Shown here piece by piece: positions 1-64,000 of a stretch of DNA of 64,000 bases. Location of the stretch: contig NZ_LT629742.1 in the NCBI RefSeq assembly GCF_900104895.1, positions 3,658,001 to 3,722,000 on the forward strand, written 5' to 3'. A program made the translations under genes and the position numbers. A model generated the notes under the pieces. It was not told where the DNA came from. It made no database searches and saw only the letters and a list, made by a program, of their open reading frames with translations. The first letter of the stretch is position 1, and each line of letters starts with the position of its first letter. This DNA comes from Microterricola viridarii (GTDB lineage Bacteria > Actinomycetota > Actinomycetes > Actinomycetales > Microbacteriaceae).

Positions 1-376
1 CGTCCCCGCCGCGGCGCACGTCGTCGCGGCGCACGTCGTTGACATCCGGGTCAACGGCATCCGCCTCGCGAAACTGTTCCTCGGATTTCGCTTGGAAGGT
101 GGCGGCCTCCGACTGCCGCAACTCGGCCTCCCGCTGCAAGCGGTCCGCCTCGATGCGGCCCAGTTCGGCTTCGGCCGCGGCACGCTGGGCTTCGGCGTCG
201 TTCTTGCGGGCGTCCTCCGCTCCCTCCTGTGCCTGGGCGCGGATGTCCTCCGCCTTGCGCCGGTCGGCGGCGGCAGTCGCCTCCCGGCGCTGCTTCGAGA
301 AGTAGTACACGACGCCAATCACGACGATCACCACGATGACGCCGACGACGATCCACAGGACAATGCTCGTATCCAT
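1..376 (-). CDS. Small membrane-anchored coiled-coil protein, C-terminus cut by window edge
   Basis: The frame is open from the ATG at 376 to base 1, giving 125 codons. The product begins with a hydrophobic helix (about residues 5-27, IVLWIVVGVIVVIVVIGVVY). It continues as a very polar, Glu/Arg/Ala/Gln-rich stretch (about residues 29-110) with the heptad look of a coiled coil. This is a one-pass protein with a long cytoplasmic coil. I do not recognise a named family and assign no function. The gene is divergent from the LRR gene at 613, so 377-612 probably holds two promoters. The frame and start are fairly safe; the role is unknown. Confidence 0.7.
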   Translation of the reverse strand, partial: MDTSIVLWIVVGVIVVIVVIGVVYYFSKQRREATAAADRRKAEDIRAQAQEGAEDARKNDAEAQRAAAEAELGRIEADRLQREAELRQSEAATFQAKSEEQFREADAVDPDVNDVRRDDVRRGGD

Positions 377-612
377 GAACTTTCCGCCTCTCTGCGGAGC
401 TGGGTCGCCCCAGTCAACGCCTTTTCCGGCGAGATGGCAACGACTCCCCTGAGCCCGGATGCCGGCCTCGCTCGCCGGGCGCGGCTCCACAATCCCGATC
501 GCGCACGAGCTACGCTTCACACCAACGGTCGCCCCGCCTGCCCCGCACACCCACTGCGCGGCACCACTCCTCCGGCTGCTCCGGCTGCTCCGGGGCGGAG
601 AGCGAGAGGTTG

Positions 613-1494
613 ATGCGCAGAGATTTTCGAATCGAAGAGACACCAGAGGGCCGCTCGCTCGTGGTCACCGGAGCGTGGAGCGCGGCGGCCGAACGAGCGA
701 TGCACACCAAGGGTGCCGACGGCCTTGTGCTCAACCACGCGCACGGATTCAACGAGCGAGACCTCGGCTTTCTCCGTGGACTCCGCATTCGCAGGCTCGA
801 CATTCTGGATCGCTCACTCGAAGATCTGACACCGATACACGCCCTCGGAGCGTCGCTGGAGTTCTTGGCGGTTGAGGCGGGCGCCACGGCCACCCTCGAC
901 CTGAACGAGCTGCCGAATCTGACCTCCCTGTGGTCCTCCTGGCGGCACGTGTCGAGCACGATCGACGCTGCGACAGAGCTCACCGAGTTCGGCTCGCTTG
1001 GCTACGCCGCCGCCGATCTCCTCCCGCTGTCGAGACTCACCAAGCTGACCACGTTGCGCATGAAGCACTGGCCGAGCATCCAGAGCCTGGACGGGCTGGG
1101 CAGCTTTCCGTTGCTCGCCCAACTCGAGATCGTCCTCGCCCGGCGCCTTCGCGACTTCTCGGCACTTCGAACGCAGGCCAACTCCTCCGCGCTGAGGGTG
1201 CTGACCCTCGACTCCTGCGGTCGCCTCGACCGGTTGGACGATCTCGTCGGCCTTACAGAGCTGACATCGCTGAACATCGGCAACTGCCAAGACATCGAGT
1301 CGTTGCATCCGCTCCTGCGCCTCACGAAGCTGGAGCAGCTGTTTGCGTACGAATCGACGGTCGTCCTCGACGGCGATCTCTCGCCGCTCCTCGCCCTGCC
1401 TGCGTTGACCAGAGTGAGGATGGCGAGCCGCAAGAGGTATCAGCCGTCCACGCAGCACGTCGATGCGGCGCTGGCGGCACGGTCGCCGCGGTAG
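613..1494 (+). CDS. Leucine-rich-repeat protein
   Basis: The 293-residue product has repeated LRR units through most of its length (about residues 40-270), such as LTKLTTLRMKHW, LTELTSLNIGNCQDIESLHPL and LTKLEQLFAYES. The spacing is 20-24 residues, as in bacterial internalin-like or protein-interaction LRRs. There is no signal peptide and no membrane segment, so it is probably cytoplasmic. The ATG at 613 follows GAGAGG (604-609) at short spacing; the in-frame TTG at 610 is less likely. The partner is unknown. It reads in the same direction as the MazG-like gene 33 bases downstream and may be co-transcribed with it. Confidence 0.75.
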   Translation: MRRDFRIEETPEGRSLVVTGAWSAAAERAMHTKGADGLVLNHAHGFNERDLGFLRGLRIRRLDILDRSLEDLTPIHALGASLEFLAVEAGATATLDLNELPNLTSLWSSWRHVSSTIDAATELTEFGSLGYAAADLLPLSRLTKLTTLRMKHWPSIQSLDGLGSFPLLAQLEIVLARRLRDFSALRTQANSSALRVLTLDSCGRLDRLDDLVGLTELTSLNIGNCQDIESLHPLLRLTKLEQLFAYESTVVLDGDLSPLLALPALTRVRMASRKRYQPSTQHVDAALAARSPR

Positions 1495-1527
1495 CGCGAG
1501 AATGCCGAACCCGAGGGCGGCCGCACA

Positions 1528-1899
1528 TTGACGCCGCGACGATACGTCGCCGCGTCCGGAGGGCACCACCTCTCCGAGAAGATGACGAGCATGCTGCACA
1601 TGGCCCCGGCCCCCAGCGGCAACGGCCGGGTGTGGGATGCGCAGCAAGTCCTGCTCGGACTGATCGGCGATGTCGGCGACTTGGCGAAGGCTGTGCAAGG
1701 CGCGGAGGGCTGGCGTGCCCCGGACGATGTGAGCGGGCGACTCTCCCATGAGCTCTCGGATTGCCTGTGGTCGCTGTTGACGTTGGCCGACAAGCTCGGG
1801 GTCGACTTGGAGGCGAGTTTCCTTGCCACCATGGGCGAGCTGGAGCAGCGGCTCAAGGCGTCTCCCGCTGGCGATACTGCGGAGGCGTCCGGGACGTAA
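1528..1899 (+). CDS. MazG-like nucleotide pyrophosphohydrolase-fold protein
   Basis: The 123-residue protein matches the all-alpha MazG-like core. A first helix carries LLGLIGDVGDLAKAVQG, where EVGE is usual. A second carries LSHELSDCLWSLLTLADKLG, the E..D metal-binding helix, followed by VDLEASF. Family members hydrolyse non-canonical or excess NTPs/dNTPs. DVGD in place of EVGE weakens but does not remove the metal site, so activity is uncertain. The start is taken at TTG 1528, behind GAGGGCGG; the true start could be the ATG at 1582 (residue 19). It lies 33 bases after the LRR gene. Confidence 0.65.
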   Translation: MTPRRYVAASGGHHLSEKMTSMLHMAPAPSGNGRVWDAQQVLLGLIGDVGDLAKAVQGAEGWRAPDDVSGRLSHELSDCLWSLLTLADKLGVDLEASFLATMGELEQRLKASPAGDTAEASGT

Positions 1900-2085
1900 C
1901 CGCTCGGTCCGCGGCCGCCGCTGCCGCGCAGCGCCCTCGGCCGGGCTGGTCGACCTAGCACAGGGACAGCCCGACGGCTATCCCCTAGAACCGCGCCGCT
2001 CTCGCTGGAACCATGGAGGGATGTCTCCCACGAACGTCCGCGCCGCCTCTGCGGCCGCCACCCCACCCCGTGAGCAGGTGACCCG

Positions 2086-3384
2086 ATGACTGGCCTGCTC
2101 CACGACGACTCCCTGTCATTCCTCACCCGCGGCTACGACTTCGGCGCGCAGATCTGGCGCCGCACCCGCCAGGGCGCCCGGGCCGTGCCGCTGCGCCTGC
2201 TCGGGGGCGACGCGCTTCTCGTGCGCGGCAGCGACGGCGTCGCCCTCTTCTATGACGACACCCGCATCGCGCGCCACGGAGCGATGCCCGCATTCGTGCA
2301 GGACACGCTCTTCGGGCGCGGCTCGGTGCACAGCCTCGACGGCGCGGCGCACCATCATCGCAAGGCGACGTTCGTGGATGTCGCCTACGAGGACGCGCAG
2401 GTCGAACGGCTGCGTCCAGTGCTTCAGACGGAGTGGCAGTCTGAGCTCGACGCCTGGCTCGGCGGCGGCGAGCGCAGCGCCTACGACGCCGCGGTCGGCG
2501 CGTTCGGGCGGGCGATCATGCGGTGGGCCGGCCTGCCCGGCACGCGCGAGGCCCAGACCCGCTGGGCGGCTCGGCTGGCACAGATCGTCGACGGATTCGG
2601 TGTGCCCTATTCCCCCGAGTATCTGCTCGCCTACGGCAACAGGCTGTGGTCGGATCGTCATGCGCAACGGCTGATCGAGGCCGTGCGCGCCGGAACGCTC
2701 GACGCGGAGGCGGGCACCGCCCTCGCCGAGTGGGCGAGCCACCGCGATCCGAGCGGTGACCTTCTTCCTGCGCGGCTGGCCGGAATCGAGCTGCAGAACA
2801 GCATCCGCCCGATGATCGCGGTCGCCCGCTTCGTCGCCTTCGCCGCGAAAGAACTGCGCGACCGACCGGAGTGGCGCTCTCGCATCGCGGCCGAGGCGGC
2901 CGAGCGTGGGTCCCTCGTCGACGGCCCGCTCGCGACGGCCTTCGCGCAGGAGATCCGACGCACGGCCCCGTTCGTGCCGATGCTGCCGGGGCGGGCGCTC
3001 GCCGACATCGAGCTGGACGGCGAACGTCTGCGCGCCGGCGGGCGGGTGGTGCTCGACATCCTGGGCACCGACACGGACCCGCGGTCGTGGCCGCACGCCG
3101 AGAGTTTCGACCCCGAGCGCTTCGAGGGTGTCGAGGACTACGAGGCGCTCACGGCCTTCGTTCCGCAGGGTGGGGCCGATGTGGCAAGCGGGCACCGCTG
3201 CCCCGGCGAGAAGCTCGCGATCGCGGGGCTGGCGGCCGCCGTCTCAGCGCTCAGCGATCCGGGCGTGACGATCCTCGGCTCCGGTCTCGACGTCAATCGC
3301 CGCCGCCTTCCCACCAAGCCCGCCTCGGGCGGCCGCGTGCGCGCCGAGGCAACCACATCGCGCTGCCCGGTGCACCGAGGCTGA
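2086..3384 (+). CDS. Cytochrome P450 peroxygenase, CYP152 type (fatty-acid hydroxylase or decarboxylase)
   Basis: The 432-residue P450 uses heme to oxidise fatty acids. CYP152 enzymes take oxygen from hydrogen peroxide rather than from a reductase. Signs: the cysteine-ligand motif FVPQGGADVASGHRCPGE with C372, ExxR at E289/R292, and the I helix NSIRPMIAVARFVAF with R241-P242 in place of the usual acid-alcohol pair. That Arg-Pro is the substrate-carboxylate anchor of CYP152. No ferredoxin or reductase gene is nearby, which fits peroxide use. AGGTGA precedes the ATG by five bases. Alpha-hydroxylation, beta-hydroxylation and terminal-alkene formation cannot be told apart from sequence here. Confidence 0.9.
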   Translation: MTGLLHDDSLSFLTRGYDFGAQIWRRTRQGARAVPLRLLGGDALLVRGSDGVALFYDDTRIARHGAMPAFVQDTLFGRGSVHSLDGAAHHHRKATFVDVAYEDAQVERLRPVLQTEWQSELDAWLGGGERSAYDAAVGAFGRAIMRWAGLPGTREAQTRWAARLAQIVDGFGVPYSPEYLLAYGNRLWSDRHAQRLIEAVRAGTLDAEAGTALAEWASHRDPSGDLLPARLAGIELQNSIRPMIAVARFVAFAAKELRDRPEWRSRIAAEAAERGSLVDGPLATAFAQEIRRTAPFVPMLPGRALADIELDGERLRAGGRVVLDILGTDTDPRSWPHAESFDPERFEGVEDYEALTAFVPQGGADVASGHRCPGEKLAIAGLAAAVSALSDPGVTILGSGLDVNRRRLPTKPASGGRVRAEATTSRCPVHRG

Positions 3385-3469
3385 CCAAGCGCGGCATCGT
3401 GGCCTGAGCCCCGCGCTGCATGCCGCCGCCCGGTTTCAGAACGGGCCCGACATCAGAATGAACCCGGCG

Positions 3470-5194
3470 TCAGAACAGCTGGCGCCAGTTCGCGCGCGCC
3501 AGATCGAGCAGCTCGTCGCCGCGCCCGGACATCACGGTGCGCAGCGCGTAGAGGGTGAACCCCTTCACCTGCTCGGCCGTGATCGCCGGCGGCATCGACA
3601 GCTCCTGTGGCTCGGTCACCACATCGAGCAGCGCGGGGCCGTCGACGGCGAGAAACTCGGTGACCGCCTGCTCCAGATCCTCCGAGCGCTCGACGCGTCG
3701 GCCGTGGATGCCCATCGCCTCGGCGAGGCTCGCGAAGTCGGGGTTGCGCAGCTCGGTGCCGAAGGTGATGAACCCGGCGGCCTTCATTTCGAGCTCGACG
3801 AAGTTCAGCGACGAGTTGTTGTACACGACGACCTTCACCGGGAGCCGGTTCTGCGTGAGCGTGATCAGCTCGCCGAGCATCATGCTCAGGCCGCCGTCAC
3901 CGGCCAGGGCGACGACCTGGCGCTCCGGCTGCGCGGCCTGGGCGCCGATCGCGTGGAGCAGGGCGTTCGCCATCGAGCCGTGGCTGAACGAGCCGACCAG
4001 CCGGCGCGCGCCGTTCATGTGCAGGTAGCGCGCCGCCCAGACGACGGGCGAACCCACGTCTGCGGTGAACACGGCATCCGCCCCGGCGTGCGAATCGAGC
4101 AGCTTGGTGAGGTACTGCGGGTGGATCGGCCGGCCGGCGGCCGCGGGCACGGCGAGCTCGTCGAGCTTCGCCCGGGTCGCGGCGAAGTGGCTGAGCGCGT
4201 CGTCGAGGTGGCGGCGCGACTCCTTGCGCTCGATCAGCGGCAGCAGGCTCCGGGCGGTGTCGCCCACATCGCCGACGAGGCCGAGGTCGACCGGATGCCG
4301 GCGGCCCAACTGCGCACCCCGGATGTCGACCTGCACCGTCGTTGCCCGGCTCGGGTAGAACTGTTGATACGGGAAGTCGCTGCCGAGGACCAGCACGAGG
4401 TCGGCCGCCTCCATCGCCCGGTAGCCGGACGCGAACCCGAGCAGCCCCGTCATCCCGACGTCGAAGGGGTTGTCGTACTCGATGAACTCCTTGCCGCGCA
4501 GCGCGTGCACGATGGGCGCGGCGAGCAGCTCGGCCAACGCGATGACATCGTCGTGCGCGCCCTCCACGCCCGCGCCGGCGAGGATGGTGACCTTCTTCGC
4601 GCCGTTCAGCAGCGCGGCCGCCTCGGCGAGCTCGGGTCGGCTCGGCGTGACCACCGGGTTGGCGCGGCGAATCCGCACGGCCCGCTGCTCGGTCGCACGG
4701 GCCAACGCCACGTCGCCCGGGATCACGACGACGGCCACTCCGCGCAGCTCGATCGCCGAGCGCATGGCGATCTCGAGCACGCGCGGCATCTGGCTGGGGT
4801 CGGCCACGTACTCGACGTAGACGGAGGCCTCCCGGAACAGCTCCTGCGGGTGCGTCTCTTGGAAGTAGCCGCTGCCGATCTCCGCCGTGGGGATGTGCGC
4901 CGCGATCGCGAGCACCGGCACCCTCGACCTGTTCGCATCGAACAGGCCGTTGATGAGGTGGAGGTTGCCTGGCCCGCAGGAGCCGGCCACGACGGCCAGC
5001 TCGCCGGTGAGCGCGGCATCGGCGGCCGCGGCGAATGCGGCCGTCTCCTCGTGTCGAACATGCACCCACCGGATCGTGCCGTCCTTGCGCAGGGCGTCGG
5101 TGAAGCCGTTCAAGGAGTCGCCGGGGAGGCCGTACACCCGCCGCACCTCGTTGACCTTCAACACCTCGACGATGTTCTCTGCGACGGTTCCCAT
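3470..5194 (-). CDS. poxB: Pyruvate dehydrogenase (quinone) / pyruvate oxidase
   Basis: The 574-residue ThDP enzyme converts pyruvate to acetate and CO2, passing electrons through FAD to membrane quinone. The order is standard: an N-terminal PYR domain with the catalytic glutamate in RHEETAAF (about residue 50) and GSCGPGN; a central FAD domain (about 190-330); and a C-terminal PP domain with the ThDP/Mg motif starting GDGGLSMMLGEL and ending VVVYNN. The C-terminal tail beyond it matches the segment that binds lipid in PoxB. The start has a strong site, GGAGGAGAAGGCA then ATG. The gene is convergent with the P450 gene, with 85 bases between them. Confidence 0.9.
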   Translation of the reverse strand: MGTVAENIVEVLKVNEVRRVYGLPGDSLNGFTDALRKDGTIRWVHVRHEETAAFAAAADAALTGELAVVAGSCGPGNLHLINGLFDANRSRVPVLAIAAHIPTAEIGSGYFQETHPQELFREASVYVEYVADPSQMPRVLEIAMRSAIELRGVAVVVIPGDVALARATEQRAVRIRRANPVVTPSRPELAEAAALLNGAKKVTILAGAGVEGAHDDVIALAELLAAPIVHALRGKEFIEYDNPFDVGMTGLLGFASGYRAMEAADLVLVLGSDFPYQQFYPSRATTVQVDIRGAQLGRRHPVDLGLVGDVGDTARSLLPLIERKESRRHLDDALSHFAATRAKLDELAVPAAAGRPIHPQYLTKLLDSHAGADAVFTADVGSPVVWAARYLHMNGARRLVGSFSHGSMANALLHAIGAQAAQPERQVVALAGDGGLSMMLGELITLTQNRLPVKVVVYNNSSLNFVELEMKAAGFITFGTELRNPDFASLAEAMGIHGRRVERSEDLEQAVTEFLAVDGPALLDVVTEPQELSMPPAITAEQVKGFTLYALRTVMSGRGDELLDLARANWRQLF

Positions 5195-5395
5195 TGCCTT
5201 CTCCTCCGAGTAGCCCTGCGGGTGGTGCGCGTGCGGGCCACCCTACGCCGGGTTCCCGGGAAGCGGCACCGCGCGTTCGCCTGTGCGCCACCTGCGCGCC
5301 AGCCGGGAGACATCCGGTGCCGCTTCGATGGCGGGGGCTCGCCGCACGCTCGTGCGCCGCCGTGCCCACCCACTCCCATATGAAGGAATGAATTG

Positions 5396-8203
5396 ATGAC
5401 GACCAAGGACACAGTCCGCTGGCACAGACGGGGCGTGGTCTCGACCGCCCTCCTCGCTGTACTCGGCGGGGTGCTCGCTGCGCCGATGCCGGCGCTGGCC
5501 GCCCCCGACGTACCGACGGAACCGGTGGTGACGACCGCGAGCACCTCGTGGAAGTACCTCGACGATGGAACGGACCCGGTGAACGGCTCCGGCGCCCTGC
5601 GGGCGTGGACCGCCCCGGGCTTCGATGACTCCACCTGGAAGAGCGCCACGGGCAGCTTCGGCGCCAAGTCCGGAAAGCTCGCCGCGGTGGGTCCGCACAC
5701 GCCGGCCACCCTGCTCAACCACTACCTCAACGGCACCGCCGCCCCCACGGTGCCCACCTACTTCTTCCGCACGAGCTTCGACCTCCAGCCCGGCGTCGCC
5801 GATGCCGTCGGCTCGGTGCTCGGCGACGTCGTCTACGACGACGCCCTCGTCGTCTGGGTCAACGGCACGAAGGTCGCCGGCTTCGTCGACGACCGGGTCA
5901 CCGGGACCAGCAACCAGGAGTACGCGGGCAACAGCGGCGGCGATCCCGTCGCCAGCAGCTTCACCGTGGACCCCGAGCTGCTCGTCGACGGCACCAACAC
6001 CGTGGCGATCGCCCTCTACCAGGACCGCGCCACGAGCTCGGACATCTACCTCGATGTGCCGTCGATCCGCCTCCTCCCCGTGCAGGACCCCGGAACGCCC
6101 GTCGTGGCTCCGCCGACCCGCGTCATCCTCACCCCGACGACCACCCCGGAGACCTCGCAGTCCTTCTCCTGGCTGGCTGGCGATGCCGGCCACGCGAGCG
6201 GGCAGGTGCAGCTCCGGCCCGCGGCCGGAGGCGATGTGCGCACCGTCGACGCCTACCGGGCCGGTTTGGTGAACAACAACCCGAAGCCGCACTACTCCGC
6301 CACGGTGACCGGCCTCGCACCCGCGACCGCCTACAGCTACCGCGTCGGCCTGGAGGGCAGCTGGAGCGAGTGGAAGACCTTCTCCACCGCCGACCCCGCC
6401 GCCACCGACTTCCAGTTCGTCTACTACGGCGACGCCCAGATCGGCCTGGACAGCACGTGGCCCGAGGTCGTGCGCCAGGCGGAGGCGACCGCGACCCGGT
6501 CCGTCGGCTCCGTGCACGCCGGCGACCTCATCGACACCGGCAGCAACGAGACGCAGTGGAACAACTGGTTCACCGGGATGACCAACTCGGCGGCGAGCTC
6601 CAACGTCATGGCCGCCCCCGGCAACCACGAGTACTCCGGCGACAAGAAGCTGGCGGCGTGGAAGGCGAACTTCGAGTACCCGCACAACAACCCCTCCACC
6701 GCGACCATCGGCGCTCTGGCCGATCTCGCGGTCGGCGACACCGACGTGGCGCGCCAGTACGCCGCCTACTTCGCGCACTGGGAGGAGTTCGCCGCGGAGA
6801 CGGTCTACTACACCGACTACCAGGGCGTGCGCTTCATCACGCTGAACGCGACGCGCGACAGCGCCTTCCTGACCCCCGCCACCCTGCCATCCTGCACGGG
6901 TGCCGAGTGCCCCTCCGGCAAGGTCTCCCGCCTCTGGACCGAGTTCCAGGGCGCCTGGCTCGACCAGGTGCTCACCGAGAGCGACTCGAAGTGGAACGTC
7001 GTCACCTTCCACCAGCCGGTCTTCTCGACATCCGCAGGCCGCGACGAGCCGGTGCTGCGCGAGATCTGGGTTCCCATCTTCCAGAAGCACAGCATCGACC
7101 TCGTTCTGATGGGCCACGACCACACCTACGCCCGCGGCTACATCAACGACGACCGCACCGAGACCGCCGGCATCACCGACGGCCCCGTCTACGCCGTCTC
7201 GAACTCCGGCGCCAAGCACTACAGCCTCGAGACCGAGGCCAAGAACGTGTGGACGAACAACAACGCCACCCAGGTGCTGCGGGGCGAGGGCGTGACCACC
7301 TACCAGGTCATCGACGTCTCGCAGGGCCAGCTGGTCTACCGCTCCTACCTCGCCGAGAAGACCGCCAACGCGACGACGGCCCTGCCCATCGGCGCCGTGT
7401 ACGACGAGTTCACCATCACCAAGACGGATGCCGGAAAGAAGTGGGTCACCGAGGCCGGGATCACCCCGCCCGTTGACCCGGTGGACCCCGTCGACCCCGT
7501 CGACCCCGTTGACCCTGTTGACCCCGTTGACCCTGTTGACCCGGTCGACCCGGTCGACCCCGTTGACCCGGTCGACCCCGTCGACCCCGTCGACCCGGTG
7601 GACCCCGTCGACCCGGTCGACCCCGGAACCCTGCCGGCTCCGGTCGACCCGGCCACGCTCACCGAGCAGAACCGCGGCGGCATCACCGTGCCGGCGACCG
7701 CCAACCCCGGCCAGACCATTCCGGTTGAGCTCGGTGCGGCCAACGCGAACGCCCCGGTGTGGCCGTGGATCTACTCGACGCCGACCTCCCTCGGCAAGGC
7801 CACGGCCAACGCCAGCGGGCAGATCAGCGCGGTGGTTCCGGCGGCTACCGCAACGGGCGAGCACCGCATCGTCGTCCAGGCGGCCGACGGCACCCTGCTC
7901 GGCTGGGCACCCGTGCAGGTCGTCGCGGTGACCCCCGGCGGCGACGGAACCGACAACGGGAACGGCAACGGGAACGGCGCCGGCAACGGGAACGGCGCCG
8001 GATCCGGTGGTTCGACCACGGGCGGCACCACCGGTTCCGCCACGTCGAACACGGGCGCACTCGCCAGCACGGGCGCCGAGATCAGCACCGCGCTGATCGC
8101 CGCCCTCGCGCTGCTGCTCATCGGTGGCGCCACGGCGGTCGTGGCTGCGCGCCGCCGCCGTGCTGCCGCCGTCACGGTGAGCGAGCGCGACGCGCTGAGC
8201 TAG
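5396..8203 (+). CDS. Secreted purple-acid-phosphatase-like metallophosphoesterase with (VDP)17 stalk and LAxTG wall-sorting signal
   Basis: The 935-residue exported protein has a signal peptide (residues 1-35, RR then hydrophobic core, ALA-A cleavage). A beta-sandwich N-terminal domain follows (about 45-225), then a fibronectin-III-like PAP N-domain (about 250-335). The calcineurin-like core (about 340-620) carries [29 protein letters not shown] and [10 protein letters not shown]. Exactly 17 Val-Asp-Pro units (residues 693-743) form a stiff stalk, and a small sandwich domain follows. The C-terminus has LASTG (889-893), a hydrophobic helix and an RRRR tail, the pattern of class E sortase substrates. 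It likely releases phosphate from esters outside the cell. ATG 5396 is set by GAAGGA (5382-5387). Confidence 0.88.
7472..7624 (+). repeat. Nine-base coding repeat, 17 Val-Asp-Pro units
   Basis: Seventeen consecutive nonamers encode Val-Asp-Pro, with wobble changes (GTC/GTT/GTG, CCC/CCG/CCT) so no two neighbours need be identical. They lie between the phosphatase core and the C-terminal domain. Pro every third residue gives an extended rod suited to spanning the cell wall. Copy number is likely to vary among strains. Confidence 0.95.
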
Positions 8204-8213
8204 CGGCATCCGC

Positions 8214-8396
8214 TCAGAGAGGGGGCTCGGTCACACTGTGGCCGGGCCCCTTTTCGCGTCGCCTCCCGCGCCGGGCCCAGAGGATGCTCGCGACCGACCC
8301 GCCGACCGCAACTGCGAGTGCGAGTGCGAGACCACCGATCACGAAGTCGACACGGGCTACGCTGCAGGGAAGCTCTCGTTTCCTGCTGAACCTCAC
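8214..8396 (-). CDS. Possible small one-pass membrane protein
   Basis: A 60-residue frame with a GTG start at 8396 encodes a hydrophobic segment (about residues 18-41, including FVIGGLALALAVAVGG) followed by a basic stretch RRGRRREK, which is a sensible one-pass topology. Codon third positions are GC-rich. Against it: no good ribosome site, overlap with the phosphatase terminator on the other strand, and no recognised family. It remains a candidate only. Confidence 0.3.
   Translation of the reverse strand: MRFSRKRELPCSVARVDFVIGGLALALAVAVGGSVASILWARRGRRREKGPGHSVTEPPL
8222..8254 (+). terminator. Rho-independent terminator after the phosphatase gene
   Basis: A nine-pair stem (GGGGCTCGG with CCGGGCCCC, one G-U pair) has an 11-base loop and is followed by TTTT at 8251-8254. 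It starts 19 bases after the phosphatase stop codon. Confidence 0.75.
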
Positions 8397-8437
8397 CGCC
8401 GCGGTCAGCGCACCGGAGAACGAGCGGAGAGGTCACC

Positions 8438-10156
8438 GTGGACCATTTGCGCAGTGCCGCCTGGTATCAGGGCGCGGATCGCAACGCCTATATCCACCGC
8501 GCCTGGATGCGGCGCGGGCTCCCCGACGACGCACTCGACGCTACGAAGCCGCAGATCGCGATCGCCAACACCGCGTCCGACCTCACCCCGTGCAACATGC
8601 ACCTCAACGAGGTCGCCGAGAGCGTCAAGCAGGGCGTCTGGGCGGCCGGCGGCGTGCCGTACAACCTCCCCGTCGTCTCGCTCGGCGAGACCCAGGTGAA
8701 GCCGACCGCGATGCTGTGGCGCAACATGGCGGCGATGGCGATGGAGGAGATGTTCCGCGCCAACCCCATCGACGGGCTCGTGCTGCTCGGCGGCTGCGAC
8801 AAGACGATCCCGGCGCTGCTGATGGCGGCGGCATCCGTCAACCTCCCGGCGATCGTCGTGCCGGGCGGGCCGATGCTCACCGGCTACTTCCGCGGCGAGG
8901 CCCTCGGCTGCGGCACCGACGTGTGGCGGCTGAGCGAGGAGGTGCGGGCCGGCACCATCACCAACGCCCAGTTCCAGGAGTCGGAGCAGTCCACCATCCG
9001 CAGCAAGGGCCACTGCAACACCATGGGCACCGCCTCCACGATGGCCGTCGTCGCCGAGGCGCTCGGCATGACGATCCCCGGCTTCGCGGGCACCCCCGCG
9101 GCGGACGCCCGGCTGCTGAAGAAGTCGCACGAGACCGGGCGGCTGATCGTCGACATGGTGGCCGCGGGGCGCCGGCCGAGCGACATCATGACCAGGGAGT
9201 CGTTCCTCAACGCCATCATCGCCGTCGCCGCGGTCGGCGGCTCCACGAACGCGGTCGTCCACCTCCTCGCCATCGCGGGCCGGCTCGGCATCGAGCTGAG
9301 CCTGGCGGACTTCGACGCGGCCGGGGCCGGCATCCCGGTCATGGCGAACCTGCAGCCGAGCGGCGCGTTCCTGATGGACGACCTGCACCGCGCCGGCGGG
9401 CTGCTCGCCCTGCTCGCGCAGATCACCGACCTGCTGCACCCGGAGCCGATCACCGTCACCGGCGCGCCCCTCGTCGACGCCCTCGGCGGCCACCCCGTCT
9501 ACGACGACACCGTCATCCTGCCGCGCGAGGCGCCGCTCATGGCGGATGCCGGCATCGCCGTGCTGCGCGGCAACCTCGCGCCCCGCGGCGCGATCATCAA
9601 GCCCTCGGCGGCCAGCCCCGAACTCCTCCAGCACGTCGGCCCCGCCGTCGTCTTCGACAGCGTCGAGGACATGCGCGCCCGCATCGACGACCCGGAGCTC
9701 GACGTCACGGCCGACTCGGTGCTCGTGCTCCGCGGCTGCGGGCCCCGGGGCTACCCGGGCATGCCCGAGGTCGGCAACATGCCGCTGCCGCGGAAGCTCC
9801 TGGAGGCCGGCGTGCGCGACATGGTGCGCATCAGCGACGCCCGGATGAGCGGCACCGCGTACGGCACCGTCATCCTGCACGTCGCCCCGGAGGCCGCGGC
9901 CGGCGGGCCGCTCGGGCTGGTGCGCACCGGCGACATCATCCGAGTGGACGTCGCCGGGCGCTCGCTCAGCGTGGACGTCAGCGAGGAGGAGCTGCGCTCG
10001 CGCGGCCAGAGCCCGGCAAGCGAGGCGGCGTACGCGAAACCCAGCCGCGGCTGGGCGAAGCTCTACGTCGACCACGTCATGCAGGCCGACACCGGGGCCG
10101 ACCTCGACTTCCTGGTCGGCTCCAGCGGAGATGAGGTCAGCCGTGAATCGCACTGA
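8438..10156 (+). CDS. IlvD/Edd-family dehydratase, likely a sugar-acid (pentonate/hexonate) dehydratase
   Basis: The 572-residue Fe-S dehydratase removes water from a 2,3-dihydroxy acid. Cluster cysteines are C52 (DLTPCNMH), C120 (GGCDKTIPA) and C193 (KGHCNTMGTAST). The opening RSAAWYQGADRNAYIHRAWM resembles the arabonate/xylonate dehydratase branch rather than biosynthetic IlvD. The gene is paired with a sugar-type zinc dehydrogenase 24 bases downstream instead of with ilv genes, which also points to sugar-acid catabolism. The start is GTG 8438, behind GGAGAGG. The exact substrate is not readable from sequence, and true dihydroxy-acid dehydratase activity is not excluded. Confidence 0.8.
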   Translation: MDHLRSAAWYQGADRNAYIHRAWMRRGLPDDALDATKPQIAIANTASDLTPCNMHLNEVAESVKQGVWAAGGVPYNLPVVSLGETQVKPTAMLWRNMAAMAMEEMFRANPIDGLVLLGGCDKTIPALLMAAASVNLPAIVVPGGPMLTGYFRGEALGCGTDVWRLSEEVRAGTITNAQFQESEQSTIRSKGHCNTMGTASTMAVVAEALGMTIPGFAGTPAADARLLKKSHETGRLIVDMVAAGRRPSDIMTRESFLNAIIAVAAVGGSTNAVVHLLAIAGRLGIELSLADFDAAGAGIPVMANLQPSGAFLMDDLHRAGGLLALLAQITDLLHPEPITVTGAPLVDALGGHPVYDDTVILPREAPLMADAGIAVLRGNLAPRGAIIKPSAASPELLQHVGPAVVFDSVEDMRARIDDPELDVTADSVLVLRGCGPRGYPGMPEVGNMPLPRKLLEAGVRDMVRISDARMSGTAYGTVILHVAPEAAAGGPLGLVRTGDIIRVDVAGRSLSVDVSEEELRSRGQSPASEAAYAKPSRGWAKLYVDHVMQADTGADLDFLVGSSGDEVSRESH

Positions 10157-10180
10157 CCGCGAAAACTGGGAGGAACCCTG

Positions 10181-11206
10181 ATGCGCGCACTCGTTGTGAC
10201 GGCCCCGCGGAAGGCGGAGGTCCGGGATGTCCCGGCGCCGATCGCGGCGCCGGGACATCTGCTCGTCGACGTGGAACGGGTCGGCATCTGCGGAACGGAT
10301 GTCGAGCTGTACACCGGTCAGATGGCCTACATCCAGCACGGGCGCACCCACTTTCCGCTTCGCCTCGGCCACGAATGGGCCGGCCGGGTCGTCGCGGTCG
10401 GCTCCCCCGCCGATGAGAGCTGGCTCGGGCTGCGCGTCACCGGCGACACCATGCTCGGCTGCGGGCACTGCCAGTTCTGCCAGGGCGGCCACCACCACGT
10501 CTGCCCCGACCGCTTCGAGGTCGGCATCCTCGACGGCTGGGCCGGTGCCCTCGCCGAGCAGGTGCTCATCCCGACGCGCTACGCACACCCGATCCCGGAG
10601 AGTGTCAGCGTCACGGCCGCCGCACTCGTCGAACCCGGCGGCAACTCGCTGCGGGCCGTGCGCGCGGCGGCGATCGAGCCGGGCCACAGCGTGCTCGTGC
10701 TCGGCTCCGGAACCATCGGCCTGCTCGCCGCCCAGTTCGCACTGGCCGAGGGCGCCGAGGTGCACGTCGGCGGCGTGCGCGAAGACTCACTGGAACTGGC
10801 GCGGTCGCTCGGCGTGCAGCACACCTGGCAGCTGGACGAGCTCGCCGGCGGGCACGGCAACGAGCTCGACGCCGTGATCGAGGCCACCAGCGACGAGCGG
10901 ATGCCGGCCCTCTCCGTCATGCTGGCGAAGCCGGCGGGCCGCGTCGTCTACATCGGCCTGGCATCCACCCCCAGCCTCGTCGACACGCGGCGCATCGTCT
11001 TCAGAGACATCACCGCCGTCGGCATCCTCTCCGCCTCCCCCGGCCTGACCGGGGCGATCGAGGGCTTCGCGAGCGGCGCCGTCGTGCCCGACTCGCTCGT
11101 CAGCGAGGTCATCTCGCTCGACGAGGTGCCGAGCCGGCTGGAGGGGGCGCGCGGCGCGTCCGCGGGCCCCGGGCCGAAGGTGCACGTCGACCCGCGCCTG
11201 CCCTGA
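10181..11206 (+). CDS. Zinc-dependent medium-chain alcohol/polyol dehydrogenase
   Basis: The 341-residue MDR enzyme oxidises an alcohol or polyol with NAD(P). The catalytic zinc site is C37 (GICGTD) with H64-E65 (GHEWAG). The structural zinc lobe is C94, C97, C100 and C108 (GCGHCQFCQGGHHHVC). The Rossmann motif GSGTIG lies near residue 176. Its overall look is that of sorbitol/threonine-dehydrogenase-like members. It lies 24 bases after the dehydratase, behind GGGAGGA, so the two form an operon. The likely role is the oxidation step beside the dehydration step of a sugar or sugar-acid route; the substrate is unknown. Confidence 0.85.
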   Translation: MRALVVTAPRKAEVRDVPAPIAAPGHLLVDVERVGICGTDVELYTGQMAYIQHGRTHFPLRLGHEWAGRVVAVGSPADESWLGLRVTGDTMLGCGHCQFCQGGHHHVCPDRFEVGILDGWAGALAEQVLIPTRYAHPIPESVSVTAAALVEPGGNSLRAVRAAAIEPGHSVLVLGSGTIGLLAAQFALAEGAEVHVGGVREDSLELARSLGVQHTWQLDELAGGHGNELDAVIEATSDERMPALSVMLAKPAGRVVYIGLASTPSLVDTRRIVFRDITAVGILSASPGLTGAIEGFASGAVVPDSLVSEVISLDEVPSRLEGARGASAGPGPKVHVDPRLP

Positions 11207-11233
11207 CGCAGCCGCAGCCGCAGCCGCGAACGA

Positions 11234-12367
11234 TCAGCGCGGCTCGCCGGCTACGTCCCAGCCGTACGCTTCCGCGATCCGGCGTTGGATCTCGGTTGTG
11301 ACGGACTGGCCGGCGTCGCCGTTGGTCATGATGACGGCGCCGTGTCCAGCGGAAATGTGCCCAATGAGCTGCGCCTTGAAGCCCCAGTTGTCGCCATCAT
11401 GCTCGAAGTACCGGCCTCCGCCCTGCTCGGAGACGACGAAGCCGATCGCGAAGGGGCCCACGCCGACGGGTGTGACCATGTTGCGCATCATCGCTTGGTC
11501 CAGCACCAGCGAAGACCGTCCGGCGAGCGCCCGCTGAACCTCGACCACGAATCTGGCGAGGTCGCCGGGTGTCGTCCACAGTCCGGCCGCCGCCTGCTCC
11601 GGATACACGTGCCAGGGGGCATTCAGCCTGGTGCCCGCCTGGTCGTGGGCCCGCGCGGCTCGAGGTTCGAGCTCGGCCGGCAGCGGCTGCTCGTAGGTGC
11701 TCGCGGTCATGCCGATCGGCTGCAGCACCCAGTCGTGCATGATCTGCGCGAAGGCTGCCCCGACGGTGTCGGTGAGCGCGAGCTGCTGGATCTCGACGCC
11801 GCCACCCGAGTACTCATATGCCGTCAGCGCCGGGCGCACCAGCCGCACGGCCGGCAGTGGCGACGGCGGCAGGCCATCGAGGATCTGCGGCACGGTCGGC
11901 AGCGGTTCGCCCGGTTCGTAGCCGGGGAAGCCGAACCCGTCGCCGAGCCCGGACGTGTGGCTCATGAGCATCCGTGGCGTCACGGCGGGTCCCCCGCCGA
12001 ACGGAGAGGCCGGAAGCTTCCAGCTTGTGAGAATCGCGTTGATGTCCTGGTCGAGGTCGAACAGCCCGAGCTGGGCGGCCTTCAGCGATGCGACCGCCGC
12101 CAGCGGCTTGCTGATCGAGGCTGCTTGGTACAGCGTCTGGTCGGTGGCGCGCTCGCCGGTTTGCGCGTCTGCCAGTCCCCAGGATTTCGTCCACGCGACG
12201 TCAAAGCCGTCAATGACAGCGACGCCGACACCGGGCACGCGGTAGTGGTCGAGCAGCTGCGGGATGCTCAGGGAACCGACCCCGTGGCGGTCAACCGACG
12301 TCGTTCCCTCGATCTGGGCGATCTTCGCGGCATGAGCCCGCGGCGGCGCCAACTCGCTCCTAGACAT
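11234..12367 (-). CDS. Serine hydrolase of the class C beta-lactamase / esterase family
   Basis: The 377-residue beta-lactamase-fold hydrolase carries the SxxK nucleophile motif in QAASISKPLA, a Tyr motif in YEYSGGG (YSG in place of YAN), and HDG near the C-terminus in place of KTG (YFEHDGDNWGF). That set is typical of esterases and D-aminopeptidases of this family rather than true beta-lactamases. There is no signal peptide, so it is probably cytoplasmic. The ATG at 12367 is chosen because family homology begins near KIAQIEG; the frame stays open to 12442. An operator-like palindrome sits about 210 bases upstream. Confidence 0.8.
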   Translation of the reverse strand: MSRSELAPPRAHAAKIAQIEGTTSVDRHGVGSLSIPQLLDHYRVPGVGVAVIDGFDVAWTKSWGLADAQTGERATDQTLYQAASISKPLAAVASLKAAQLGLFDLDQDINAILTSWKLPASPFGGGPAVTPRMLMSHTSGLGDGFGFPGYEPGEPLPTVPQILDGLPPSPLPAVRLVRPALTAYEYSGGGVEIQQLALTDTVGAAFAQIMHDWVLQPIGMTASTYEQPLPAELEPRAARAHDQAGTRLNAPWHVYPEQAAAGLWTTPGDLARFVVEVQRALAGRSSLVLDQAMMRNMVTPVGVGPFAIGFVVSEQGGGRYFEHDGDNWGFKAQLIGHISAGHGAVIMTNGDAGQSVTTEIQRRIAEAYGWDVAGEPR

Positions 12368-12573
12368 TCCACCGAACGTAGCAGAGCGCCCCGTTGTCGC
12401 CCGAGCGGCTCGCATCAGGTGTGGGGTAGTCGGCCGTCGCATCCACGATCACTGTGCCGCCGGCGCAACGATGTTCGTTGCCGCGGCACAGAATCGCCCA
12501 CATTCCCCCGTGGACCCCGTCGAACTCCCCCGAATTCGCGGAGGTTGGATACAGGCCGACCACCCGAGGAAAA

Positions 12574-12593
12574 GATACCATACGTTTGGTTTC
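12574..12593. promoter_or_regulatory. Operator-like palindrome between the serine hydrolase and TetR genes
   Basis: GATACCATACGTTTGGTTTC is an inverted repeat with 8 of 10 positions symmetric. It resembles the autoregulatory elements bound by butyrolactone-receptor TetR proteins (AxACC...GGTxT). It lies just after the stop of the TetR gene at 12626 and upstream of the serine hydrolase, so it could control the latter. Confidence 0.45.
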
Positions 12594-12625
12594 AGCAGAA
12601 GGCCCTCGTCAGCGCTCCCACCAGG

Positions 12626-13285
12626 CTAGCGCTGGACCCCGGCGCCGCCCCTCCTGACGAAGACCTCGGGGAGCAGCGCAGACAACGTGTCCAAGCGGTC
12701 GGGTGCGGCGACCGACGGAAGGAGGAATTCCCACATTTCACGCACACGGTCCATCAGGTCGTCCATGCCCGTGAGCACGTCCGAGAGCAGCTGGATACCC
12801 GTGAACGACGGGATGATGAAATGCGCAAGCTTCGCAGGGTCGGTTGCCGGCGCGAGCTCGCCGGCCTCGACCGCGCGCCTGACGAGGTGCTCAAAGGTCT
12901 GCAGCCAGTCGTCGTAGGGCGCACGCGTGGGCGGGTCGAAGATGGGGCCACCCGTGGTCAGCCGGATCCCGGCACGCACCAGGGGATCGTTGACGAGGCC
13001 GTTCGCCAGGTCGGCACACATGAGCATCATGGTCTCAACGGGGCTGTCCGTCGTCTCCAGGATCTGTTGCGCCCCCAGACTGGAGACGCGGTGCCCCTGG
13101 TCGATCACGGCACGCGCGAGCTCTTCCTTCGAGCTGAAGTGAAAGTAGAGCGCGCCCTTGGTCGCTCCCGCAGACTCCGCGATGGCGGCGATCGAGGCGG
13201 CGTCGTAGCCGACCTTGAAGAAGACGTCGGCGGCACCGGAGATGATCTTGTCCAGCGTCACGATCGCACGCTTCTGCATCGCCAT
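12626..13285 (-). CDS. TetR-family regulator resembling gamma-butyrolactone receptors (ScbR/ArpA type)
   Basis: In this 219-residue regulator the N-terminal helix-turn-helix (about 8-55, including KIISGAADVFFKVGYDAAS) is followed by AESAGATKGALYFHFSSKEELARAVID. This is very close to the DNA-binding domain of ScbR/ArpA receptors. The region with RAGIRLTTGGP and the Trp in PYDDWLQTFEHL also recalls that ligand domain. Such proteins repress targets until a diffusible lactone binds. No butyrolactone synthase (AfsA type) is in the window. The likely target is the serine hydrolase downstream, and possibly itself. The start has GGGGGAG before ATG 13285, with a second ATG two codons on. Confidence 0.8.
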   Translation of the reverse strand: MAMQKRAIVTLDKIISGAADVFFKVGYDAASIAAIAESAGATKGALYFHFSSKEELARAVIDQGHRVSSLGAQQILETTDSPVETMMLMCADLANGLVNDPLVRAGIRLTTGGPIFDPPTRAPYDDWLQTFEHLVRRAVEAGELAPATDPAKLAHFIIPSFTGIQLLSDVLTGMDDLMDRVREMWEFLLPSVAAPDRLDTLSALLPEVFVRRGGAGVQR

Positions 13286-13367
13286 CCGTCTCCCCCACTG
13301 TCCCCGTCAGGGAAATTCTACCGAGGGGCCAGAGGGAACCGCCGCGAAATCGCCCCGCGCAAAGCAC

Positions 13368-13399
13368 AAGAGGGCGGATGCCGCAGCATCCGCCCTCTT
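13368..13399 (-). terminator. Hairpin after nrdF (GGATGC-type stem)
   Basis: A perfect 14-bp stem (AAGAGGGCGGATGC / GCATCCGCCCTCTT) with a CGCA loop starts 14 bases past the nrdF stop. No long T run follows on the minus strand. Confidence 0.65.
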
Positions 13400-13412
13400 G
13401 AAGAAACAATGA

Positions 13413-14483
<1,071 letters not shown>

Positions 14484-16610
14484 CTAGAGGGCGCAGCTCA
14501 CGCAGCCCTCCACCTCGGTGCCCTCCAGCGCCATCTGGCGCAGGCGGATGTAGTAGATCGTCTTGATGCCCTTGCGCCAGGCGTAGATCTGGGTCTTGTT
14601 GATGTCGCGCGTGGTGGCGGTGTCCTTGAAGAACAGCGTCAGCGACAGGCCCTGGTCGACGTGCTGGGTGGCGGCGGCGTACGTGTCGATGACCTTCTCG
14701 GCACCGATCTCGTAGGCGTCCTGGTAGTAGTCCAGGTTGTCATTCGTCATGAACGGCGCCGGGAAGTACACGCGGCCGAGCTTGCCTTCCTTGCGGATCT
14801 CGATCTTCGCGGCGATCGGGTGAATGGATGCCGTCGAGTTGTTGATGTAGCTGATCGAGCCCGTCGGCGGCACGGCCTGCAGGTTCTGGTTGTAGATGCC
14901 GTGCTCCATGATGGAGGCCTTGAGCTCGCGCCAGTCGTCCTGCGTCGGGATGTGCACGGCCGAGTTGGCGAACAGCTCGGCGACGCGCTCCGTGGCGGGC
15001 AGCCACTCGGCATCCGTGTACTTGTCGAAGAACTCACCCGAGGCGTACTTCGAGTCGGCGAACCCGTCGAAGGTCTCGCCGCGCTCGATCGCGATCGCGT
15101 TGGAGGACTTCAGCGCGTTGTAGACGACCGTGTAGAAGTAGATGTTCGTGAAGTCGATGCCCTCTTCGCTGCCGTAGTAGATGCGCTCGCGGGCGAGGTA
15201 ACCGTGCAGGTTCATCTGGCCGAGGCCGATGGCGTGCGACTTGTCGTTGCCGTCCTCGATCGAGCGCACCGAGCTGATGTGGCTCTGGTTCGAGACCGAG
15301 GTGAGGCCGCGGATGGCGGTGTCGATGGTCTTGCCGAAGTCGGGCGAGTCCATCGCCAGGGCGATGTTCAGCGAACCGAGGTTGCAGCTGATGTCCTTGC
15401 CGATCTTGTCGTACGAGAGGTCCTCGTTGTACGTGGTCGGCGTGTTGACCTGGAGGATCTCGGAGCACAGGTTCGACATGTTGATGCGGCCCTTGATGGG
15501 GTTCGCAGCGTTGACGGTGTCCTCGTACATGATGTACGGGTAGCCGGACTCGAACTGGATCTCGGCGAGGGTCTGGAAGAACTCGCGGGCCTTGATCTTG
15601 GACTTCTTGATCGCCGGGTTGTCGACCATCTCGCGGTACTTCTCGGTGACCGAGATGTCGGCGAAGGGCACGCCGTAGACGCGCTCGACGTCGTACGGGG
15701 AGAACAGGTACATGTCCTCGTCGTTCTTGGCCAGCTCGAAGGTGATGTCGGGCACGACGACGCCGAGGCTCAGCGTCTTGATGCGCACCTTCTCGTCGGC
15801 GTTCTCACGCTTGGTGTCGAGGAAGCGCATGATGTCGGGGTGGTGCGCCTGCAGGTAGACGGCACCGGCGCCCTGGCGGGCACCGAGCTGGTTGGCGTAG
15901 CTGAAGGAGTCCTCGAGGAGCTTCATCACGGGGATGATGCCGGAGGACTGGTTCTCGATCTGCTTGATCGGGGCGCCGGCCTCGCGGATGTTGGAAAGCA
16001 GCAGGGCCACGCCGCCGCCGCGCTTGGAGAGCTGCAGCGAGGAGTTGATGCCGCGCGAGATCGACTCCATGTTGTCCTCGATGCGCAGCAGGAAGCAGGA
16101 GACGAGCTCGCCGCGCTGTGCCTTGCCCGAGTTCAGGAAGGTGGGGGTGGCCGGCTGGAAGCGGCCGGCGAGGATCTCCTCGACGAGGTTGGTGGCGAGC
16201 TTCTCGTCACCGGCGGCGAGGCCGAGGGCGGTCATCACGACGCGGTCCTCGAAGCGCTCCAGGTAGCGCTTGCCGTCGAAGGTCTTCAGCGTGTAGCTGG
16301 TGTAGTACTTGAACGCGCCGAGGAAGGTGTCGAAGCGGAACTTCTTCGAGTAGGCGAGGTCGTTGAGCTGGGTGATGAACTCGAACGAGTACATCTCGAG
16401 CACGGCGGGCTCGTAGTACTCCTTCTCGACCAGGTAGTCGAGGCGCTCGCGCAGCGAGTGGAAGAAGACGGTGTTCTGGTTCACGTGCTGCAGGAAGTAC
16501 TCCCGCGCAGCCTCGCGGTCCTTCTCGAACTGGATCTCTCCGTTCGGGCCGTACAGGTTCAGCATCGCGTTCAGGGAGTGATAGTCCATCCCGGTGCGCG
16601 GCGCTTCCAT
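14484..16610 (-). CDS. nrdE: Class Ib ribonucleotide reductase large (catalytic) subunit
   Basis: The 708-residue catalytic subunit carries the radical-generated active site for NDP reduction. NrdE landmarks include [16 protein letters not shown] at the start, the substrate and loop-2 regions, NLCSEI and [10 protein letters not shown]. The C-terminal CVSCAL pair passes electrons from NrdH. There is no ATP-cone, as expected for class Ib. The ATG at 16610 shares its A with the nrdI stop (TGATG), so translation is probably coupled; the open frame runs 11 codons further up to 16643 but that start would overlap nrdI. Confidence 0.95.
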
Positions 16611-17029
16611 CAGTGAGACGCTGTCGCCAGTTGTTCCGACCAAAACGAGTCCAATCCTTCGTGGACGATATTCACATCGTCCGGTGTTCCGAATACTTCA
16701 AATCTGTAGAGCTGCGGCACATTGCATTTGGCCGCGATGATGTCTCCGGCCAGGCCGTAGGCCGAACCGAAATTGGTGTTTCCTGCTGCGATCACTCCGC
16801 GCAGCAGCGCCCGGTTGTTCGCATCGTTGAGAAACCGGATCACCTGCTTGGGCACGGCCCCGTTCCCGTCGCCGCCCCCGTAGGTGGGAACGACGAGAAC
16901 ATAGGGTTCCGTTGCGTGCAGCGGTGCGTCTTTGGCATAGAGCGGGATCCGCTCTGCCGGCTGGCCGAGCTTCTGCATGAATCGGTGCGTGTTGCCCGAG
17001 ACACTCGAGAAATAGACCAAATTGGCCAT
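16610..17029 (-). CDS. nrdI: NrdI flavodoxin-like protein for NrdF manganese cofactor assembly
   Basis: The 139-residue FMN protein starts [17 protein letters not shown], the phosphate loop of NrdI. It continues with [17 protein letters not shown] and a [14 protein letters not shown] flavin region. It supplies the oxidant that generates the Mn(III)-tyrosyl radical of NrdF. It overlaps the nrdE start by one base and follows nrdH by 141 bases. That gap contains a long-loop GGATGCCG-type hairpin which may tune expression inside the operon. Confidence 0.93.
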
Positions 17030-17106
17030 GGGTTCGACCCCCTCTCGGTACGCCGAATGGGTTGTTGCGTTGGTGTTCGTGTGCTCCGGCGCTTGCGCAG
17101 CCGGGT

Positions 17107-17160
17107 GCGGATGCCGCGTGCGCGGCGTTTCGGGCGGGCTCGCGAGTGCGCGGCATCCGC
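17107..17160. repeat. Intra-operon inverted repeat between nrdH and nrdI
   Basis: GCGGATGCCGCG (17107-17118) and CGCGGCATCCGC (17149-17160) are perfect 12-bp complements separated by 30 bases. The arms are the same GGATGCCG word seen in hairpins elsewhere in the window. It could act as an mRNA processing or attenuation element between the glutaredoxin-like gene and the rest of the operon. Confidence 0.7.
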
Positions 17161-17170
17161 CCGATTCTCG

Positions 17171-17404
17171 CTAGGCGAGGCGCGCTGCGAGCTCCGAGAT
17201 CTTGTCGGGACGGAAGCCGGACCAGTGGTCCTCGTCCGTGATCACAACGGGGGCCTGCAGGTAACCCAATTCCTTGACGGCTTCCAGTGCCTTTTCGTCG
17301 ACAGAGAGGTCGAGAACTTCGTACTCAATACCCTGGTTATCGAGGGCACGATACGTCGCCGTGCACTGCACGCACGAAGGCTTGGTGTAGACCGTTACAG
17401 TCAT
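17171..17404 (-). CDS. nrdH: NrdH glutaredoxin-like electron donor for ribonucleotide reductase
   Basis: The 77-residue redoxin has the NrdH signature CVQC (C11-C14) in TKPSCVQCTATYRAL and the WSGFRPD motif near the C-terminus. It reduces the C-terminal cysteine pair of NrdE with electrons from thioredoxin reductase. It is the first gene of the nrdHIEF operon. The start is ATG 17404, behind AAGGGGAAATCG; the frame is open further upstream, but that part lies in the promoter with its NrdR boxes. Confidence 0.93.
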   Translation of the reverse strand: MTVTVYTKPSCVQCTATYRALDNQGIEYEVLDLSVDEKALEAVKELGYLQAPVVITDEDHWSGFRPDKISELAARLA

Positions 17405-17454
17405 CGATTTCCCCTTTTTGTGTACGAAGTCTGGGCTTATCCCCCGACTCCTCA

Positions 17455-17502
17455 ATACTACATCTAGTGCCAGCCGATAGGAACAGCCACTAGATGATGT
17501 AG
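17455..17502 (-). promoter_or_regulatory. Tandem NrdR boxes in the nrdHIEF promoter
   Basis: ATACTACATCTAGTGC (17455-17470) and CCACTAGATGATGTAG (17487-17502) both fit the 16-bp NrdR box ACACWATATATWGTGT in most conserved positions. They start 32 bp apart, about three helix turns, the spacing usual for NrdR pairs. On the minus strand TAGTAT overlaps the proximal box as a possible -10. An extra inverted repeat, ATGTAGTTACAT, lies next to the distal box. The region 17405-17914 holds no convincing gene. Confidence 0.7.
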
Positions 17503-17516
17503 TTACATTTATGTAG

Positions 17517-17601
17517 TTATCCACCGGTTACTCACCGGTTCTCAACAGGCCCGGCGACTGAGTTCGGCCTGTTTCCGCGCCTCTCGCGAGGCTTATCCAC
17601 A
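17517..17601. promoter_or_regulatory. DnaA-box cluster upstream of nrdH
   Basis: TTATCCACA at 17593-17601 is a perfect DnaA box and TTATCCACC at 17517-17525 is one base off. A weaker inverted relative (TGTGGAAAG) lies near 17629. DnaA control of nrd promoters is known in E. coli. This is upstream of the nrd genes, not a replication origin: there is no dnaA or dnaN and no AT-rich unwinding region. Confidence 0.5.
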
Positions 17602-17914
17602 GCCCCCCATTCGGGGAGCAGTTTGCCTGTGGAAAGTCCGTCGGCGTGTCGCCGGCGGATGTCGTTGACCACAAGATCCTGTGCTGCTATAGCCACTCTG
17701 CCAGCCCCCTCTGACACCCGTTTTCGGCGCCCAGAATCACCGTTTTCGGCGGCGCCTCACGCCGCCCGCGCCCTCCCGTCACGCTGATTCATGACAGGCC
17801 ACCCCTTCTCGGGGGATACTTTCGGAGGGGGCAATCGATTTCACCGTGACCTGCCCGACACGGCCGGCCCAGCAGGGCGCGCCCGGTAGCGAGTGACATC
17901 GAGAGGACGCTGAC

Positions 17915-18175
17915 ATGACGGCATGGTCGGTAGACCTTCCTGCGGCGAAGGCCACCGTCACCTCAGGCTCGGAGCAAGCCGCCGAGTTCGAGACGCACGC
18001 GCAGACGAGCATGAGGCGCAGGCGGCGCCTGGGCGGAGCTCTGGCGGGCGCGGCCATCGGCAGTTTTTCCCCTGGCCCCGGAACCCTGATCGGCGGCATC
18101 CTCGGTGGCGTCGGCGGGGTGCTTGGGCAGACCACAAGTCAAGCGACAACCGACAAAGTAAGAGGTGACGCGTGA
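17915..18175 (+). CDS. Small glycine-zipper protein of unknown function
   Basis: The 86-residue protein has a polar N-terminal half ending in MRRRRR (about 33-38), then one Gly-rich hydrophobic segment (about 39-72) including LGGALAGAAIG and GTLIGGILGGVGG. The repeated GxxxG spacing packs helices in membranes. There is no signal peptide. The stop overlaps the start of the next gene (TGATG), so the two are translationally coupled. The arrangement, a short GxxxG peptide plus a small multi-pass membrane protein, recalls peptide/immunity or holin-like pairs, but no homology is recognised and this is only an analogy. Confidence 0.65.
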   Translation: MTAWSVDLPAAKATVTSGSEQAAEFETHAQTSMRRRRRLGGALAGAAIGSFSPGPGTLIGGILGGVGGVLGQTTSQATTDKVRGDA

Positions 18176-18522
18176 TGTTCGGCGTCTACGTGGGCGGCTT
18201 TCTGTTCATTCTTGCGGGAACGCTGGCTTACACCGGCCGCTGGAAGGGGTGGGCGTTTGCCCGACCCGTCCTCAGCTACGGGATCGGCTTCGGCTGCCTC
18301 TACATGGGTATCGCCGTGGTGCTGGGCTGGACGGCCGCAACCGTGTTGCCCGATTCGATGAACATCCTCTTCATCATCCTGGTCAGCATCTCTGGCGCTC
18401 TCGTATTGCTCACACTGATTTCGCAGTGGTGGCTGCCCCGATTCCTGCAGCCCCGGTGGTTTCGCGAACTTCGTGCCGAGCAGCACCGCACCTACGGCCC
18501 GGGATGGGGCCGCAAGGCATAA
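18175..18522 (+). CDS. Small multi-pass membrane protein, partner of the glycine-zipper protein
   Basis: The 115-residue protein has about three hydrophobic helices (residues 3-20, 33-54, 61-84) and a basic, Trp/Arg-rich C-terminal tail (FLQPRWFRELRAEQHR). ATG 18175 shares its first base with the upstream stop codon; an in-frame GTG at 18172 is less likely. The family is not recognised. Tight coupling to the glycine-zipper gene suggests that the two act together in the membrane. Confidence 0.65.
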   Translation: MFGVYVGGFLFILAGTLAYTGRWKGWAFARPVLSYGIGFGCLYMGIAVVLGWTAATVLPDSMNILFIILVSISGALVLLTLISQWWLPRFLQPRWFRELRAEQHRTYGPGWGRKA

Positions 18523-18618
18523 GCGCCGCAGAGGCTCAACCCGCGCAGATCGAGAAACACGAGTCTGCTCCTGAGCGCGGCGGCAGCGGTTCCGGCATCC
18601 GCCGCCGCCCGCACAGCC

Positions 18619-18688
18619 CTCGCGGCCCCCGTTGTGTCTCGCGGCCCCCGACATAACGAGGGCCGCGAGGCACAACGGGGGCCGCGAG
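18619..18688. repeat. Long palindrome, copy 1 of a three-member family
   Basis: Arms of 29 bases (18619-18647 and 18660-18688) pair throughout, with a single T-G wobble, around the loop CCGACATAACGA. Each arm holds the core CTCGCGGCCC twice, around GTTGTG. It lies between convergent genes, where a two-way terminator would fit. Copies 2 and 3 are at 25322 and 26652. Confidence 0.85.
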
Positions 18689-18806
18689 CGACACGACACG
18701 TGCGACACGAGCGCACCGCGCCAACGCTCCGGGCCGGCTCGCTACGCCAGGGCGCCAGGCCGGTGCGCGAGGCCGCGGCGCCACGCAGGCACGCCGGGCC
18801 GGCGCG

Positions 18807-19832
18807 CTACGCCAGGGCGCGCGGCGGCGCCGTGCTCTCGCGCTCGATCAGCTCGGGCACCCGCTGCAGCTGCGACGGCGACTCGTCGTCGCGCAGCGCG
18901 GCGAGCACCGCGGCCATCGTGTCGCGACCGAGGGACTCGAAGTCCTGCCGGATCGTGGTGAGCGGCGGCGCGAAGTACCCGGACTCGGGGATGTCGTCGA
19001 AGCCGATCACGCTGACGTCGGCCGGCACGCTGAGGCCCGCGGCCGAAAGCGCGTGGTACAGGCCCAGCGCCATCTGGTCATTGCCGACGAACACGGCCGT
19101 GAAGCCGCCCTGCGCCGCCAGCTCGGCGCCGATGCGGTAGCCGCTGGCGGGGCTCCAGTCCCCCGAGGGCAGCTCGTGCACCCTCAACTGGTTCTCGGCC
19201 AGCACGTCGCGCCAGGCACGGTGCCGCTCGACGGCATCCAGCGCCGCCATGGGCCCGGCGATGTGCCGGATCTCGCGGTGGCCGAGCGCGATGAGCCGCT
19301 CGACGGCGATGCGCGCGCCCCGGTACTGGTCCAGCGAGACGCGGTGGAAGCCGCCGCTGCCCTGCGCGGCGATGGCGATGAGCGGAACCCCGAGCTCGAG
19401 CTCGTTCACCGACTCCACGGCGGCCCGGTCGGTGGCGATGAGCACGATCGCCTCGACGTTTTGCCGCAGCAGCATCTCGACGGCGGCGCGCATGGTGGCG
19501 GCATCCGTCGTGAGCATGCTCGCCATGCTCACCGCGTAGCGCGCCTCTCTGGCGGCCTCGTTGAAGTGCAGCGCGGTGCTCGACGGGCCGTAGTCGGGCG
19601 TGCCGACGGTGATCAGCCCGAGGGTGCGCGAGCGCCGCGTGACCAGGGCGCGCGCCGCCGGCGACGGCACGTAGCGCAGCTGCTTGATCGCCTGCTCGAC
19701 CCGCAGCCGGGTCGCCGGGCGCACGTTCGGCAGGTCGTTGAGCACGCGCGACACCGTCTGGTGCGAAACACCGGCCAGGCGCGCCACATCGAAGATGTTG
19801 GCGGCGCGCGCCTTCTCGTCGTCCATGCTCAC
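18807..19832 (-). CDS. LacI-family regulator of the galactofuranose-type importer
   Basis: The 341-residue LacI/GalR protein has a helix-turn-helix FDVARLAGVSHQTVSRVLN, a hinge helix SPAARALVTRRS, and a periplasmic-binding-protein-like ligand domain (about 60-330) with SVIGFDDIPESGYFAPPLTTIRQDF. It lies just downstream of ytfQ-ytfR-ytfT-yjfF on the same strand. TGTGAGCGCTCACA-type operators in front of ytfQ are its probable targets. GTG 19832 has AGGAG 11 bases upstream; GTG 19868 and ATG 19826 are alternatives. The recognition helix is identical to that of the second LacI protein (32204-33367). Confidence 0.88.
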   Translation of the reverse strand: MSMDDEKARAANIFDVARLAGVSHQTVSRVLNDLPNVRPATRLRVEQAIKQLRYVPSPAARALVTRRSRTLGLITVGTPDYGPSSTALHFNEAAREARYAVSMASMLTTDAATMRAAVEMLLRQNVEAIVLIATDRAAVESVNELELGVPLIAIAAQGSGGFHRVSLDQYRGARIAVERLIALGHREIRHIAGPMAALDAVERHRAWRDVLAENQLRVHELPSGDWSPASGYRIGAELAAQGGFTAVFVGNDQMALGLYHALSAAGLSVPADVSVIGFDDIPESGYFAPPLTTIRQDFESLGRDTMAAVLAALRDDESPSQLQRVPELIERESTAPPRALA

Positions 19833-19967
19833 CGGCTTGGGTGCTCCTGCTTCACGTGCGTCGTGCACATCATTGTCGCTCTCATTATGTCGTCACCGGC
19901 CAGTGCCGCCGCACACAGCGCTCGCCGCACGGTCGCCCGCCCGGGCGGAACGACCGTGCCGCGGGGG

Positions 19968-21083
19968 CTATCGCCGTTTCGCCGTGAGCACCTTCTGCAG
20001 AATGATGAACACCAGCAGCAGCCCGCCGATGAAGATCTTGGTCCACCAGGAGCTCAACGTGCCCTCGAAGGTGATGATCGTCTGGATGATGCCGAGCACC
20101 AGCACGCCGAGCACCGAGCCGAGCACGAAGCCGTAGCCGCCGGTCAGCAGCGTGCCGCCGATCACCACCGCGGCGATGGCGTCGAGCTCGGTGCCGACGG
20201 CCGTCAGGCTGTAGCCCGAGAGCGTGTAGAAGGTGAACAGCACGCCGGCGATGCCGGAGCAGAGGCCGCTGATCACGTAGACGAGCACCTTGGTGCGCGC
20301 CGTCGGCAGGCCCATCAGCATGCCCGATTGCTCGCTGCCGCCGAGGGCGTACACGGTGCGCCCGAAGCGGGTGTACTGCAGCACCCAGACGGCGGCCAGC
20401 ACGACGACGAGCGCGATGATCACGCTGGGCGTGATGCTCAGCCCGCCGCCGAGCGGGATCCGGGTCTGCGCGAAGCTGACGAAGAAGGGGTCGACGATCG
20501 AGATCGAGTCCTTGCTGATCACGTAGCAGAGGCCGCGTGCCAGGAACATGGCGGCCAGCGTCGCGATGAACGGCTGCACCTCGAACACGTGGATCATCAG
20601 CCCGACGAGCAGCCCGAGCAGCGAGGTGAGCACCAGGATCAGCGGGATCACGACGCCGGGCGGCCATCCGCCCTGCAGCAGGCTGGCGGCGATCATGGTC
20701 GACATCGCCACCACGGCCCCGACCGAGAGGTCGATGCCGCCCGTGATGATCACGAACGTCATCCCCACGGCGAGCACGATCAGATAGGCGTTGTCGACAA
20801 ACAGGTTGAGCAGCACCTGGCCAGAGAAGAAGCCGTTGTAGCGCAGCCCGCCGGCCACGAAGACCGCGATGAACAGCAGCAGCGTCACCAGCACGGGGCC
20901 GTACTTCGGGCTGCTGAAGGTGTGTCGGATGCCGGAGAGCACCCGCGTCAGCGTGCTCGGCGCGTCCACGCCCGAGCCGGCCGGCGACGGCCGGAAGCCG
21001 GGCCCGGTCGCCCGCCGCGGCGCACGCCGGTTCGGAGGCTGAACCGCGGGCTCTGCGGTCTTCTCTGGAGCGAGGCCGGTCAT
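19968..21083 (-). CDS. yjfF: Sugar ABC permease, YjfF-like (galactofuranose importer)
   Basis: The 371-residue inner-membrane permease of the RbsC/BPD_transp_2 family has about nine to ten helices and the cytoplasmic coupling region GGSEQSGMLMGLPTARTKV. The first 55 residues are a Pro/Arg-rich tail that is longer than usual. ATG 21083 overlaps the ytfT stop by four bases (ATGA). With YtfT it forms the heterodimeric channel. Gene order and relatedness fit the YtfQRT-YjfF system, but the true sugar could be another furanose. Confidence 0.85.
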   Translation of the reverse strand: MTGLAPEKTAEPAVQPPNRRAPRRATGPGFRPSPAGSGVDAPSTLTRVLSGIRHTFSSPKYGPVLVTLLLFIAVFVAGGLRYNGFFSGQVLLNLFVDNAYLIVLAVGMTFVIITGGIDLSVGAVVAMSTMIAASLLQGGWPPGVVIPLILVLTSLLGLLVGLMIHVFEVQPFIATLAAMFLARGLCYVISKDSISIVDPFFVSFAQTRIPLGGGLSITPSVIIALVVVLAAVWVLQYTRFGRTVYALGGSEQSGMLMGLPTARTKVLVYVISGLCSGIAGVLFTFYTLSGYSLTAVGTELDAIAAVVIGGTLLTGGYGFVLGSVLGVLVLGIIQTIITFEGTLSSWWTKIFIGGLLLVFIILQKVLTAKRR

Positions 21084-22126
21084 GCCGCCATCTCCTTTCC
21101 GGCCGTGCGCAGCGCGGCCGTTCGTCGCCAGGAGGCGAATGCCGCCGTGGTGGCCGGCGACTGCAGCAGGCAGACCACGGTGACCACGGCCGCCTTGAAC
21201 ACCATGGTGGCGATCGGCGGGATGCCGACCGTGTAGACGGTGGTGACGAGGGTCTGGATCACGAGCGCCCCGACGAGCGTCCCGGTGAGCGAGTAGCGCC
21301 CGCCCATCAGCGACGTGCCGCCGATGACGACGGCGAGGATCGCGTCCAGCTCGATGAAGAGGCCGGTGTTGTTGGCATCCGCCGCCGTCTGGTTGGCGGT
21401 GAGGATGATTCCGGCGATCGCCGCGCAGAAGGCGCAGAAGGTGTAGACCGCGAACAGCAGCCCGCGCGCCCGCACGCCCGCCTGGCGGCTGGCCTCCGGG
21501 TTGATGCCGACCGACTCGATCATCAGCCCGAGCGCGGTGCGCCGGGTGATCAGGGCGGCCACCGCGAAGACGACGGCGGCGATGACGACCGCGATCGGCA
21601 CCCCGACCCAGAAGCCCGAGCCGATCGCCTTGAACGGCGGGCTGTTCACCGTGAGGATCTGCCCCTCGGTGATGAGCATCGCCACCCCGCGCCCCGCCGT
21701 CATCAGGATGAGGGTCGCGATGATCGGCTGGATGCCGAGCACCGCCACCAGGAAGCCGTTCCACACGCCGAGCAGCAGCGAGATGCCCACGGCGACGGCA
21801 ATCGCCACGGCCACGGTCGCCGGGTTGGACGGGTCGGAGGAGCCGAGCAGGATGGAGCAGGCCACCGCGCCGGCGATGGCGCAGATCGCGCCGACCGAGA
21901 GGTCGATGCCCCGGGTGGCGATGACGAGCGTCATGCCGATGGCGATGATCAGCATGGGGGCGCCGTTGCGCAGGATGTCGATCAGGCTGCCGAAGAGGTG
22001 GCCGTCTTTGATCGTGATCGCGAAGAAGCCGGGGAAGGCGACCAGGTTGATCGCGAACAGCGCGAGCAGCATGACGACCGGCCAGAACAGCCGGTTGGCG
22101 GCAAGCTTGCCGATGGTGGCGTTCAC
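21080..22126 (-). CDS. ytfT: Sugar ABC permease, YtfT-like
   Basis: The 348-residue permease partner of YjfF has about ten helices, with the family stretches IIAIGMTLVIATRGIDLSVG and ESVGINPEASRQAGVRAR (the ATPase-contact loop). GTG 22126 overlaps the ytfR stop by four bases (GTGA), so ytfR, ytfT and yjfF are coupled. Having two different permease genes rather than one is a mark of the YtfT/YjfF type. Confidence 0.85.
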   Translation of the reverse strand: MNATIGKLAANRLFWPVVMLLALFAINLVAFPGFFAITIKDGHLFGSLIDILRNGAPMLIIAIGMTLVIATRGIDLSVGAICAIAGAVACSILLGSSDPSNPATVAVAIAVAVGISLLLGVWNGFLVAVLGIQPIIATLILMTAGRGVAMLITEGQILTVNSPPFKAIGSGFWVGVPIAVVIAAVVFAVAALITRRTALGLMIESVGINPEASRQAGVRARGLLFAVYTFCAFCAAIAGIILTANQTAADANNTGLFIELDAILAVVIGGTSLMGGRYSLTGTLVGALVIQTLVTTVYTVGIPPIATMVFKAAVVTVVCLLQSPATTAAFASWRRTAALRTAGKEMAA

Positions 22127-23790
22127 GGGGTACCTCCGGGGGTGTTCTGGTCTGGTGCAGTCGGGGCGGGGGCGTTCGGGGAAGGGACGCTCTGGGCCGG
22201 TGCGCTCTGGGCCGGGCCGGCGTCCACGAGCACCGCCTCGACGGAGGAGTTGGCGGACGCGGAGTCCGAGCCGTCGGCGATGAGCGCGAGCAGCGACTCG
22301 ACGGTGAGGTCGTCGTTCTCGATGTCGGCGACGAGCTGGCGGTCGCGCATCACGGCGACCCGGTTGCTGAGCCGCAGCACCTCCTCCAGCTCGGCCGAGA
22401 TGAACACGACGCTCATGCCGTTCTCGGCCAGGGAGTAGACGAGTTTCTGGATCTCGGCCTTGGCCCCGATGTCGATGCCGCGGGTGGGCTCGTCGAGGAT
22501 CAGCAGCCGGGGCGCGATCGCCAGCCAGCGGGCCAACAGCACCTTCTGCTGGTTTCCGCCGGAGAGGTTGCGCACGAGGGCGTCCGGGTTGGCCGGCCGG
22601 ATGTTGAGCGCCTTGATGTAGCTCTCGGCGAGCTCGTCCTGGCGCTTGCGCGGGATCGGGCGGAACCAGCCGCGATCCGCCTGCAGCGCCAACACGATGT
22701 TGTCGCGCACGGTGAGGTCGGCGACGATGCCCTCCTCGCGGCGATTCTCCGAGGAGTAGGCGATGCCATGGCTGAGCGCCTGGCGGGGTGTGCGCAGTTT
22801 GACGGGCTTGCCCGAGATCGTGAGCTCGCCGGCATCCGCCCGGTCAATGCCGCCGAGCAGGCGGGCGATCTCGGTGCGCCCGGAGCCGAGCAGGCCGGCC
22901 AGGCCCACGACCTCGCCCTCGCCGATCGGCAGGCTGAGCGGCTCGACCGAGCCGGCGCGGCCCAGCTGCGAGGCGCGCACGAAGACGACCTCGTCGTTGT
23001 CGACGCTGCTCGCGGTGCTGGCGGTGTGCGTGCGCTTGTCGAGGTCGTCGAGGGCGGTGAGCTCCTTGCCGATCATCTTCTGCACGAGGTCGATGCGCAG
23101 GATCTCCTCGGTGAGGTACTCGCCGACGAGTGCGCCGTTGCGCAGCACCGTGAGGCGGTCGGAGATGCCGTAGACCTGGTCGAGGAAGTGCGAGACGAAG
23201 AGGATGGCGACGCCGTCGGCCTTGAGCGAGCGGATGACGCGGAACAGCTCGGCCACCTCGTCGGCGTCGAGGCTCGAGGTCGGCTCGTCGAGGATCAGCA
23301 CCTTGGCCTGGACGTCGACGGCGCGCGCGATGGCGACGAGCTGCTGCACGGCGAGCGAGTGCTCGTTGAGCAGGGAGTTGGGGTCGATGTCGAGGTGCAG
23401 GCCGGCGAGCAGCTCGGTGGAGCGTGCCCGCATCGCCTTCCAGTCGATGCCGCGCCAGGTGCGCGGCTCGCGTCCGAGCATGATGTTCTCGGCGACGGTG
23501 AGATTGCCGAGCAGGTTCACCTCTTGGTAGACCGTGCTGATGCCGGCGGCCTGCGCGGCGGCGGGGCCGGAGAACGAGACCTGCTCGCCGGCCAGCGTGA
23601 TCACGCCGCTGTCGATGCCGTAGACGCCGGTGAGCGCCTTGATCAGCGTGGACTTGCCCGCGCCGTTCTCCCCCATCAGCGAGTGGACCTCGCCGGGGAA
23701 CATCCGGAAACTCACCTTGTCGAGGGCTTTGACTCCGGGGAATGAGATCGAGATGTCGGTCATGTCGACCACGGGCGCTGCGCCTGTCAT
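22123..23790 (-). CDS. ytfR: Sugar ABC ATP-binding protein with two nucleotide-binding domains, YtfR-like
   Basis: The 555-residue duplicated ATPase energises the importer. Domain 1 (about 10-245) has Walker [10 protein letters not shown], the helper motif EHSLAVQQLVAIARA and Walker [13 protein letters not shown]. Domain 2 (about 275-520) has the degenerate GLLGSGRTE loop, [14 protein letters not shown] and [13 protein letters not shown] low-complexity Ala/Pro/Ser tail ends the protein. The start is ATG 23790, behind GAGAGGA; the frame extends upstream through a duplicated 20-mer that is probably leader. Confidence 0.88.
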   Translation of the reverse strand: MTGAAPVVDMTDISISFPGVKALDKVSFRMFPGEVHSLMGENGAGKSTLIKALTGVYGIDSGVITLAGEQVSFSGPAAAQAAGISTVYQEVNLLGNLTVAENIMLGREPRTWRGIDWKAMRARSTELLAGLHLDIDPNSLLNEHSLAVQQLVAIARAVDVQAKVLILDEPTSSLDADEVAELFRVIRSLKADGVAILFVSHFLDQVYGISDRLTVLRNGALVGEYLTEEILRIDLVQKMIGKELTALDDLDKRTHTASTASSVDNDEVVFVRASQLGRAGSVEPLSLPIGEGEVVGLAGLLGSGRTEIARLLGGIDRADAGELTISGKPVKLRTPRQALSHGIAYSSENRREEGIVADLTVRDNIVLALQADRGWFRPIPRKRQDELAESYIKALNIRPANPDALVRNLSGGNQQKVLLARWLAIAPRLLILDEPTRGIDIGAKAEIQKLVYSLAENGMSVVFISAELEEVLRLSNRVAVMRDRQLVADIENDDLTVESLLALIADGSDSASANSSVEAVLVDAGPAQSAPAQSVPSPNAPAPTAPDQNTPGGTP

Positions 23791-23800
23791 GCTCGGTCCT

Positions 23801-23840
23801 CTCTTCATTGAGGGTGGCCACTCTTCATTGAGGGTGGTGG
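23801..23840 (-). repeat. Twenty-base direct duplication in the ytfR leader
   Basis: CTCTTCATTGAGGGTGGCCA is repeated immediately (second copy with two changes at its end). On the transcribed strand each copy reads ATGAAGAG just upstream of the ytfR ribosome site, so the duplication gives two extra upstream ATGs in the ytfR frame. Confidence 0.85.
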
Positions 23841-24002
23841 GTGCGGATGCCGCTGCGGCGGGGTTCGGGTGCGCGGCTGCTTCGCCGCGCACCCGCTCCG
23901 CGTGGGTGCTGCCAGTGGTGCTGGTGCTGGTGGTGCTGGCGTGTGCGGTGCTTCAGCTTGGCAGGCGCTGGGCCTGCGGCATCCGCAGCGACATGCCGGT
24001 TT

Positions 24003-24036
24003 GTGCGTGCCGCCACGAATCCCTGGCGGCACGCAC
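24003..24036 (-). terminator. Hairpin between ytfQ and ytfR
   Basis: A perfect 12-bp stem (GTGCGTGCCGCC / GGCGGCACGCAC) with a 10-base loop lies nine bases past the ytfQ stop. There is no T run, so partial termination or 3-prime protection of the ytfQ message is more likely than full termination. It would give more binding protein than permease. Confidence 0.6.
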
Positions 24037-24044
24037 CCAGCCGG

Positions 24045-25037
24045 CTAGTACTGGCGCGTCGGCAGGGCCTCGATGGCCTGCTCCTGGGTGAAGGTCGTCT
24101 CCTCGGTGACGATGCGCTTCTCCGGGGTCTCGCCGTTGTTGATCTGCTTCACAACCTCGATGAGCTGCTTGCCGAGCAGCGGCGAGCACTCCACGATGAA
24201 GTTGATCTTGCCGTCGGCGAGTGCCTGCATGCCGTCCTTGACCGCGTCGACCGTGACGATCTTGATGTCCTTGCCCGGGACGAGACCGGCGGCCTCAATC
24301 GCCTCGATCGCGCCGAGACCCATGTCGTCGTTGTGCGCGTAGATCAGGTTGACGCCGGGGTTGGCCTTGAGCAGCGCCTCGGTCACCTGCTTGCCGCCGG
24401 CACGCGTGAAGTCACCGGTCTGCGAGGCGACGACCTCGAACTTGGGGTCGGACTTGATGGCCTCGGCGAAGCCCTCTGCGCGGTCGATGGCGGGCGCGGC
24501 GCCCGTCGTGCCCTCGAGCTGGATGATCTTGACCGGCTCGGTCTGGTCCTTGTACTCCTCGAGCACCCACTCGCCGGCCTTCTGGCCCTCGAGCACGAAG
24601 TCGGAGCCGAGGAAGGTGACGTAGAGCGAGTCGTCCGAGGAGTCGACCGCGCGGTCGGTCAGCACGACGGGGATGCCGGCATCCTTCGCCTCGTTGAGCA
24701 CGGCGTCCCAGCCGGTCTCGACGACGGGCGAGAAGGCGATGACGTCGACCTTCTGCTGGATGTACGAGCGGATCGCCTTGATCTGGTTCTCCTGCTTCTG
24801 CTGGGCGTCGGAGAACTTGAGCTGGATTCCGGCTTCCTTGAACGAGTCCTGGATGTCCTTGGTGTTGGCGGTGCGCCATCCGCTCTCGGCGCCGACCTGG
24901 GCGAAGCCGACCACGAGGTCGCTCTCGGCCTTGGGGCCCGCGGCTGCGGCGTCGCCGCTGCCGGTCGCCGCCGGCGCGCATCCGGCGAGTGCGAGCAGCA
25001 TGGCTCCTGCTGCGAATGCTCCGATGAGTTTCTTCAT
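24045..25037 (-). CDS. ytfQ: Sugar-binding lipoprotein, YtfQ-like (galactofuranose importer)
   Basis: The 330-residue periplasmic-binding-fold protein is tethered through lipobox LALAGC (C20). The mature part has the type-I sugar-binding signatures VVGFAQVGAESGWRTANT, the ligand stretch SPVVETGWDAVLNEAKDAGIPVVLTDR, and HNDDMGLGAIEAI. These match YtfQ-type galactofuranose receptors. It is the first gene of the importer operon, behind a promoter with two LacI-type operators. Substrate assignment rests on family resemblance only. Confidence 0.87.
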   Translation of the reverse strand: MKKLIGAFAAGAMLLALAGCAPAATGSGDAAAAGPKAESDLVVGFAQVGAESGWRTANTKDIQDSFKEAGIQLKFSDAQQKQENQIKAIRSYIQQKVDVIAFSPVVETGWDAVLNEAKDAGIPVVLTDRAVDSSDDSLYVTFLGSDFVLEGQKAGEWVLEEYKDQTEPVKIIQLEGTTGAAPAIDRAEGFAEAIKSDPKFEVVASQTGDFTRAGGKQVTEALLKANPGVNLIYAHNDDMGLGAIEAIEAAGLVPGKDIKIVTVDAVKDGMQALADGKINFIVECSPLLGKQLIEVVKQINNGETPEKRIVTEETTFTQEQAIEALPTRQY

Positions 25038-25122
25038 CTGACTAAACCTCCTTGTTCAGTGCCGGCGGGAATGTGCTGCGTTCTCGGTGCCGGATCGCCA
25101 GTCCGTTCTGGCGATGTCACGA

Positions 25123-25238
25123 TGTTAGCGCTCACATGTGAGCCTTCACAATAGGCAGTTTTCGTTTCGTTACCTCCTAGTTATGCGGATGTCGCGCCGT
25201 CAGCCACCGCAGTGCGCTACGAATTGTGAGCGCTCACT
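25123..25238 (-). promoter_or_regulatory. Pair of LacI-type operators upstream of ytfQ
   Basis: TGTTAGCGCTCACA (25123-25136) and TGTGAGCGCTCACT (25225-25238) each differ from the palindrome TGTGAGCGCTCACA at one base. They start 102 bp apart. The first also overlaps a perfect palindrome, GCTCACATGTGAGC (25130-25143). The pair would suit DNA looping by a tetrameric LacI protein, most likely the one at 18807-19832. Confidence 0.75.
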
Positions 25239-25321
25239 GTTTCTCCGCGTGGCGTGCGCAGCATGCGCGGCCTGCGCGTTCGTGGCGCCCGACTCCCGCC
25301 GCCCCAGGCGCACGCGTCCGC

Positions 25322-25389
25322 TCGTGGCCCTCGTTGTGTCTCGCGGCCCTCGGTATACCCAGGGCCGCGAGACACAACGAGGGCCGCGA
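25322..25389. repeat. Long palindrome, copy 2 of a three-member family
   Basis: Arms of 29 bases (25322-25350 and 25361-25389) pair fully except for one T-G, with loop CGGTATACCC. The core GGCCCTCGTTGTGTCTCGCGG is the same as in copy 1, apart from one base. It lies just beyond the 3-prime end of the AbiEi-like gene and upstream of the ytfQ promoter. Confidence 0.85.
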
Positions 25390-25446
25390 CGCGCATCGCC
25401 GCGGCATCACCGCCCGCATCGCCACCGCGCCAGCGCCGGCCTGCGA

Positions 25447-26529
25447 CTACCCGGCAGCGCGCTCCCCCGGCCGCTGCGCGCTCCGCCGGTGGCGCACCGG
25501 CTGAGCGAGCGGCACGCCCGCCTCCCGCGTGAATCGCAGGAACGCCAGCGGCGGGAGCACGAGGTCCCAGACCCACCTCGTCATCGAACGCAGTTGCGGC
25601 CGCAGCGCGTCCTCGCGCAGTTTCTCTTGGTACACGATCTCGCCCGGGTCCTGCCCGGGCCCGACGACGGCACCGCGGGTGTACTTGAACCTGCCGTCGA
25701 ACTCGCCGGCCTTGCGCACGCCGCGCCAGTAGAAGTCGACGTCGGCCTCGCCCCCATCGGAGCGCTCGAACGTCACCTGCAGCTCCGGGATCTCGAAGCC
25801 GTGCTCCTGGAAGCGCACCCGGGTGAGGCTCTCCCCCACGCTGCCGGCGAGCCCGCTCGCGAACGCGATGGCGAACTCCGCCCGCCGGTACCCCCGCCGT
25901 GGCGCCACGCGTTCCAGCTCGGCGTTCACCCGGTCGCGTACCACCACCTCCGCAGCATCCTGAACCGCTCGCAGCTCGGCGCTCCGCCACGGCACGCCGC
26001 GGGCGGCTGCCACCTCGCCCGCGTCGAGTCGGGCCGCGCGGAACGCGGCGTCGAGCACGGCGAGCGACCGGTCCAACGGCTCCGTCGCGGCGACATCCGC
26101 GAGTGTGCGCTCCAGCGACGTCACGAGGATGCCGCCAATCACAACGATCTCGGCCCACGGTGCGCCGCGGTGCACCGTGACGTGCCGCGAGGACGCCCCA
26201 CCCAACGCGTCTGCGTCGCTCACGTGCACGGTCGACGGCCACTCGCCGATCGTCGGCAGGCCGTGCATCGCCGCCGCGGAGAGGTGCGAGACCACCCAGT
26301 CCCGCTCGGCCAACAGCAGCGTCGCGCGCACAAGCAGGCGGTGCCGCTGCTCGGGCCACAGCGTCGCCCAGACCGCCTCCGTGACGTACACGCTCGGCCT
26401 CACCCGGCGCAGCAGCCCCTGGCGCACACACTGGTTGATCCGGTCGGAGTTCAGGCCGGCCTCGCGCAGTGCGCGCCCGGTGATCAGGCCGTCGCCGAGC
26501 GCACTGAGCAGCTCCAGGGTTTCCGTCAT
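25447..26529 (-). CDS. Orphan AbiEi-like protein with a possible PD-(D/E)XK nuclease-type C-terminus
   Basis: The 360-residue protein opens with a winged-helix-like domain (about 5-50, LLSALGDGLITGRALREAG then LLRRVRPSVYV), as in AbiEi antitoxins. A central domain (about 60-200) includes WVVSHLSAAAMHGLP and TSLERTLADVA, frequent in actinobacterial AbiEi/DUF559 proteins. The C-terminal part has E233, DVDFYW (D263, D265) and E277-F-D-G-R-F-K282, the spacing of a PD-(D/E)XK fold. No AbiEii nucleotidyltransferase is adjacent. It sits alone between two sugar operons, with palindrome copies 2 and 3 on its two sides. ATG 26529 is chosen by homology. Confidence 0.7.
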   Translation of the reverse strand: MTETLELLSALGDGLITGRALREAGLNSDRINQCVRQGLLRRVRPSVYVTEAVWATLWPEQRHRLLVRATLLLAERDWVVSHLSAAAMHGLPTIGEWPSTVHVSDADALGGASSRHVTVHRGAPWAEIVVIGGILVTSLERTLADVAATEPLDRSLAVLDAAFRAARLDAGEVAAARGVPWRSAELRAVQDAAEVVVRDRVNAELERVAPRRGYRRAEFAIAFASGLAGSVGESLTRVRFQEHGFEIPELQVTFERSDGGEADVDFYWRGVRKAGEFDGRFKYTRGAVVGPGQDPGEIVYQEKLREDALRPQLRSMTRWVWDLVLPPLAFLRFTREAGVPLAQPVRHRRSAQRPGERAAG

Positions 26530-26651
26530 GCTGCCACGCTTCCGGATTCCGAAGCCGGCGGCATCCGCCCGCTGCCCGCCTGTGCACAACAGCTCCCGAA
26601 GCACCCCTGTGCAGAACTCGCGCCCCACCGACTCGATGCGCCGGCCGCGCT

Positions 26652-26723
26652 GCTCGCGGCCCGCGTTTTGCCTCGCGGCACTCGTTATGTCGCGGGCCGC
26701 GAGACAGAACGCGGGCCGCGAGC
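26652..26723. repeat. Long palindrome, copy 3 of a three-member family
   Basis: Arms of 28 bases (26652-26679 and 26696-26723) pair with one T-G and one C-A exception around a 16-base loop. The loop contains TCGTTATGTCG, the reverse complement of the copy 1 loop, so copies 1 and 3 face opposite ways. It lies upstream of the AbiEi-like gene. Confidence 0.82.
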
Positions 26724-26839
26724 GCGCAAGACGGGCGGATGCCGCGATGCCGCCGCCGCGGGCGCGGGCGGGTGCCGCGGCGGGCGGACCGATGCCGCGA
26801 CGCCGCCGCGGGCGCCGGTGAGCGTCCCCGCACGCACGA

Positions 26840-26873
26840 GGGCCCCGGCATCCGCGAACGGATGCCGGGGCCC
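26840..26873 (-). terminator. Hairpin after gguB (GGATGCCG stem)
   Basis: A perfect 15-bp stem (GGGCCCCGGCATCCG / CGGATGCCGGGGCCC) with a CGAA tetraloop lies 41 bases past the gguB stop. No T tract follows, but it is the only candidate end for the araD-chvE-gguA-gguB message. Confidence 0.65.
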
Positions 26874-26913
26874 TGCCCGCACGCGGCGAGCGAGTGCGCG
26901 GGTGCGCGGGCGG

Positions 26914-28158
26914 CTAGCGCCCGGCGCCGGCGCGGCGCTTGTTGTAGACGTCGAAGGCGACGGCGAGCAGCAGCACGAGGCCCTTGACGGCCTGCTGCCA
27001 CTCGATGCCAATACCCATGATCGACATACCGTTGTTCAGCACACCGATGATGAGGCCACCGATGATGGCGCCGGCGATGGTGCCGACACCGCCCTGCACG
27101 GCCGCGCCACCGATGAAGGCCGCGGAGATGGCCTCGAGCTCGAAGCCGTCACCGGCCTTCGGCCCGGCCAGGTTCAGGCGGGCGGTGAAGATGAGGCCGG
27201 CGAGGGCCGCGAGCACGCCCATGTTGACGAACAGCAGGAAGTCGACGCGACGCGCCTTGACACCGGAGAGCTCCGCCGCGTGGCGGTTGCCGCCGATGGC
27301 GTAGATGTGGCGGCCGAACACGCTGCGGTTCATGATGATGCCGTAGATCATGACGAGCACGGCGAGGACGATCAGCGTGACGGGGATGCCCTTGTAGGAG
27401 GCGAGCGCGTAGGCGAAGGCGCCGATCACGACGGTGATGAGCACCAGCTTGGTGATGAACCAGGCGAGCGGCTCGACCTCCTGGCCGTACTTCTGGCGGC
27501 CGGCACGGGTGCGCACCTGCTGGATGATCAGCGCCGCGATGGCGATCACGCCGACGCCGACGGTGAGCGGGTCGATCGGGAACGTGCCGAACAGGTCAGT
27601 CAGGAAGCCGTTGCCGAGCGCGCGGTACTCCGCCGGGAAGGAGCCGATGTTGGCGTTGCCGAGCACCACGAGCGCGAGCCCTCGGAAGATCAGCATGCCG
27701 GCCAGCGTCACGATGAACGCGGGGATCCCGACATAGGCGATCCAGAAGCCCTGCCAGACGCCGACCAGGGCGCCGATGGCGAGCGACAGCACGATCGCGA
27801 GCCACCAGGGCAGGCCCCAGTTCACCGCGAACACGCCGGAGCAGGCCCCGACGAAGGCGGCGACGGAACCGACCGAGAGGTCGATGTGGCCGGCGATGAT
27901 GACCATCACCATGCCGATCGCGAGAACGAGGATGTAGCCGTTCTGCACGATCAGGTTGGAGATGTTCTGCGGGCGCAGCAGGATGCCGTCGGTCAGCACC
28001 GTGAACAGCACGACCACGGCGATTAGCGCCAGGAAGATGCCGTTCTTGCCGAGGTCGGCCAGCACGTGGCTGAGCCAGTTGGTGAACTTGTTCGAAGCCG
28101 GGTGAACCTGGCTGGCCGCCGCCGCGTTGTCCGTCGGCCGGTTTTCAAGTTTTGTCAT
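26914..28158 (-). CDS. gguB: Multiple-monosaccharide ABC permease, GguB/MmsB-like
   Basis: The 414-residue membrane permease has about ten to twelve helices. Typical stretches are VLAIGMVMVIIAGHIDLSVGSVAAF and the ATPase-contact loop AIGGNRHAAELSGVKARRVDFLLF. It is longer than RbsC because of extra helices in the middle, as in XylH/GguB. It works with GguA and ChvE to import arabinose, xylose, galactose or related sugars. It follows gguA by 34 bases and ends the operon. Confidence 0.88.
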   Translation of the reverse strand: MTKLENRPTDNAAAASQVHPASNKFTNWLSHVLADLGKNGIFLALIAVVVLFTVLTDGILLRPQNISNLIVQNGYILVLAIGMVMVIIAGHIDLSVGSVAAFVGACSGVFAVNWGLPWWLAIVLSLAIGALVGVWQGFWIAYVGIPAFIVTLAGMLIFRGLALVVLGNANIGSFPAEYRALGNGFLTDLFGTFPIDPLTVGVGVIAIAALIIQQVRTRAGRQKYGQEVEPLAWFITKLVLITVVIGAFAYALASYKGIPVTLIVLAVLVMIYGIIMNRSVFGRHIYAIGGNRHAAELSGVKARRVDFLLFVNMGVLAALAGLIFTARLNLAGPKAGDGFELEAISAAFIGGAAVQGGVGTIAGAIIGGLIIGVLNNGMSIMGIGIEWQQAVKGLVLLLAVAFDVYNKRRAGAGR

Positions 28159-28192
28159 GTCTGTTTCTCCTTGAGATTCCCGAGCGCCGACG

Positions 28193-29722
<1,530 letters not shown>

Positions 29723-29842
29723 GAACGTGCCTTCCTCATTCGACTTCCAATTTCTTGACTGTGGGGGCGGATGCCGGGAACCGCTGAGCCGGTGGGGATA
29801 CCGTAGTACCCCCACCGGCCTCTCGCGGGGAGAGCGCGGGTG

Positions 29843-30976
29843 TTAGCCCTTGATCTCTTCTGCGGTCCAGTAGCCGCTGTCAACGAGGACAGAGGTGATG
29901 TTGTCCTTCACGACGACCTGCGAGGAGAGCAGGAACGACGGCACGACGAAGTTGCCGTTGTCGTAGGTCTCGGTGTCGTTGACCTGGACGTCGGTGCCGT
30001 TGAGGAGGGCGGATGCCATCTCAACTGCGACCTTGGCCAGCTCGCGGGTGTCCTTGAAGATGGTGGCGAACTGCTCGCCCGAGTTGATGGCCTTGACCGA
30101 GTCGAGCTCGGCGTCCTGGCCGGAGATGATCGGCCACTCGGCGCCCACGCTGTAGCCAGCGTCGGTCAGAGCGGAGATGATTCCACGGGAGAGTCCGTCG
30201 TAGGGCGAGAGAACGCCGTTGACCTTGGAGCCGTCGGAGTAGGTCGACGTCAGCAGGTTCTCCATGCGCTTCTGGGCAACTTCGCCGTCCCAGCGGAGGA
30301 TGGCGGCCTGCTCGAAGTTGGTCTGGCCGCTCTTGACGACGACGGTGCCGGCGTCAATGAAGGGCTGGAGCTCGTCGATGGCACCCTGCCAGAAGAAGGT
30401 GGCGTTGTTGTCGTCGGGCGAACCGGCGAACAGCTCCACGTTGAAGGGGCCTGCCGGTGCGTCGGCGATGGCGGTGCCGTCGAGCTCGACGAGGCCGAGT
30501 CCGTTCAGAACCGACCAGGCCTGCTGCTGGCCGACGATGTAGTTGTTGAACGTGACGTAGTAGTCGATGTTGTCGGTGTCACGGATGAGGCGGTCGTAGG
30601 CGATGACCGGGATCTCGTTCTCGGCGGCCTGCTCGAGCACGCTGCTCAGCGTGGTGCCGTCGATGGAGGCGATGATCAGGGCCTCTGCGCCCTTGGTGAT
30701 CATGTTCTCGATCTGCGAGACCTGGGTGGGGATGTCGTCCTCTGCGTACTGCAGGTCGACCTTGAAGCCCTGGGCCTCGAGCTGCTCCTTGACGGCGTTG
30801 CCGTCCTGGATCCAGCGCTCGGAGCTCTTGGTGGGCATTGCCACGCCAATGAGGCCGCCGTTGCCTGCGCCCTCGCCGCTGCCGCCATCGGTGCCCGCCG
30901 GCGAGCTGGCGCATGCCGCCAGTGCCAGCATGGCCCCGGCGGTGAACATCGCGAGAAGAACCTTCTTCGTCTTCAC
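29843..30976 (-). CDS. chvE: Multiple-sugar-binding lipoprotein, ChvE-like
   Basis: The 377-residue receptor has lipobox ALAAC (C22 counted from GTG 30976). The binding fold opens with LIGVAMPTKSSERWIQDGNAV and goes on with ALIIASIDGTTLSSVLEQA and IPVIAYDRLIRDT, the ChvE/XylF type. An insert with ELFAGSPDDNNATFFWQGA is typical of ChvE. GTG 30976 is preferred over ATG 30991 because AAAGGA stands six bases before it. The neighbours araD, gguA and gguB suggest pentose (L-arabinose) uptake. Confidence 0.88.
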   Translation of the reverse strand: MKTKKVLLAMFTAGAMLALAACASSPAGTDGGSGEGAGNGGLIGVAMPTKSSERWIQDGNAVKEQLEAQGFKVDLQYAEDDIPTQVSQIENMITKGAEALIIASIDGTTLSSVLEQAAENEIPVIAYDRLIRDTDNIDYYVTFNNYIVGQQQAWSVLNGLGLVELDGTAIADAPAGPFNVELFAGSPDDNNATFFWQGAIDELQPFIDAGTVVVKSGQTNFEQAAILRWDGEVAQKRMENLLTSTYSDGSKVNGVLSPYDGLSRGIISALTDAGYSVGAEWPIISGQDAELDSVKAINSGEQFATIFKDTRELAKVAVEMASALLNGTDVQVNDTETYDNGNFVVPSFLLSSQVVVKDNITSVLVDSGYWTAEEIKG

Positions 30977-31073
30977 TGTGTTTCCTTTCATTGTGACGCG
31001 GACGTCGTTGTCTGGTGCTGCATGTCGAGCTCGGCGCAAAGGAGGCGCGCCGGGCCCGGGTTTCTGCGAGGGG

Positions 31074-31826
31074 CTATGCGCCACTCGCCGTTCGGGCCCG
31101 CACACGGGGTGCTGGCTTCTGGCGACGAACCTCCGTCGCCTGTCCGTAGACGTTTTGATAGCGATCGAAGAGTGCGTCGATCGCGGGTTGGGGAATCTCG
31201 ATGATCTCGCCGGCCTGCCGGGCCAGGTGCACGGTGCGGGCGGCGTCCTCCACCATGACGGCGGCCTTGACGGCTGCCCGCGCGCTGGGGCCGATCGTGA
31301 ACGGGCCGTGGTTCGCCATCAGCACGGCCTTGGAGCGGTGGCCGGTAAGCGTCTCGACGATGCCGCGGCCGATCGAGTCGTCGCCGATGACGGCGAATGG
31401 GCCGACCGGGATCGGGCCGCCGAACTCGTCGGCGATGGCCGTGAGCACGCAGGGGATCTCCTCGCCGCGGGCGGCCCAGGCCGTCGCGTAGGGCGAGTGG
31501 GTGTGCACGACGCCGCCGACCTCCGGCATATTCCGGTAGACGTATGCGTGGGCGGCGGTGTCGCTGGACGGTGCCCGGCCGCTGCCGGGGGTGCCGTCGA
31601 TGACGGCGCCGTCGAGGTCGCAGAGGATCATGTTCTCGGGTGCGAGGTCGTCGTAGGCGACGCCGGACGGCTTGATCACGAAGAGGTCGGCGCCGGGGAC
31701 CCGGGCGGAGACATTGCCGCCCGTCCACACGACGAGCTCGTTGCGGGTCAGTTCGGAGTGCAGCTGGGCCACGTCGGCACGGACGCGGGCGATGGCCACC
31801 TCGATGGTCGGACCGTAGCCGCTCAT
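31074..31826 (-). CDS. araD: Class II aldolase family protein, probable L-ribulose-5-phosphate 4-epimerase
   Basis: The 250-residue zinc enzyme has the GGNVSAR and KPSGVAY phosphate-binding motifs. The metal histidines are in VHTHSPYATAWA, with a third in ANHGPFTIG, the standard AraD/FucA layout. AraD interconverts L-ribulose-5-P and D-xylulose-5-P; a related fuculose aldolase is possible. It is the first gene of the araD-chvE-gguA-gguB cluster, behind a LacI-type operator at 32019. No araA or araB is in the window. ATG 31826 is chosen because homology starts there. Confidence 0.82.
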   Translation of the reverse strand: MSGYGPTIEVAIARVRADVAQLHSELTRNELVVWTGGNVSARVPGADLFVIKPSGVAYDDLAPENMILCDLDGAVIDGTPGSGRAPSSDTAAHAYVYRNMPEVGGVVHTHSPYATAWAARGEEIPCVLTAIADEFGGPIPVGPFAVIGDDSIGRGIVETLTGHRSKAVLMANHGPFTIGPSARAAVKAAVMVEDAARTVHLARQAGEIIEIPQPAIDALFDRYQNVYGQATEVRRQKPAPRVRARTASGA

Positions 31827-32018
31827 GCGTGCACCGCCCGGGCTGTGGCGCGGGTGCCGCCGCCACGCGTTGTCTGCGAAACGGATGCCGGGGCGCCGGC
31901 GAATGCCGTCCTGCTCCGGTGCATCGACTGCTTTGTCACGTTTCGCTATTCCTTCATCACATCGTCGTGGGCGTTCCAACGCCCGCCGCGATTCGGTGAT
32001 CGCTCAGCGGGCGAGTTT

Positions 32019-32040
32019 CCAATGTGAACGGTCACATTGG
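32019..32040 (-). promoter_or_regulatory. LacI-type operator upstream of araD
   Basis: CCAATGTGA and TCACATTGG form perfect nine-base arms around ACGG. The core TGTGAACGGTCACA is one base from TGTGAACGTTCACA. It lies about 190 bases upstream of araD and is the probable site of the LacI protein encoded at 32204-33367. The rest of 31827-32203 shows no gene. Confidence 0.75.
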
Positions 32041-32203
32041 ATGTCCTCATGGTAGCCGCATCGGCGGATGGATTGTCAAGTTTGAGTTGTCTCAGAACGA
32101 TAACGGCGCTGTGTTCCCAGTAATCAGGACGAAGTTGAGCGTGAAAGAGCGGGCGCAGGCACCGCGCCGCGGCCGTGCGCAGCCCGAAATCCGGCCCGTG
32201 TGG

Positions 32204-33367
32204 TCAGAACGCGGGGGCCCCCGTTGATCGCCGCACGATGAGCTCGGGAACGAGCAGTCGGCTGCTCGTCGAGGGCGCGTCCCCCTCTCCGCTCGCGCCG
32301 GCCGGATCGGCCCCGCTCGGGTACCCGGATGCCGGCAGGCCACCGCCCGCTGCGCCGTCCGGCGCCCCGCCGGTGTCGTCACCGTCGCGGTCGCCGTTGC
32401 CGTGCTCGCCCGCCGCCTCGCGCCGCCCGATCTCGGCGATCAGCTGTTCGATGCTGCGCCGGCCGAGCTCGGCGAAGTCCTGGCGCACGGTCGTCAGCGG
32501 CGGCGCGAAGTGGGCCGCCTCCGGGATGTCGTCGAAGCCGACGATGCTCACATCGCCGGGCACGTCGAGGCCGGCATCCCGCACCGCGTGCATGAGCCCG
32601 AGCGCCATCTGGTCGTTGGAGGAGAAGATCGCCGTGAAGTCGCGCACGCTGAGCAGCTCGCGGCCGGCGTAGTAGCCGAAGTCGGCCGTCCAGTCGCCCA
32701 GGATCGGCGCGGTGGTGGGCACGTCGCTGTCCGACATCTCGCGGAGGAACCCCGTCATGCGGGCCTCGGCCTCGATCCAGTCCTGTGGGCCGGCGAGGTG
32801 GTAGATGTGCCGGTGGCCGAGTTCGATCAGGTGCCGTGTCGCCAGCCGGGCACCCGTGATCTGGTCGACGGCGAGCGTGTTGTCGCCGAACTTGCCGGTG
32901 GGCTGGAGTGTCACGAGGGGCACGTCGATCGCCCGCTCGGCGAGGATGTCGAACACCCGCACCTGCGGCGCGATCACGACGAGGCCCTCGACGGCCTGCG
33001 CCATCAGGTGCTCGATCGCGCCGGTGATGGCCTCGGGGTCGGAGCCGACGATGTTCGCGGTGTTGATGTAGTAGCCGTGGGCGCGGGCCGCCACCTCGAT
33101 CGCGGCGATGCTGGAGGCGGGCCCGTACTGCGCGCTGGAGGCGGCGAGCACCCCGATGACGCGGGAGCGGCTGGTGACGAGGGCCCGGGCCGCGCGGTTC
33201 GGCCGGTACTGCAGCTCGTCCATGACGGCGAGCACGCGCGCCTTGGTCTCGGGGCGGATGCTCGGGTGGTGGTTGAGCACGCGGGACACGGTCTGGTGCG
33301 ACACCCCGGCGAGCCGTGCGACGTCGCGGATGCTCGGCGCTCTGCCCCGCCCTGCCTCGTCCGTCAC
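32204..33367 (-). CDS. LacI-family regulator of the araD-chvE-gguAB cluster
   Basis: The 387-residue LacI protein has a helix-turn-helix SIRDVARLAGVSHQTVSRVLN, hinge NRAARALVTSRS, and a ligand domain ending DVSIVGFDDIPEAAHFAPPLTTVRQDF. Unlike its paralogue it has a Gly/Asp/Ala/Pro-rich insertion of about 50 residues near the C-terminus (about 320-370), placed before the final LLVPELIVRRST. The insertion looks disordered. The GTG start is at 33367. Operators at 32019 (araD) and 33398 (own promoter) match each other, so it probably represses the operon and itself. Confidence 0.88.
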   Translation of the reverse strand: MTDEAGRGRAPSIRDVARLAGVSHQTVSRVLNHHPSIRPETKARVLAVMDELQYRPNRAARALVTSRSRVIGVLAASSAQYGPASSIAAIEVAARAHGYYINTANIVGSDPEAITGAIEHLMAQAVEGLVVIAPQVRVFDILAERAIDVPLVTLQPTGKFGDNTLAVDQITGARLATRHLIELGHRHIYHLAGPQDWIEAEARMTGFLREMSDSDVPTTAPILGDWTADFGYYAGRELLSVRDFTAIFSSNDQMALGLMHAVRDAGLDVPGDVSIVGFDDIPEAAHFAPPLTTVRQDFAELGRRSIEQLIAEIGRREAAGEHGNGDRDGDDTGGAPDGAAGGGLPASGYPSGADPAGASGEGDAPSTSSRLLVPELIVRRSTGAPAF

Positions 33368-33397
33368 GACTGCCCCATCTGTGCGTACTCCCCCGCT

Positions 33398-33475
33398 ATG
33401 TGTACGTTCACATGCGCGTGCAGGTCAATTATGCCGACATTGGACGATGTGACTGACACATTTGTGACAGTCACA
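33398..33475 (-). promoter_or_regulatory. Operator cluster upstream of the second LacI gene
   Basis: ATGTGTACGTTCACAT (33398-33413) matches the araD operator core with one asymmetry per half. TGTGACAGTCACA (33463-33475) is a perfect 13-base palindrome of related composition. They sit 31 and 96 bases upstream of the GTG and suggest autoregulation. Confidence 0.6.
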
Positions 33476-33518
33476 CGAATCCATGTGACAGGAACATGCC
33501 CCCGCGCCCCTGCGTGCG

Positions 33519-33580
33519 CCTGTCGAGATCCGCTGATCGAGCCTGTCGAGATTCCCTGATCGAGCCTGCCGGGATCAGGG
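33519..33580. repeat. Tandem 23-base repeat, about 2.7 copies
   Basis: The unit CCTGTCGAGATCCGCTGATCGAG occurs at 33519 and 33542 and partially at 33565, with a few changes. The last part overlaps the final codons and stop of the MFS gene. GATCGAGCCTGTCGAGATC is a common intergenic word type in actinobacteria. Confidence 0.75.
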
Positions 33581-35044
33581 CGCGGGCGGGCTGACCGCCG
33601 CCCGCGGCCGCACCAGCACCGCGGCCAGCCAGAACAGCGCGGCGAGGCCGAAGGATCCGACGAACGGCCACACCCCGCCGACCGGGGCCAGCACCGCGAA
33701 GGCGATGCCGGCGACGGCGACCGCGACCGCGGCGCCGATCGCGTCAGAGATGGCGATGGCCGAGCTGTTGAAGCCCTGGTCGACCTCGGTGGAGGACTGC
33801 AGCGCCATCACCGAGGTGCGCGGGTACATGATGCCCATGCCGGCACCGGCGAACGCCCACGCCACGATCAGCACGAGTGCCGGCAGCGCGAGGGCGGCCG
33901 TCGCGATCGTGACTGCGAGGGCGGCGCCGAGCAGCACGAGGCCGATCCGGAGGCAGCGGGCGTGCGTGAGCGTCGCCGAGTAGCGCCCCTGGATCTGCGC
34001 GGTCACGGCCCAGGCCAGGCCGCCGAACGTCAGCGCCAGGCCCGCCATCGACGGCGTGAGCGCATAGCGGTCGGTAAGGATCAGCGGCACGTAGACCTGG
34101 GCGCCGAAGAAGGCACCGGCGATCAGACCGCGCACGAGCACCGTCGCGGGCAGGCCGCGCGCCGCGCGCAGTGCTCCGGTCGGCAGCAGTGGGCGCAGCG
34201 CGAGGGCGAGCACGACGACCGCCGCCACCGGCAGCAGCCAGAGCACCCAGCCGGCCGCCTCTGCGCTGAGGTTCAACACGAGCACCGCCGCGGCGGCGAG
34301 CGCCGCCCAGAGGATGCGGGCGACGTCCCAGCGGGGAACGGCCGCGTCGGCATCCGCCTCGTGCACCATTCCCCTCAGGGCGGGCACCACCATGATCAGG
34401 GCCGGGATGACGAGGGCGACGACGCCGAGGAACACCCAGTGCCAGCTGGCGGCCTCGGCGATGGCGCCGGCGACGAAGGGGCCGACGAGGGAGGGGATCA
34501 CCCAGGCCGCCGAGAAGCCGGCGAAGATGCGCGGCTGCAGGAGGTGGGGGTAGACGCGCGCGACGATGACGTAGAGGGCGACGGTGAGACCGCCGCCGCC
34601 GAGGCCGTGGATGAGGCGGCCGACGACGAGCATCTCCATGGTGGTGGCTGTTCCGGCCAGCACCAGGCCGACCGCGAACAGCGCGACGGCGGAGTACAGC
34701 GGCGCCTTCGGTCCGCGGCGGTCGGCCCAGTTGCCGGCGAGAACCATGCCGACGACGCTGACGGCCAGCGGCCCGGCGAAGGCGACGGCGTAGAGCGAGC
34801 GGCCGGCGAGCTCGTCGGCGATGAGCGGCATCACCGTGGTGACGGCGAGCGACTCGAAGGCGGCGAGCAGGATGAGCACGCACATCCCGATGCTGATCCA
34901 GCGGTATTTCGGCCCGAGCACGCTCTCTTCTGCGCCGGTCTCCCGCACGCCGACCTCCCGCGGGCCGGCGGATGCCGCGGCGCCCGTCGTCCCGACTCCG
35001 GGGGTGTTCTGGGGCTCGCTGGGGTCTGACTCTACGAAGGGCAC
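33575..35044 (-). CDS. MFS efflux transporter under SoxR-type control
   Basis: The 489-residue transporter has about 14 hydrophobic helices after a 47-residue polar N-terminus. The MFS motif A-like loop GNWADRRGPKAPLY lies between helices 2 and 3, and a conserved stretch GAGMGIMYPRTSVMALQ lies in the second half. It probably exports toxic or redox-active compounds. ATG 35044 falls 7-8 bases after the -10 of a promoter with a SoxR operator, so its mRNA may be leaderless. It is divergent from soxR. Confidence 0.85.
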   Translation of the reverse strand: MPFVESDPSEPQNTPGVGTTGAAASAGPREVGVRETGAEESVLGPKYRWISIGMCVLILLAAFESLAVTTVMPLIADELAGRSLYAVAFAGPLAVSVVGMVLAGNWADRRGPKAPLYSAVALFAVGLVLAGTATTMEMLVVGRLIHGLGGGGLTVALYVIVARVYPHLLQPRIFAGFSAAWVIPSLVGPFVAGAIAEAASWHWVFLGVVALVIPALIMVVPALRGMVHEADADAAVPRWDVARILWAALAAAAVLVLNLSAEAAGWVLWLLPVAAVVVLALALRPLLPTGALRAARGLPATVLVRGLIAGAFFGAQVYVPLILTDRYALTPSMAGLALTFGGLAWAVTAQIQGRYSATLTHARCLRIGLVLLGAALAVTIATAALALPALVLIVAWAFAGAGMGIMYPRTSVMALQSSTEVDQGFNSSAIAISDAIGAAVAVAVAGIAFAVLAPVGGVWPFVGSFGLAALFWLAAVLVRPRAAVSPPAP

Positions 35045-35051
35045 GACTCTG

Positions 35052-35082
35052 AGCCTAGGACCTCAACTATGGTTGAGGTCAA
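35052..35082 (-). promoter_or_regulatory. SoxR operator inside a promoter with 19-bp spacer
   Basis: On the minus strand TTGACC (35082-35077) is the -35 and TAGGCT (35057-35052) the -10, with exactly 19 bases between them. Inside lies the palindrome GACCTCAAC-TATG-GTTGAGGTC (35059-35080), close to the SoxR box CCTCAAGT-type consensus. The overlong spacer is the hallmark of promoters activated by MerR-family regulators. It drives the MFS gene. Confidence 0.85.
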
Positions 35083-35110
35083 CCGCTTCGGCGCACCAGG
35101 AAGGACCGGC

Positions 35111-35653
35111 ATGCCATCACTCGGCGGCGACCCCGCACGCCAGCTCAGCGTCGGCGAGTTGGCGGCGCGCAGCGGGGTGAGCGTGTCCGCCCTGCACTTC
35201 TACGAGCGCGAGGGGCTGCTGCAGAGCGAGCGCAACGATGGCAACCAGCGCCGCTACCGGCGGGACGCCCTGCGCCGGGTGTCGTTCATCAAGGTGTCGC
35301 AGCGCGTGGGGGTGTCGCTGGCCGACATCCGCGCGGCCCTGGACTCCCTGCCCGGCGACCGGGCGCCGAGCCCGCGGGACTGGGCGCGGATCTCGGAGCG
35401 CTGGCGCGCCCAGTTGGACGCCCGCATCGCCGAGCTGCAGCACCTCCGCACCGACTTGGACGGCTGCATGGGCTGCGGCTGCCTGAGCCTCGGCACCTGC
35501 TCGCTGCGAAACCCCGGCGACGAGCTCGGCGCCTCCGGAAGCGGGCCGCGCCGCTGGCTCGAGCCCGGCGTCGGCGAGGCCGGTGCGGACGTCGCGAGCA
35601 CAGGAGTCGCGAGCGCAGGAGACGCGCACACAGGAGACGCGACCGCGGGGTGA
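35111..35653 (+). CDS. soxR: Redox-sensing MerR-family activator SoxR
   Basis: The 180-residue MerR-type protein has a winged helix (SVGELAARSGVSVSALHFYE), a dimer coil (about 85-117), and the [2Fe-2S] cysteines C119, C122, C124 and C130 in GCMGCGCLSLGTC. Their numbers match E. coli SoxR exactly. Oxidised SoxR would untwist the 19-bp-spacer promoter of the divergent exporter. ATG 35111 follows AGGAAGGA; the upstream ATG at 35069 lies inside the operator and is rejected. A low-complexity Ala/Gly/Thr tail (about 150-180) is added. Confidence 0.93.
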   Translation: MPSLGGDPARQLSVGELAARSGVSVSALHFYEREGLLQSERNDGNQRRYRRDALRRVSFIKVSQRVGVSLADIRAALDSLPGDRAPSPRDWARISERWRAQLDARIAELQHLRTDLDGCMGCGCLSLGTCSLRNPGDELGASGSGPRRWLEPGVGEAGADVASTGVASAGDAHTGDATAG

Positions 35654-35676
35654 CCCCGCCCCGCAGTCGGCGGGTG

Positions 35677-37011
35677 TCAGCGCGCGCTCTGGGCGTTCCG
35701 CGCCGGAGGCGTGCCGCGTCGGGCCGAGCCAGAGCCGAGCCGCGCGGCCGCCGTCGACACGGTGCTGACGAGCGCCTCGAGCGGCCCGCGCCGGCCGAGC
35801 ACGGCCAGCACGGCGCCGATGACGAGCGCGACGGCGAGGTGGACCCCGAGAATCTGGGCGCTCAGATACCACCACGGAACGCTGTTGAACGCCAGCGGGC
35901 CGAGCAGCAGCACCAGGCTCGTCGCGAGGGTGACGCCCAGCACGTGCACGGTGTAGACCGTGAGCGGTGCGGCCCCCGCCGCCGAGACCGGGCGCAGTGC
36001 GCTGAGCAGCCAGCGCGGCGCCCACCGTGCGAAGCCGAGCATGAGGGCGATCACGAACAGGGCGACGCCGACGCCGCGCAGCATGTCGAGGAGGGTGCCG
36101 GTGTGCGGGGCTGCGCCTAACAGCCACCACCAGTCCGCCGCCGCCGGGGCGCCGTGCCCCTGCAGTCTGGCCAGCTCGTCGATCAGCGCCGCGTCCAGGC
36201 CGGGCGCGGCCTGCAGGGCGGCGGCCCGACCCCAGATCTCGAAGATCAGCCGGGAGCTCACGATGCTCAGCACGGCCAGCCCGAGCCCGAGCAGGCCGGC
36301 GCCGAAGAGGAAGCGCCGCGAAGCGCGATCGTCGTGCCGCACGGCGAGCAGGAGACGCGCGACCGCCATGCCGACGAGCAGGTAGACCAACCAGGTAATG
36401 ACGGGGTAGGTGCCGGTCACGAGGGCGCCGCGGAGCGCGCGCAGCGGGTCGGCGAACTCGGTCCAGGCCAGCCCGCCACCCTCGCCGCCCACGTCGAGCG
36501 CGGCCCGGAGCGGCGCGTTGACCAGCTGGCCGAGCACGGCGAGCAGCGCCGCGCTGCCGAGCAGCCAGCGCACCGGCATCCGCAGGAACGGGAGCGTTCC
36601 GAGCATCGCGACCCCGAAGTAGACGAGCACGATCACGACGCTGATCGGCGCCATCGCGAGGGTGGCGCCGAGCAGGATGACGAGCACGCCGCGCGCCGCC
36701 ATCGCCCACGCCGCGGCCGCATACGCCCCGACCTCCAGGTAGCGGCGGGTGGCGAGCACGACGCTGATGCCGCCGATCACGGCGAAAAGAGTTGAGGCGT
36801 TGCCGTCGACGAGCCCGTCGAGCCAGACCTCGTGGCCGGGCATCCCCGGCCGGGGCATGAGATGCGCGCACATCATGCCCAGGATCGCGAGGAAGCGCGC
36901 GAAGTCGATTCCGACGAGACGCGCGATCGGGTCTGCGCTCCCCGCCGCCTGGGCGGCCCGCATCGCCCCGCCCTCCGCGGAGAGCTCGGGAACGGGTGGC
37001 GGCGCGGTCAT
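35677..37011 (-). CDS. Polytopic membrane protein with DUF1624/DUF418-like acyltransferase region
   Basis: The 444-residue protein has about ten membrane helices. It begins with GIDFARFLAILGMMCAHLMP, the signature of the heparan-alpha-glucosaminide N-acetyltransferase-like (DUF1624/DUF418) group, which transfers acyl groups across membranes. PLTVYTVHVLGV near the C-terminus is the matching late motif. It lies 25 bases after the cyclase gene and is probably the third gene of the permease/cyclase operon. The substrate is unknown. It is convergent with soxR, with 23 bases between the stops. Confidence 0.75.
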   Translation of the reverse strand: MTAPPPVPELSAEGGAMRAAQAAGSADPIARLVGIDFARFLAILGMMCAHLMPRPGMPGHEVWLDGLVDGNASTLFAVIGGISVVLATRRYLEVGAYAAAAWAMAARGVLVILLGATLAMAPISVVIVLVYFGVAMLGTLPFLRMPVRWLLGSAALLAVLGQLVNAPLRAALDVGGEGGGLAWTEFADPLRALRGALVTGTYPVITWLVYLLVGMAVARLLLAVRHDDRASRRFLFGAGLLGLGLAVLSIVSSRLIFEIWGRAAALQAAPGLDAALIDELARLQGHGAPAAADWWWLLGAAPHTGTLLDMLRGVGVALFVIALMLGFARWAPRWLLSALRPVSAAGAAPLTVYTVHVLGVTLATSLVLLLGPLAFNSVPWWYLSAQILGVHLAVALVIGAVLAVLGRRGPLEALVSTVSTAAARLGSGSARRGTPPARNAQSAR

Positions 37012-37036
37012 GGGTCTGCGGCGGTCCGGGGCGCGG

Positions 37037-38041
37037 CTAGGCCGGGAGGGTGGCGAAGGCGCGCACCGGGAACGTGCCGAAGCCCTCGACCTTGGGCGGG
37101 GCCGCGGTGAAGCGCGCGCCGCGCGCCGGCAGCTCCTCCAGGCGGGTGAGGTGCTCGACGACGTGGATGCCGGCCTCGAGCAGCAGCGAGTGGGCCGGAC
37201 GCTCCCCGCCGCTCTCGACGTCGTCGATGTTCAGCGCGTCGATGCCGACCAGCGCCACCCCCTGCTCGACGAGGTGGCGGGCGCCGGCCTCGGTGAGGAA
37301 CGGCGAGTCGACGGCGTACTCCGGCTGGCCGAACAGGCGGTCGGAGCCGGTGTGCAGCAGCACGGCGGCGCCGGCGAGCTGGCGATCGTAGAACACCTCG
37401 GCGCCGATGCCGCGGCTGCCGGCATCCGTCAGGTGGAACACCTCGGCGGGCAGGTCGACGAGGGTCTCCAGGTCGAGACCGGCCAGGTCGCTGCCGCCCT
37501 CGTAGCGGTGGTAGGGGCTGTCGAGGTAGGTACCGGTGTTGCCGATCATGGTGATGGTGTCCATGGTGAACTCGGTTCCCGGCGCGTACTTGGCACGCGA
37601 GTCTTCCCGGGTGAGGTGCGGGGTGATGACGGGGGCGGGGAGCCCCGGGTAGGTCACCAGGCCCGCCCGGATGACGTGGCTCAGGTCGACGACGCGGCGG
37701 GCGGCGAGCGGCGAGCCGGGCTCCGTCTCGGCGCCCGCTTCGGCGCCCGCTGCCTGCTGCTCGGCCAGCTCCGCGCCGAGCGCGCTGCCGTCGAGGGCTT
37801 GGCTGAGCATCTCGGCGAACGGGATGCCGCGGCTGCCGCGGTGCTGCTCCCGGACGATCTCGATGTTCGTCAGCGTGACGTCCTCGACGAGGGTGAGCCC
37901 GAGGTGGCGCACGAACAGCTCCGCGAGCTTCTGCTTGGACACCTCGGCGGTGGGCAGATCGAGCCGGAAGCCGCGGGTGACGAGGTCGCCGCCGTTGACG
38001 AAGGTGACGACGGCGTCGAAGCGGGCGCGGTACTCGGTCAT
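37037..38041 (-). CDS. Cyclase/arylformamidase-fold protein with altered metal site and N-terminal extra domain
   Basis: The 334-residue protein has an N-terminal alpha/beta domain (about 1-72) that I do not recognise and a charged linker (about 85-112). The C-terminal cyclase (PF04199-type) domain starts VVDLSHVIRAGLVTYPG. The family metal motif HxGTHxDxPxH reads N168-TGT-Y172-L-D174-SPY-H178 here, so the first two histidines are lost while D174, H178, RPAHSLLLEAGI and the Glu of HVVEHL remain. It may bind one metal or act differently from formamidases. ATG 38041 overlaps the permease stop (ATGA). Confidence 0.78.
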   Translation of the reverse strand: MTEYRARFDAVVTFVNGGDLVTRGFRLDLPTAEVSKQKLAELFVRHLGLTLVEDVTLTNIEIVREQHRGSRGIPFAEMLSQALDGSALGAELAEQQAAGAEAGAETEPGSPLAARRVVDLSHVIRAGLVTYPGLPAPVITPHLTREDSRAKYAPGTEFTMDTITMIGNTGTYLDSPYHRYEGGSDLAGLDLETLVDLPAEVFHLTDAGSRGIGAEVFYDRQLAGAAVLLHTGSDRLFGQPEYAVDSPFLTEAGARHLVEQGVALVGIDALNIDDVESGGERPAHSLLLEAGIHVVEHLTRLEELPARGARFTAAPPKVEGFGTFPVRAFATLPA

Positions 38042-39528
38042 GTGGGCTCCAATTCGGTGGCGGGGCGGGGCGCCGGTGCGGGGAGTTCGACGGGCTCACT
38101 CACCGGGACCCCCGGCTGAACGAGCGGGGCCCCGGCCTGAACCAGAGGGGTCCCAGTCTCAACCAGCGGAGCCGCGGGCGCAACGGGCGCAACAGGCGAC
38201 GCGGCCTGGCGACGGGCGCGAGCCCGCTTGCCCAGGGCGACGACGAGGGCCGCGCCGGCGAGTGCGGCGGGGATCAGCAGGTTCGGCCCGGCCAGCACGA
38301 GCATGCCGGCGGTGAGCACGCTGGCGACCACCGCCATCCACCAGCCGATGCTCCAGCGGTCCAGGATCCGCACGGCCGCGACCATGCCGAACGCGTAGAT
38401 CGCGGCCGTGCAGCTGGTGTGCACGAGGATGAACGCGGTCAGGTTGAAGCCGACCGCGGCCATCACCACGTAGTAGATCGCGGTCAGCACGGCGGTCACG
38501 GCGAGCGCCCGGCGCGGCACCGCCCCGTCTTCGACGCCCTTGGCCAGCCAGCGCGGCAGGTCGCCGTCGCGGCCCAGCGAGGCGCCCAGCTTGCCGAATG
38601 CCCCGATGTAGACGTTGATGACTCCGAGCACGACGACGCCGGCGACGATCGCGACGGCGATGGGGCCGATGCCGGGGGCCACGGCGGAGACGAGGGTGAT
38701 CAGCGGCACGGGGCCCTCGCCGGCATCCGCCCCCAGCACCGCGACGGTCACGATCTGCAGCAACAGGTAGGCGACGCCGACCACGACCACGGCGATGCCC
38801 GTCGCCCAGGGGATGACGCGGCGCGGATTGGTGAACTCGCCGGCGATGTGGGTGCCGGCCTCCCAGCCGGCGAAGGCCCAGAGGAACAGGCTGATCGCGG
38901 TGCCGACGCCGGCGAGTCCGTGCGGCAGGAACGGCTCGAAGTTTGCCGGGTCTGCGGCGGGGAAGGAGACGGCGACCACGCCGATGACGACGGCGAGGAG
39001 CAGCACGGTGAGGCCGAGCTGCACGGTGCCGGAGACGCGCAGGCCGAACAGGTTCGCGATGAACGGCGGCACCAGGATGGCCAGGCCGACGATGCCGACG
39101 GCGGAGCGGTCGACGCCGAGCACGGCGACGATGTACTCGGCGCCCAGCACGCCGACGACGGGCGCGCCGACGCAGACGCCGAAGTAGAACCAATAGCCGG
39201 TGATGCGTGCCGGGGTGTTGCCCAGGGCGCGGCGCACGTAGCTGGCGACGCCGCCCGGGTCGGGGTAGCGTGCGGCGAGCGCCGCGAAGGTGCCGGCCAG
39301 CGGAATCGAGAGCAGGAAGACGGCGGCGACGGCGAGGATCGAGCCGGGGCCGGCGACGGATGCCGTGAGCCCGGGCAGCACGAGGATGCCGGTTCCGAGC
39401 ACGGCGGCGATGTACAGCGCCGTCCCGCGGACGAGGCCGAGCGAGCCCTGGTGCGCCGTGGCTGGCTGCTCCGTCGGAGACCCCGCCACGTCGGTGGGAG
39501 TCGCTGCAGTCAGTCTCGTCGGATTCAC
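38038..39528 (-). CDS. APC-superfamily amino-acid permease
   Basis: The 496-residue permease has about 12 helices. The opening GSLGLVRGTALYIAAVLGTGILVLPG carries the unwound first helix (GTGI) that binds amino acids in APC transporters. Later comes the FAGWEAGTHIAGEF-type loop near helix 6. The Pro/Val/Ala-rich C-terminal tail (about 445-496) is disordered. Start choice is difficult: GTG 39528 directly follows GGGGAG, and GTG 39579 is an alternative. It overlaps the cyclase start by four bases, so the pair may take up and then hydrolyse an amino-acid derivative (inference). Confidence 0.83.
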   Translation of the reverse strand: MNPTRLTAATPTDVAGSPTEQPATAHQGSLGLVRGTALYIAAVLGTGILVLPGLTASVAGPGSILAVAAVFLLSIPLAGTFAALAARYPDPGGVASYVRRALGNTPARITGYWFYFGVCVGAPVVGVLGAEYIVAVLGVDRSAVGIVGLAILVPPFIANLFGLRVSGTVQLGLTVLLLAVVIGVVAVSFPAADPANFEPFLPHGLAGVGTAISLFLWAFAGWEAGTHIAGEFTNPRRVIPWATGIAVVVVGVAYLLLQIVTVAVLGADAGEGPVPLITLVSAVAPGIGPIAVAIVAGVVVLGVINVYIGAFGKLGASLGRDGDLPRWLAKGVEDGAVPRRALAVTAVLTAIYYVVMAAVGFNLTAFILVHTSCTAAIYAFGMVAAVRILDRWSIGWWMAVVASVLTAGMLVLAGPNLLIPAALAGAALVVALGKRARARRQAASPVAPVAPAAPLVETGTPLVQAGAPLVQPGVPVSEPVELPAPAPRPATELEPT

Positions 39529-39634
39529 CTCCCCATCATGCCGCGCCGTGCCGCCTCGGCGCACTGGCAGAGAGGACACTGTTCATCGAGAAACTGCCAA
39601 TCGCGGCGCGCGGACTACCGCACGGGGTTCCGGG

Positions 39635-40018
39635 TCACTCGCCGCTGCCCCCGGTCGCCTGCGACTCCTCCATCCACCACTCGGTGAAGGAGGTGGCCCG
39701 CCCGTCCGGGCTCAGCTGCACCACCCAGAGGTTGTGGTAGATCTCGTTGTCGCCCGGGTAGCGGGTCACCCCGCGCACCACCGCGGTCTCCGGGCTGGCC
39801 AGCACCGGCTGCCACTCGAAGGTGCTGCCACCAGGGCCGTCCGCGTTCTCGATCCAGCGGGTGACGATCTCCTCGTGGCCGCGCCAGGGCTCGCGATGCG
39901 GCCGGGTGTAGTACTCGGCATCCTCGGTGAACAGGGCGCGGATGTCGTCGGGGTCGTTGCTCAGCCAGGCCTTGCGGTAGCCGTCGACCCAGCGGGTGAT
40001 TGCCTCATTCTCACTCAT
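39635..40018 (-). CDS. SnoaL-like / NTF2-fold protein
   Basis: The 127-residue protein of the cone-shaped NTF2-like fold opens with helices (ITRWVDGYRKAWLSNDPDDIRALFTEDAEYYTRP). The classic GHEEIVTRWIE turn follows, then beta strands ending TSFTEWWMEE. Such small proteins bind or isomerise ligands. No catalytic set can be assigned. It stands alone between the permease and the transsulfuration genes. Confidence 0.8.
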   Translation of the reverse strand: MSENEAITRWVDGYRKAWLSNDPDDIRALFTEDAEYYTRPHREPWRGHEEIVTRWIENADGPGGSTFEWQPVLASPETAVVRGVTRYPGDNEIYHNLWVVQLSPDGRATSFTEWWMEESQATGGSGE

Positions 40019-40150
40019 GGCTCAGTTCTACTCCGGGCCACCGACGGCCGCCACCCCGGCGCCCGGGCCGGTGTCGGTGGTGTCGGCTTCGGTCGCAGGC
40101 TCCCTCGAGCCGCCGGGAGAGAGGCGCCAGCCACCCCGGGCGCCCGGCGG

Positions 40151-41326
40151 CTACAGGGCGGCGAGCGCCTGCTCGAGGTCGGCGAGCAGGTCGGCGACGT
40201 CTTCGATGCCGACGGAGAGCCGCACGATGTTCGGCGCCACCTCGAGCTCGGTGCCGCGCACGGACGCGTGCGTCATCGCGCTCGGGTAGTTCACCAGCGA
40301 CTCGACGCCGCCGAGCGACTCCGCCAGTTGGAACAGCCGCATCGACTCGGCGAAGCGGCGGGCCGCCGCCTCTCCCCCGCGGAGCGCCAGCGCGATCATG
40401 CCGCCGAAAGCCGACATCTGCCGGGCGGCCAGCTCGTGGCCGGGGTGCGTGGGCAGCCCCGGGTAGTAGACCCGTTCCACGGCGGGGTGGGCGTGCAGCC
40501 GCTCGGCGATGGCCTGGGCGTTGGCGCTGTGCCGCTGCATCCGCACGTCGAGGGTCTTGATGCCGCGGGCGGTGAGGAAGGCGTCCATCGGGGCGGAGAC
40601 CGCGCCGGCCGCGAACTGCAGGAAGCGAACCTTCTCGTGCAGCTCGTCGTCGTTCAGGATCAGGGCGCCGCCGATCACGTCGGAGTGCCCGCCCAGGTAT
40701 TTGGTGGTCGAGTGCACGACGACGTCCGCCCCCAGCGCCAGCGGCTGCTGCAGCGCCGGCGAGGCGAAGGTGTTGTCGACGACGACGAGCAGGCCGCGCC
40801 GGTGGCCGAGCTCGGCGAGCGCCGCGATGTCGCTGACCGCCATCAGCGGGTTGCTCGGCGTCTCGATCCACAGCACCCGGGTGGCGGGCAGGAGCGCCGC
40901 CTCGACCGCGGCGAGGTCGCCGAGGTCGACGGGGGTGTTGCGGATGCCCCAGTCCCCGTGCACCCGGTTGATCAGGCGGTAGGTTCCGCCGTACGCGTCG
41001 TTGCCGAGCACGACGTGGTCGCCGGGGCTCAGCACGGCGCGCAGCAGGGCGTCCTCGGCGGCGAGGCCGCTCGCGAAGGAGAGCCCGTGGGCGCCGCCCT
41101 CGAGCGCGGCGAGCTGGGTCTCCAGCGCGGTGCGCGTCGGGTTGCCGCTGCGGGAGTACTCGTAGCCGCCGCGTAGCCCGCCGATGCCGTCTTGCACGAA
41201 GGTCGAGCTCTGGTAGATCGGCGGGATCACGGCGCCCGTCGTCGGGTCGAAGTGCTGACCGGCGTGGATGGCGCGGGTGGCGAAGCCGTCGGCGGGGGCG
41301 CCAGCGGGGGTCTCGGAGTTGGTCAT
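40151..41326 (-). CDS. metB: Cystathionine gamma-synthase/lyase family PLP enzyme
   Basis: The 391-residue gamma-family PLP enzyme has internal-aldimine lysine K209 in HSTTKYLGGHSD. Other family marks are YSRSGNPTRTALE, the PLP-phosphate region FASGLAAEDALL, and ETPSNPLM. It makes cystathionine from an activated homoserine and cysteine, or cleaves cystathionine to cysteine. Pairing with cystathionine beta-synthase directly upstream favours a gamma-lyase role in reverse transsulfuration, although many actinobacterial members do both. ATG 41326 follows AGAGAGAAG. Confidence 0.85.
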   Translation of the reverse strand: MTNSETPAGAPADGFATRAIHAGQHFDPTTGAVIPPIYQSSTFVQDGIGGLRGGYEYSRSGNPTRTALETQLAALEGGAHGLSFASGLAAEDALLRAVLSPGDHVVLGNDAYGGTYRLINRVHGDWGIRNTPVDLGDLAAVEAALLPATRVLWIETPSNPLMAVSDIAALAELGHRRGLLVVVDNTFASPALQQPLALGADVVVHSTTKYLGGHSDVIGGALILNDDELHEKVRFLQFAAGAVSAPMDAFLTARGIKTLDVRMQRHSANAQAIAERLHAHPAVERVYYPGLPTHPGHELAARQMSAFGGMIALALRGGEAAARRFAESMRLFQLAESLGGVESLVNYPSAMTHASVRGTELEVAPNIVRLSVGIEDVADLLADLEQALAAL

Positions 41327-41391
41327 CAGTGCTTCTCTCTGTGTGCGTCGTGTGTGGGGTGCGGATGCCGCGGGGCGGGGTTTCGGCGGGC

Positions 41392-42816
41392 TCAGCCGGC
41401 GGGGCTGTCGCCGCCGAGGTGGTGCAACAGGTCGTGCAGCGTGATCACGCCGCGCGGCTTGCCGCCGTCGGTCACCAACAGCGCGGGCGCGCTGCCGAGC
41501 GCCGCCTGCGCCGCCGCGATGGGCTCGTTCACGCCGATCAGCGGCAGCCGCGCGCCGGCGAGCGGCCCGACGGGATCGCCCGGCTGCGCCAGCCCGGAGG
41601 AGAGCCGCTCGAACAGCTGTTCCTCGTCGACCGTGCCGAGCACCTCGCCCAGCGCGACGGGCGGTTCGGCGCCGAGCACCAGCAGCTGCGACACCCCGAA
41701 TGCCGTCATCGTCTCGATGGCGGCTCGAACGGTGTCGCTCGGGCGCGCGTGCAGCAGCGCCGGCATCCGCTCGCCCTTGGCGGCCAGCAGCTCCGCGACG
41801 GTGGTTCCGGCCCCGGCGCTCCCGGCCGCGGCCTGGCTGAACCCGTGGTGCTGCATCCAGTCGTCGTTGAAGATCTTGCCGAGGTAGCCGCGCCCGCCGT
41901 CCGGCAGCAGCACCACCACGACGGCGTCCGGCCCGAGCGTCGCTGCGGCGCGCAGCGCGGCGACGACGGCCATGCCGCTGGAGCCGCCGACCAGGATCCC
42001 CTCCTCCCTGGCCAGCCGCCTGGTCATCGCGAAGGCGTCGGCGTCGCTGACGGCGAGCACCTCGTGCGGCACGGTGGGGTCGTAGACGCCCGGCCAGAAG
42101 TCCTCGCCGACGCCCTCCACCAGGTAGGGCCGCCCGGTGCCGCCGGAGTAGACCGAGCCCTCCGGGTCGGCGCCGATGATGCGCACCGTGTCGCCGGAGA
42201 CCTCGCGCAGGTAGCGCCCGGCGCCGGTGATGGTGCCGCCCGTGCCGACCCCGGCGACGAAGTGCGTGACGCGGCCGGCGGTGTCGCGCCAGATCTCGGG
42301 CCCGGTCGTCTCGTAGTGGCTGCGCGGGCCGTTCTGGTTCGAGAACTGGTCCGGTTTGTATGCCCCCGGCGTCTCGCGCACCAGCCGGTCGGCGACGCCG
42401 TAATAGGACTCCGGGCTGTCCGGCGCGACGGCGGTGGGTGTCACGACGACCTCGGCGCCGTAGGCGGTGAGCACGTCGATCTTGTCCTGGCCGACTTTGT
42501 CCGGAACGACGAAGATGCTGCGGTAGCCGCGCTGCAAGGCGACGAGGGCGAGGCCGACGCCGGTGTTGCCGCTGGTCGGCTCGATGATCGTGCCGCCCGG
42601 CTCCAGCTGGCCGGAGCGCTCGGCGGCGTCGATGATGCGCTCGGCGATGCGGTCCTTCGCCGAGCCGCCCGGGTTCAGGTACTCGAGCTTGACCAGAACG
42701 GTGACGGCGAGCCCGTCGGTCACGTGGTTGAGCCTGACCAGCGGGGTGTCGCCGATCAGCTCGACGACGGAATCCGCGTACGTCATGTCTGCGTGGGTGC
42801 GTGTGGGGTGCGTCAT
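41392..42816 (-). CDS. cbs: Cystathionine beta-synthase with C-terminal CBS domains
   Basis: The 474-residue PLP enzyme (beta family) has Schiff-base lysine K54 in NPGGSAKDRIAERI, TSGNTGVGLAL for the substrate carboxylate and GVGTGGTITG for the phosphate. The C-terminal 120 residues are a pair of CBS motifs (LHARPSDTVRAAIETM, then LIGVNEPIAAAQAAL). It joins serine and homocysteine to give cystathionine, which the next gene can cleave. ATG 42816 has AAGGA seven bases upstream; the frame opens at GTG 42831. Confidence 0.9.
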   Translation of the reverse strand: MTHPTRTHADMTYADSVVELIGDTPLVRLNHVTDGLAVTVLVKLEYLNPGGSAKDRIAERIIDAAERSGQLEPGGTIIEPTSGNTGVGLALVALQRGYRSIFVVPDKVGQDKIDVLTAYGAEVVVTPTAVAPDSPESYYGVADRLVRETPGAYKPDQFSNQNGPRSHYETTGPEIWRDTAGRVTHFVAGVGTGGTITGAGRYLREVSGDTVRIIGADPEGSVYSGGTGRPYLVEGVGEDFWPGVYDPTVPHEVLAVSDADAFAMTRRLAREEGILVGGSSGMAVVAALRAAATLGPDAVVVVLLPDGGRGYLGKIFNDDWMQHHGFSQAAAGSAGAGTTVAELLAAKGERMPALLHARPSDTVRAAIETMTAFGVSQLLVLGAEPPVALGEVLGTVDEEQLFERLSSGLAQPGDPVGPLAGARLPLIGVNEPIAAAQAALGSAPALLVTDGGKPRGVITLHDLLHHLGGDSPAG

Positions 42817-43210
42817 GGCTGTGTCCTTCACGAGCTGTCATCGAATGACGGATGTCGCGGCACCACTGCGCGCGGGCCTCACCACGAGGTCTCAGGCTGT
42901 GGGAGTGCTGCCGCGCACGAGGGTGAGTCTGGTTGTGGGCGCGTCGATCAGCGACAACGACAACAGGACTTCACAGTGGACACGGCATCACTGTAGGCCA
43001 GCGTTCGCCCGCTGTCACGCTTTCGGCGTCACGTGACGTCGCGGATTCGGTGCGGATTCGGCGCGGCCCGGTCGTGCCGTGCTGCGGCATCCGCCCGCCC
43101 ATTCAGCGCCTGTCCAGCGATTCCCGATACATTCGTATGGTTCGGGGCAGAGGCTGCGCCCCGCTCAGGTCCCATGCACCCACCCGCACTCAGCTTTCGA
43201 GAGGCCGAGA
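42817..43210. other. Divergent intergenic region, nothing firm seen
   Basis: These 394 bases lie between cbs (minus) and the DUF3105 gene (plus). A short inverted repeat GTCATCGAATGAC (about 42838-42850) sits at the cbs start side. I see no RNA gene, no riboswitch pattern and no coding frame with good codon use. It must hold both promoters. Confidence 0.5.
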
Positions 43211-43909
43211 ATGTCTTCTTCCCCGACCCCGCCCGTTCCCCCTGCCGCCAAGGCGCAGGCGAAAGCGCTCAGCGTCAAGGAACAGCGTGCAGCGGCACGT
43301 GCCTTGAAGCTCGAGGAGTACCGCAAGCGCGAGGCCCGCGCCCGCCGCAACCGCATGATCGGCATCTGGTCGGCCGTCGCCGGCGCCGTCGTCGTGGTGG
43401 CCCTCGTGGTCTCCGCCGTGGTGTTGACGCCGCAGCGCGCCAGCTACACCGCCGGCAGCGACGGCGTGAAGATCAGCGGCGTCGAGACGTTCAAGAACGG
43501 TGCCGGCCACGTCGAGGGAACCGTCGACTACCCGCAGAACCCGCCGGCCGGTGGCGAGCACAACCCGATGTGGCTCAACTGCGGCGTCTACGAGAAGCCC
43601 GTCCCCAACGAGAACGCGGTGCACTCGCTCGAGCACGGCGCCGTCTGGGTCACCTACGACCCCTCCCTCTCCGAGGACCAGCTCAAGGAGCTGAAGCTCA
43701 AGCTGCCCGGCAGCTACATCGTGCTCTCCCCCAAGGAAGACCTGCCCTCGCAGGTCGTGCTCAGCGCCTGGAACGCCCAGCTGCAGGTCGACTCGGTCGA
43801 TGACGAGCGCATCGGCGAGTTCCTCGAGGAGTACTGGAAGAGCCAGTTCGTTCCCGAGCCCGGCGCCCTGTGCTCCGGCGCCCTCGACGCTGACGGCAAG
43901 GTGTCCTAG
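43211..43909 (+). CDS. DUF3105 membrane-anchored protein
   Basis: The 232-residue protein has a basic, Ala/Lys-rich cytoplasmic stretch (about 10-50), one transmembrane helix (about 50-75) and an outer DUF3105 domain. The domain has GEHNPMWLNCGVYEKPVPNENAVHSLEHGAVWVTYDPSL, with its conserved Cys and His residues. The C-terminus ends ALCSGALDADGKVS. Function is unknown in the family; the His/Cys set suggests metal or redox chemistry. ATG 43211 follows GAGAGG. The next gene starts at the base after its stop. Confidence 0.85.
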   Translation: MSSSPTPPVPPAAKAQAKALSVKEQRAAARALKLEEYRKREARARRNRMIGIWSAVAGAVVVVALVVSAVVLTPQRASYTAGSDGVKISGVETFKNGAGHVEGTVDYPQNPPAGGEHNPMWLNCGVYEKPVPNENAVHSLEHGAVWVTYDPSLSEDQLKELKLKLPGSYIVLSPKEDLPSQVVLSAWNAQLQVDSVDDERIGEFLEEYWKSQFVPEPGALCSGALDADGKVS

Positions 43910-44626
43910 TTGACGGATGTCCTGACTGACGTTTCGCTCGAGACCGGCGAGCCCGCGGCATCCGCCCGCCCCCGCCTGGCCGGCCGCGCCGTTGTCGCCA
44001 TCATCGCGGTGGTGGCGCTGGTCGTCGTCGCTCTCGTGTCGTTCTCGATCGGCCGCCTGAGCACCATCGGGGCGACCCCGGGAGACACCAGCGCGGAGGC
44101 CGGCTTCGCCCGTGACATGCAGGCGCACCACGTGCAGGGCGTCGAGATGGCGATGATCATCCGCGACCGCACCGACGACCCCGCGACGCGACTGCTCGGC
44201 TACGACATCGCGACGACGCAGGGGCAGCAGTCCGGCCAGCTGTACGGCTGGCTGAGCGAGTGGGGCCTCGGCCAGTTCGGCTCGGAGCCGTCGATGACGT
44301 GGATGACGCGCCCCGCGCTGAACGGCACCGCCGGGCACGTGCACGGCGGCACGGAAGCCGCGAGCACCGACCACGTTCCGGGCGGGCCGATGCCCGGCAT
44401 GGCGACGCCAGAGCAACTCGCCGAGCTGCAGGCGGCCAGCGGCGTCGAGGCCGAGCGCCTGTTCCTCACCCTGATGATCGCGCACCACAAGGGCGCGCTG
44501 GAGATGGCGGAGTCGGTGCTGGAGCGCAGCACCAACTCGGTGATCGTGCCGTTCGCGAACTCGGTGCTGGCCAGCCAGCAGTCCGAGATCGAGCTGATGG
44601 AGTCGATGCTGGCCCAGCGCCAGTAG
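43910..44626 (+). CDS. DUF305 membrane-anchored His-rich protein
   Basis: The 238-residue protein has one N-terminal membrane helix (about 26-48) and an outer four-helix DUF305 (ferritin-like) domain. The His pairs DMQAHHVQGVEMA (H73-H74) and MIAHHKGALEMAE mark the likely metal-binding sites. A Met/His-rich linker is included (GHVHGG, DHVPGGPMPGM). Copper handling is a frequent suggestion for the family. The TTG start sits directly after the DUF3105 stop, with AAGGTG as ribosome site inside that gene, so the two are coupled. Confidence 0.85.
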   Translation: MTDVLTDVSLETGEPAASARPRLAGRAVVAIIAVVALVVVALVSFSIGRLSTIGATPGDTSAEAGFARDMQAHHVQGVEMAMIIRDRTDDPATRLLGYDIATTQGQQSGQLYGWLSEWGLGQFGSEPSMTWMTRPALNGTAGHVHGGTEAASTDHVPGGPMPGMATPEQLAELQAASGVEAERLFLTLMIAHHKGALEMAESVLERSTNSVIVPFANSVLASQQSEIELMESMLAQRQ

Positions 44627-44673
44627 CCGGTGCCCGCCTGCCCCGGCATCCGCTCGGGAGGCAAACGGCAGAA

Positions 44674-44707
44674 CGGGAGGCCACTTTCACGCGAAAGTGG
44701 CCTCCCG
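44674..44707. terminator. Strong hairpin after the DUF305 gene
   Basis: A perfect 15-bp stem (CGGGAGGCCACTTTC / GAAAGTGGCCTCCCG) with loop ACGC, extended by partly matching outer arms (GGCAGAA / TTCTGCC). It lies between convergent genes. No T tract on either side. Confidence 0.65.
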
Positions 44708-44873
44708 AGCTCGTTTCTGCCTCCCCCACCGGCGCGGCAGCTGGCTTCGGTCGCACGCCGCCGGTCGAGTAGGCCCGCCAGGGCCGTATCGAGACCCCGA
44801 ATCCAGCGGGCAACTGAGCCCCGTGCGAGGTCTCGATACGCTCGTTCCTCGCTACTCGACCAGCGGGGAGAGG

Positions 44874-45000
44874 CACGTTGGCTCGAGCGAGGAACGAGCG
44901 AAGCCAGCGGGAAGAAGCACGTTGGCTCGAGCGAGGAACGAGCGAAGCCAGCGGGAAGAAGCACGTTGGCTCGAGCGAGGAACGAGCGAAGCCAACGGGT
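44874..45000. repeat. Tandem 44-base repeat, about 2.9 copies, beside an inverted relative
   Basis: Units beginning CACGTTGGCTCGAGCGAGGA start at 44874, 44918 and 44962, nearly identical. Each contains GCGAGGAACGAGC. Upstream (44820-44863) the sequence GCTCGTTCCTCGC occurs in the opposite sense within a TCTCGATACGCTCGTTCCTC-type word. The block abuts the 3-prime end of the ABC exporter gene. No coding use is evident. Confidence 0.85.
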
Positions 45001-45018
45001 CGGGCGCACGCGCGGCGG

Positions 45019-46968
45019 CTAGTCCGGCAGCGCCTCCACCGGCAGCTCGATGCCGATCGCCGAGAGGGCGCTCTGCTCGGCGAACAGTCGCGCGTACACG
45101 CCGCCGGAGACCAGCAGTTCTGCGTGCGTGCCGCGCTCGACCAGCCGCCCGGCTTCGATCACGAAGATGACGTCGGCGTTGACCACCGTCGAGAGCCGGT
45201 GCGCGATCGCGATCGTGGTGCGCCCGCGGGCGGCGTCGTCCAGCGCCGACTGCACGATCCGCTCCGAGATCACGTCGAGCGCGCTCGTCGCCTCGTCCAG
45301 CACGAGCACGGCCGGGTCCTTCAGCAGCACCCGCGCGATCGCGATCCGCTGCTTCTCTCCGCCGGAGAGCCGGTAGCCGCGCTCCCCCACCTGGGTGTCG
45401 TAGCCGGCCGGGAACGCCGCGATCGTGTCGTGGATGTTCGCGGCGCGGGTGGCCCGCTCCAGCTCCTCGTCGGTGGCGTCCGGTTTCGCGTAGCGCAGGT
45501 TCTCAGCGATGCTCGCGTGAAACAGGTAGGTCTCCTGGCTGACGATGCCGATGTTGCCGACCAGCGACTGCTGGGTGAGCTCGCGCACGTCGTGCCCGGC
45601 GAAGCGCACCGCCCCCTCCGTGGCCTCGTACAGCCGCGGCACCAGGTAGGACACCGTCGTCTTGCCCGCCCCGCTCGGCCCGACGAAGGCCGCGTACTGC
45701 CCGGGCTCGACGACGAAGGAGACCTCGTCGAGGGTGGGCCGCTCGCCCGCGTCCTGGTCTGGGTAGCGGAAGCTGACCCGGTCGAACTCGACGCGGCCGA
45801 GCTCTGCGGATGCCGCGGGGCCCGCCGACTCAAGTGAGACGGCATCCGGGGCATCCACGATCGCCGGCGTGAGGTCGAGGTACTCGAAGATGCGCGCGAA
45901 CAGGGCAGAGGAGGTCTGCAGGTCGAGCGCGACCCGCATCAGCCCCATCAGCGGGAACATGAGCCGGGCCTGCACCGTGGTGAAGGCGACGATGGTGCCG
46001 GCCGTCACGTCGGTGGCGCCGCCGGCGACCAGGTAGCCGGCCGCCAGGTAGACGATGGCGGGGATGCTGGAGAGGAATATGTTGACGAGGGCGAAGAACC
46101 ACTGGCCGCTCATCTGCTGGCGCACCTGCAGCGACACCTGGTTGGCGTTCTCGTCGGCGTAGCGGGAGATCTCGGCGCCCTGCCTGGTGAAGCTCTTGGA
46201 GAGCAGGATGCCGCTGACCGAGAGCGTCTCCTGGGTGATGGCCGTCATCTCCGAGAGCGACTCCTGCGTCTTGGCGGCGATGCGCGCGCGCACCTGGCCG
46301 ACCCGGCGCTGGGCGATCACCATGAACGGCATCAGCACGACCGCGATGAGGGTGAGCTGCCAGTTCAGCAGGAGCATCGCGATGAAGGCCGCGATCACGG
46401 TGACGGTGTTGCCGAGCACGCTCGAAATGGTGTTGGTGAGCACGCTGGCGACGCCGCCGACGTCGTTCTGCAGGCGGGATTGGATGACGCCGGTCTTGGT
46501 GCGGGTGAAGAAGCTCAGCTCCATCGCCTGCAGGTGGGTGAACAGCCGCACGCGCAGGGCGCCCATCACCGTGTTGCCGACGGTGGCGGTGAGCCAGGTC
46601 TGCCAGACGCCGAGCAGCGCGCTGGCGACGAAGACGACGACCATGGCGCCGACCAGCCAGCCGAGCAGGGCGAGGTCGGGCCCGCCGGATGCCGGGAACA
46701 GCGCGTGGTCGAAGACGCGCTGCGTGATCAGCGGCGGGATGACGCTGAGCGCCGCCCCGACCAGCACCAGCACGACCGTGACGACGAGGGCGGCCTTGTG
46801 CGGGGCGAACAGTGCCGCGATGCGGCTGAGCAGGTGCGGAACTCTGGGGGCCTCCGCGTTGATCGCGCGCTGCGCCCGCTCGTCGGCGGCGCTGACGCGG
46901 CCACCGCCCCGGCCGCCTCCGCCGCCTCCCCCGGCGCCGCGGCCCCCGCCGCCCATCGATCCACTCAT
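45019..46968 (-). CDS. ABC exporter, fused membrane and ATPase half-transporter
   Basis: The 649-residue protein of the MsbA/LmrA type starts with a very Gly-rich segment (about 1-28). Six membrane helices follow (about 60-345), then the ATPase (about 395-640) with Walker A GPSGAGKTT, signature LSGGEKQR and Walker B VLVLDEATSALD. It acts as a homodimer or with a partner, exporting lipids, peptides or drugs. It stands alone. The Gly-rich start is encoded by GC-only sequence and could include start misassignment; a later GTG (VSAADERAQ) is possible. Confidence 0.87.
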   Translation of the reverse strand: MSGSMGGGGRGAGGGGGGGRGGGRVSAADERAQRAINAEAPRVPHLLSRIAALFAPHKAALVVTVVLVLVGAALSVIPPLITQRVFDHALFPASGGPDLALLGWLVGAMVVVFVASALLGVWQTWLTATVGNTVMGALRVRLFTHLQAMELSFFTRTKTGVIQSRLQNDVGGVASVLTNTISSVLGNTVTVIAAFIAMLLLNWQLTLIAVVLMPFMVIAQRRVGQVRARIAAKTQESLSEMTAITQETLSVSGILLSKSFTRQGAEISRYADENANQVSLQVRQQMSGQWFFALVNIFLSSIPAIVYLAAGYLVAGGATDVTAGTIVAFTTVQARLMFPLMGLMRVALDLQTSSALFARIFEYLDLTPAIVDAPDAVSLESAGPAASAELGRVEFDRVSFRYPDQDAGERPTLDEVSFVVEPGQYAAFVGPSGAGKTTVSYLVPRLYEATEGAVRFAGHDVRELTQQSLVGNIGIVSQETYLFHASIAENLRYAKPDATDEELERATRAANIHDTIAAFPAGYDTQVGERGYRLSGGEKQRIAIARVLLKDPAVLVLDEATSALDVISERIVQSALDDAARGRTTIAIAHRLSTVVNADVIFVIEAGRLVERGTHAELLVSGGVYARLFAEQSALSAIGIELPVEALPD

Positions 46969-47088
46969 AGCTTCACCCTAGGACCTCCCCCCGACCGCGG
47001 GCCCAGCTGCGCCGCCAGCCGGGGAGGTGGGCCGGGCTGCGAGGCGCGGGGCAGCGCCCACGCCTCGCGCCTAGCCCGCGCCCCGCGC

Positions 47089-48069
47089 CTAGCCCTTGGT
47101 CGAGCCGGCCAGCAGCCCGCGCACGAAGTAGCGCTGCAGCGCGAAGAACACGATCAGCGGCACGATGATCGCCACGAAGGCGCCCGCCGTCAACAGGTTC
47201 CAGTCCTGCCCGCGGCTTCCCGAGATCTCGGCCAGCAGCTTGGTGATCGGCGCGACCTTGCCGTCGGCGAAGACGAGGGCGACCAGGAGGTCGTTCCAGA
47301 CCCAGAGGAACTGGAAGATCGCGAACGACGCGATCGCCGGCATGGTCAGCGGCAGCACGATCCGGAAGAAGATCTGCCCGTGGCCGGCTCCGTCCACCCG
47401 TGCGGCCTCGATCACCTCGCCCGGAATCTCGGTGATGAAGTTGTACAACAGGTAGATCGCCAACGGCAGAGCGAAGATCGAGTGCGCGATCCACACCTGG
47501 GTGTAGCCGACGCCGGCGTCCAGGTTGCCAAACAGCTCCACGTTGCCGATCTTGATTCCGCGCGAGAACAGGCTGAGCAGCGGCACCAGCGCCATCTGGA
47601 TGGGCACGATCTGCAGCGCGAACACCCCGATGAACAGGGCGTTGCGCCCCTTGAAGTCGATCCACGCGAAGGCGTAGGCGGCGAGCGTGGCGATGCACAG
47701 CGGGATGAGGGTGGCGGGGATCGTGATGGCGATGGAGTTGAGAAAGGAGTCGGCCATCGTCAGCTGGCTGTTGCCCGCCGCGAGGACGTCCCGGTAGTTG
47801 TCCAGCGTCACCGCGGGGTTGGCGAACCAGGTCCACCAGCCGGAGCGGGTGATGTCGGCGGCGGGGCGGATCGACGAGATGAACAGGCCGAGGGTCGGCA
47901 CTGTCCAGAACACGGCGATCAGCAGTGCGGCGAGCGTCGCCCAGCGGTTGGTGAGCCGGTTCTTGACCCGGCCCTGCGCGGTGTCGTTCCCGCTGCGCCC
48001 GAACGCCGCACCGCGGCGGGCGCGGCCGGAGCCTGCGGTGGTGACCAGCTCGGTCTCTGTGCGGCTCAT
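47089..48069 (-). CDS. Carbohydrate ABC permease, MalG/AglG-like
   Basis: The 326-residue permease of the MalG family has about six helices after a 40-residue polar start. The EAA loop is EIPGEVIEAARVDGAGHGQIFFRIVLPL, and the C-terminus LQRYFVRGLLAGSTKG is typical. ATG 48069 overlaps the upstream permease stop by four bases (ATGA). It forms the channel with the 48066-49199 product. No ATPase is in the cluster, so a shared MsiK-type ATPase encoded elsewhere is expected. Confidence 0.88.
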   Translation of the reverse strand: MSRTETELVTTAGSGRARRGAAFGRSGNDTAQGRVKNRLTNRWATLAALLIAVFWTVPTLGLFISSIRPAADITRSGWWTWFANPAVTLDNYRDVLAAGNSQLTMADSFLNSIAITIPATLIPLCIATLAAYAFAWIDFKGRNALFIGVFALQIVPIQMALVPLLSLFSRGIKIGNVELFGNLDAGVGYTQVWIAHSIFALPLAIYLLYNFITEIPGEVIEAARVDGAGHGQIFFRIVLPLTMPAIASFAIFQFLWVWNDLLVALVFADGKVAPITKLLAEISGSRGQDWNLLTAGAFVAIIVPLIVFFALQRYFVRGLLAGSTKG

Positions 48070-49199
48070 CGGATTTCCCTCTGCTTGGCGAGCTGTCTGG
48101 CGTTGTACACGATGATCGGCACGACCAACAGGAACAGCACCAGCGCGAGCGCCGCCGAGCGACCGAGCTCGAAGCCCTTCCACTGGCTGTACATCTCATT
48201 GGCCAGCACGCTCGTGCCGTTGGCGCCGGCTGTCATGGTGCGCACGATGTCGAAGACCTTCAGCGACACAATGGAGATGGTGGTGAGCACGACGATGAGC
48301 GACGGCTTGATCGCCTGCACGGTGACGTTGCGGAAGCGCTGCCAGCCGTTCGCCCCGTCGATCTCGGCGGCCTCCAGCTGCTCGACCGGCACACCCTTGA
48401 TGGCCGCGGAGAGCACGACCATGGCGAAGCCGGTCTGGATCCAGATCATCACGACGATCAGGAAGAACGTGTTCCAGGGCTGATGCGCCAGCCAGGCGAC
48501 GGGCTCGCCGCCGAACATGACCACAATCTGGTTGAGCAGGCCGATCTGCGGCTGGTCGGCCGGGCGCGCCGTGTACATGAAGCCCCAGATGATGCTCGCC
48601 CCGACGAAGGAGATCGCCATCGGCATGAAGACGAGGGCCTTGAAGTACTTCTCACCGCGCGACTTGTCGATGAACACCGCGTAGGCCAGGCCGATGACCG
48701 TCGCGAGGATCGGCACGAAGATGACCCAGATGATCGTGTTGACGACGGTGCGGATGCCGGTCTCCTGGGTGAAGATCCAGACGAAGTTCTCGAAGCCGAC
48801 GAAGCGGTTGCCGCGGCTGTTCATGAAGGCCTGCCCCGTCGTGATGATCGTGGGGTAGATCAGGCCGATCGCGATCAGCAGGAAGGCGGGGGTGAGGAAG
48901 CCGACCAGTTGGAACAGGTAGCCGGCGCCCTGCCTGGAGCGGTAGTCGAGCCAGAAGAAGACTCCGCCGAGCACGGCGGCCACGGCCGCGGCCCAGAGCA
49001 CGGAGCCGAGGAACAGGAACGCCAGCAGCGGCACCAGCACGCATGCGGCGAGCCGGATCACCGTGTACTTGCGCCCGCTGCGGGGTGCGACCTCGAGCAA
49101 GAAGATCAGCAGCGCGATCACGGCGCCGAAGGCAATCACCACGACGACGACTTGCAGCAACGCCGGCAAGCTCGCTATCCAACTGAAGAACGCGGACAT
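48066..49199 (-). CDS. Carbohydrate ABC permease, MalF/AglF-like
   Basis: The 377-residue permease has about eight helices, two of them an N-terminal extension (about 15-90) seen in alpha-glucoside permeases. The EAA loop is PVEQLEAAEIDGANGWQRFRNVTVQAI. With the MalG-like partner and the binding protein upstream it forms an importer, probably for alpha-glucosides or another oligosaccharide. It lies 87 bases after the binding-protein gene, beyond a strong hairpin. Confidence 0.88.
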   Translation of the reverse strand: MSAFFSWIASLPALLQVVVVVIAFGAVIALLIFLLEVAPRSGRKYTVIRLAACVLVPLLAFLFLGSVLWAAAVAAVLGGVFFWLDYRSRQGAGYLFQLVGFLTPAFLLIAIGLIYPTIITTGQAFMNSRGNRFVGFENFVWIFTQETGIRTVVNTIIWVIFVPILATVIGLAYAVFIDKSRGEKYFKALVFMPMAISFVGASIIWGFMYTARPADQPQIGLLNQIVVMFGGEPVAWLAHQPWNTFFLIVVMIWIQTGFAMVVLSAAIKGVPVEQLEAAEIDGANGWQRFRNVTVQAIKPSLIVVLTTISIVSLKVFDIVRTMTAGANGTSVLANEMYSQWKGFELGRSAALALVLFLLVVPIIVYNARQLAKQREIR

Positions 49200-49237
49200 G
49201 GGCCCTCTCTCGTGTTCGCTGGTACCTGTGTTGAGGT

Positions 49238-49275
49238 GAGCGGATGCCGGTGGCCAGAGCCACCGGCATCCGCTC
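49238..49275 (-). terminator. Seventeen-base-pair hairpin between binding-protein and permease genes
   Basis: A perfect stem (GAGCGGATGCCGGTGGC / GCCACCGGCATCCGCTC) with loop CAGA starts 12 bases past the binding-protein stop. It carries the GGATGCCG word. Partial termination or mRNA protection here would raise binding protein over permease. Confidence 0.75.
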
Positions 49276-49286
49276 CTGTGAGGGTG

Positions 49287-50630
49287 CTACTCAGACGGCC
49301 AGGAGGCGTCGATCGTCTTCAGCACCTCTTCGGTGGACTTGCCGTTGATCCAGTCGACCATCCCCGTCCAGAACGAGCCGGCGCCCACGATGCTGGGCAT
49401 CAGGTCGGAGGCGTCGAACCGGAACGTGGTGCTCGGGTCCTGCAGGATCGTGATCGCTTCCTGCAGGATCGGGCTGGAGGCGTTGGCCGGGTCGAGGCCC
49501 TTGTTGGCGCTCAGCACGCCGCCCAGGGCGACGCGGCTGTTGGCCCAGTCGGCGCTCGAGAGGTACTCCTGCACCTTGATGGTGTCGGCGTCGTTGGAGA
49601 ATGCGCCAACGATCTCGCCACCACCGGTCACGGCGTTGCCGCCAGCCTCAACAGAGGGGGTGATGAAGGCCCAGATGTCGGCGTCGGGGCCCACCGTGGC
49701 GTTGCCGTTCTTCGGGTCTTGCAGGAAGCCGTCGAAGAAGCTGGCCTGGTGGGTCATCGCGCAGGTTCCGTCGCCCATGACACGGGCGACATCGCCGAAC
49801 GGGGTGGCGTTGATCGTGCGCACGTCGCCGTAGCCGGCGTTGACGTAGTCCGGGTTGAGCAGGATCTCACCGAGCGAGTCGAATGCGTCCGAGATCGCCG
49901 GGTCGGTGAACGGGATCTCGTGGCTGACCCACTTGTCGTAGGTCTCCGGTCCGGACTGGCGCAGCACGATGTCTTCGATCCAGTCGGTTCCGGGCCAGCC
50001 CGTTGCGGCGTCGGAGCCGAACCCAGCGCACCACGGCGGCTTGCCCGTTGCCGTCTGGATGGTCTTGGTGAGCGTCATCATCTCGTCCCAGGTGGTGGGA
50101 ACCTCGACGCCCCACTCGGCGAACTGTGCCGGCGAGTACCAGACGAAGCCCTTGAGGCTGGCCATCAGCGGAGCCCCGAAGAGAGTGCCGTCCACGCTGG
50201 CGTAACCGGCCCAGTCCTCCGACCAGCCGTCCTTGACGTTCGTGGCGACGCCATCCGGCGCGAGCTGGATGTAGTCACGCGAGACCATGTCCGAGAAGAG
50301 CCCTGGCTGCGGGAAGATGGCGAGGTCCGGGGCGTTGCCGCCCTGCGCACGAATGGCGATCTGGGTCTCGAACTCCTTGCTGCCCTCGTACTGGATGTCA
50401 ATGTTGTTGGCCTTCTCCCAGTCGGCCCACGACTGCTCCAGAAGCTCGGCCTCGGTGTCGACGATCGTGCCGTAGATCGTCACAACGCCATCCGCCTCGC
50501 CCGCGTCGCCTGGCCCGGCCGGGGCGCTGCCCCCACCGCCCGAATCAGACGCGCACCCTGAGAGCAGAAGCCCCAGGGCCGCGAGGGCTGCCACCGGCAG
50601 AAGTACCCGGCGAGAATTCTTCAACTGCAT
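49287..50630 (-). CDS. Extracellular carbohydrate-binding lipoprotein, AglE-like
   Basis: The 447-residue family-1 solute-binding protein has lipobox LLLSGC (C26) and a Gly/Ser linker. A binding fold follows, with VVTIYGTIVDTEAELLEQSWADWEKANNIDIQYEG, AQGGNAPDLAIFPQPG and GDGTCAMTHQASFF. AglE/ThuE-like receptors bind alpha-glucosides such as trehalose, maltose or sucrose; the exact sugar cannot be read. It is first in the operon, behind a LacI-type operator at 50652. Confidence 0.87.
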   Translation of the reverse strand: MQLKNSRRVLLPVAALAALGLLLSGCASDSGGGGSAPAGPGDAGEADGVVTIYGTIVDTEAELLEQSWADWEKANNIDIQYEGSKEFETQIAIRAQGGNAPDLAIFPQPGLFSDMVSRDYIQLAPDGVATNVKDGWSEDWAGYASVDGTLFGAPLMASLKGFVWYSPAQFAEWGVEVPTTWDEMMTLTKTIQTATGKPPWCAGFGSDAATGWPGTDWIEDIVLRQSGPETYDKWVSHEIPFTDPAISDAFDSLGEILLNPDYVNAGYGDVRTINATPFGDVARVMGDGTCAMTHQASFFDGFLQDPKNGNATVGPDADIWAFITPSVEAGGNAVTGGGEIVGAFSNDADTIKVQEYLSSADWANSRVALGGVLSANKGLDPANASSPILQEAITILQDPSTTFRFDASDLMPSIVGAGSFWTGMVDWINGKSTEEVLKTIDASWPSE

Positions 50631-50651
50631 GATTCCTCCTCATTGAGTGCG

Positions 50652-50665
50652 TGAGAGCGCTCCCA
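50652..50665 (-). promoter_or_regulatory. LacI-type operator upstream of the AglE-like gene
   Basis: TGAGAGCGCTCCCA is a 14-base palindrome with one mismatched pair around central GAGCGCTC-like symmetry, the form used by LacI-family maltose/glucoside regulators. It lies 22 bases before the start codon. No LacI gene adjoins this operon, so the regulator must be encoded elsewhere. Confidence 0.6.
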
Positions 50666-50848
50666 CGTCGGCCAGTCAAGCGAGTGTGCGCAGGATGCGC
50701 AAGGCCGACGAGGGGATCGTCACGACAACGTTAAGCAGTGAGTGCCGCTCAACTCAATGATTCCGGAGCGCGGCGGTGCCGCTGACAGTCGAATCGTTAT
50801 CCGGCTCGGCGGCCCCATCCGGGCGCCAGAGCGCGGTGCGAAGGCGCG

Positions 50849-52102
50849 CTAGGCGTCGCCGAGGCTGATGGCCTGCGCCTCCTCGAGCGGGGATTCCTGC
50901 AGGCCGTCGGCCGCGCGCAGCCAGCGTCGGCCGAGGATCACGATGGCCACGGAGACGAGCACGGCGAGCGCCCCGGCCACGAACGGCGCCGAGGGGGAGA
51001 GTGCCTCGGCCAGCAGCGTCGCGACGGGCGGCGCGACCGCGCCGCCGAGGAAGCGCACGCCGGAGTAGGCGCTGGAGGCGACGGAACGGGGCAGGTCGGT
51101 GGCCTCCATGACGCACTCGGTGAGCACCGTGTTGAGGATGCCGAGCAGCATTCCGCCGACCACGACGCCGACGATCACGGCCGCGAGCGAGTGCACGAAC
51201 AGGGCCATGGCGAGCAGGTCGAGGGCCAGGAGCGGCATCACCAGCCAGAGCACCCGGGTGCGCGGCATCCGCCTGGTGAGGATCGGCGCGACCCAGACCG
51301 AGGTGATCGCGACCGAGACGCCCCAGCCGAAGAAGACCAGGCCGAGGCTGATGGCGTCACCGACGCCGAGCGGCACGAGCGCGAACGGGGTGTAGGCGAG
51401 CAGCACGAAGAAGGCGAAGTTGTAGAACACGGCGGCGGCCGCGAGGATGCCGAGTGCCGGCCGGGCGAGGGCCCGGAACGGCGCGGAGAGGCGCGTCGGG
51501 GCCGGCCGGGCGGCGCCGTCGACCGCGCCGGGCTTCAGCAGCACGAGGATCGCGATGAACCCGACGGCCATGAGCGCCGCCGTGCCGAAGAACGGCCCGC
51601 GCCAGCTGATGCTGCCGAGCAGGCCGCCGAGCAGCGGGCCGATGGCGAGGCCGAGGCCGAGGGCGGCCTCGTAGAGGATGATCGCCGCGGAGGTGCCGCC
51701 GGACGCCGCGCCGACGATGGTCGCCAGCGCGGTCGAGATGAACAGCGCGTTGCCGAGGCCCCAACCGGCGCGGAAGCCGATGATGGTCTCGATGTCGCCG
51801 GCGAGGCCGGCCGCCAGCGCGAAGACCACGATGAGGGCGAGACCCGCCAGCAGCGTCTTCTTCGGGCCGATCCTGCTCGAGATCCAGCTCGTGAAGAACA
51901 TCGCGACCCCGGTGATCACCAGGTAGCTGGTGAAGAGCATGACCGTCTCGGTGGGCGTTGCGCTGAGCTCATCGGCGATGGCCGGCAGGATCGGGTCGAC
52001 CAGGCCGATGCCCATGAACGCGACGACGCTGGCGAAGGCGACAGCCCACACCGCCTTCGGCTGGTGCAGGATGCTGCTGCGGGCTTCGAGAACGTCTGTC
52101 AT
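50849..52102 (-). CDS. MFS transporter, probable drug efflux, partnered with MarR
   Basis: The 417-residue MFS protein has 12 helices. Motif A is present in degenerate form (SSRIGPKKTLLAG), and the antiporter motif-C-like stretch is GLGLAIGPLLGGLLGSISWRGPF, typical of 12-TM DHA1 exporters. Its ATG lies one base after the MarR stop, so the pair forms an operon with the repressor first. Probable function is efflux of a phenolic or antibiotic effector sensed by MarR. Confidence 0.86.
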   Translation of the reverse strand: MTDVLEARSSILHQPKAVWAVAFASVVAFMGIGLVDPILPAIADELSATPTETVMLFTSYLVITGVAMFFTSWISSRIGPKKTLLAGLALIVVFALAAGLAGDIETIIGFRAGWGLGNALFISTALATIVGAASGGTSAAIILYEAALGLGLAIGPLLGGLLGSISWRGPFFGTAALMAVGFIAILVLLKPGAVDGAARPAPTRLSAPFRALARPALGILAAAAVFYNFAFFVLLAYTPFALVPLGVGDAISLGLVFFGWGVSVAITSVWVAPILTRRMPRTRVLWLVMPLLALDLLAMALFVHSLAAVIVGVVVGGMLLGILNTVLTECVMEATDLPRSVASSAYSGVRFLGGAVAPPVATLLAEALSPSAPFVAGALAVLVSVAIVILGRRWLRAADGLQESPLEEAQAISLGDA

Positions 52103-52103
52103 C

Positions 52104-52559
52104 TCATGCTTCTTTCGTTGTCGCGATGGGCGCATCGAGGCGCTGCTGCACAATGCCGACGGCACGGGCGATCGCAGCGATCTCGTCGGGGTCGAGCCCC
52201 TCGAACTGCGGCAGGATCGCGGCGATGAGCTCGGTCCGCCAGGCCTCCAGCGCGGCCTCGCCGCTCTCGGTCGCGGCCAGCAGCGTGGCCCGGGCATCCG
52301 CCGGGTCGGCAACCCGCTGCACCCAGCCGCGCTCCACCAGGGTGTGCACCAGCTTGGTCATGGTGGGCTGCGCCACTCGGCTGAGCGCGGCGAGCCCGCC
52401 CAGGCGCACGGGTCCGGCGTGCCGGAGCGCGCTCAGGGTGCGCCACACGGCCGGGGATTCGGTGCCGTCGGTGAGTTGCGCCGCCATGCGCGTGAGCTTG
52501 TTGCTCACCACGATGAGTTCGCCGAGAACCGCGGGAAGCTGATCGACCGAGTGTGCCAT
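52104..52559 (-). CDS. MarR-family repressor
   Basis: The 151-residue winged-helix regulator has core RLGGLAALSRVAQPTMTKLVHTLVERGWVQRVADPADARATLLAAT, with the D-x-R of the beta wing. It represses itself and the MFS gene behind it. The GGGAGG ribosome site touches the ATG directly, an unusually short spacing. A palindrome at 52567-52591, in front of the gene, is the likely operator. Confidence 0.87.
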   Translation of the reverse strand: MAHSVDQLPAVLGELIVVSNKLTRMAAQLTDGTESPAVWRTLSALRHAGPVRLGGLAALSRVAQPTMTKLVHTLVERGWVQRVADPADARATLLAATESGEAALEAWRTELIAAILPQFEGLDPDEIAAIARAVGIVQQRLDAPIATTKEA

Positions 52560-52566
52560 CCTCCCA

Positions 52567-52591
52567 TTTTACATAGCTTGACTATGCAAAA
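52567..52591 (-). promoter_or_regulatory. MarR-type operator
   Basis: TTTTACATAG and CTATGCAAAA flank CTTGA: ten-base arms with nine matches. This AT-rich palindrome, TTGCATAG...CTATG, is a common MarR box and lies eight bases upstream of the marR start codon. Confidence 0.7.
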
Positions 52592-52674
52592 GACCGCTCC
52601 CGCCATTTCTCGGTGGAAGTGGGCACCGCCCGCACCCCCGAAGTGGGCCTGAGCCCCGTCAGTATGATGGCGAC

Positions 52675-53340
52675 ATGACAGGCGTGCCACACAGCGAGGG
52701 GGAATCGGCTCGCGTCACTCGGATTCTGCGCGAGGAGATCATCGGAGGCGCGCGGGGGCCGGGCTCGCGCCTGGTCGAACGCGAGATCGCCGCGGCCCTC
52801 GGCGTCAGTCGTGTGCCGGTGCGTGAGGCGCTGCGCGTCCTGCTTGCGGAGGGCCTCGTCTCGCCGCGGCCGAACAGCTGGATGACGGTGCGCCAGTTCT
52901 CCGAACGCGACATCGAGGAGCTCTTCGAGATGCGTGCCGCGATCGACTCCCTCGCGTTCGCCCTCGCCGCCCGCAACGCGAGCGCGAGCGAGCTCGCGCG
53001 GCTCGCCCTGGCTTTGTCAGACGAATCGAAGTCCGCGGCGAATGGCGACGCGGCCGCCTCGCGGGCCGGATCCGCGGCCTTCCACGAGATTGTGATTGAG
53101 ATCTCGGGCAACTCGCTGCTCGCCGAGATCTGGCGAACCCTGAGTGGGCGGATGCGCTGGCTGCTCGGCCAGCACGACCACCCCATCGAGATGCACGAGG
53201 AACACGCGCGGCTGTACGCCGCACTCGCCAGCCACGACGAGGAGGCCGCGGCCGCGCTCGCACTGGCACACCTGGAGACGAGCCGACGCGCTTTCGAACG
53301 CCACCTTGCGCTCGAGCCGGACGACGCGGCTCAGGCCTGA
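52675..53340 (+). CDS. GntR-family regulator, FadR/FCD subgroup
   Basis: The 221-residue regulator has an N-terminal winged helix (about 10-75, REIAAALGVSRVPVREALRVLLAEGLV) and a helical FCD ligand domain (about 85-210). Metal or ligand residues are in the helices with DSLAFALAARNA, AFHEIVIEISGN and HEEHARLYAALASHD. It is transcribed toward the ABC operon and convergent with it. Operators TTTGGTATACCAAA in front of the binding protein and the propeller gene are of the FCD-GntR type, so it is the natural regulator of both. Confidence 0.88.
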   Translation: MTGVPHSEGESARVTRILREEIIGGARGPGSRLVEREIAAALGVSRVPVREALRVLLAEGLVSPRPNSWMTVRQFSERDIEELFEMRAAIDSLAFALAARNASASELARLALALSDESKSAANGDAAASRAGSAAFHEIVIEISGNSLLAEIWRTLSGRMRWLLGQHDHPIEMHEEHARLYAALASHDEEAAAALALAHLETSRRAFERHLALEPDDAAQA

Positions 53341-53398
53341 GCCCGCGCGGCCCCACGCCGGCGCCCGCCGCCAGTCGGCGGCCGGGCCCCTGGCCCCG

Positions 53399-54373
53399 TT
53401 AGACCGTCGCCATCTCGCGCGCCGCGACGTCGGGGAAGAAGCAGGCGGCGGAGTGCGCGGTGTCGGTGCTGAGAGCGGGGCTCTCGGCGGCGCACCGATC
53501 GCGCGGGATCGGGCAGCGCGTGCGGAAGGTGCAGCCGCTCGGCGGGTTGGCCGCGTCCGGCGGCTCCCCGGCGAGTGCGTGCTTCGTGCGCGCGGCGCCC
53601 GGCCGGGCAACCGGCGCGGAGGCCAGCAGCGAGCGGGTGTACGGGTGGCGGGGAGCGGTGAAGAGATCGTTCTTCGGGCCGCGCTCGACGATCCGCCCGA
53701 GGTACATCACCGCGACCTCGTCCGCGATGTGGCGCACGACGGCGAGGTCGTGCGAGACGAAGAGGTAGGCGAGCTGCAGCTCGTTCTGCAGCTCGGCGAG
53801 CAGGTTGAGAATCTGCGCCTGGATCGAGACGTCGAGCGCGGAGACGGGCTCGTCGAGCACCAGCACCTCGGGCTTGAGCGCGAGGGCGCGGGCGATGCCG
53901 ACCCGCTGGCGCTGGCCGCCGGAGAACTCCGAGGGCTTGCGCTGTGCCATCTCGGCGCTCACGCCGACGCGGTCGAGCAGCTCCGCGACGGCCTTCGCGT
54001 CGTAGCGCCCGGCGATCCTGAGCGGCTCTGCGACAATCTCGTGCACCGTCATCCGCGGGTCGAGGGCGGAGTACGGGTCTTGGAAGACCATCTGCATCTG
54101 CGTGCCGAGACGCTTGCGCTCGGAGCGGCTGCTGGCGGTGATGTCCTTCCCGAACACCTCGATCGAGCCGCGGGTCACGGGCGTGAGGCCGAACAGCGAG
54201 CGGATGAGCGTCGACTTTCCGCAACCGGACTCCCCGACGAGCCCCAGCGTCTGACCGCGCTTCAACTCGAGGCTCACGCCGTCGACGGCCTTCACGACGC
54301 GACCGGAGCCGAACCGGCCCGCGCGACCGAAATGCACGGCGAGGTCCTTGACCTCGACGACGAACTCGCTCAT
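53399..54373 (-). CDS. Oligopeptide/dipeptide-type ABC ATP-binding protein (DppF/OppF)
   Basis: The 324-residue ATPase has Walker [10 protein letters not shown], signature [15 protein letters not shown] and Walker [13 protein letters not shown]. The C-terminal oligo_HPY extension has four Cys-like positions (about 265-310) and [11 protein letters not shown]. It is the last gene of the five-gene importer, overlapping the DppD-like gene by four bases. Substrate could be a peptide, an opine, nickel chelate or a sugar derivative; the operon contains no peptidase. Confidence 0.88.
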
Positions 54374-55428
54374 ACCTTCTCCTCGATCGTGGCGGATGAC
54401 GGCCGGATCCCGATCTCGATCGGGATCGGCCCGCTCGCGAAGTGGCAGGCGGAACGCACGCCGTTGTCGCGATCGGTGAGCATCGGGCGCACCTCGCTGC
54501 AGCTGGCCCGACCCCGCGCAACCTCGCAGCGCGGCTCGAAGGCACAGCCGTTCGGGCGGTTGCGGGGCGACGGCGGATTGCCGGGGATCGCGTACGCCCG
54601 CTCGCTGTCTTCACGCAGCAGGCTGGCCAGCAGCCCTTGGGTATAGGGGTGTGTTGGTCGCTCGAACACCTCGACAACGTCGCCGGACTCGACGATGCGG
54701 CCGCTGTACATGATGAGCATGCGCGAGGCGTTCTCCGCGGCGAGCCCCAGGTCGTGCGTGATCAGCACGAGGGCGGATCCGAGCTCCTCCCTGGCCGCCT
54801 CGAGCGTGCTCATGACCTGCGCCTGAATCGTCACGTCGAGCGCGGTCGTCGGCTCGTCGGCGATCAGCAGATCCGGGTCGTTGGCCATCGCCATCGCGAT
54901 GATGGCGCGCTGCCGCATCCCGCCGGACCACTGGTGCGGGTAGGCCCGCGCCCGCGTCTCCGGCTGCGGCACCCCGACTCTGCGCAGCAGGGCGTGCACC
55001 CGCGCGAGCGCCTGCTTCCGGTCGACCTTGTTGTGCAGGCGCACGGCCTCGGCCAGCTGGTTGCCCACACGGCGGAGCGGGTTGAGCGATGTCATCGGGT
55101 CTTGGAAGATCATGCCGATCTCCTTGCCGCGGATGGCGCGCATGGCGCGATCACGCAGGCCGAGGAGCTCGCGGCCGCGCCACTGGATCGAGCCCCGCGT
55201 GACGCGCAGGCCGACGGGGAGCAGCCCCATCACGGCGAGCATCGTGAGGCTCTTGCCCGATCCGGACTCACCGACGATGCAGAGCACCTCCCCGGTCCGC
55301 ACCTCGAAGGACACACCGTCGACGAGTGTGACCTCGCCGCTCGGCGTGTCTGTGACGATCACCAGATCGGTGACCCGGAGCAGGACGGGCTCGGAATCGG
55401 GCAGAGACTGCGTCGGCGCAATAGCCAT
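54370..55428 (-). CDS. Oligopeptide/dipeptide-type ABC ATP-binding protein (DppD/OppD)
   Basis: In this 352-residue ATPase Walker A is GESGSGKSL, the signature [15 protein letters not shown] and Walker [13 protein letters not shown]. The C-terminal extension has [17 protein letters not shown], the Cys-rich oligo_HPY motif. It pairs with the DppF-like protein below the membrane. Its ATG follows the DppC-like stop after one base. Confidence 0.88.
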
Positions 55429-55429
55429 C

Positions 55430-56323
55430 TCAGCGCACCTTTCGAAGGGGAAGGGATCCCTCTGCCGTGAACTTCTGGCTGAGGAATTGGATGCCGACGA
55501 CGACGAGGAAGATCGCGAGACCGGGAAGCACGGCCGGCCACGGGTCGATTCGAAGCGTCTTCTGCCCCTCGAGGATGAGGCCGCCCCACGTGGGCGACGG
55601 TGGCTGGACGCCGAGCCCGAGGTAGTCGAGGCCGGCCTGGATCAGCATGACGACTCCGATATCCGTGACGGCCAGGATCAGCATCTGCGGCACGACGTGC
55701 GGAAGGATGTGCTTGCGAATCGTCCATCCGGCGCCGGCGCCGAGCATCTGCGGCGCGAGCACGAAGTCTCGGTCGCGGAGCGACATCGCGGTCGCCCGCG
55801 CCACCCTCGCGTACCCCATCCAGAAGGTGCAGCCGAGCACGATCACCATGAGGAGCGCGCTCGGGCCCACGATCGAGGCGATCGCGATGAGCAGCAGGAC
55901 GACCGGCATCGCCAGGTTCACCTCGCTGACCAGGGTGATGAAGCTGTCCATCCAGCCGCCGAAGAAGCCGGCACACAGCCCCATCGTGACCCCGAGGACC
56001 AGGTTGATCGCGACGATTGCGAGCGCGATCAGCATGGTCGTGCGGCCTCCCTCGGCCAACCGGCTCAGGGAGTCACGCCCGATGGCGTCCGTCCCGAGCG
56101 GATGGGCCGGGTCGGCGAACGGGAGCAGCCGGGCCCGCGAGAGATCCTGCGCGAGCGGGTCAAAGCCGGGAAGCAGCGGCACGATGAGAACGAACAGCAG
56201 CATGCTTGCGATGAGGGCCACACCCACGAAGGGGAGCACGGAACCGCGGGTGCGGGTGCGGGCGCGCCGCCGTCCGGCACGCGGGGTCTCGACCGCCATG
56301 GCGATGGTAACGGTGGGAATCAC
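55430..56323 (-). CDS. Oligopeptide-type ABC permease (DppC/OppC)
   Basis: The 297-residue permease has an N-terminal helix after a basic stretch, then HPLGTDAIGRDSLSRLAEGGRTTM, the OppC signature before the core. The EAA loop is LGAGAGWTIRKHILPHVVPQM. GTG 56323 overlaps the DppB-like stop by four bases (GTGA). An ATG at 56299 is a possible later start. Confidence 0.87.
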   Translation of the reverse strand: MIPTVTIAMAVETPRAGRRRARTRTRGSVLPFVGVALIASMLLFVLIVPLLPGFDPLAQDLSRARLLPFADPAHPLGTDAIGRDSLSRLAEGGRTTMLIALAIVAINLVLGVTMGLCAGFFGGWMDSFITLVSEVNLAMPVVLLLIAIASIVGPSALLMVIVLGCTFWMGYARVARATAMSLRDRDFVLAPQMLGAGAGWTIRKHILPHVVPQMLILAVTDIGVVMLIQAGLDYLGLGVQPPSPTWGGLILEGQKTLRIDPWPAVLPGLAIFLVVVGIQFLSQKFTAEGSLPLRKVR

Positions 56324-57240
56324 GAGGGCCTCACACGGGGATCGATGACCGAATAGAGCACGTCGACTGCGATGTTGACGATGACGAAGATCATGGCGAC
56401 GACGAGGAGCCCGGCTTGGACGACGGCGAAGTCGCGCTGGCTCACCGCCGTGATGAGCACTTCGCCCAGGCCGGGCCAGGCGAACACCTGCTCGACGATG
56501 ACGGCGCCGCCCAGCAGGCCGGCGAGGTTCAGCCCGGCGACAGTGAGCACGGGCAGCAAGGCGTTCGGCAGCATCTCGGTCACGACGACGGCGGGGTGGC
56601 TCTTGCCGCGGGCGTACGCCGTGCGGACGTATTCCTGCCCAGCCTGTTCGCTGAGACTGGAATCGAGCAGGCGCACGTAGAGCACGAACTGCGCGGTCGC
56701 GATCGTCGCAACGGGCAGGACGAACGAGGACGGCCCCGTGTAGCCGAGGCTCGGCAGCGCCCCGAGGCCGACCGAGAAGATGAGCACGAGCAGCACACCG
56801 AAGAAGAAGTCGGGGATGGACTGCCGCATCGATCCGCCCCAGATGAAGAGCGAGCGCAGCAGTGTGCTTCCGCGGATGTGGATTGCCAGCGCGGCGATCA
56901 GAGCGAGCGCGAGGCCGACCGCGAAGGCCGTCAACGCGAGCGTCATCGTCGCGGGCAGGCGCTCGGCGATCAGCGTGATCGCCGGCACCCCGGGGTTGCG
57001 GTACGAGTTCCCGAAGTCGCCGCTGAGCACCCCGGTGGCGAAGTCGAGGTACTGCTCGAGGAGGGGGCGGTTGAACCCGAGCGTCTCGTTCAGGTCGTGG
57101 ATCTGTTGCTCGGTCGCGCCCTCGGTGAGCATGAGAGCCGCGGGCTTCCCGCTCGCCCGCCCGAGCACGAATGCGATCGTGAGGACGCAGAACACGGTCA
57201 GGGCCGCTTGGAGCAGCCGCCGCGCCACATATTTGGTCAT
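56320..57240 (-). CDS. Oligopeptide-type ABC permease (DppB/OppB)
   Basis: The 306-residue permease has six helices and the DppB opening VARRLLQAALTVFCVLTIAFVLGR. The outer loop includes LGFNRPLLEQYLDFATGVLSGDFGNSYRNPGVP. The EAA-type loop is ARGKSHPAVVVTEMLPNALLPVLTVAGLNLAGLLGG. It follows the binding-protein gene by 72 bases and is coupled to the DppC-like gene. Confidence 0.87.
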   Translation of the reverse strand: MTKYVARRLLQAALTVFCVLTIAFVLGRASGKPAALMLTEGATEQQIHDLNETLGFNRPLLEQYLDFATGVLSGDFGNSYRNPGVPAITLIAERLPATMTLALTAFAVGLALALIAALAIHIRGSTLLRSLFIWGGSMRQSIPDFFFGVLLVLIFSVGLGALPSLGYTGPSSFVLPVATIATAQFVLYVRLLDSSLSEQAGQEYVRTAYARGKSHPAVVVTEMLPNALLPVLTVAGLNLAGLLGGAVIVEQVFAWPGLGEVLITAVSQRDFAVVQAGLLVVAMIFVIVNIAVDVLYSVIDPRVRPS

Positions 57241-57312
57241 GAGGAGTCCGGACTTCCTGGAGTGGGGGTGGGTGAGGGCTCCCCCGGCCGCAGCCCGGGG
57301 AGCCCAATTCCG

Positions 57313-58842
57313 CTACTGCGTGAGCGCGACGTCGCTCGCCCGGAAGATGCCGTCGGCGGCGGGCTTCCAGCTCAGCGAGGGATTGACAGCGAAGTTGTTC
57401 GACGGGCTGAACAGCGGCACGTGCGAGACCACTTCGGCGTTCCGCTGCCAGATCTCCTCGAACACGGAGGCGCGCTCCGACTCGGCGGCTGACTGCTGCT
57501 TGAGGTAGAGCTCGGCGAAGGCGGGGTCCCGCGCGTAGTCCTCCGGGCCACCGGCCAGCAGCTGGCTGACGACGACATCGCCATCCATGCTCGAGGGCGA
57601 CCAGTAGCTCAGGTAGAGCCCGCTGATCTGGTGGTTCGCGATGGCCAGGCTCTGGCTCGCCTGCTCGGCGCCGACCAGCTTGATGTTCAGGCCGGCGGTC
57701 GTGAGGTAGCCCTCGATCGCCTGGGCGATCTCGACACTCATGGCGAGGCCCCCGACCGTGGCGTAGTTGAGCGTGATCTCCTCGCCGTCGTAGCCGGCCT
57801 TCTTGAGCAGGGCCTTCGCCTCGGCGGCGTCGTAGGCGGGAACGGGGAAGTCCGCGACGTGACCGGTGACGCCTTCCGCGACGAGCTGTCCGGTCGCCTC
57901 GCCGTAGCCGCCGAGCAGCTGCTTGATCAGCGCTTCGCGGTCGATTGCCACCGAGATCGCCTGACGCACCAGCTCGTTGCTGAGCGCTCCCGCCGTGGTG
58001 TTCACTCCCAGGAAGATGACCTGGTTCGACGGGGCGGCGATGACGGATGCCTGGGTCGAGCCCTCGAGCACGGGAACCTGGTTCGGCGGGATCACCGCGG
58101 CATCCAGGGTGCCGGACTCGACACCCGTGACCCGAGCGTCCTCTGCTCCGACGAAAGCGAACGTGACGCTGTCGAGGGCCGCTGGCTCACCCCAGTAGCC
58201 GTCGAACCGCTCGACGACGTAGTTCACGCCGTGGTTCCAGGAGACGAAGGAGAACGGGCCGGTTCCGACGGGGCTGTCGACGAACTTCTCGAGCTCGACG
58301 GAGTAGACCGCCTCGGGAACGATGCCGATCGTCGCGACCTGGTTGAGCCAGGCACTGAACGGGTTGTTGAGGGTGAAGCGCACAACGCCGGGCTCCACCT
58401 CCTCGATGCTCTTCACCATCGCGACCGCTGGCCGGTTGGTGGAGGTGTCCGAGCCGAGAATCGTCTCGTACGTGTAGATGACGTCTGCGGCGGTCAGCTC
58501 CTCGCCGTTGTGGAACTGCACCCCCGTGCGGATCGTGAAGTCCCACACGCTGAGGTCGTCGTTGTGCTCCCAGGACTCGGCCAGGCCCGGCTCGATCTCG
58601 CCGCTCGCCGTGATGCGCGTGAGCCCGTCGTAGATCGCGTAGTACATGTTCCACGCCGCGATCGAGCGGGTCATGATCGGGTCTGTGTTGCTCGGCTCGG
58701 CCGCCATGGCGAGGGTGACGTCGCCGCCGGCCTCAGCGCCGTCGTTGCCCCCGCCCGCGTCGGCGGCCGTGGGCATGCAGCCCGACAGCAGGCCGGCGGT
58801 CAGCAGCGCAGCGGCCAACGCGCCTATGGTCTTGAACTTCAT
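57313..58842 (-). CDS. Family-5 extracellular solute-binding lipoprotein (oligopeptide type)
   Basis: The 509-residue receptor has lipobox LLSGC (C22). The SBP_bac_5 fold includes DVTLAMAAEPSNTDPIMTRSIAAWNMYYAIYDGLTR, SWEHNDDLSVWDFTIRTGVQFHNGEELTAADVIYTYE and ALLKKAGYDGEEITLNYATVG. It captures the substrate for the DppBCDF-like importer. ATG 58842 has a strong GGAGGAAACA site. An operator TTTGGTATACCAAA lies 73 bases upstream, in front of the whole transporter operon. The nature of the ligand is not evident. Confidence 0.88.
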   Translation of the reverse strand: MKFKTIGALAAALLTAGLLSGCMPTAADAGGGNDGAEAGGDVTLAMAAEPSNTDPIMTRSIAAWNMYYAIYDGLTRITASGEIEPGLAESWEHNDDLSVWDFTIRTGVQFHNGEELTAADVIYTYETILGSDTSTNRPAVAMVKSIEEVEPGVVRFTLNNPFSAWLNQVATIGIVPEAVYSVELEKFVDSPVGTGPFSFVSWNHGVNYVVERFDGYWGEPAALDSVTFAFVGAEDARVTGVESGTLDAAVIPPNQVPVLEGSTQASVIAAPSNQVIFLGVNTTAGALSNELVRQAISVAIDREALIKQLLGGYGEATGQLVAEGVTGHVADFPVPAYDAAEAKALLKKAGYDGEEITLNYATVGGLAMSVEIAQAIEGYLTTAGLNIKLVGAEQASQSLAIANHQISGLYLSYWSPSSMDGDVVVSQLLAGGPEDYARDPAFAELYLKQQSAAESERASVFEEIWQRNAEVVSHVPLFSPSNNFAVNPSLSWKPAADGIFRASDVALTQ

Positions 58843-58914
58843 TGTTTCCTCCATTGGAACTGCGTGCATGGGATGTCGAATCCACACGGAACCTGTCCGA
58901 CCCCGACTCGGTAG

Positions 58915-58928
58915 TTTGGTATACCAAA
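58915..58928 (-). promoter_or_regulatory. FCD-GntR operator upstream of the solute-binding-protein gene
   Basis: TTTGGTATACCAAA is a perfect 14-base palindrome, extended by GTAG / CTAC with a one-base offset. TGGTATACCA is the usual form of FadR/FCD-type GntR operators. A second copy is at 60093. Confidence 0.8.
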
Positions 58929-58967
58929 ACTACTTCCTCGTCATCTTGAACGATCGCTCGCCCCCTG

Positions 58968-60026
58968 TCAAGAGAATTGGGGGATCGAAGTTCCGGAGAG
59001 CAGGACGCCCATTTGCGGCCGCCCGGCAACCTCGACCTCGTAGCGCTCCAGGGTCTCCAGATCGACGATCGTGAGGCCGTCCCACGGCCCACGGCTGGTC
59101 GAGCCGCCCATCATGATCGCCTTGCTGCGCCCATCCGCCGGGCTCAGCCACTCGATCACGTTCTCGTGCCCCTTCTCGAGCGGGAGCACGGTCTCCCGAT
59201 CATTCGCGAGGTCGCGGATCGTCAGGCTGGGGCCGCACGTCGCTCCCCCGACGGCCCCGACCCCGACGACGAGCAGCCGGCCGTCGACGGTGAGCCCGAC
59301 GCCGTGCTGGTGGGTGTCGCCGGTCATCTCCCGGGTCTCGTACTCCTGCGTCGCGGGGTCGAAGATGACGAGCCCCTTGCCCTGATAGGGCATGTAGAGC
59401 CGGCCGTCTGCCGACACGGCGGCGTAGTGCGGCTTCTGGTGCGAGAGCAGCCCGCCCTCGACGCCGTACGGCGCGACCACGGCCCGCACCACTTCGTGAT
59501 CGGCCAGGCGAATCGTGTGCACGGTGAAGGAGTCGTGGTCGATCGTGTAGACCTCGTGCCCGCTCGGGGAGATCTGCACGTCGAACGGGCGGAGGCCGAC
59601 GTCGAGCGACCGCACGAAGGCGCCGCTGGCCGTGTCGAACACCTCAACGGAGGACTCCCGGCCCTCGCGGCTCACCCCGACGTACACGGTCAGCCCGTCC
59701 GGGGTCACGACGACCCCTGTGCCGCCCGGGCGCTCCTCGCCGTACTCGAAACGCTCGGCCTGGTCGAGGAACGGGACGAGCGCAATGCGGACGCGCCCGT
59801 CGAGGTCCACCACCGCGAGGCCCTCTGCCGTCGAGACGTATGCGCGGGCACTCGGCTCGTGGACCGCGACCGCCCAGGGGGCGATCCCGACCTCGATCCT
59901 GGCGACGACGCCCACGCCACCCTCGCTCGGGTCCACGAGGGCGAGCCCGTTCGACCACCCCTCGGTCACGGCCAAAATCGCGCCATCGCGCCCAACGGTA
60001 CTCGTCGCCTGCTTGGTCACAACCAT
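58968..60026 (-). CDS. YncE-like seven-bladed beta-propeller protein
   Basis: The 352-residue protein is made of repeated blade motifs: GWSNGLALVDPSEGG, PWAVAVHEPSARAYVSTAEGLAVVD, TGVVVTPDGLTVYVGVS, PFDVQISPSGHEVYTIDHD, HYAAVSADGRLYMPYQGKG and HGVGLTVDGRLLVVGVG. This is the YncE/lactonase-like propeller fold. No signal peptide is seen from ATG 60026, so it should be cytoplasmic, unlike exported YncE. It is transcribed before the importer operon, and both are preceded by the same operator. A lactonase-like or ligand-binding role is possible; the catalytic residues cannot be assigned. The start is uncertain. Confidence 0.75.
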   Translation of the reverse strand: MVVTKQATSTVGRDGAILAVTEGWSNGLALVDPSEGGVGVVARIEVGIAPWAVAVHEPSARAYVSTAEGLAVVDLDGRVRIALVPFLDQAERFEYGEERPGGTGVVVTPDGLTVYVGVSREGRESSVEVFDTASGAFVRSLDVGLRPFDVQISPSGHEVYTIDHDSFTVHTIRLADHEVVRAVVAPYGVEGGLLSHQKPHYAAVSADGRLYMPYQGKGLVIFDPATQEYETREMTGDTHQHGVGLTVDGRLLVVGVGAVGGATCGPSLTIRDLANDRETVLPLEKGHENVIEWLSPADGRSKAIMMGGSTSRGPWDGLTIVDLETLERYEVEVAGRPQMGVLLSGTSIPQFS

Positions 60027-60092
60027 CTCCAGTTCGTCATCGAATGTGTTGGAGCCCACCGCGAGCGGAGCTCTGATGGCGACGGTAGCAGA

Positions 60093-60107
60093 TTTGGTAT
60101 ACAGAAA
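60093..60107 (-). promoter_or_regulatory. FCD-GntR operator upstream of the beta-propeller gene
   Basis: TTTGGTATACAGAAA repeats the left half of the 58915 operator exactly and has a degenerate right half. It lies 67 bases upstream of the chosen start, which ties the propeller gene to the same regulator. Confidence 0.65.
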
Positions 60108-60144
60108 TTCGCCTATGACGTTTCTGCGGGCTGCCGGAGAAGGC

Positions 60145-60174
60145 GAATGCCCCGACTGGCGTGTCGGGGCATTC
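60145..60174 (-). terminator. Hairpin downstream of the small ORF at 60187
   Basis: A perfect 12-bp stem (GAATGCCCCGAC / GTCGGGGCATTC) has a six-base loop. It begins 13 bases past the stop of the 51-codon minus-strand frame. Confidence 0.6.
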
Positions 60175-60186
60175 CTAGTGGGTGGA

Positions 60187-60342
60187 CTACCGGATCCAGG
60201 TGGCTGACTGCGCCAGGTGGCTCCGGTACATATCCGGCGGGTGGCTCTCGGCCAGGCTTCCGTCACCGGAGAGGTATGCCTCGGCGAGGAGTCCGCCGAG
60301 CGCTGCGGCGAATGCTCGCCAGGTGGTGTTTCGTGTATTCAC
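60187..60342 (-). CDS. Small hypothetical protein (51 residues)
   Basis: The frame from GTG 60342 gives a peptide starting with NTRNTTWRAFAAALGGLLAE and ending in HLAQSATWIR. Third codon positions are GC-rich, and a perfect hairpin follows the stop, both of which support a real gene. The ribosome site is weak, and no family is recognised. The frame is open further up to 60501, but the extra part reads as poor-quality sequence. Confidence 0.45.
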   Translation of the reverse strand: MNTRNTTWRAFAAALGGLLAEAYLSGDGSLAESHPPDMYRSHLAQSATWIR

Positions 60343-60543
60343 GGGGTGGTGCTTTCTGTGTGCGCGTCCACCACGATGTGGGTGCAGAGCACAGCCGCGC
60401 GGGCTCGCCGAGGCGAGCGGGCGCGTCAGATTGGACGCGGGGTTGCCGACACTGCCGAGTGGCAGGGCGGATGCCTCAGGCATCCATCGACGGCTCCTCA
60501 CGCGTCGTGCACCGGGCCGCGAGAACGCGACCCAGAGAAACGC

Positions 60544-60578
60544 AAAAGGGCGCCGCCCCGTTTCGGGGGCGACGCCCT
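60544..60578 (-). terminator. Rho-independent terminator of the rplJL operon
   Basis: On the minus strand a 13-bp GC-rich stem (GGGCGTCGCCCC-type, one mismatch) with a six-base loop is followed by TTTT. It lies about 150 bases after rplL. The remainder of 60343-60729 shows no further gene. Confidence 0.75.
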
Positions 60579-60729
60579 CGGAACGCGGAATACCTGGGTA
60601 ATGAGGTCAGAGACCTCGTACTGGCAGGAGACCGCGTCCGAAATTGCGGGAGCGTGACTCGATGGAGTTCGAAAACTCCGCGAGACGGCGCGTCACGCAG
60701 CAGTTTGTGCCCGGCGAGCCGGGCGCAAA

Positions 60730-61107
60730 TTACTTGAGGGTGACGGTTGCGCCGGCCTCTTCGAGGGCAGCCTTTGCCTTCTCGGCGGTCTCCTTGTTGG
60801 CGCCTTCGAGGACAGCCTTGGGGGCGCCATCGACGACAGCCTTGGCCTCGCCAAGGCCGAGCGAGGTGAGCTCGCGGACGGTCTTGATGACCTGGATCTT
60901 CTTGTCGCCAGCAGCCTCGAGGATGACGTCGAAGGAGTCCTTCTCCTCAACCTCTTCAGCAGCAGCGCCAGCGCCACCGGCAGCAGCGACGGGAGCGGCC
61001 GCGGTGACCTCGAACTTCTCTTCGAACGCCTTCACGAACTCGCTGAGCTCGACAAGCGTCAGGCCGGAAAACTGCTCGAGCAGTTCGTCAGTGGTGAGCT
61101 TCGCCAT
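60730..61107 (-). CDS. rplL: 50S ribosomal protein L7/L12
   Basis: The 125-residue stalk protein has an N-terminal dimer and L10-binding helix region ([30 protein letters not shown]) and an Ala-rich hinge (about 38-52). The C-terminal domain includes [28 protein letters not shown], which recruits translation factors. It follows rplJ by 49 bases. Length and motifs are standard. Confidence 0.97.
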
Positions 61108-61156
61108 GATGTATCTCCTAAATTTCTTGGTGTTGTGGAACGAGAACGTCGGGCGC

Positions 61157-61642
61157 TTACGCGGCCGAGGTCTCCAGCTTTTCGCGAAGCGCGTCGATGG
61201 TGGCGGCAGCCTTGCCCATCGTCGCCTTCATCATTCCCGCTGCCTTCGCAAGCAGAACCTCGCGGCTCTCGAGCGAGGCGTACTTGTTGACCTCGTCGGC
61301 GTTGAGGGCCTTGCCCTCGAAGACGCCGGCCTTGATCACAAGATTCGGGTTTACCTTGGCGAAGTCACGGACTGCCTTGGCAGCGGCGACGAAGTCGCCG
61401 TGCACGAAGGCGACGGCGGACGGGCCGACGAGGTCGGCATCCAGCGTCGTGATCCCCGCGTTGTTCGCGGCGATCTTGGTCAGCGTGTTCTTCACCACGG
61501 CGTAGTTCGCGTCCTGACGGATGTTGCCGCGCAGCTGCTTGAGCTGGGCAACCGTCAGGCCGCGGTATTCGGTCAGCAGAACGGCGGTCGAGGTCTCGAA
61601 CAGGTTCGTGAGCTCGGCAACCGTGGCTTCCTTGTTCGCCAT
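61157..61642 (-). CDS. rplJ: 50S ribosomal protein L10
   Basis: The 161-residue L10 begins [41 protein letters not shown], the standard rRNA-binding domain. It ends with the helix that carries L7/L12 dimers ([17 protein letters not shown]). It heads the rplJL operon behind an L10-type mRNA leader with a terminator hairpin. Confidence 0.97.
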
Positions 61643-61714
61643 GGCCTACTCCTATATGTCTACGTCACACACCGCGGAAGCGATGTGCACCCAGACCGCC
61701 CGGATTGGGGCAAC

Positions 61715-61865
61715 AAAAAAGCTCCGGCGCAAGCGCACGGAGCTGGAGACAATCTCAACGATTGAAAACTACTTCACACACCTGCGCGGGCCCTTGTTCT
61801 CACAAGCCTTCGGCCACTCTGCATTTCTGCGGAGCGACAACCAGCGGTCTTTGGCTTCGTAGAGA
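61715..61865 (-). promoter_or_regulatory. L10 leader with attenuator hairpin
   Basis: The minus-strand RNA contains AAAGACCGCTGGTTGTCGC, then CCGAAGGCTTGTGAGAAC and GGGCCCGCGCAGGTGTGTG, the conserved blocks of the ribosomal L10 leader that bind L10 protein. Downstream, AGCTCCG...CGGAGCT (61720-61744) is followed by six T residues, a complete intrinsic terminator 73 bases before rplJ. Excess L10 would favour termination (mechanism inferred). The stretch 61643-62034 holds no gene. Confidence 0.75.
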
Positions 61866-62034
61866 CTAACGGATGCCGCGGGCCCCCGCAAATCGGCCGA
61901 CACCGCATCGTTGACCCGAAGATCCCTCAGCTTCTCCGAATAGCCCCCATACTGGGGTGGAACCCACTGCGTGCGCGCGGAGTCCTCTGCGCACCCGGGC
62001 GCACCAGCAGGCACCCAGCAGGGAGGACATCGCC

Positions 62035-62646
62035 ATGGCAGCCGAACTCACCCCCGCACCGGAGAAGCGCCGACGGGGCCGCCCCGTTGACACGGCACTC
62101 GGCCAGCGCATCCTGAGCGTCACGCTGCAGCAGCTCTCCGCACTCGGCTACACCAAGCTCGAGATCGAGTCCGTGGCGGCCGCCGCCGCCTGCTCGAAGA
62201 CCACGATCTACCGCCGCTGGGGCTCCAAGGGCCAGCTGGTGGCCGCGGCCATCGCAAGCGGGTACCAGGATGGCCCAGCCATCGACACCGGCAACCTGCT
62301 CGACGACCTCGTCGAGCACACCTCCGGCGGGCACTCCCTGCTCGCACTCGGCAATCTCCCCGCGGTGGCGTGGGCGGCCACGTTCGAGCCAGAGGTGGCC
62401 GGCGTTCTGCGGGAGAGCGTGCTGAAGGCCCAGGACACGGCGGCCGACGCCCTGATCGCGCGCGCCGTCGCGCGCGGCGAACTCCCGGCGGATGCCGACG
62501 GTCGCGCGATCCTGCACGCGGCGCTCGGACTCGGTCTCTACCGCCGGTACGTCTCAGAGGATGAGGGCCTGCCGGAGCAGACGCTGCGCCAGGTGCTGGC
62601 CGCGCTGATCGAGTCGCCGCCCCGCGTCGTCCCGGCGGGACCCTAG
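62035..62646 (+). CDS. TetR-family repressor of the adjacent MFS exporter
   Basis: The 203-residue regulator has a basic start KRRRGRPVD, then the helix-turn-helix LSALGYTKLEIESVAAAAACSKTTIYRRWGSKGQLV. The C-terminal ligand domain has TetR_C-like helices. ATG 62035 follows GGGAGGAC. It is 89 bases upstream of the MFS gene, and the gap contains a promoter overlaid by two TTGAC-N4-GTCAA operators that this protein probably binds. Confidence 0.88.
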   Translation: MAAELTPAPEKRRRGRPVDTALGQRILSVTLQQLSALGYTKLEIESVAAAAACSKTTIYRRWGSKGQLVAAAIASGYQDGPAIDTGNLLDDLVEHTSGGHSLLALGNLPAVAWAATFEPEVAGVLRESVLKAQDTAADALIARAVARGELPADADGRAILHAALGLGLYRRYVSEDEGLPEQTLRQVLAALIESPPRVVPAGP

Positions 62647-62673
62647 CCGCCGCGGCATCCGCGACCCGGGCGG

Positions 62674-62721
62674 TAGTTGACAACGGTCAACTAGAATTAT
62701 ATAGTTGACCGTTGTCAATTA
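62674..62721 (+). promoter_or_regulatory. Near-consensus promoter overlaid by a double TetR operator
   Basis: Two 20-base arms (62674-62693 and 62702-62721) are inverted copies with 19 matches, separated by GAATTATA. Each arm is itself a palindrome, TTGAC-N4-GTCAA. The -35 TTGACA (62677-62682) and -10 TATAGT (62700-62705) are 17 bases apart, so repressor on either site would cover the promoter. Confidence 0.85.
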
Positions 62722-62735
62722 GATCATGGAGCCCG

Positions 62736-64000
62736 ATGTCACAGAGCACCACCGGCGTAGCGAAGAAAGCGTCGAAGAAAGCACGTCCCCCCAAGCAGAG
62801 CAAGCAGGAGCGAAACGCTGAGCTCAGCGAGAACGGCATGACCCACCGCGAGGTGATGCAGGCACTGAGCGGCCTCCTCCTCGGCATGTTCGTCTCGATG
62901 ATCGCCAGCACCGTCGTCGGCACCTCGATGCCCCTCATCATCGGTGAGCTCAAGGGCGACCAGGCCGCATTCACCTGGGTCATCACCGCCACCCTGCTCG
63001 CCACCACCGTGTCGACGCCCATCTGGGGCAAGTTCGCCGACCTGTTCAACCGCAAGCTGCTGCTGCAGCTCTCCATGGTCATCTTCGTGCTGGCCTCGGC
63101 GATCGCCGGGTTCTCGCAGGACCCCAGCATGCTCATCACGATGCGCGTGTTCCAGGGCCTCGGCGCCGGCGGCATGGCGGCACTCAGCCAGATCGTCATG
63201 GCCGACATCATCAGCCCGCGTGAGCGCGGCAAGTACGCCGGCCTGTTCGGCGCGGTGATGGCCATCGGCACCATCGGCGGCCCGCTGCTCGGCGGCGTGA
63301 TCACCGACACCCTCGGCTGGCGCTGGAACTTCTTCGTCGCCCTGCCGTTCGCGTTTGTGGCGATCATCCTGCTGCAGCGCACCCTGCACCTGCCCAAGCG
63401 CCCCGCGCGCAAGGTGTCGATCGACTACCTCGGCATGGTCCTGATCTCCGGCGGCGTCTCGCTCCTGCTGGTCTGGGTGAGCCTCGGCGGCTCGCAGTTC
63501 GAGTGGGACTCGTTCACCAGCATCGCCCTCGTCGCGGCATCCGTGCTGCTGCTCATCATCGCCGTGTTCGTCGAGCTCAAGGCCAAGGAGCCGATGATCC
63601 CGCTGGACCTCTTCAAGAGCCGCACCTTCACGCTCTCGGTCGTCGCCAGCATCTCCGTCGGCGTCGCGATGTTCGGCACCTCGGTGTTCCTCAGCCAGTA
63701 CATGCAGCTGGCCCGCGGCGCGACCCCGACCGAGTCGGGCCTGCTCACGATCCCCATGATGGGTGGACTGCTCATCTCCTCGACCGTGGTCGGTGGCCTC
63801 ATCAGCCGCCACGGCAAGTGGAAGGGCTTCATGATCGCCGGCAGCGCGCTCAGCGTCATCGGCAGCTACATGCTCACCTTCCTGCACTACGACACCAACT
63901 TCTGGTACGTCGGCGTCTCGATGTTCCTGCTGGGTGCCGGCGTCGGCATGGTCATGCAGAACCTGGTGCTCGTCGTGCAGAACCAGACCGCGGCCAAGAA
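62736..64000 (+). CDS. MFS multidrug exporter, EmrB/QacA (DHA2) type, C-terminus cut by window edge
   Basis: At least 421 residues of a 14-helix drug exporter are present; the end is beyond the window. After a Lys-rich start of about 35 residues come the family stretches MFVSMIASTVVGTSMPLIIGEL (helix 1) and WGKFADLFNRKLLLQ (motif A). Motif-C-like GLFGAVMAIGTIGGPLLGGVITDTLGWRWNFF is also present. It probably expels drugs or antiseptics by proton antiport. ATG 62736 is behind GGAG, and its promoter is under the TetR double operator. Confidence 0.9.
   Translation, partial: MSQSTTGVAKKASKKARPPKQSKQERNAELSENGMTHREVMQALSGLLLGMFVSMIASTVVGTSMPLIIGELKGDQAAFTWVITATLLATTVSTPIWGKFADLFNRKLLLQLSMVIFVLASAIAGFSQDPSMLITMRVFQGLGAGGMAALSQIVMADIISPRERGKYAGLFGAVMAIGTIGGPLLGGVITDTLGWRWNFFVALPFAFVAIILLQRTLHLPKRPARKVSIDYLGMVLISGGVSLLLVWVSLGGSQFEWDSFTSIALVAASVLLLIIAVFVELKAKEPMIPLDLFKSRTFTLSVVASISVGVAMFGTSVFLSQYMQLARGATPTESGLLTIPMMGGLLISSTVVGGLISRHGKWKGFMIAGSALSVIGSYMLTFLHYDTNFWYVGVSMFLLGAGVGMVMQNLVLVVQNQTAAK

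Follow-up and report, generated by a model that had tools for sequence, protein, structure and literature searches.

A possible remnant of a type VII secretion-linked cassette: a chimeric short frame coupled to a candidate orphan immunity gene

The closest described counterparts of the locus analyzed here are the zipper toxins EsxX, TelE, and TspA, antibacterial substrates of the type VII secretion system (T7SS) of Bacillota (PMC12744356, PMC10434224, PMC7456083). EsxX, from the T7SSb of Staphylococcus aureus, depolarizes membranes; it is neutralized in the cytoplasm by the soluble proteins ExiAB, protection from outside is provided by the membrane proteins ExiCD, and there are genomes that have exiCD but lack the toxin (PMC12744356). 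TelE, from Streptococcus gallolyticus, requires its C-terminal zipper for toxicity and is countered by the soluble TipE, and a six-helix protein encoded beside telE gave no protection in Escherichia coli (PMC10434224). TspA is a membrane-depolarizing T7SS substrate of S. aureus that is countered by an adjacent membrane protein, TsaI, with several TsaI homologues at the locus (PMC7456083). From type VI secretion, Eag chaperones stabilize the transmembrane domains of effectors (PMC7773334).

Here, we describe two overlapping ORFs, A and B, in a 64-kb stretch of DNA (the window). Their coordinates and lengths, and the TGATG at which they overlap, are as the initial annotation gave them (Table 1). 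We propose, with a probability of about 0.5, that the pair is the remnant of a collapsed, T7SS-linked antibacterial cassette, with B retained as an orphan immunity gene downstream of a toxin gene that has collapsed. GC-rich DNA readily yields ORFs such as these, so homology must bear the case for both. When the entire window was scanned in six frames with cassette profiles, matches at E ≤ 0.01 were found at the ORF A/ORF B locus only (DUF6507, E 0.0032; zipper tail, E 3.4e-10; B, E 2.7e-30), with ORF A absent from the DUF6507 and zipper-tail profiles and ORF B included in the B profile.

Table 1. Features of the ORF A/ORF B locus (window positions) and of the G081 cassette (positions in locus L059).
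Feature	Position	Strand	Size	Basis
ORF A, chimera	17915..18175	+	86 aa
ORF B, putative immunity protein, predicted three-helix membrane protein	18175..18522	+	115 aa from ATG
Shine-Dalgarno-like stretch of ORF A	17901..17907	+		read from sequence
Shine-Dalgarno-like stretch of ORF B, within ORF A	18161..18167	+		read from sequence
Accessory segment holding ORF A and ORF B	17727..18585		859 bp	blastn against sister species G002
Sigma-70-like promoter match (weak) within accessory segment	17791..17820	+		consensus match only
ORF A residues 1-33, read as start of DUF6507	17915..18013	+		score and Pfam positions 1-33
ORF A residues 41-71, read as effector-tail glycine-zipper hairpin	18035..18127	+		protein and DNA match to G081
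G081 cassette DUF6507	L059:4568-4888
G081 cassette zipper effector	L059:4885-6015		376 aa
G081 cassette B homologue	L059:6012-6332
G081 cassette chaperone gene, putative	L059:6329-7570		413 aa

As judged from its sequence, ORF A is the start of a DUF6507 protein joined to the tail of a neighboring zipper effector. DUF6507 is a small family found beside T7SS genes, and its Pfam model (PF20117) aligned positions 1–33 with residues 1–33 of ORF A at E 0.054 and 14.5 bits, below the gathering cut-off of 25 bits; the DUF6507 protein of a cassette in G081, a genome of the same family, lies above it (34.8 bits). Scored against 29 DUF6507 rows, the first 36 residues of ORF A gave their highest value with the G081 cassette member (score 61, a value that none of 1000 shuffles reached). 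Four of the five best rows are cassette members, the third being the T7SS-linked copy of G081 (score 52), and the host's own T7SS-linked DUF6507 scored 31, a value matched by 58 of 1000 shuffles. At the DNA level, the DUF6507 part was not significant (11 of 200 shuffles as high). The second half holds the GxxxG-rich segment that was originally noted: a run of GxxxG-type steps at residues 41–71 that qualifies as a C-terminal glycine zipper; Pfam glycine-zipper models matched it below their cut-offs. These residues aligned to residues 325–356 of the G081 effector with a score of 123 (maximum of 1000 shuffles, 65), and window positions 18015–18120 are 81% identical to the effector-tail DNA over 112 columns, with small length changes. 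This DNA match starts directly past the DUF6507-like part, and the gap between the two parts, measured on G081, corresponds to about 1.2 kb absent from the window. Because a frame survives such a join with odds of about one in three, the open frame of ORF A does not by itself point to selection.

Of DUF6507, ORF A keeps just 33 residues, and the Pfam scan gave no LXG match. A YxxxD/E-type motif near the C terminus is a T7SS signal that lies outside the Pfam definition of DUF6507; YxxxD is found near the C terminus in 14 of the 29 DUF6507 rows and FxxxD in two more, some rows having neither, and ORF A lacks tyrosine altogether as well as any [YF]xxx[DE] motif. Its codon measure (–0.14) falls under all 169 reference chunks (lowest 0.13). 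Matches to ORF A at E ≤ 0.01 occur in 39 of 392 order genomes and are nearly all partial; neither the 299 family genomes nor the 392 order genomes searched (the samples overlap) yielded a convincing full-length relative, and we therefore reject ORF A as a peptide family of its own. Some weak matches do cover most of A (for example, residues 3–82 in G467, at 29% and with a stop). We re-inspected seven weak matches: six lie in regions without a cassette profile match, and several of the frames resemble reading-frame or composition noise. The seventh match, from G560, proved to be a genuine zipper protein of greater length (L128:5137-5997, profile E 3.8e-17). This protein has a WXG100-like start and the same kind of zipper tail, with no DUF6507 match nearby and a weak B-profile match (E 0.00081) in its vicinity.

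ORF B looks like an intact small protein with a predicted membrane topology. Its frame is uninterrupted throughout, the invariant positions of its family are present, and its AlphaFold2 model (mean pLDDT 88.7) has long helices at residues 2–20, 37–57, and 64–85 and a C-terminal helix at 94–107, in keeping with the protein of about three helices that was first described; the sequence also shows hydropathy peaks. Compared with the PDB, the model had 151 matches at E ≤ 10; at the stricter E ≤ 0.001 there were none. The family had been called unrecognized, which holds for B, to which neither Pfam nor NCBIfam assigns a family, and needs amending for A in view of the sub-cut-off matches above. The codon measure of ORF B is 0.14, near the values of the ORFs in the host T7SS locus (0.15–0.39). 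Relatives in the alignment are 21 to 38% identical (G081 B, 31%), and, at E ≤ 0.001, a match to the B family model is present in 18 of the 396 order genomes. In a tree of 21 B proteins the orphans did not group, the nearest relatives of the window B include orphans, and the cassette nearest to it was not fixed; given this unplaced source and the 31% identity to G081 B, the pieces in ORFs A and B may have different donors. The B alignment has no sufficiently conserved stretch, and a pattern-based locus search with ORF B alone confirmed 0 of 41 pattern matches.

Two other origins were considered and rejected. A holin-like pair had been suggested, and a tblastn search limited to ORF B gave no match at E 0.01 in 50,697 phage records; ORF B likewise has no plasmid match, which speaks against a plasmid-borne system. 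Elsewhere, a lone B gene in another genus (G202, L060:6138-6452) is separated from nrdH by about 3.2 kb, a distance that takes in rnhA and two other genes. Near full cassettes, ORFs of 325 to 354 aa start with a B-like domain (L098:3964-4941, L108:5564-6628, and L110:5916-6941), and these are possible fused immunity proteins.

The cassette from which the window pair would derive is complete in G081, where DUF6507, effector, B, and chaperone genes follow in that order, each overlapping the next. To describe the surroundings of B, we collected B matches irrespective of their neighbors and classified 35 B genes in 27 fetched regions (two overlap) within a 3-kb radius. A duplicate row from the L101/L102 overlap was dropped, the two rows of L112 are possibly one interrupted gene, and G183, G343, and G325 (E ≤ 0.001) were left out together with most places above 0.001 from the scan that gave G183. 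A zipper effector lies within 3 kb of B in 23 of the 35, a chaperone gene within 3 kb in 27, and DUF6507 nearby in 18; since some of the counted loci had contributed to the profiles for the zipper, DUF6507, and the chaperone, these counts are partly circular. As controls, 25 other loci from the same genome sample gave no cassette profile match (one of 26 intended loci, L015, was dropped as it is the G108 B locus). The frequency of zipper effectors beside B is as expected of a membrane immunity gene. Thus, the initial suggestion of a peptide with its immunity protein keeps its second half, since the B family stands mostly beside zipper effectors, and loses its first, since A is a chimera with no peptide family.

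The arrangement is not uniform. Order varies (G297 has B ahead of DUF6507), and three diverse B copies stand together in one G215 region, as in loci with several immunity genes. Five B genes stand beside a chaperone without effector or DUF6507. Seven have no cassette gene nearby at all, so that homologues standing alone, which the initial annotation had named as counting against a two-part system, do exist in part; orphan immunity genes would also stand in this way. None of the 12 B genes without a nearby zipper effector has a DUF6507 match, and the window is therefore the only place seen in which both collapsed pieces survive.

The putative chaperone of G081 has no Pfam match, and Pfam named none of the chaperone genes tried. 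Its structural model (mean pLDDT 79.4) is of a fold that structure comparisons, Foldseek included, match to chaperones of hydrophobic and T7SS substrates: the N-terminal domain resembles the Jonesia protein 3lyd (Z 17.8), LpqN (Z 15.8), and EagT6 (Z 15.1), and the C-terminal domain resembles EspG3 (Z 12.6, rmsd 4.9 over 216 residues). PsbP, DcrB, Mog1, and certain type VI immunity proteins share this N-terminal fold as well, so the fold alone is no proof and we infer the chaperone function.

At the level of the chromosome, the pair lies in an accessory segment. In G002, 45 bp replaces the 859 bp (blastn), between flanks that are 98.3% (726 bp) and 92.8% (615 bp) identical; boundaries were taken from blastn because a MAFFT DNA alignment puts the right flank in the wrong place. 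The segment is absent from all four congeners, in none of which ORF A has a match. The empty site between nrdH and lacI is present in G002 and G003, and the far neighbor of nrdH differs in G001 and G004. The long promoter-like region that had been tied to the pair (17405–17726) is conserved 5′ of nrdH in all four congeners, which lack the pair, and therefore belongs to nrdHIEF rather than to ORFs A and B. It contains inverted CACTAGAT/ATCTAGTG motifs and TTATCCAC stretches, which we take to resemble NrdR and DnaA boxes. Inside the segment, one sigma-70-like match was observed against 0.2 expected in shuffles. A GC-rich palindromic intergenic repeat lies 3′ of the pair (window 18619–18688) and again at 25309–25389 and 26652–26756, and the same repeat stands beside the same genes in G002 and G004; it may mark a recombination-prone site.

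The host itself encodes a T7SS. Its EccC scores 626.8 bits against a cut-off of 509.15, in a locus (L071:5747-17926; G000:C1:721746-733925) that also holds an EccD-like protein, DUF6507, two small WXG-like proteins, and a possible effector of 776 aa. Among the congeners, G001 and G003 have EccC above the cut-off and DUF6507, and G002 and G004 have neither, so the presence of a T7SS varies within the genus.

We infer toxicity, export, immunity, and translational coupling for the members of cassette and pair as follows. By analogy with the Bacillota systems, and with members of other protein families, DUF6507 would be the small partner, the chaperone the soluble keeper, and B the membrane immunity protein. 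The intact effector would be exported by a T7SS, after which its zipper hairpin would insert in a rival's membrane and depolarize it; in a protected cell, membrane-borne B would block the hairpin, as ExiCD or TsaI act against EsxX or TspA. In the window, a stretch of about 1.2 kb, running from codon ~33 of DUF6507 up to the zipper, would have been lost. What is left is the DUF6507 start, the zipper, and B, without the targeting partner, the bulk of the effector, or the chaperone. The only part that is whole is the one that would protect a recipient, and it is for this reason that we read B as an orphan immunity gene retained by the host and A as a collapsed toxin gene. ORF A would then be mainly a translated leader that hands ribosomes to B at the TGATG.

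Several observations favor this collapsed-cassette origin: the start of ORF A fits the cassette DUF6507 better than the host's T7SS-linked copy (61 versus 31), its zipper matches the G081 effector tail in both protein and DNA, B genes are found near zipper effectors (23 of 35) and also without cassette genes (7 of 35), the G081 cassette genes run in order with each overlapping its successor, three diverse B copies share one G215 region, the host has a full EccC, the predicted fold of the cassette chaperone resembles chaperones of hydrophobic and T7SS substrates, and exiCD offer a parallel of immunity without toxin (PMC12744356). Against it stand the distance of the window B from G081 B, with orphans among its nearest relatives, the lack of significance of the DUF6507 part in DNA, the variable gene order, the difference of B from ExiCD in helix number, and the poor codon use of ORF A, which is what decay would give. 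Plain decay is in fact the main rival: both ORFs would be functionless leftovers of a lost cassette, B happening to be still unbroken. The missing second half of the partner, most of the effector, and the YxxxD/E motif, the small length changes of ORF A relative to the G081 tail, its codon use, and the absence of the segment from all four congeners would all fit such an outcome; the openness of ORF B throughout, its invariant positions, and a codon measure near those of the host T7SS ORFs do not, and we regard decay of both genes as unlikely, though a serious contender.

We consider it improbable that the two ORFs form a working miniature pair, with B as the antidote to A, a short peptide acting on membranes. 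The zipper hairpin is in frame, A has a start and a Shine-Dalgarno-like stretch, B is coupled to it through the TGATG, and the zipper is the active part of TelE (PMC10434224), but ORF A lacks a convincing full-length relative in the family and order samples, has no export motif, and uses codons poorly. Equally doubtful is a role for B as a membrane component aiding export or insertion of the zipper effector instead of immunity. The 27 of 35 B genes with a chaperone gene within 3 kb, the usual position of B beside effector and chaperone, and the five copies beside a chaperone without effector or DUF6507 are compatible with that role; the seven copies without a nearby cassette gene and the up to three diverse copies in one region, which would be unusual for an export part, argue against it. 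Finally, an unrelated zipper and membrane protein pair serving envelope stress, its likeness to DUF6507 and the effector being convergent composition, is very improbable and we disfavor it. Glycine zippers are common and ORF A also matches general zipper models, yet the zipper match extends to DNA (81%), the DUF6507 match is correctly placed, and the gene that follows in the G081 cassette is a family member of ORF B.

More tentatively, at a little under even odds, the parent cassette would be an undescribed actinobacterial T7SS weapon, composed of a DUF6507 partner, a zipper membrane toxin, a three-helix immunity protein, and a chaperone that unites an EspG-like adaptor to the T7SS with an Eag-like part for holding membrane segments, as known from type VI secretion; the window would represent one end-state, in which the toxin gene has collapsed in frame and the immunity gene has been retained after it, coupled to it in translation. 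We found no earlier description of such a cassette in the open-licence literature, among the matches listed, and no paper on DUF6507 in the open-licence literature. A zipper-effector cassette that recurs across several families within an actinobacterial order would extend T7SS antagonism to actinobacteria, and a chaperone joining type VI-like and type VII-like folds would suggest how a membrane-inserting toxin stays quiet before export. If B does confer immunity, the window B should protect against the zipper domains of intact cassettes.

Set against the known systems, the cassette is most readily aligned with EsxX/ExiAB/ExiCD: each combines an effector with a C-terminal zipper, a small helical partner, a soluble keeper, and a separate membrane immunity candidate, and B genes, like exiCD, are also found without the toxin gene (PMC12744356). 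Unlike the EsxX system, the cassette has no LXG domain and no DUF5079/5080/5085 proteins, B is predicted to be one three-helix protein where ExiCD are two six-helix proteins, and the toxin gene in the window has collapsed (PMC12744356). With TelE it shares a putative T7SS effector bearing a C-terminal zipper; unlike the soluble TipE, B is a predicted membrane protein (PMC10434224). TspA/TsaI offer the parallel of an adjacent membrane immunity candidate present in several copies at one locus, and they are set apart, by their description, as other protein families (PMC7456083). The G081 chaperone, whose gene is absent from the window, is predicted to combine in one protein the folds of both the Eag and the EspG chaperones.
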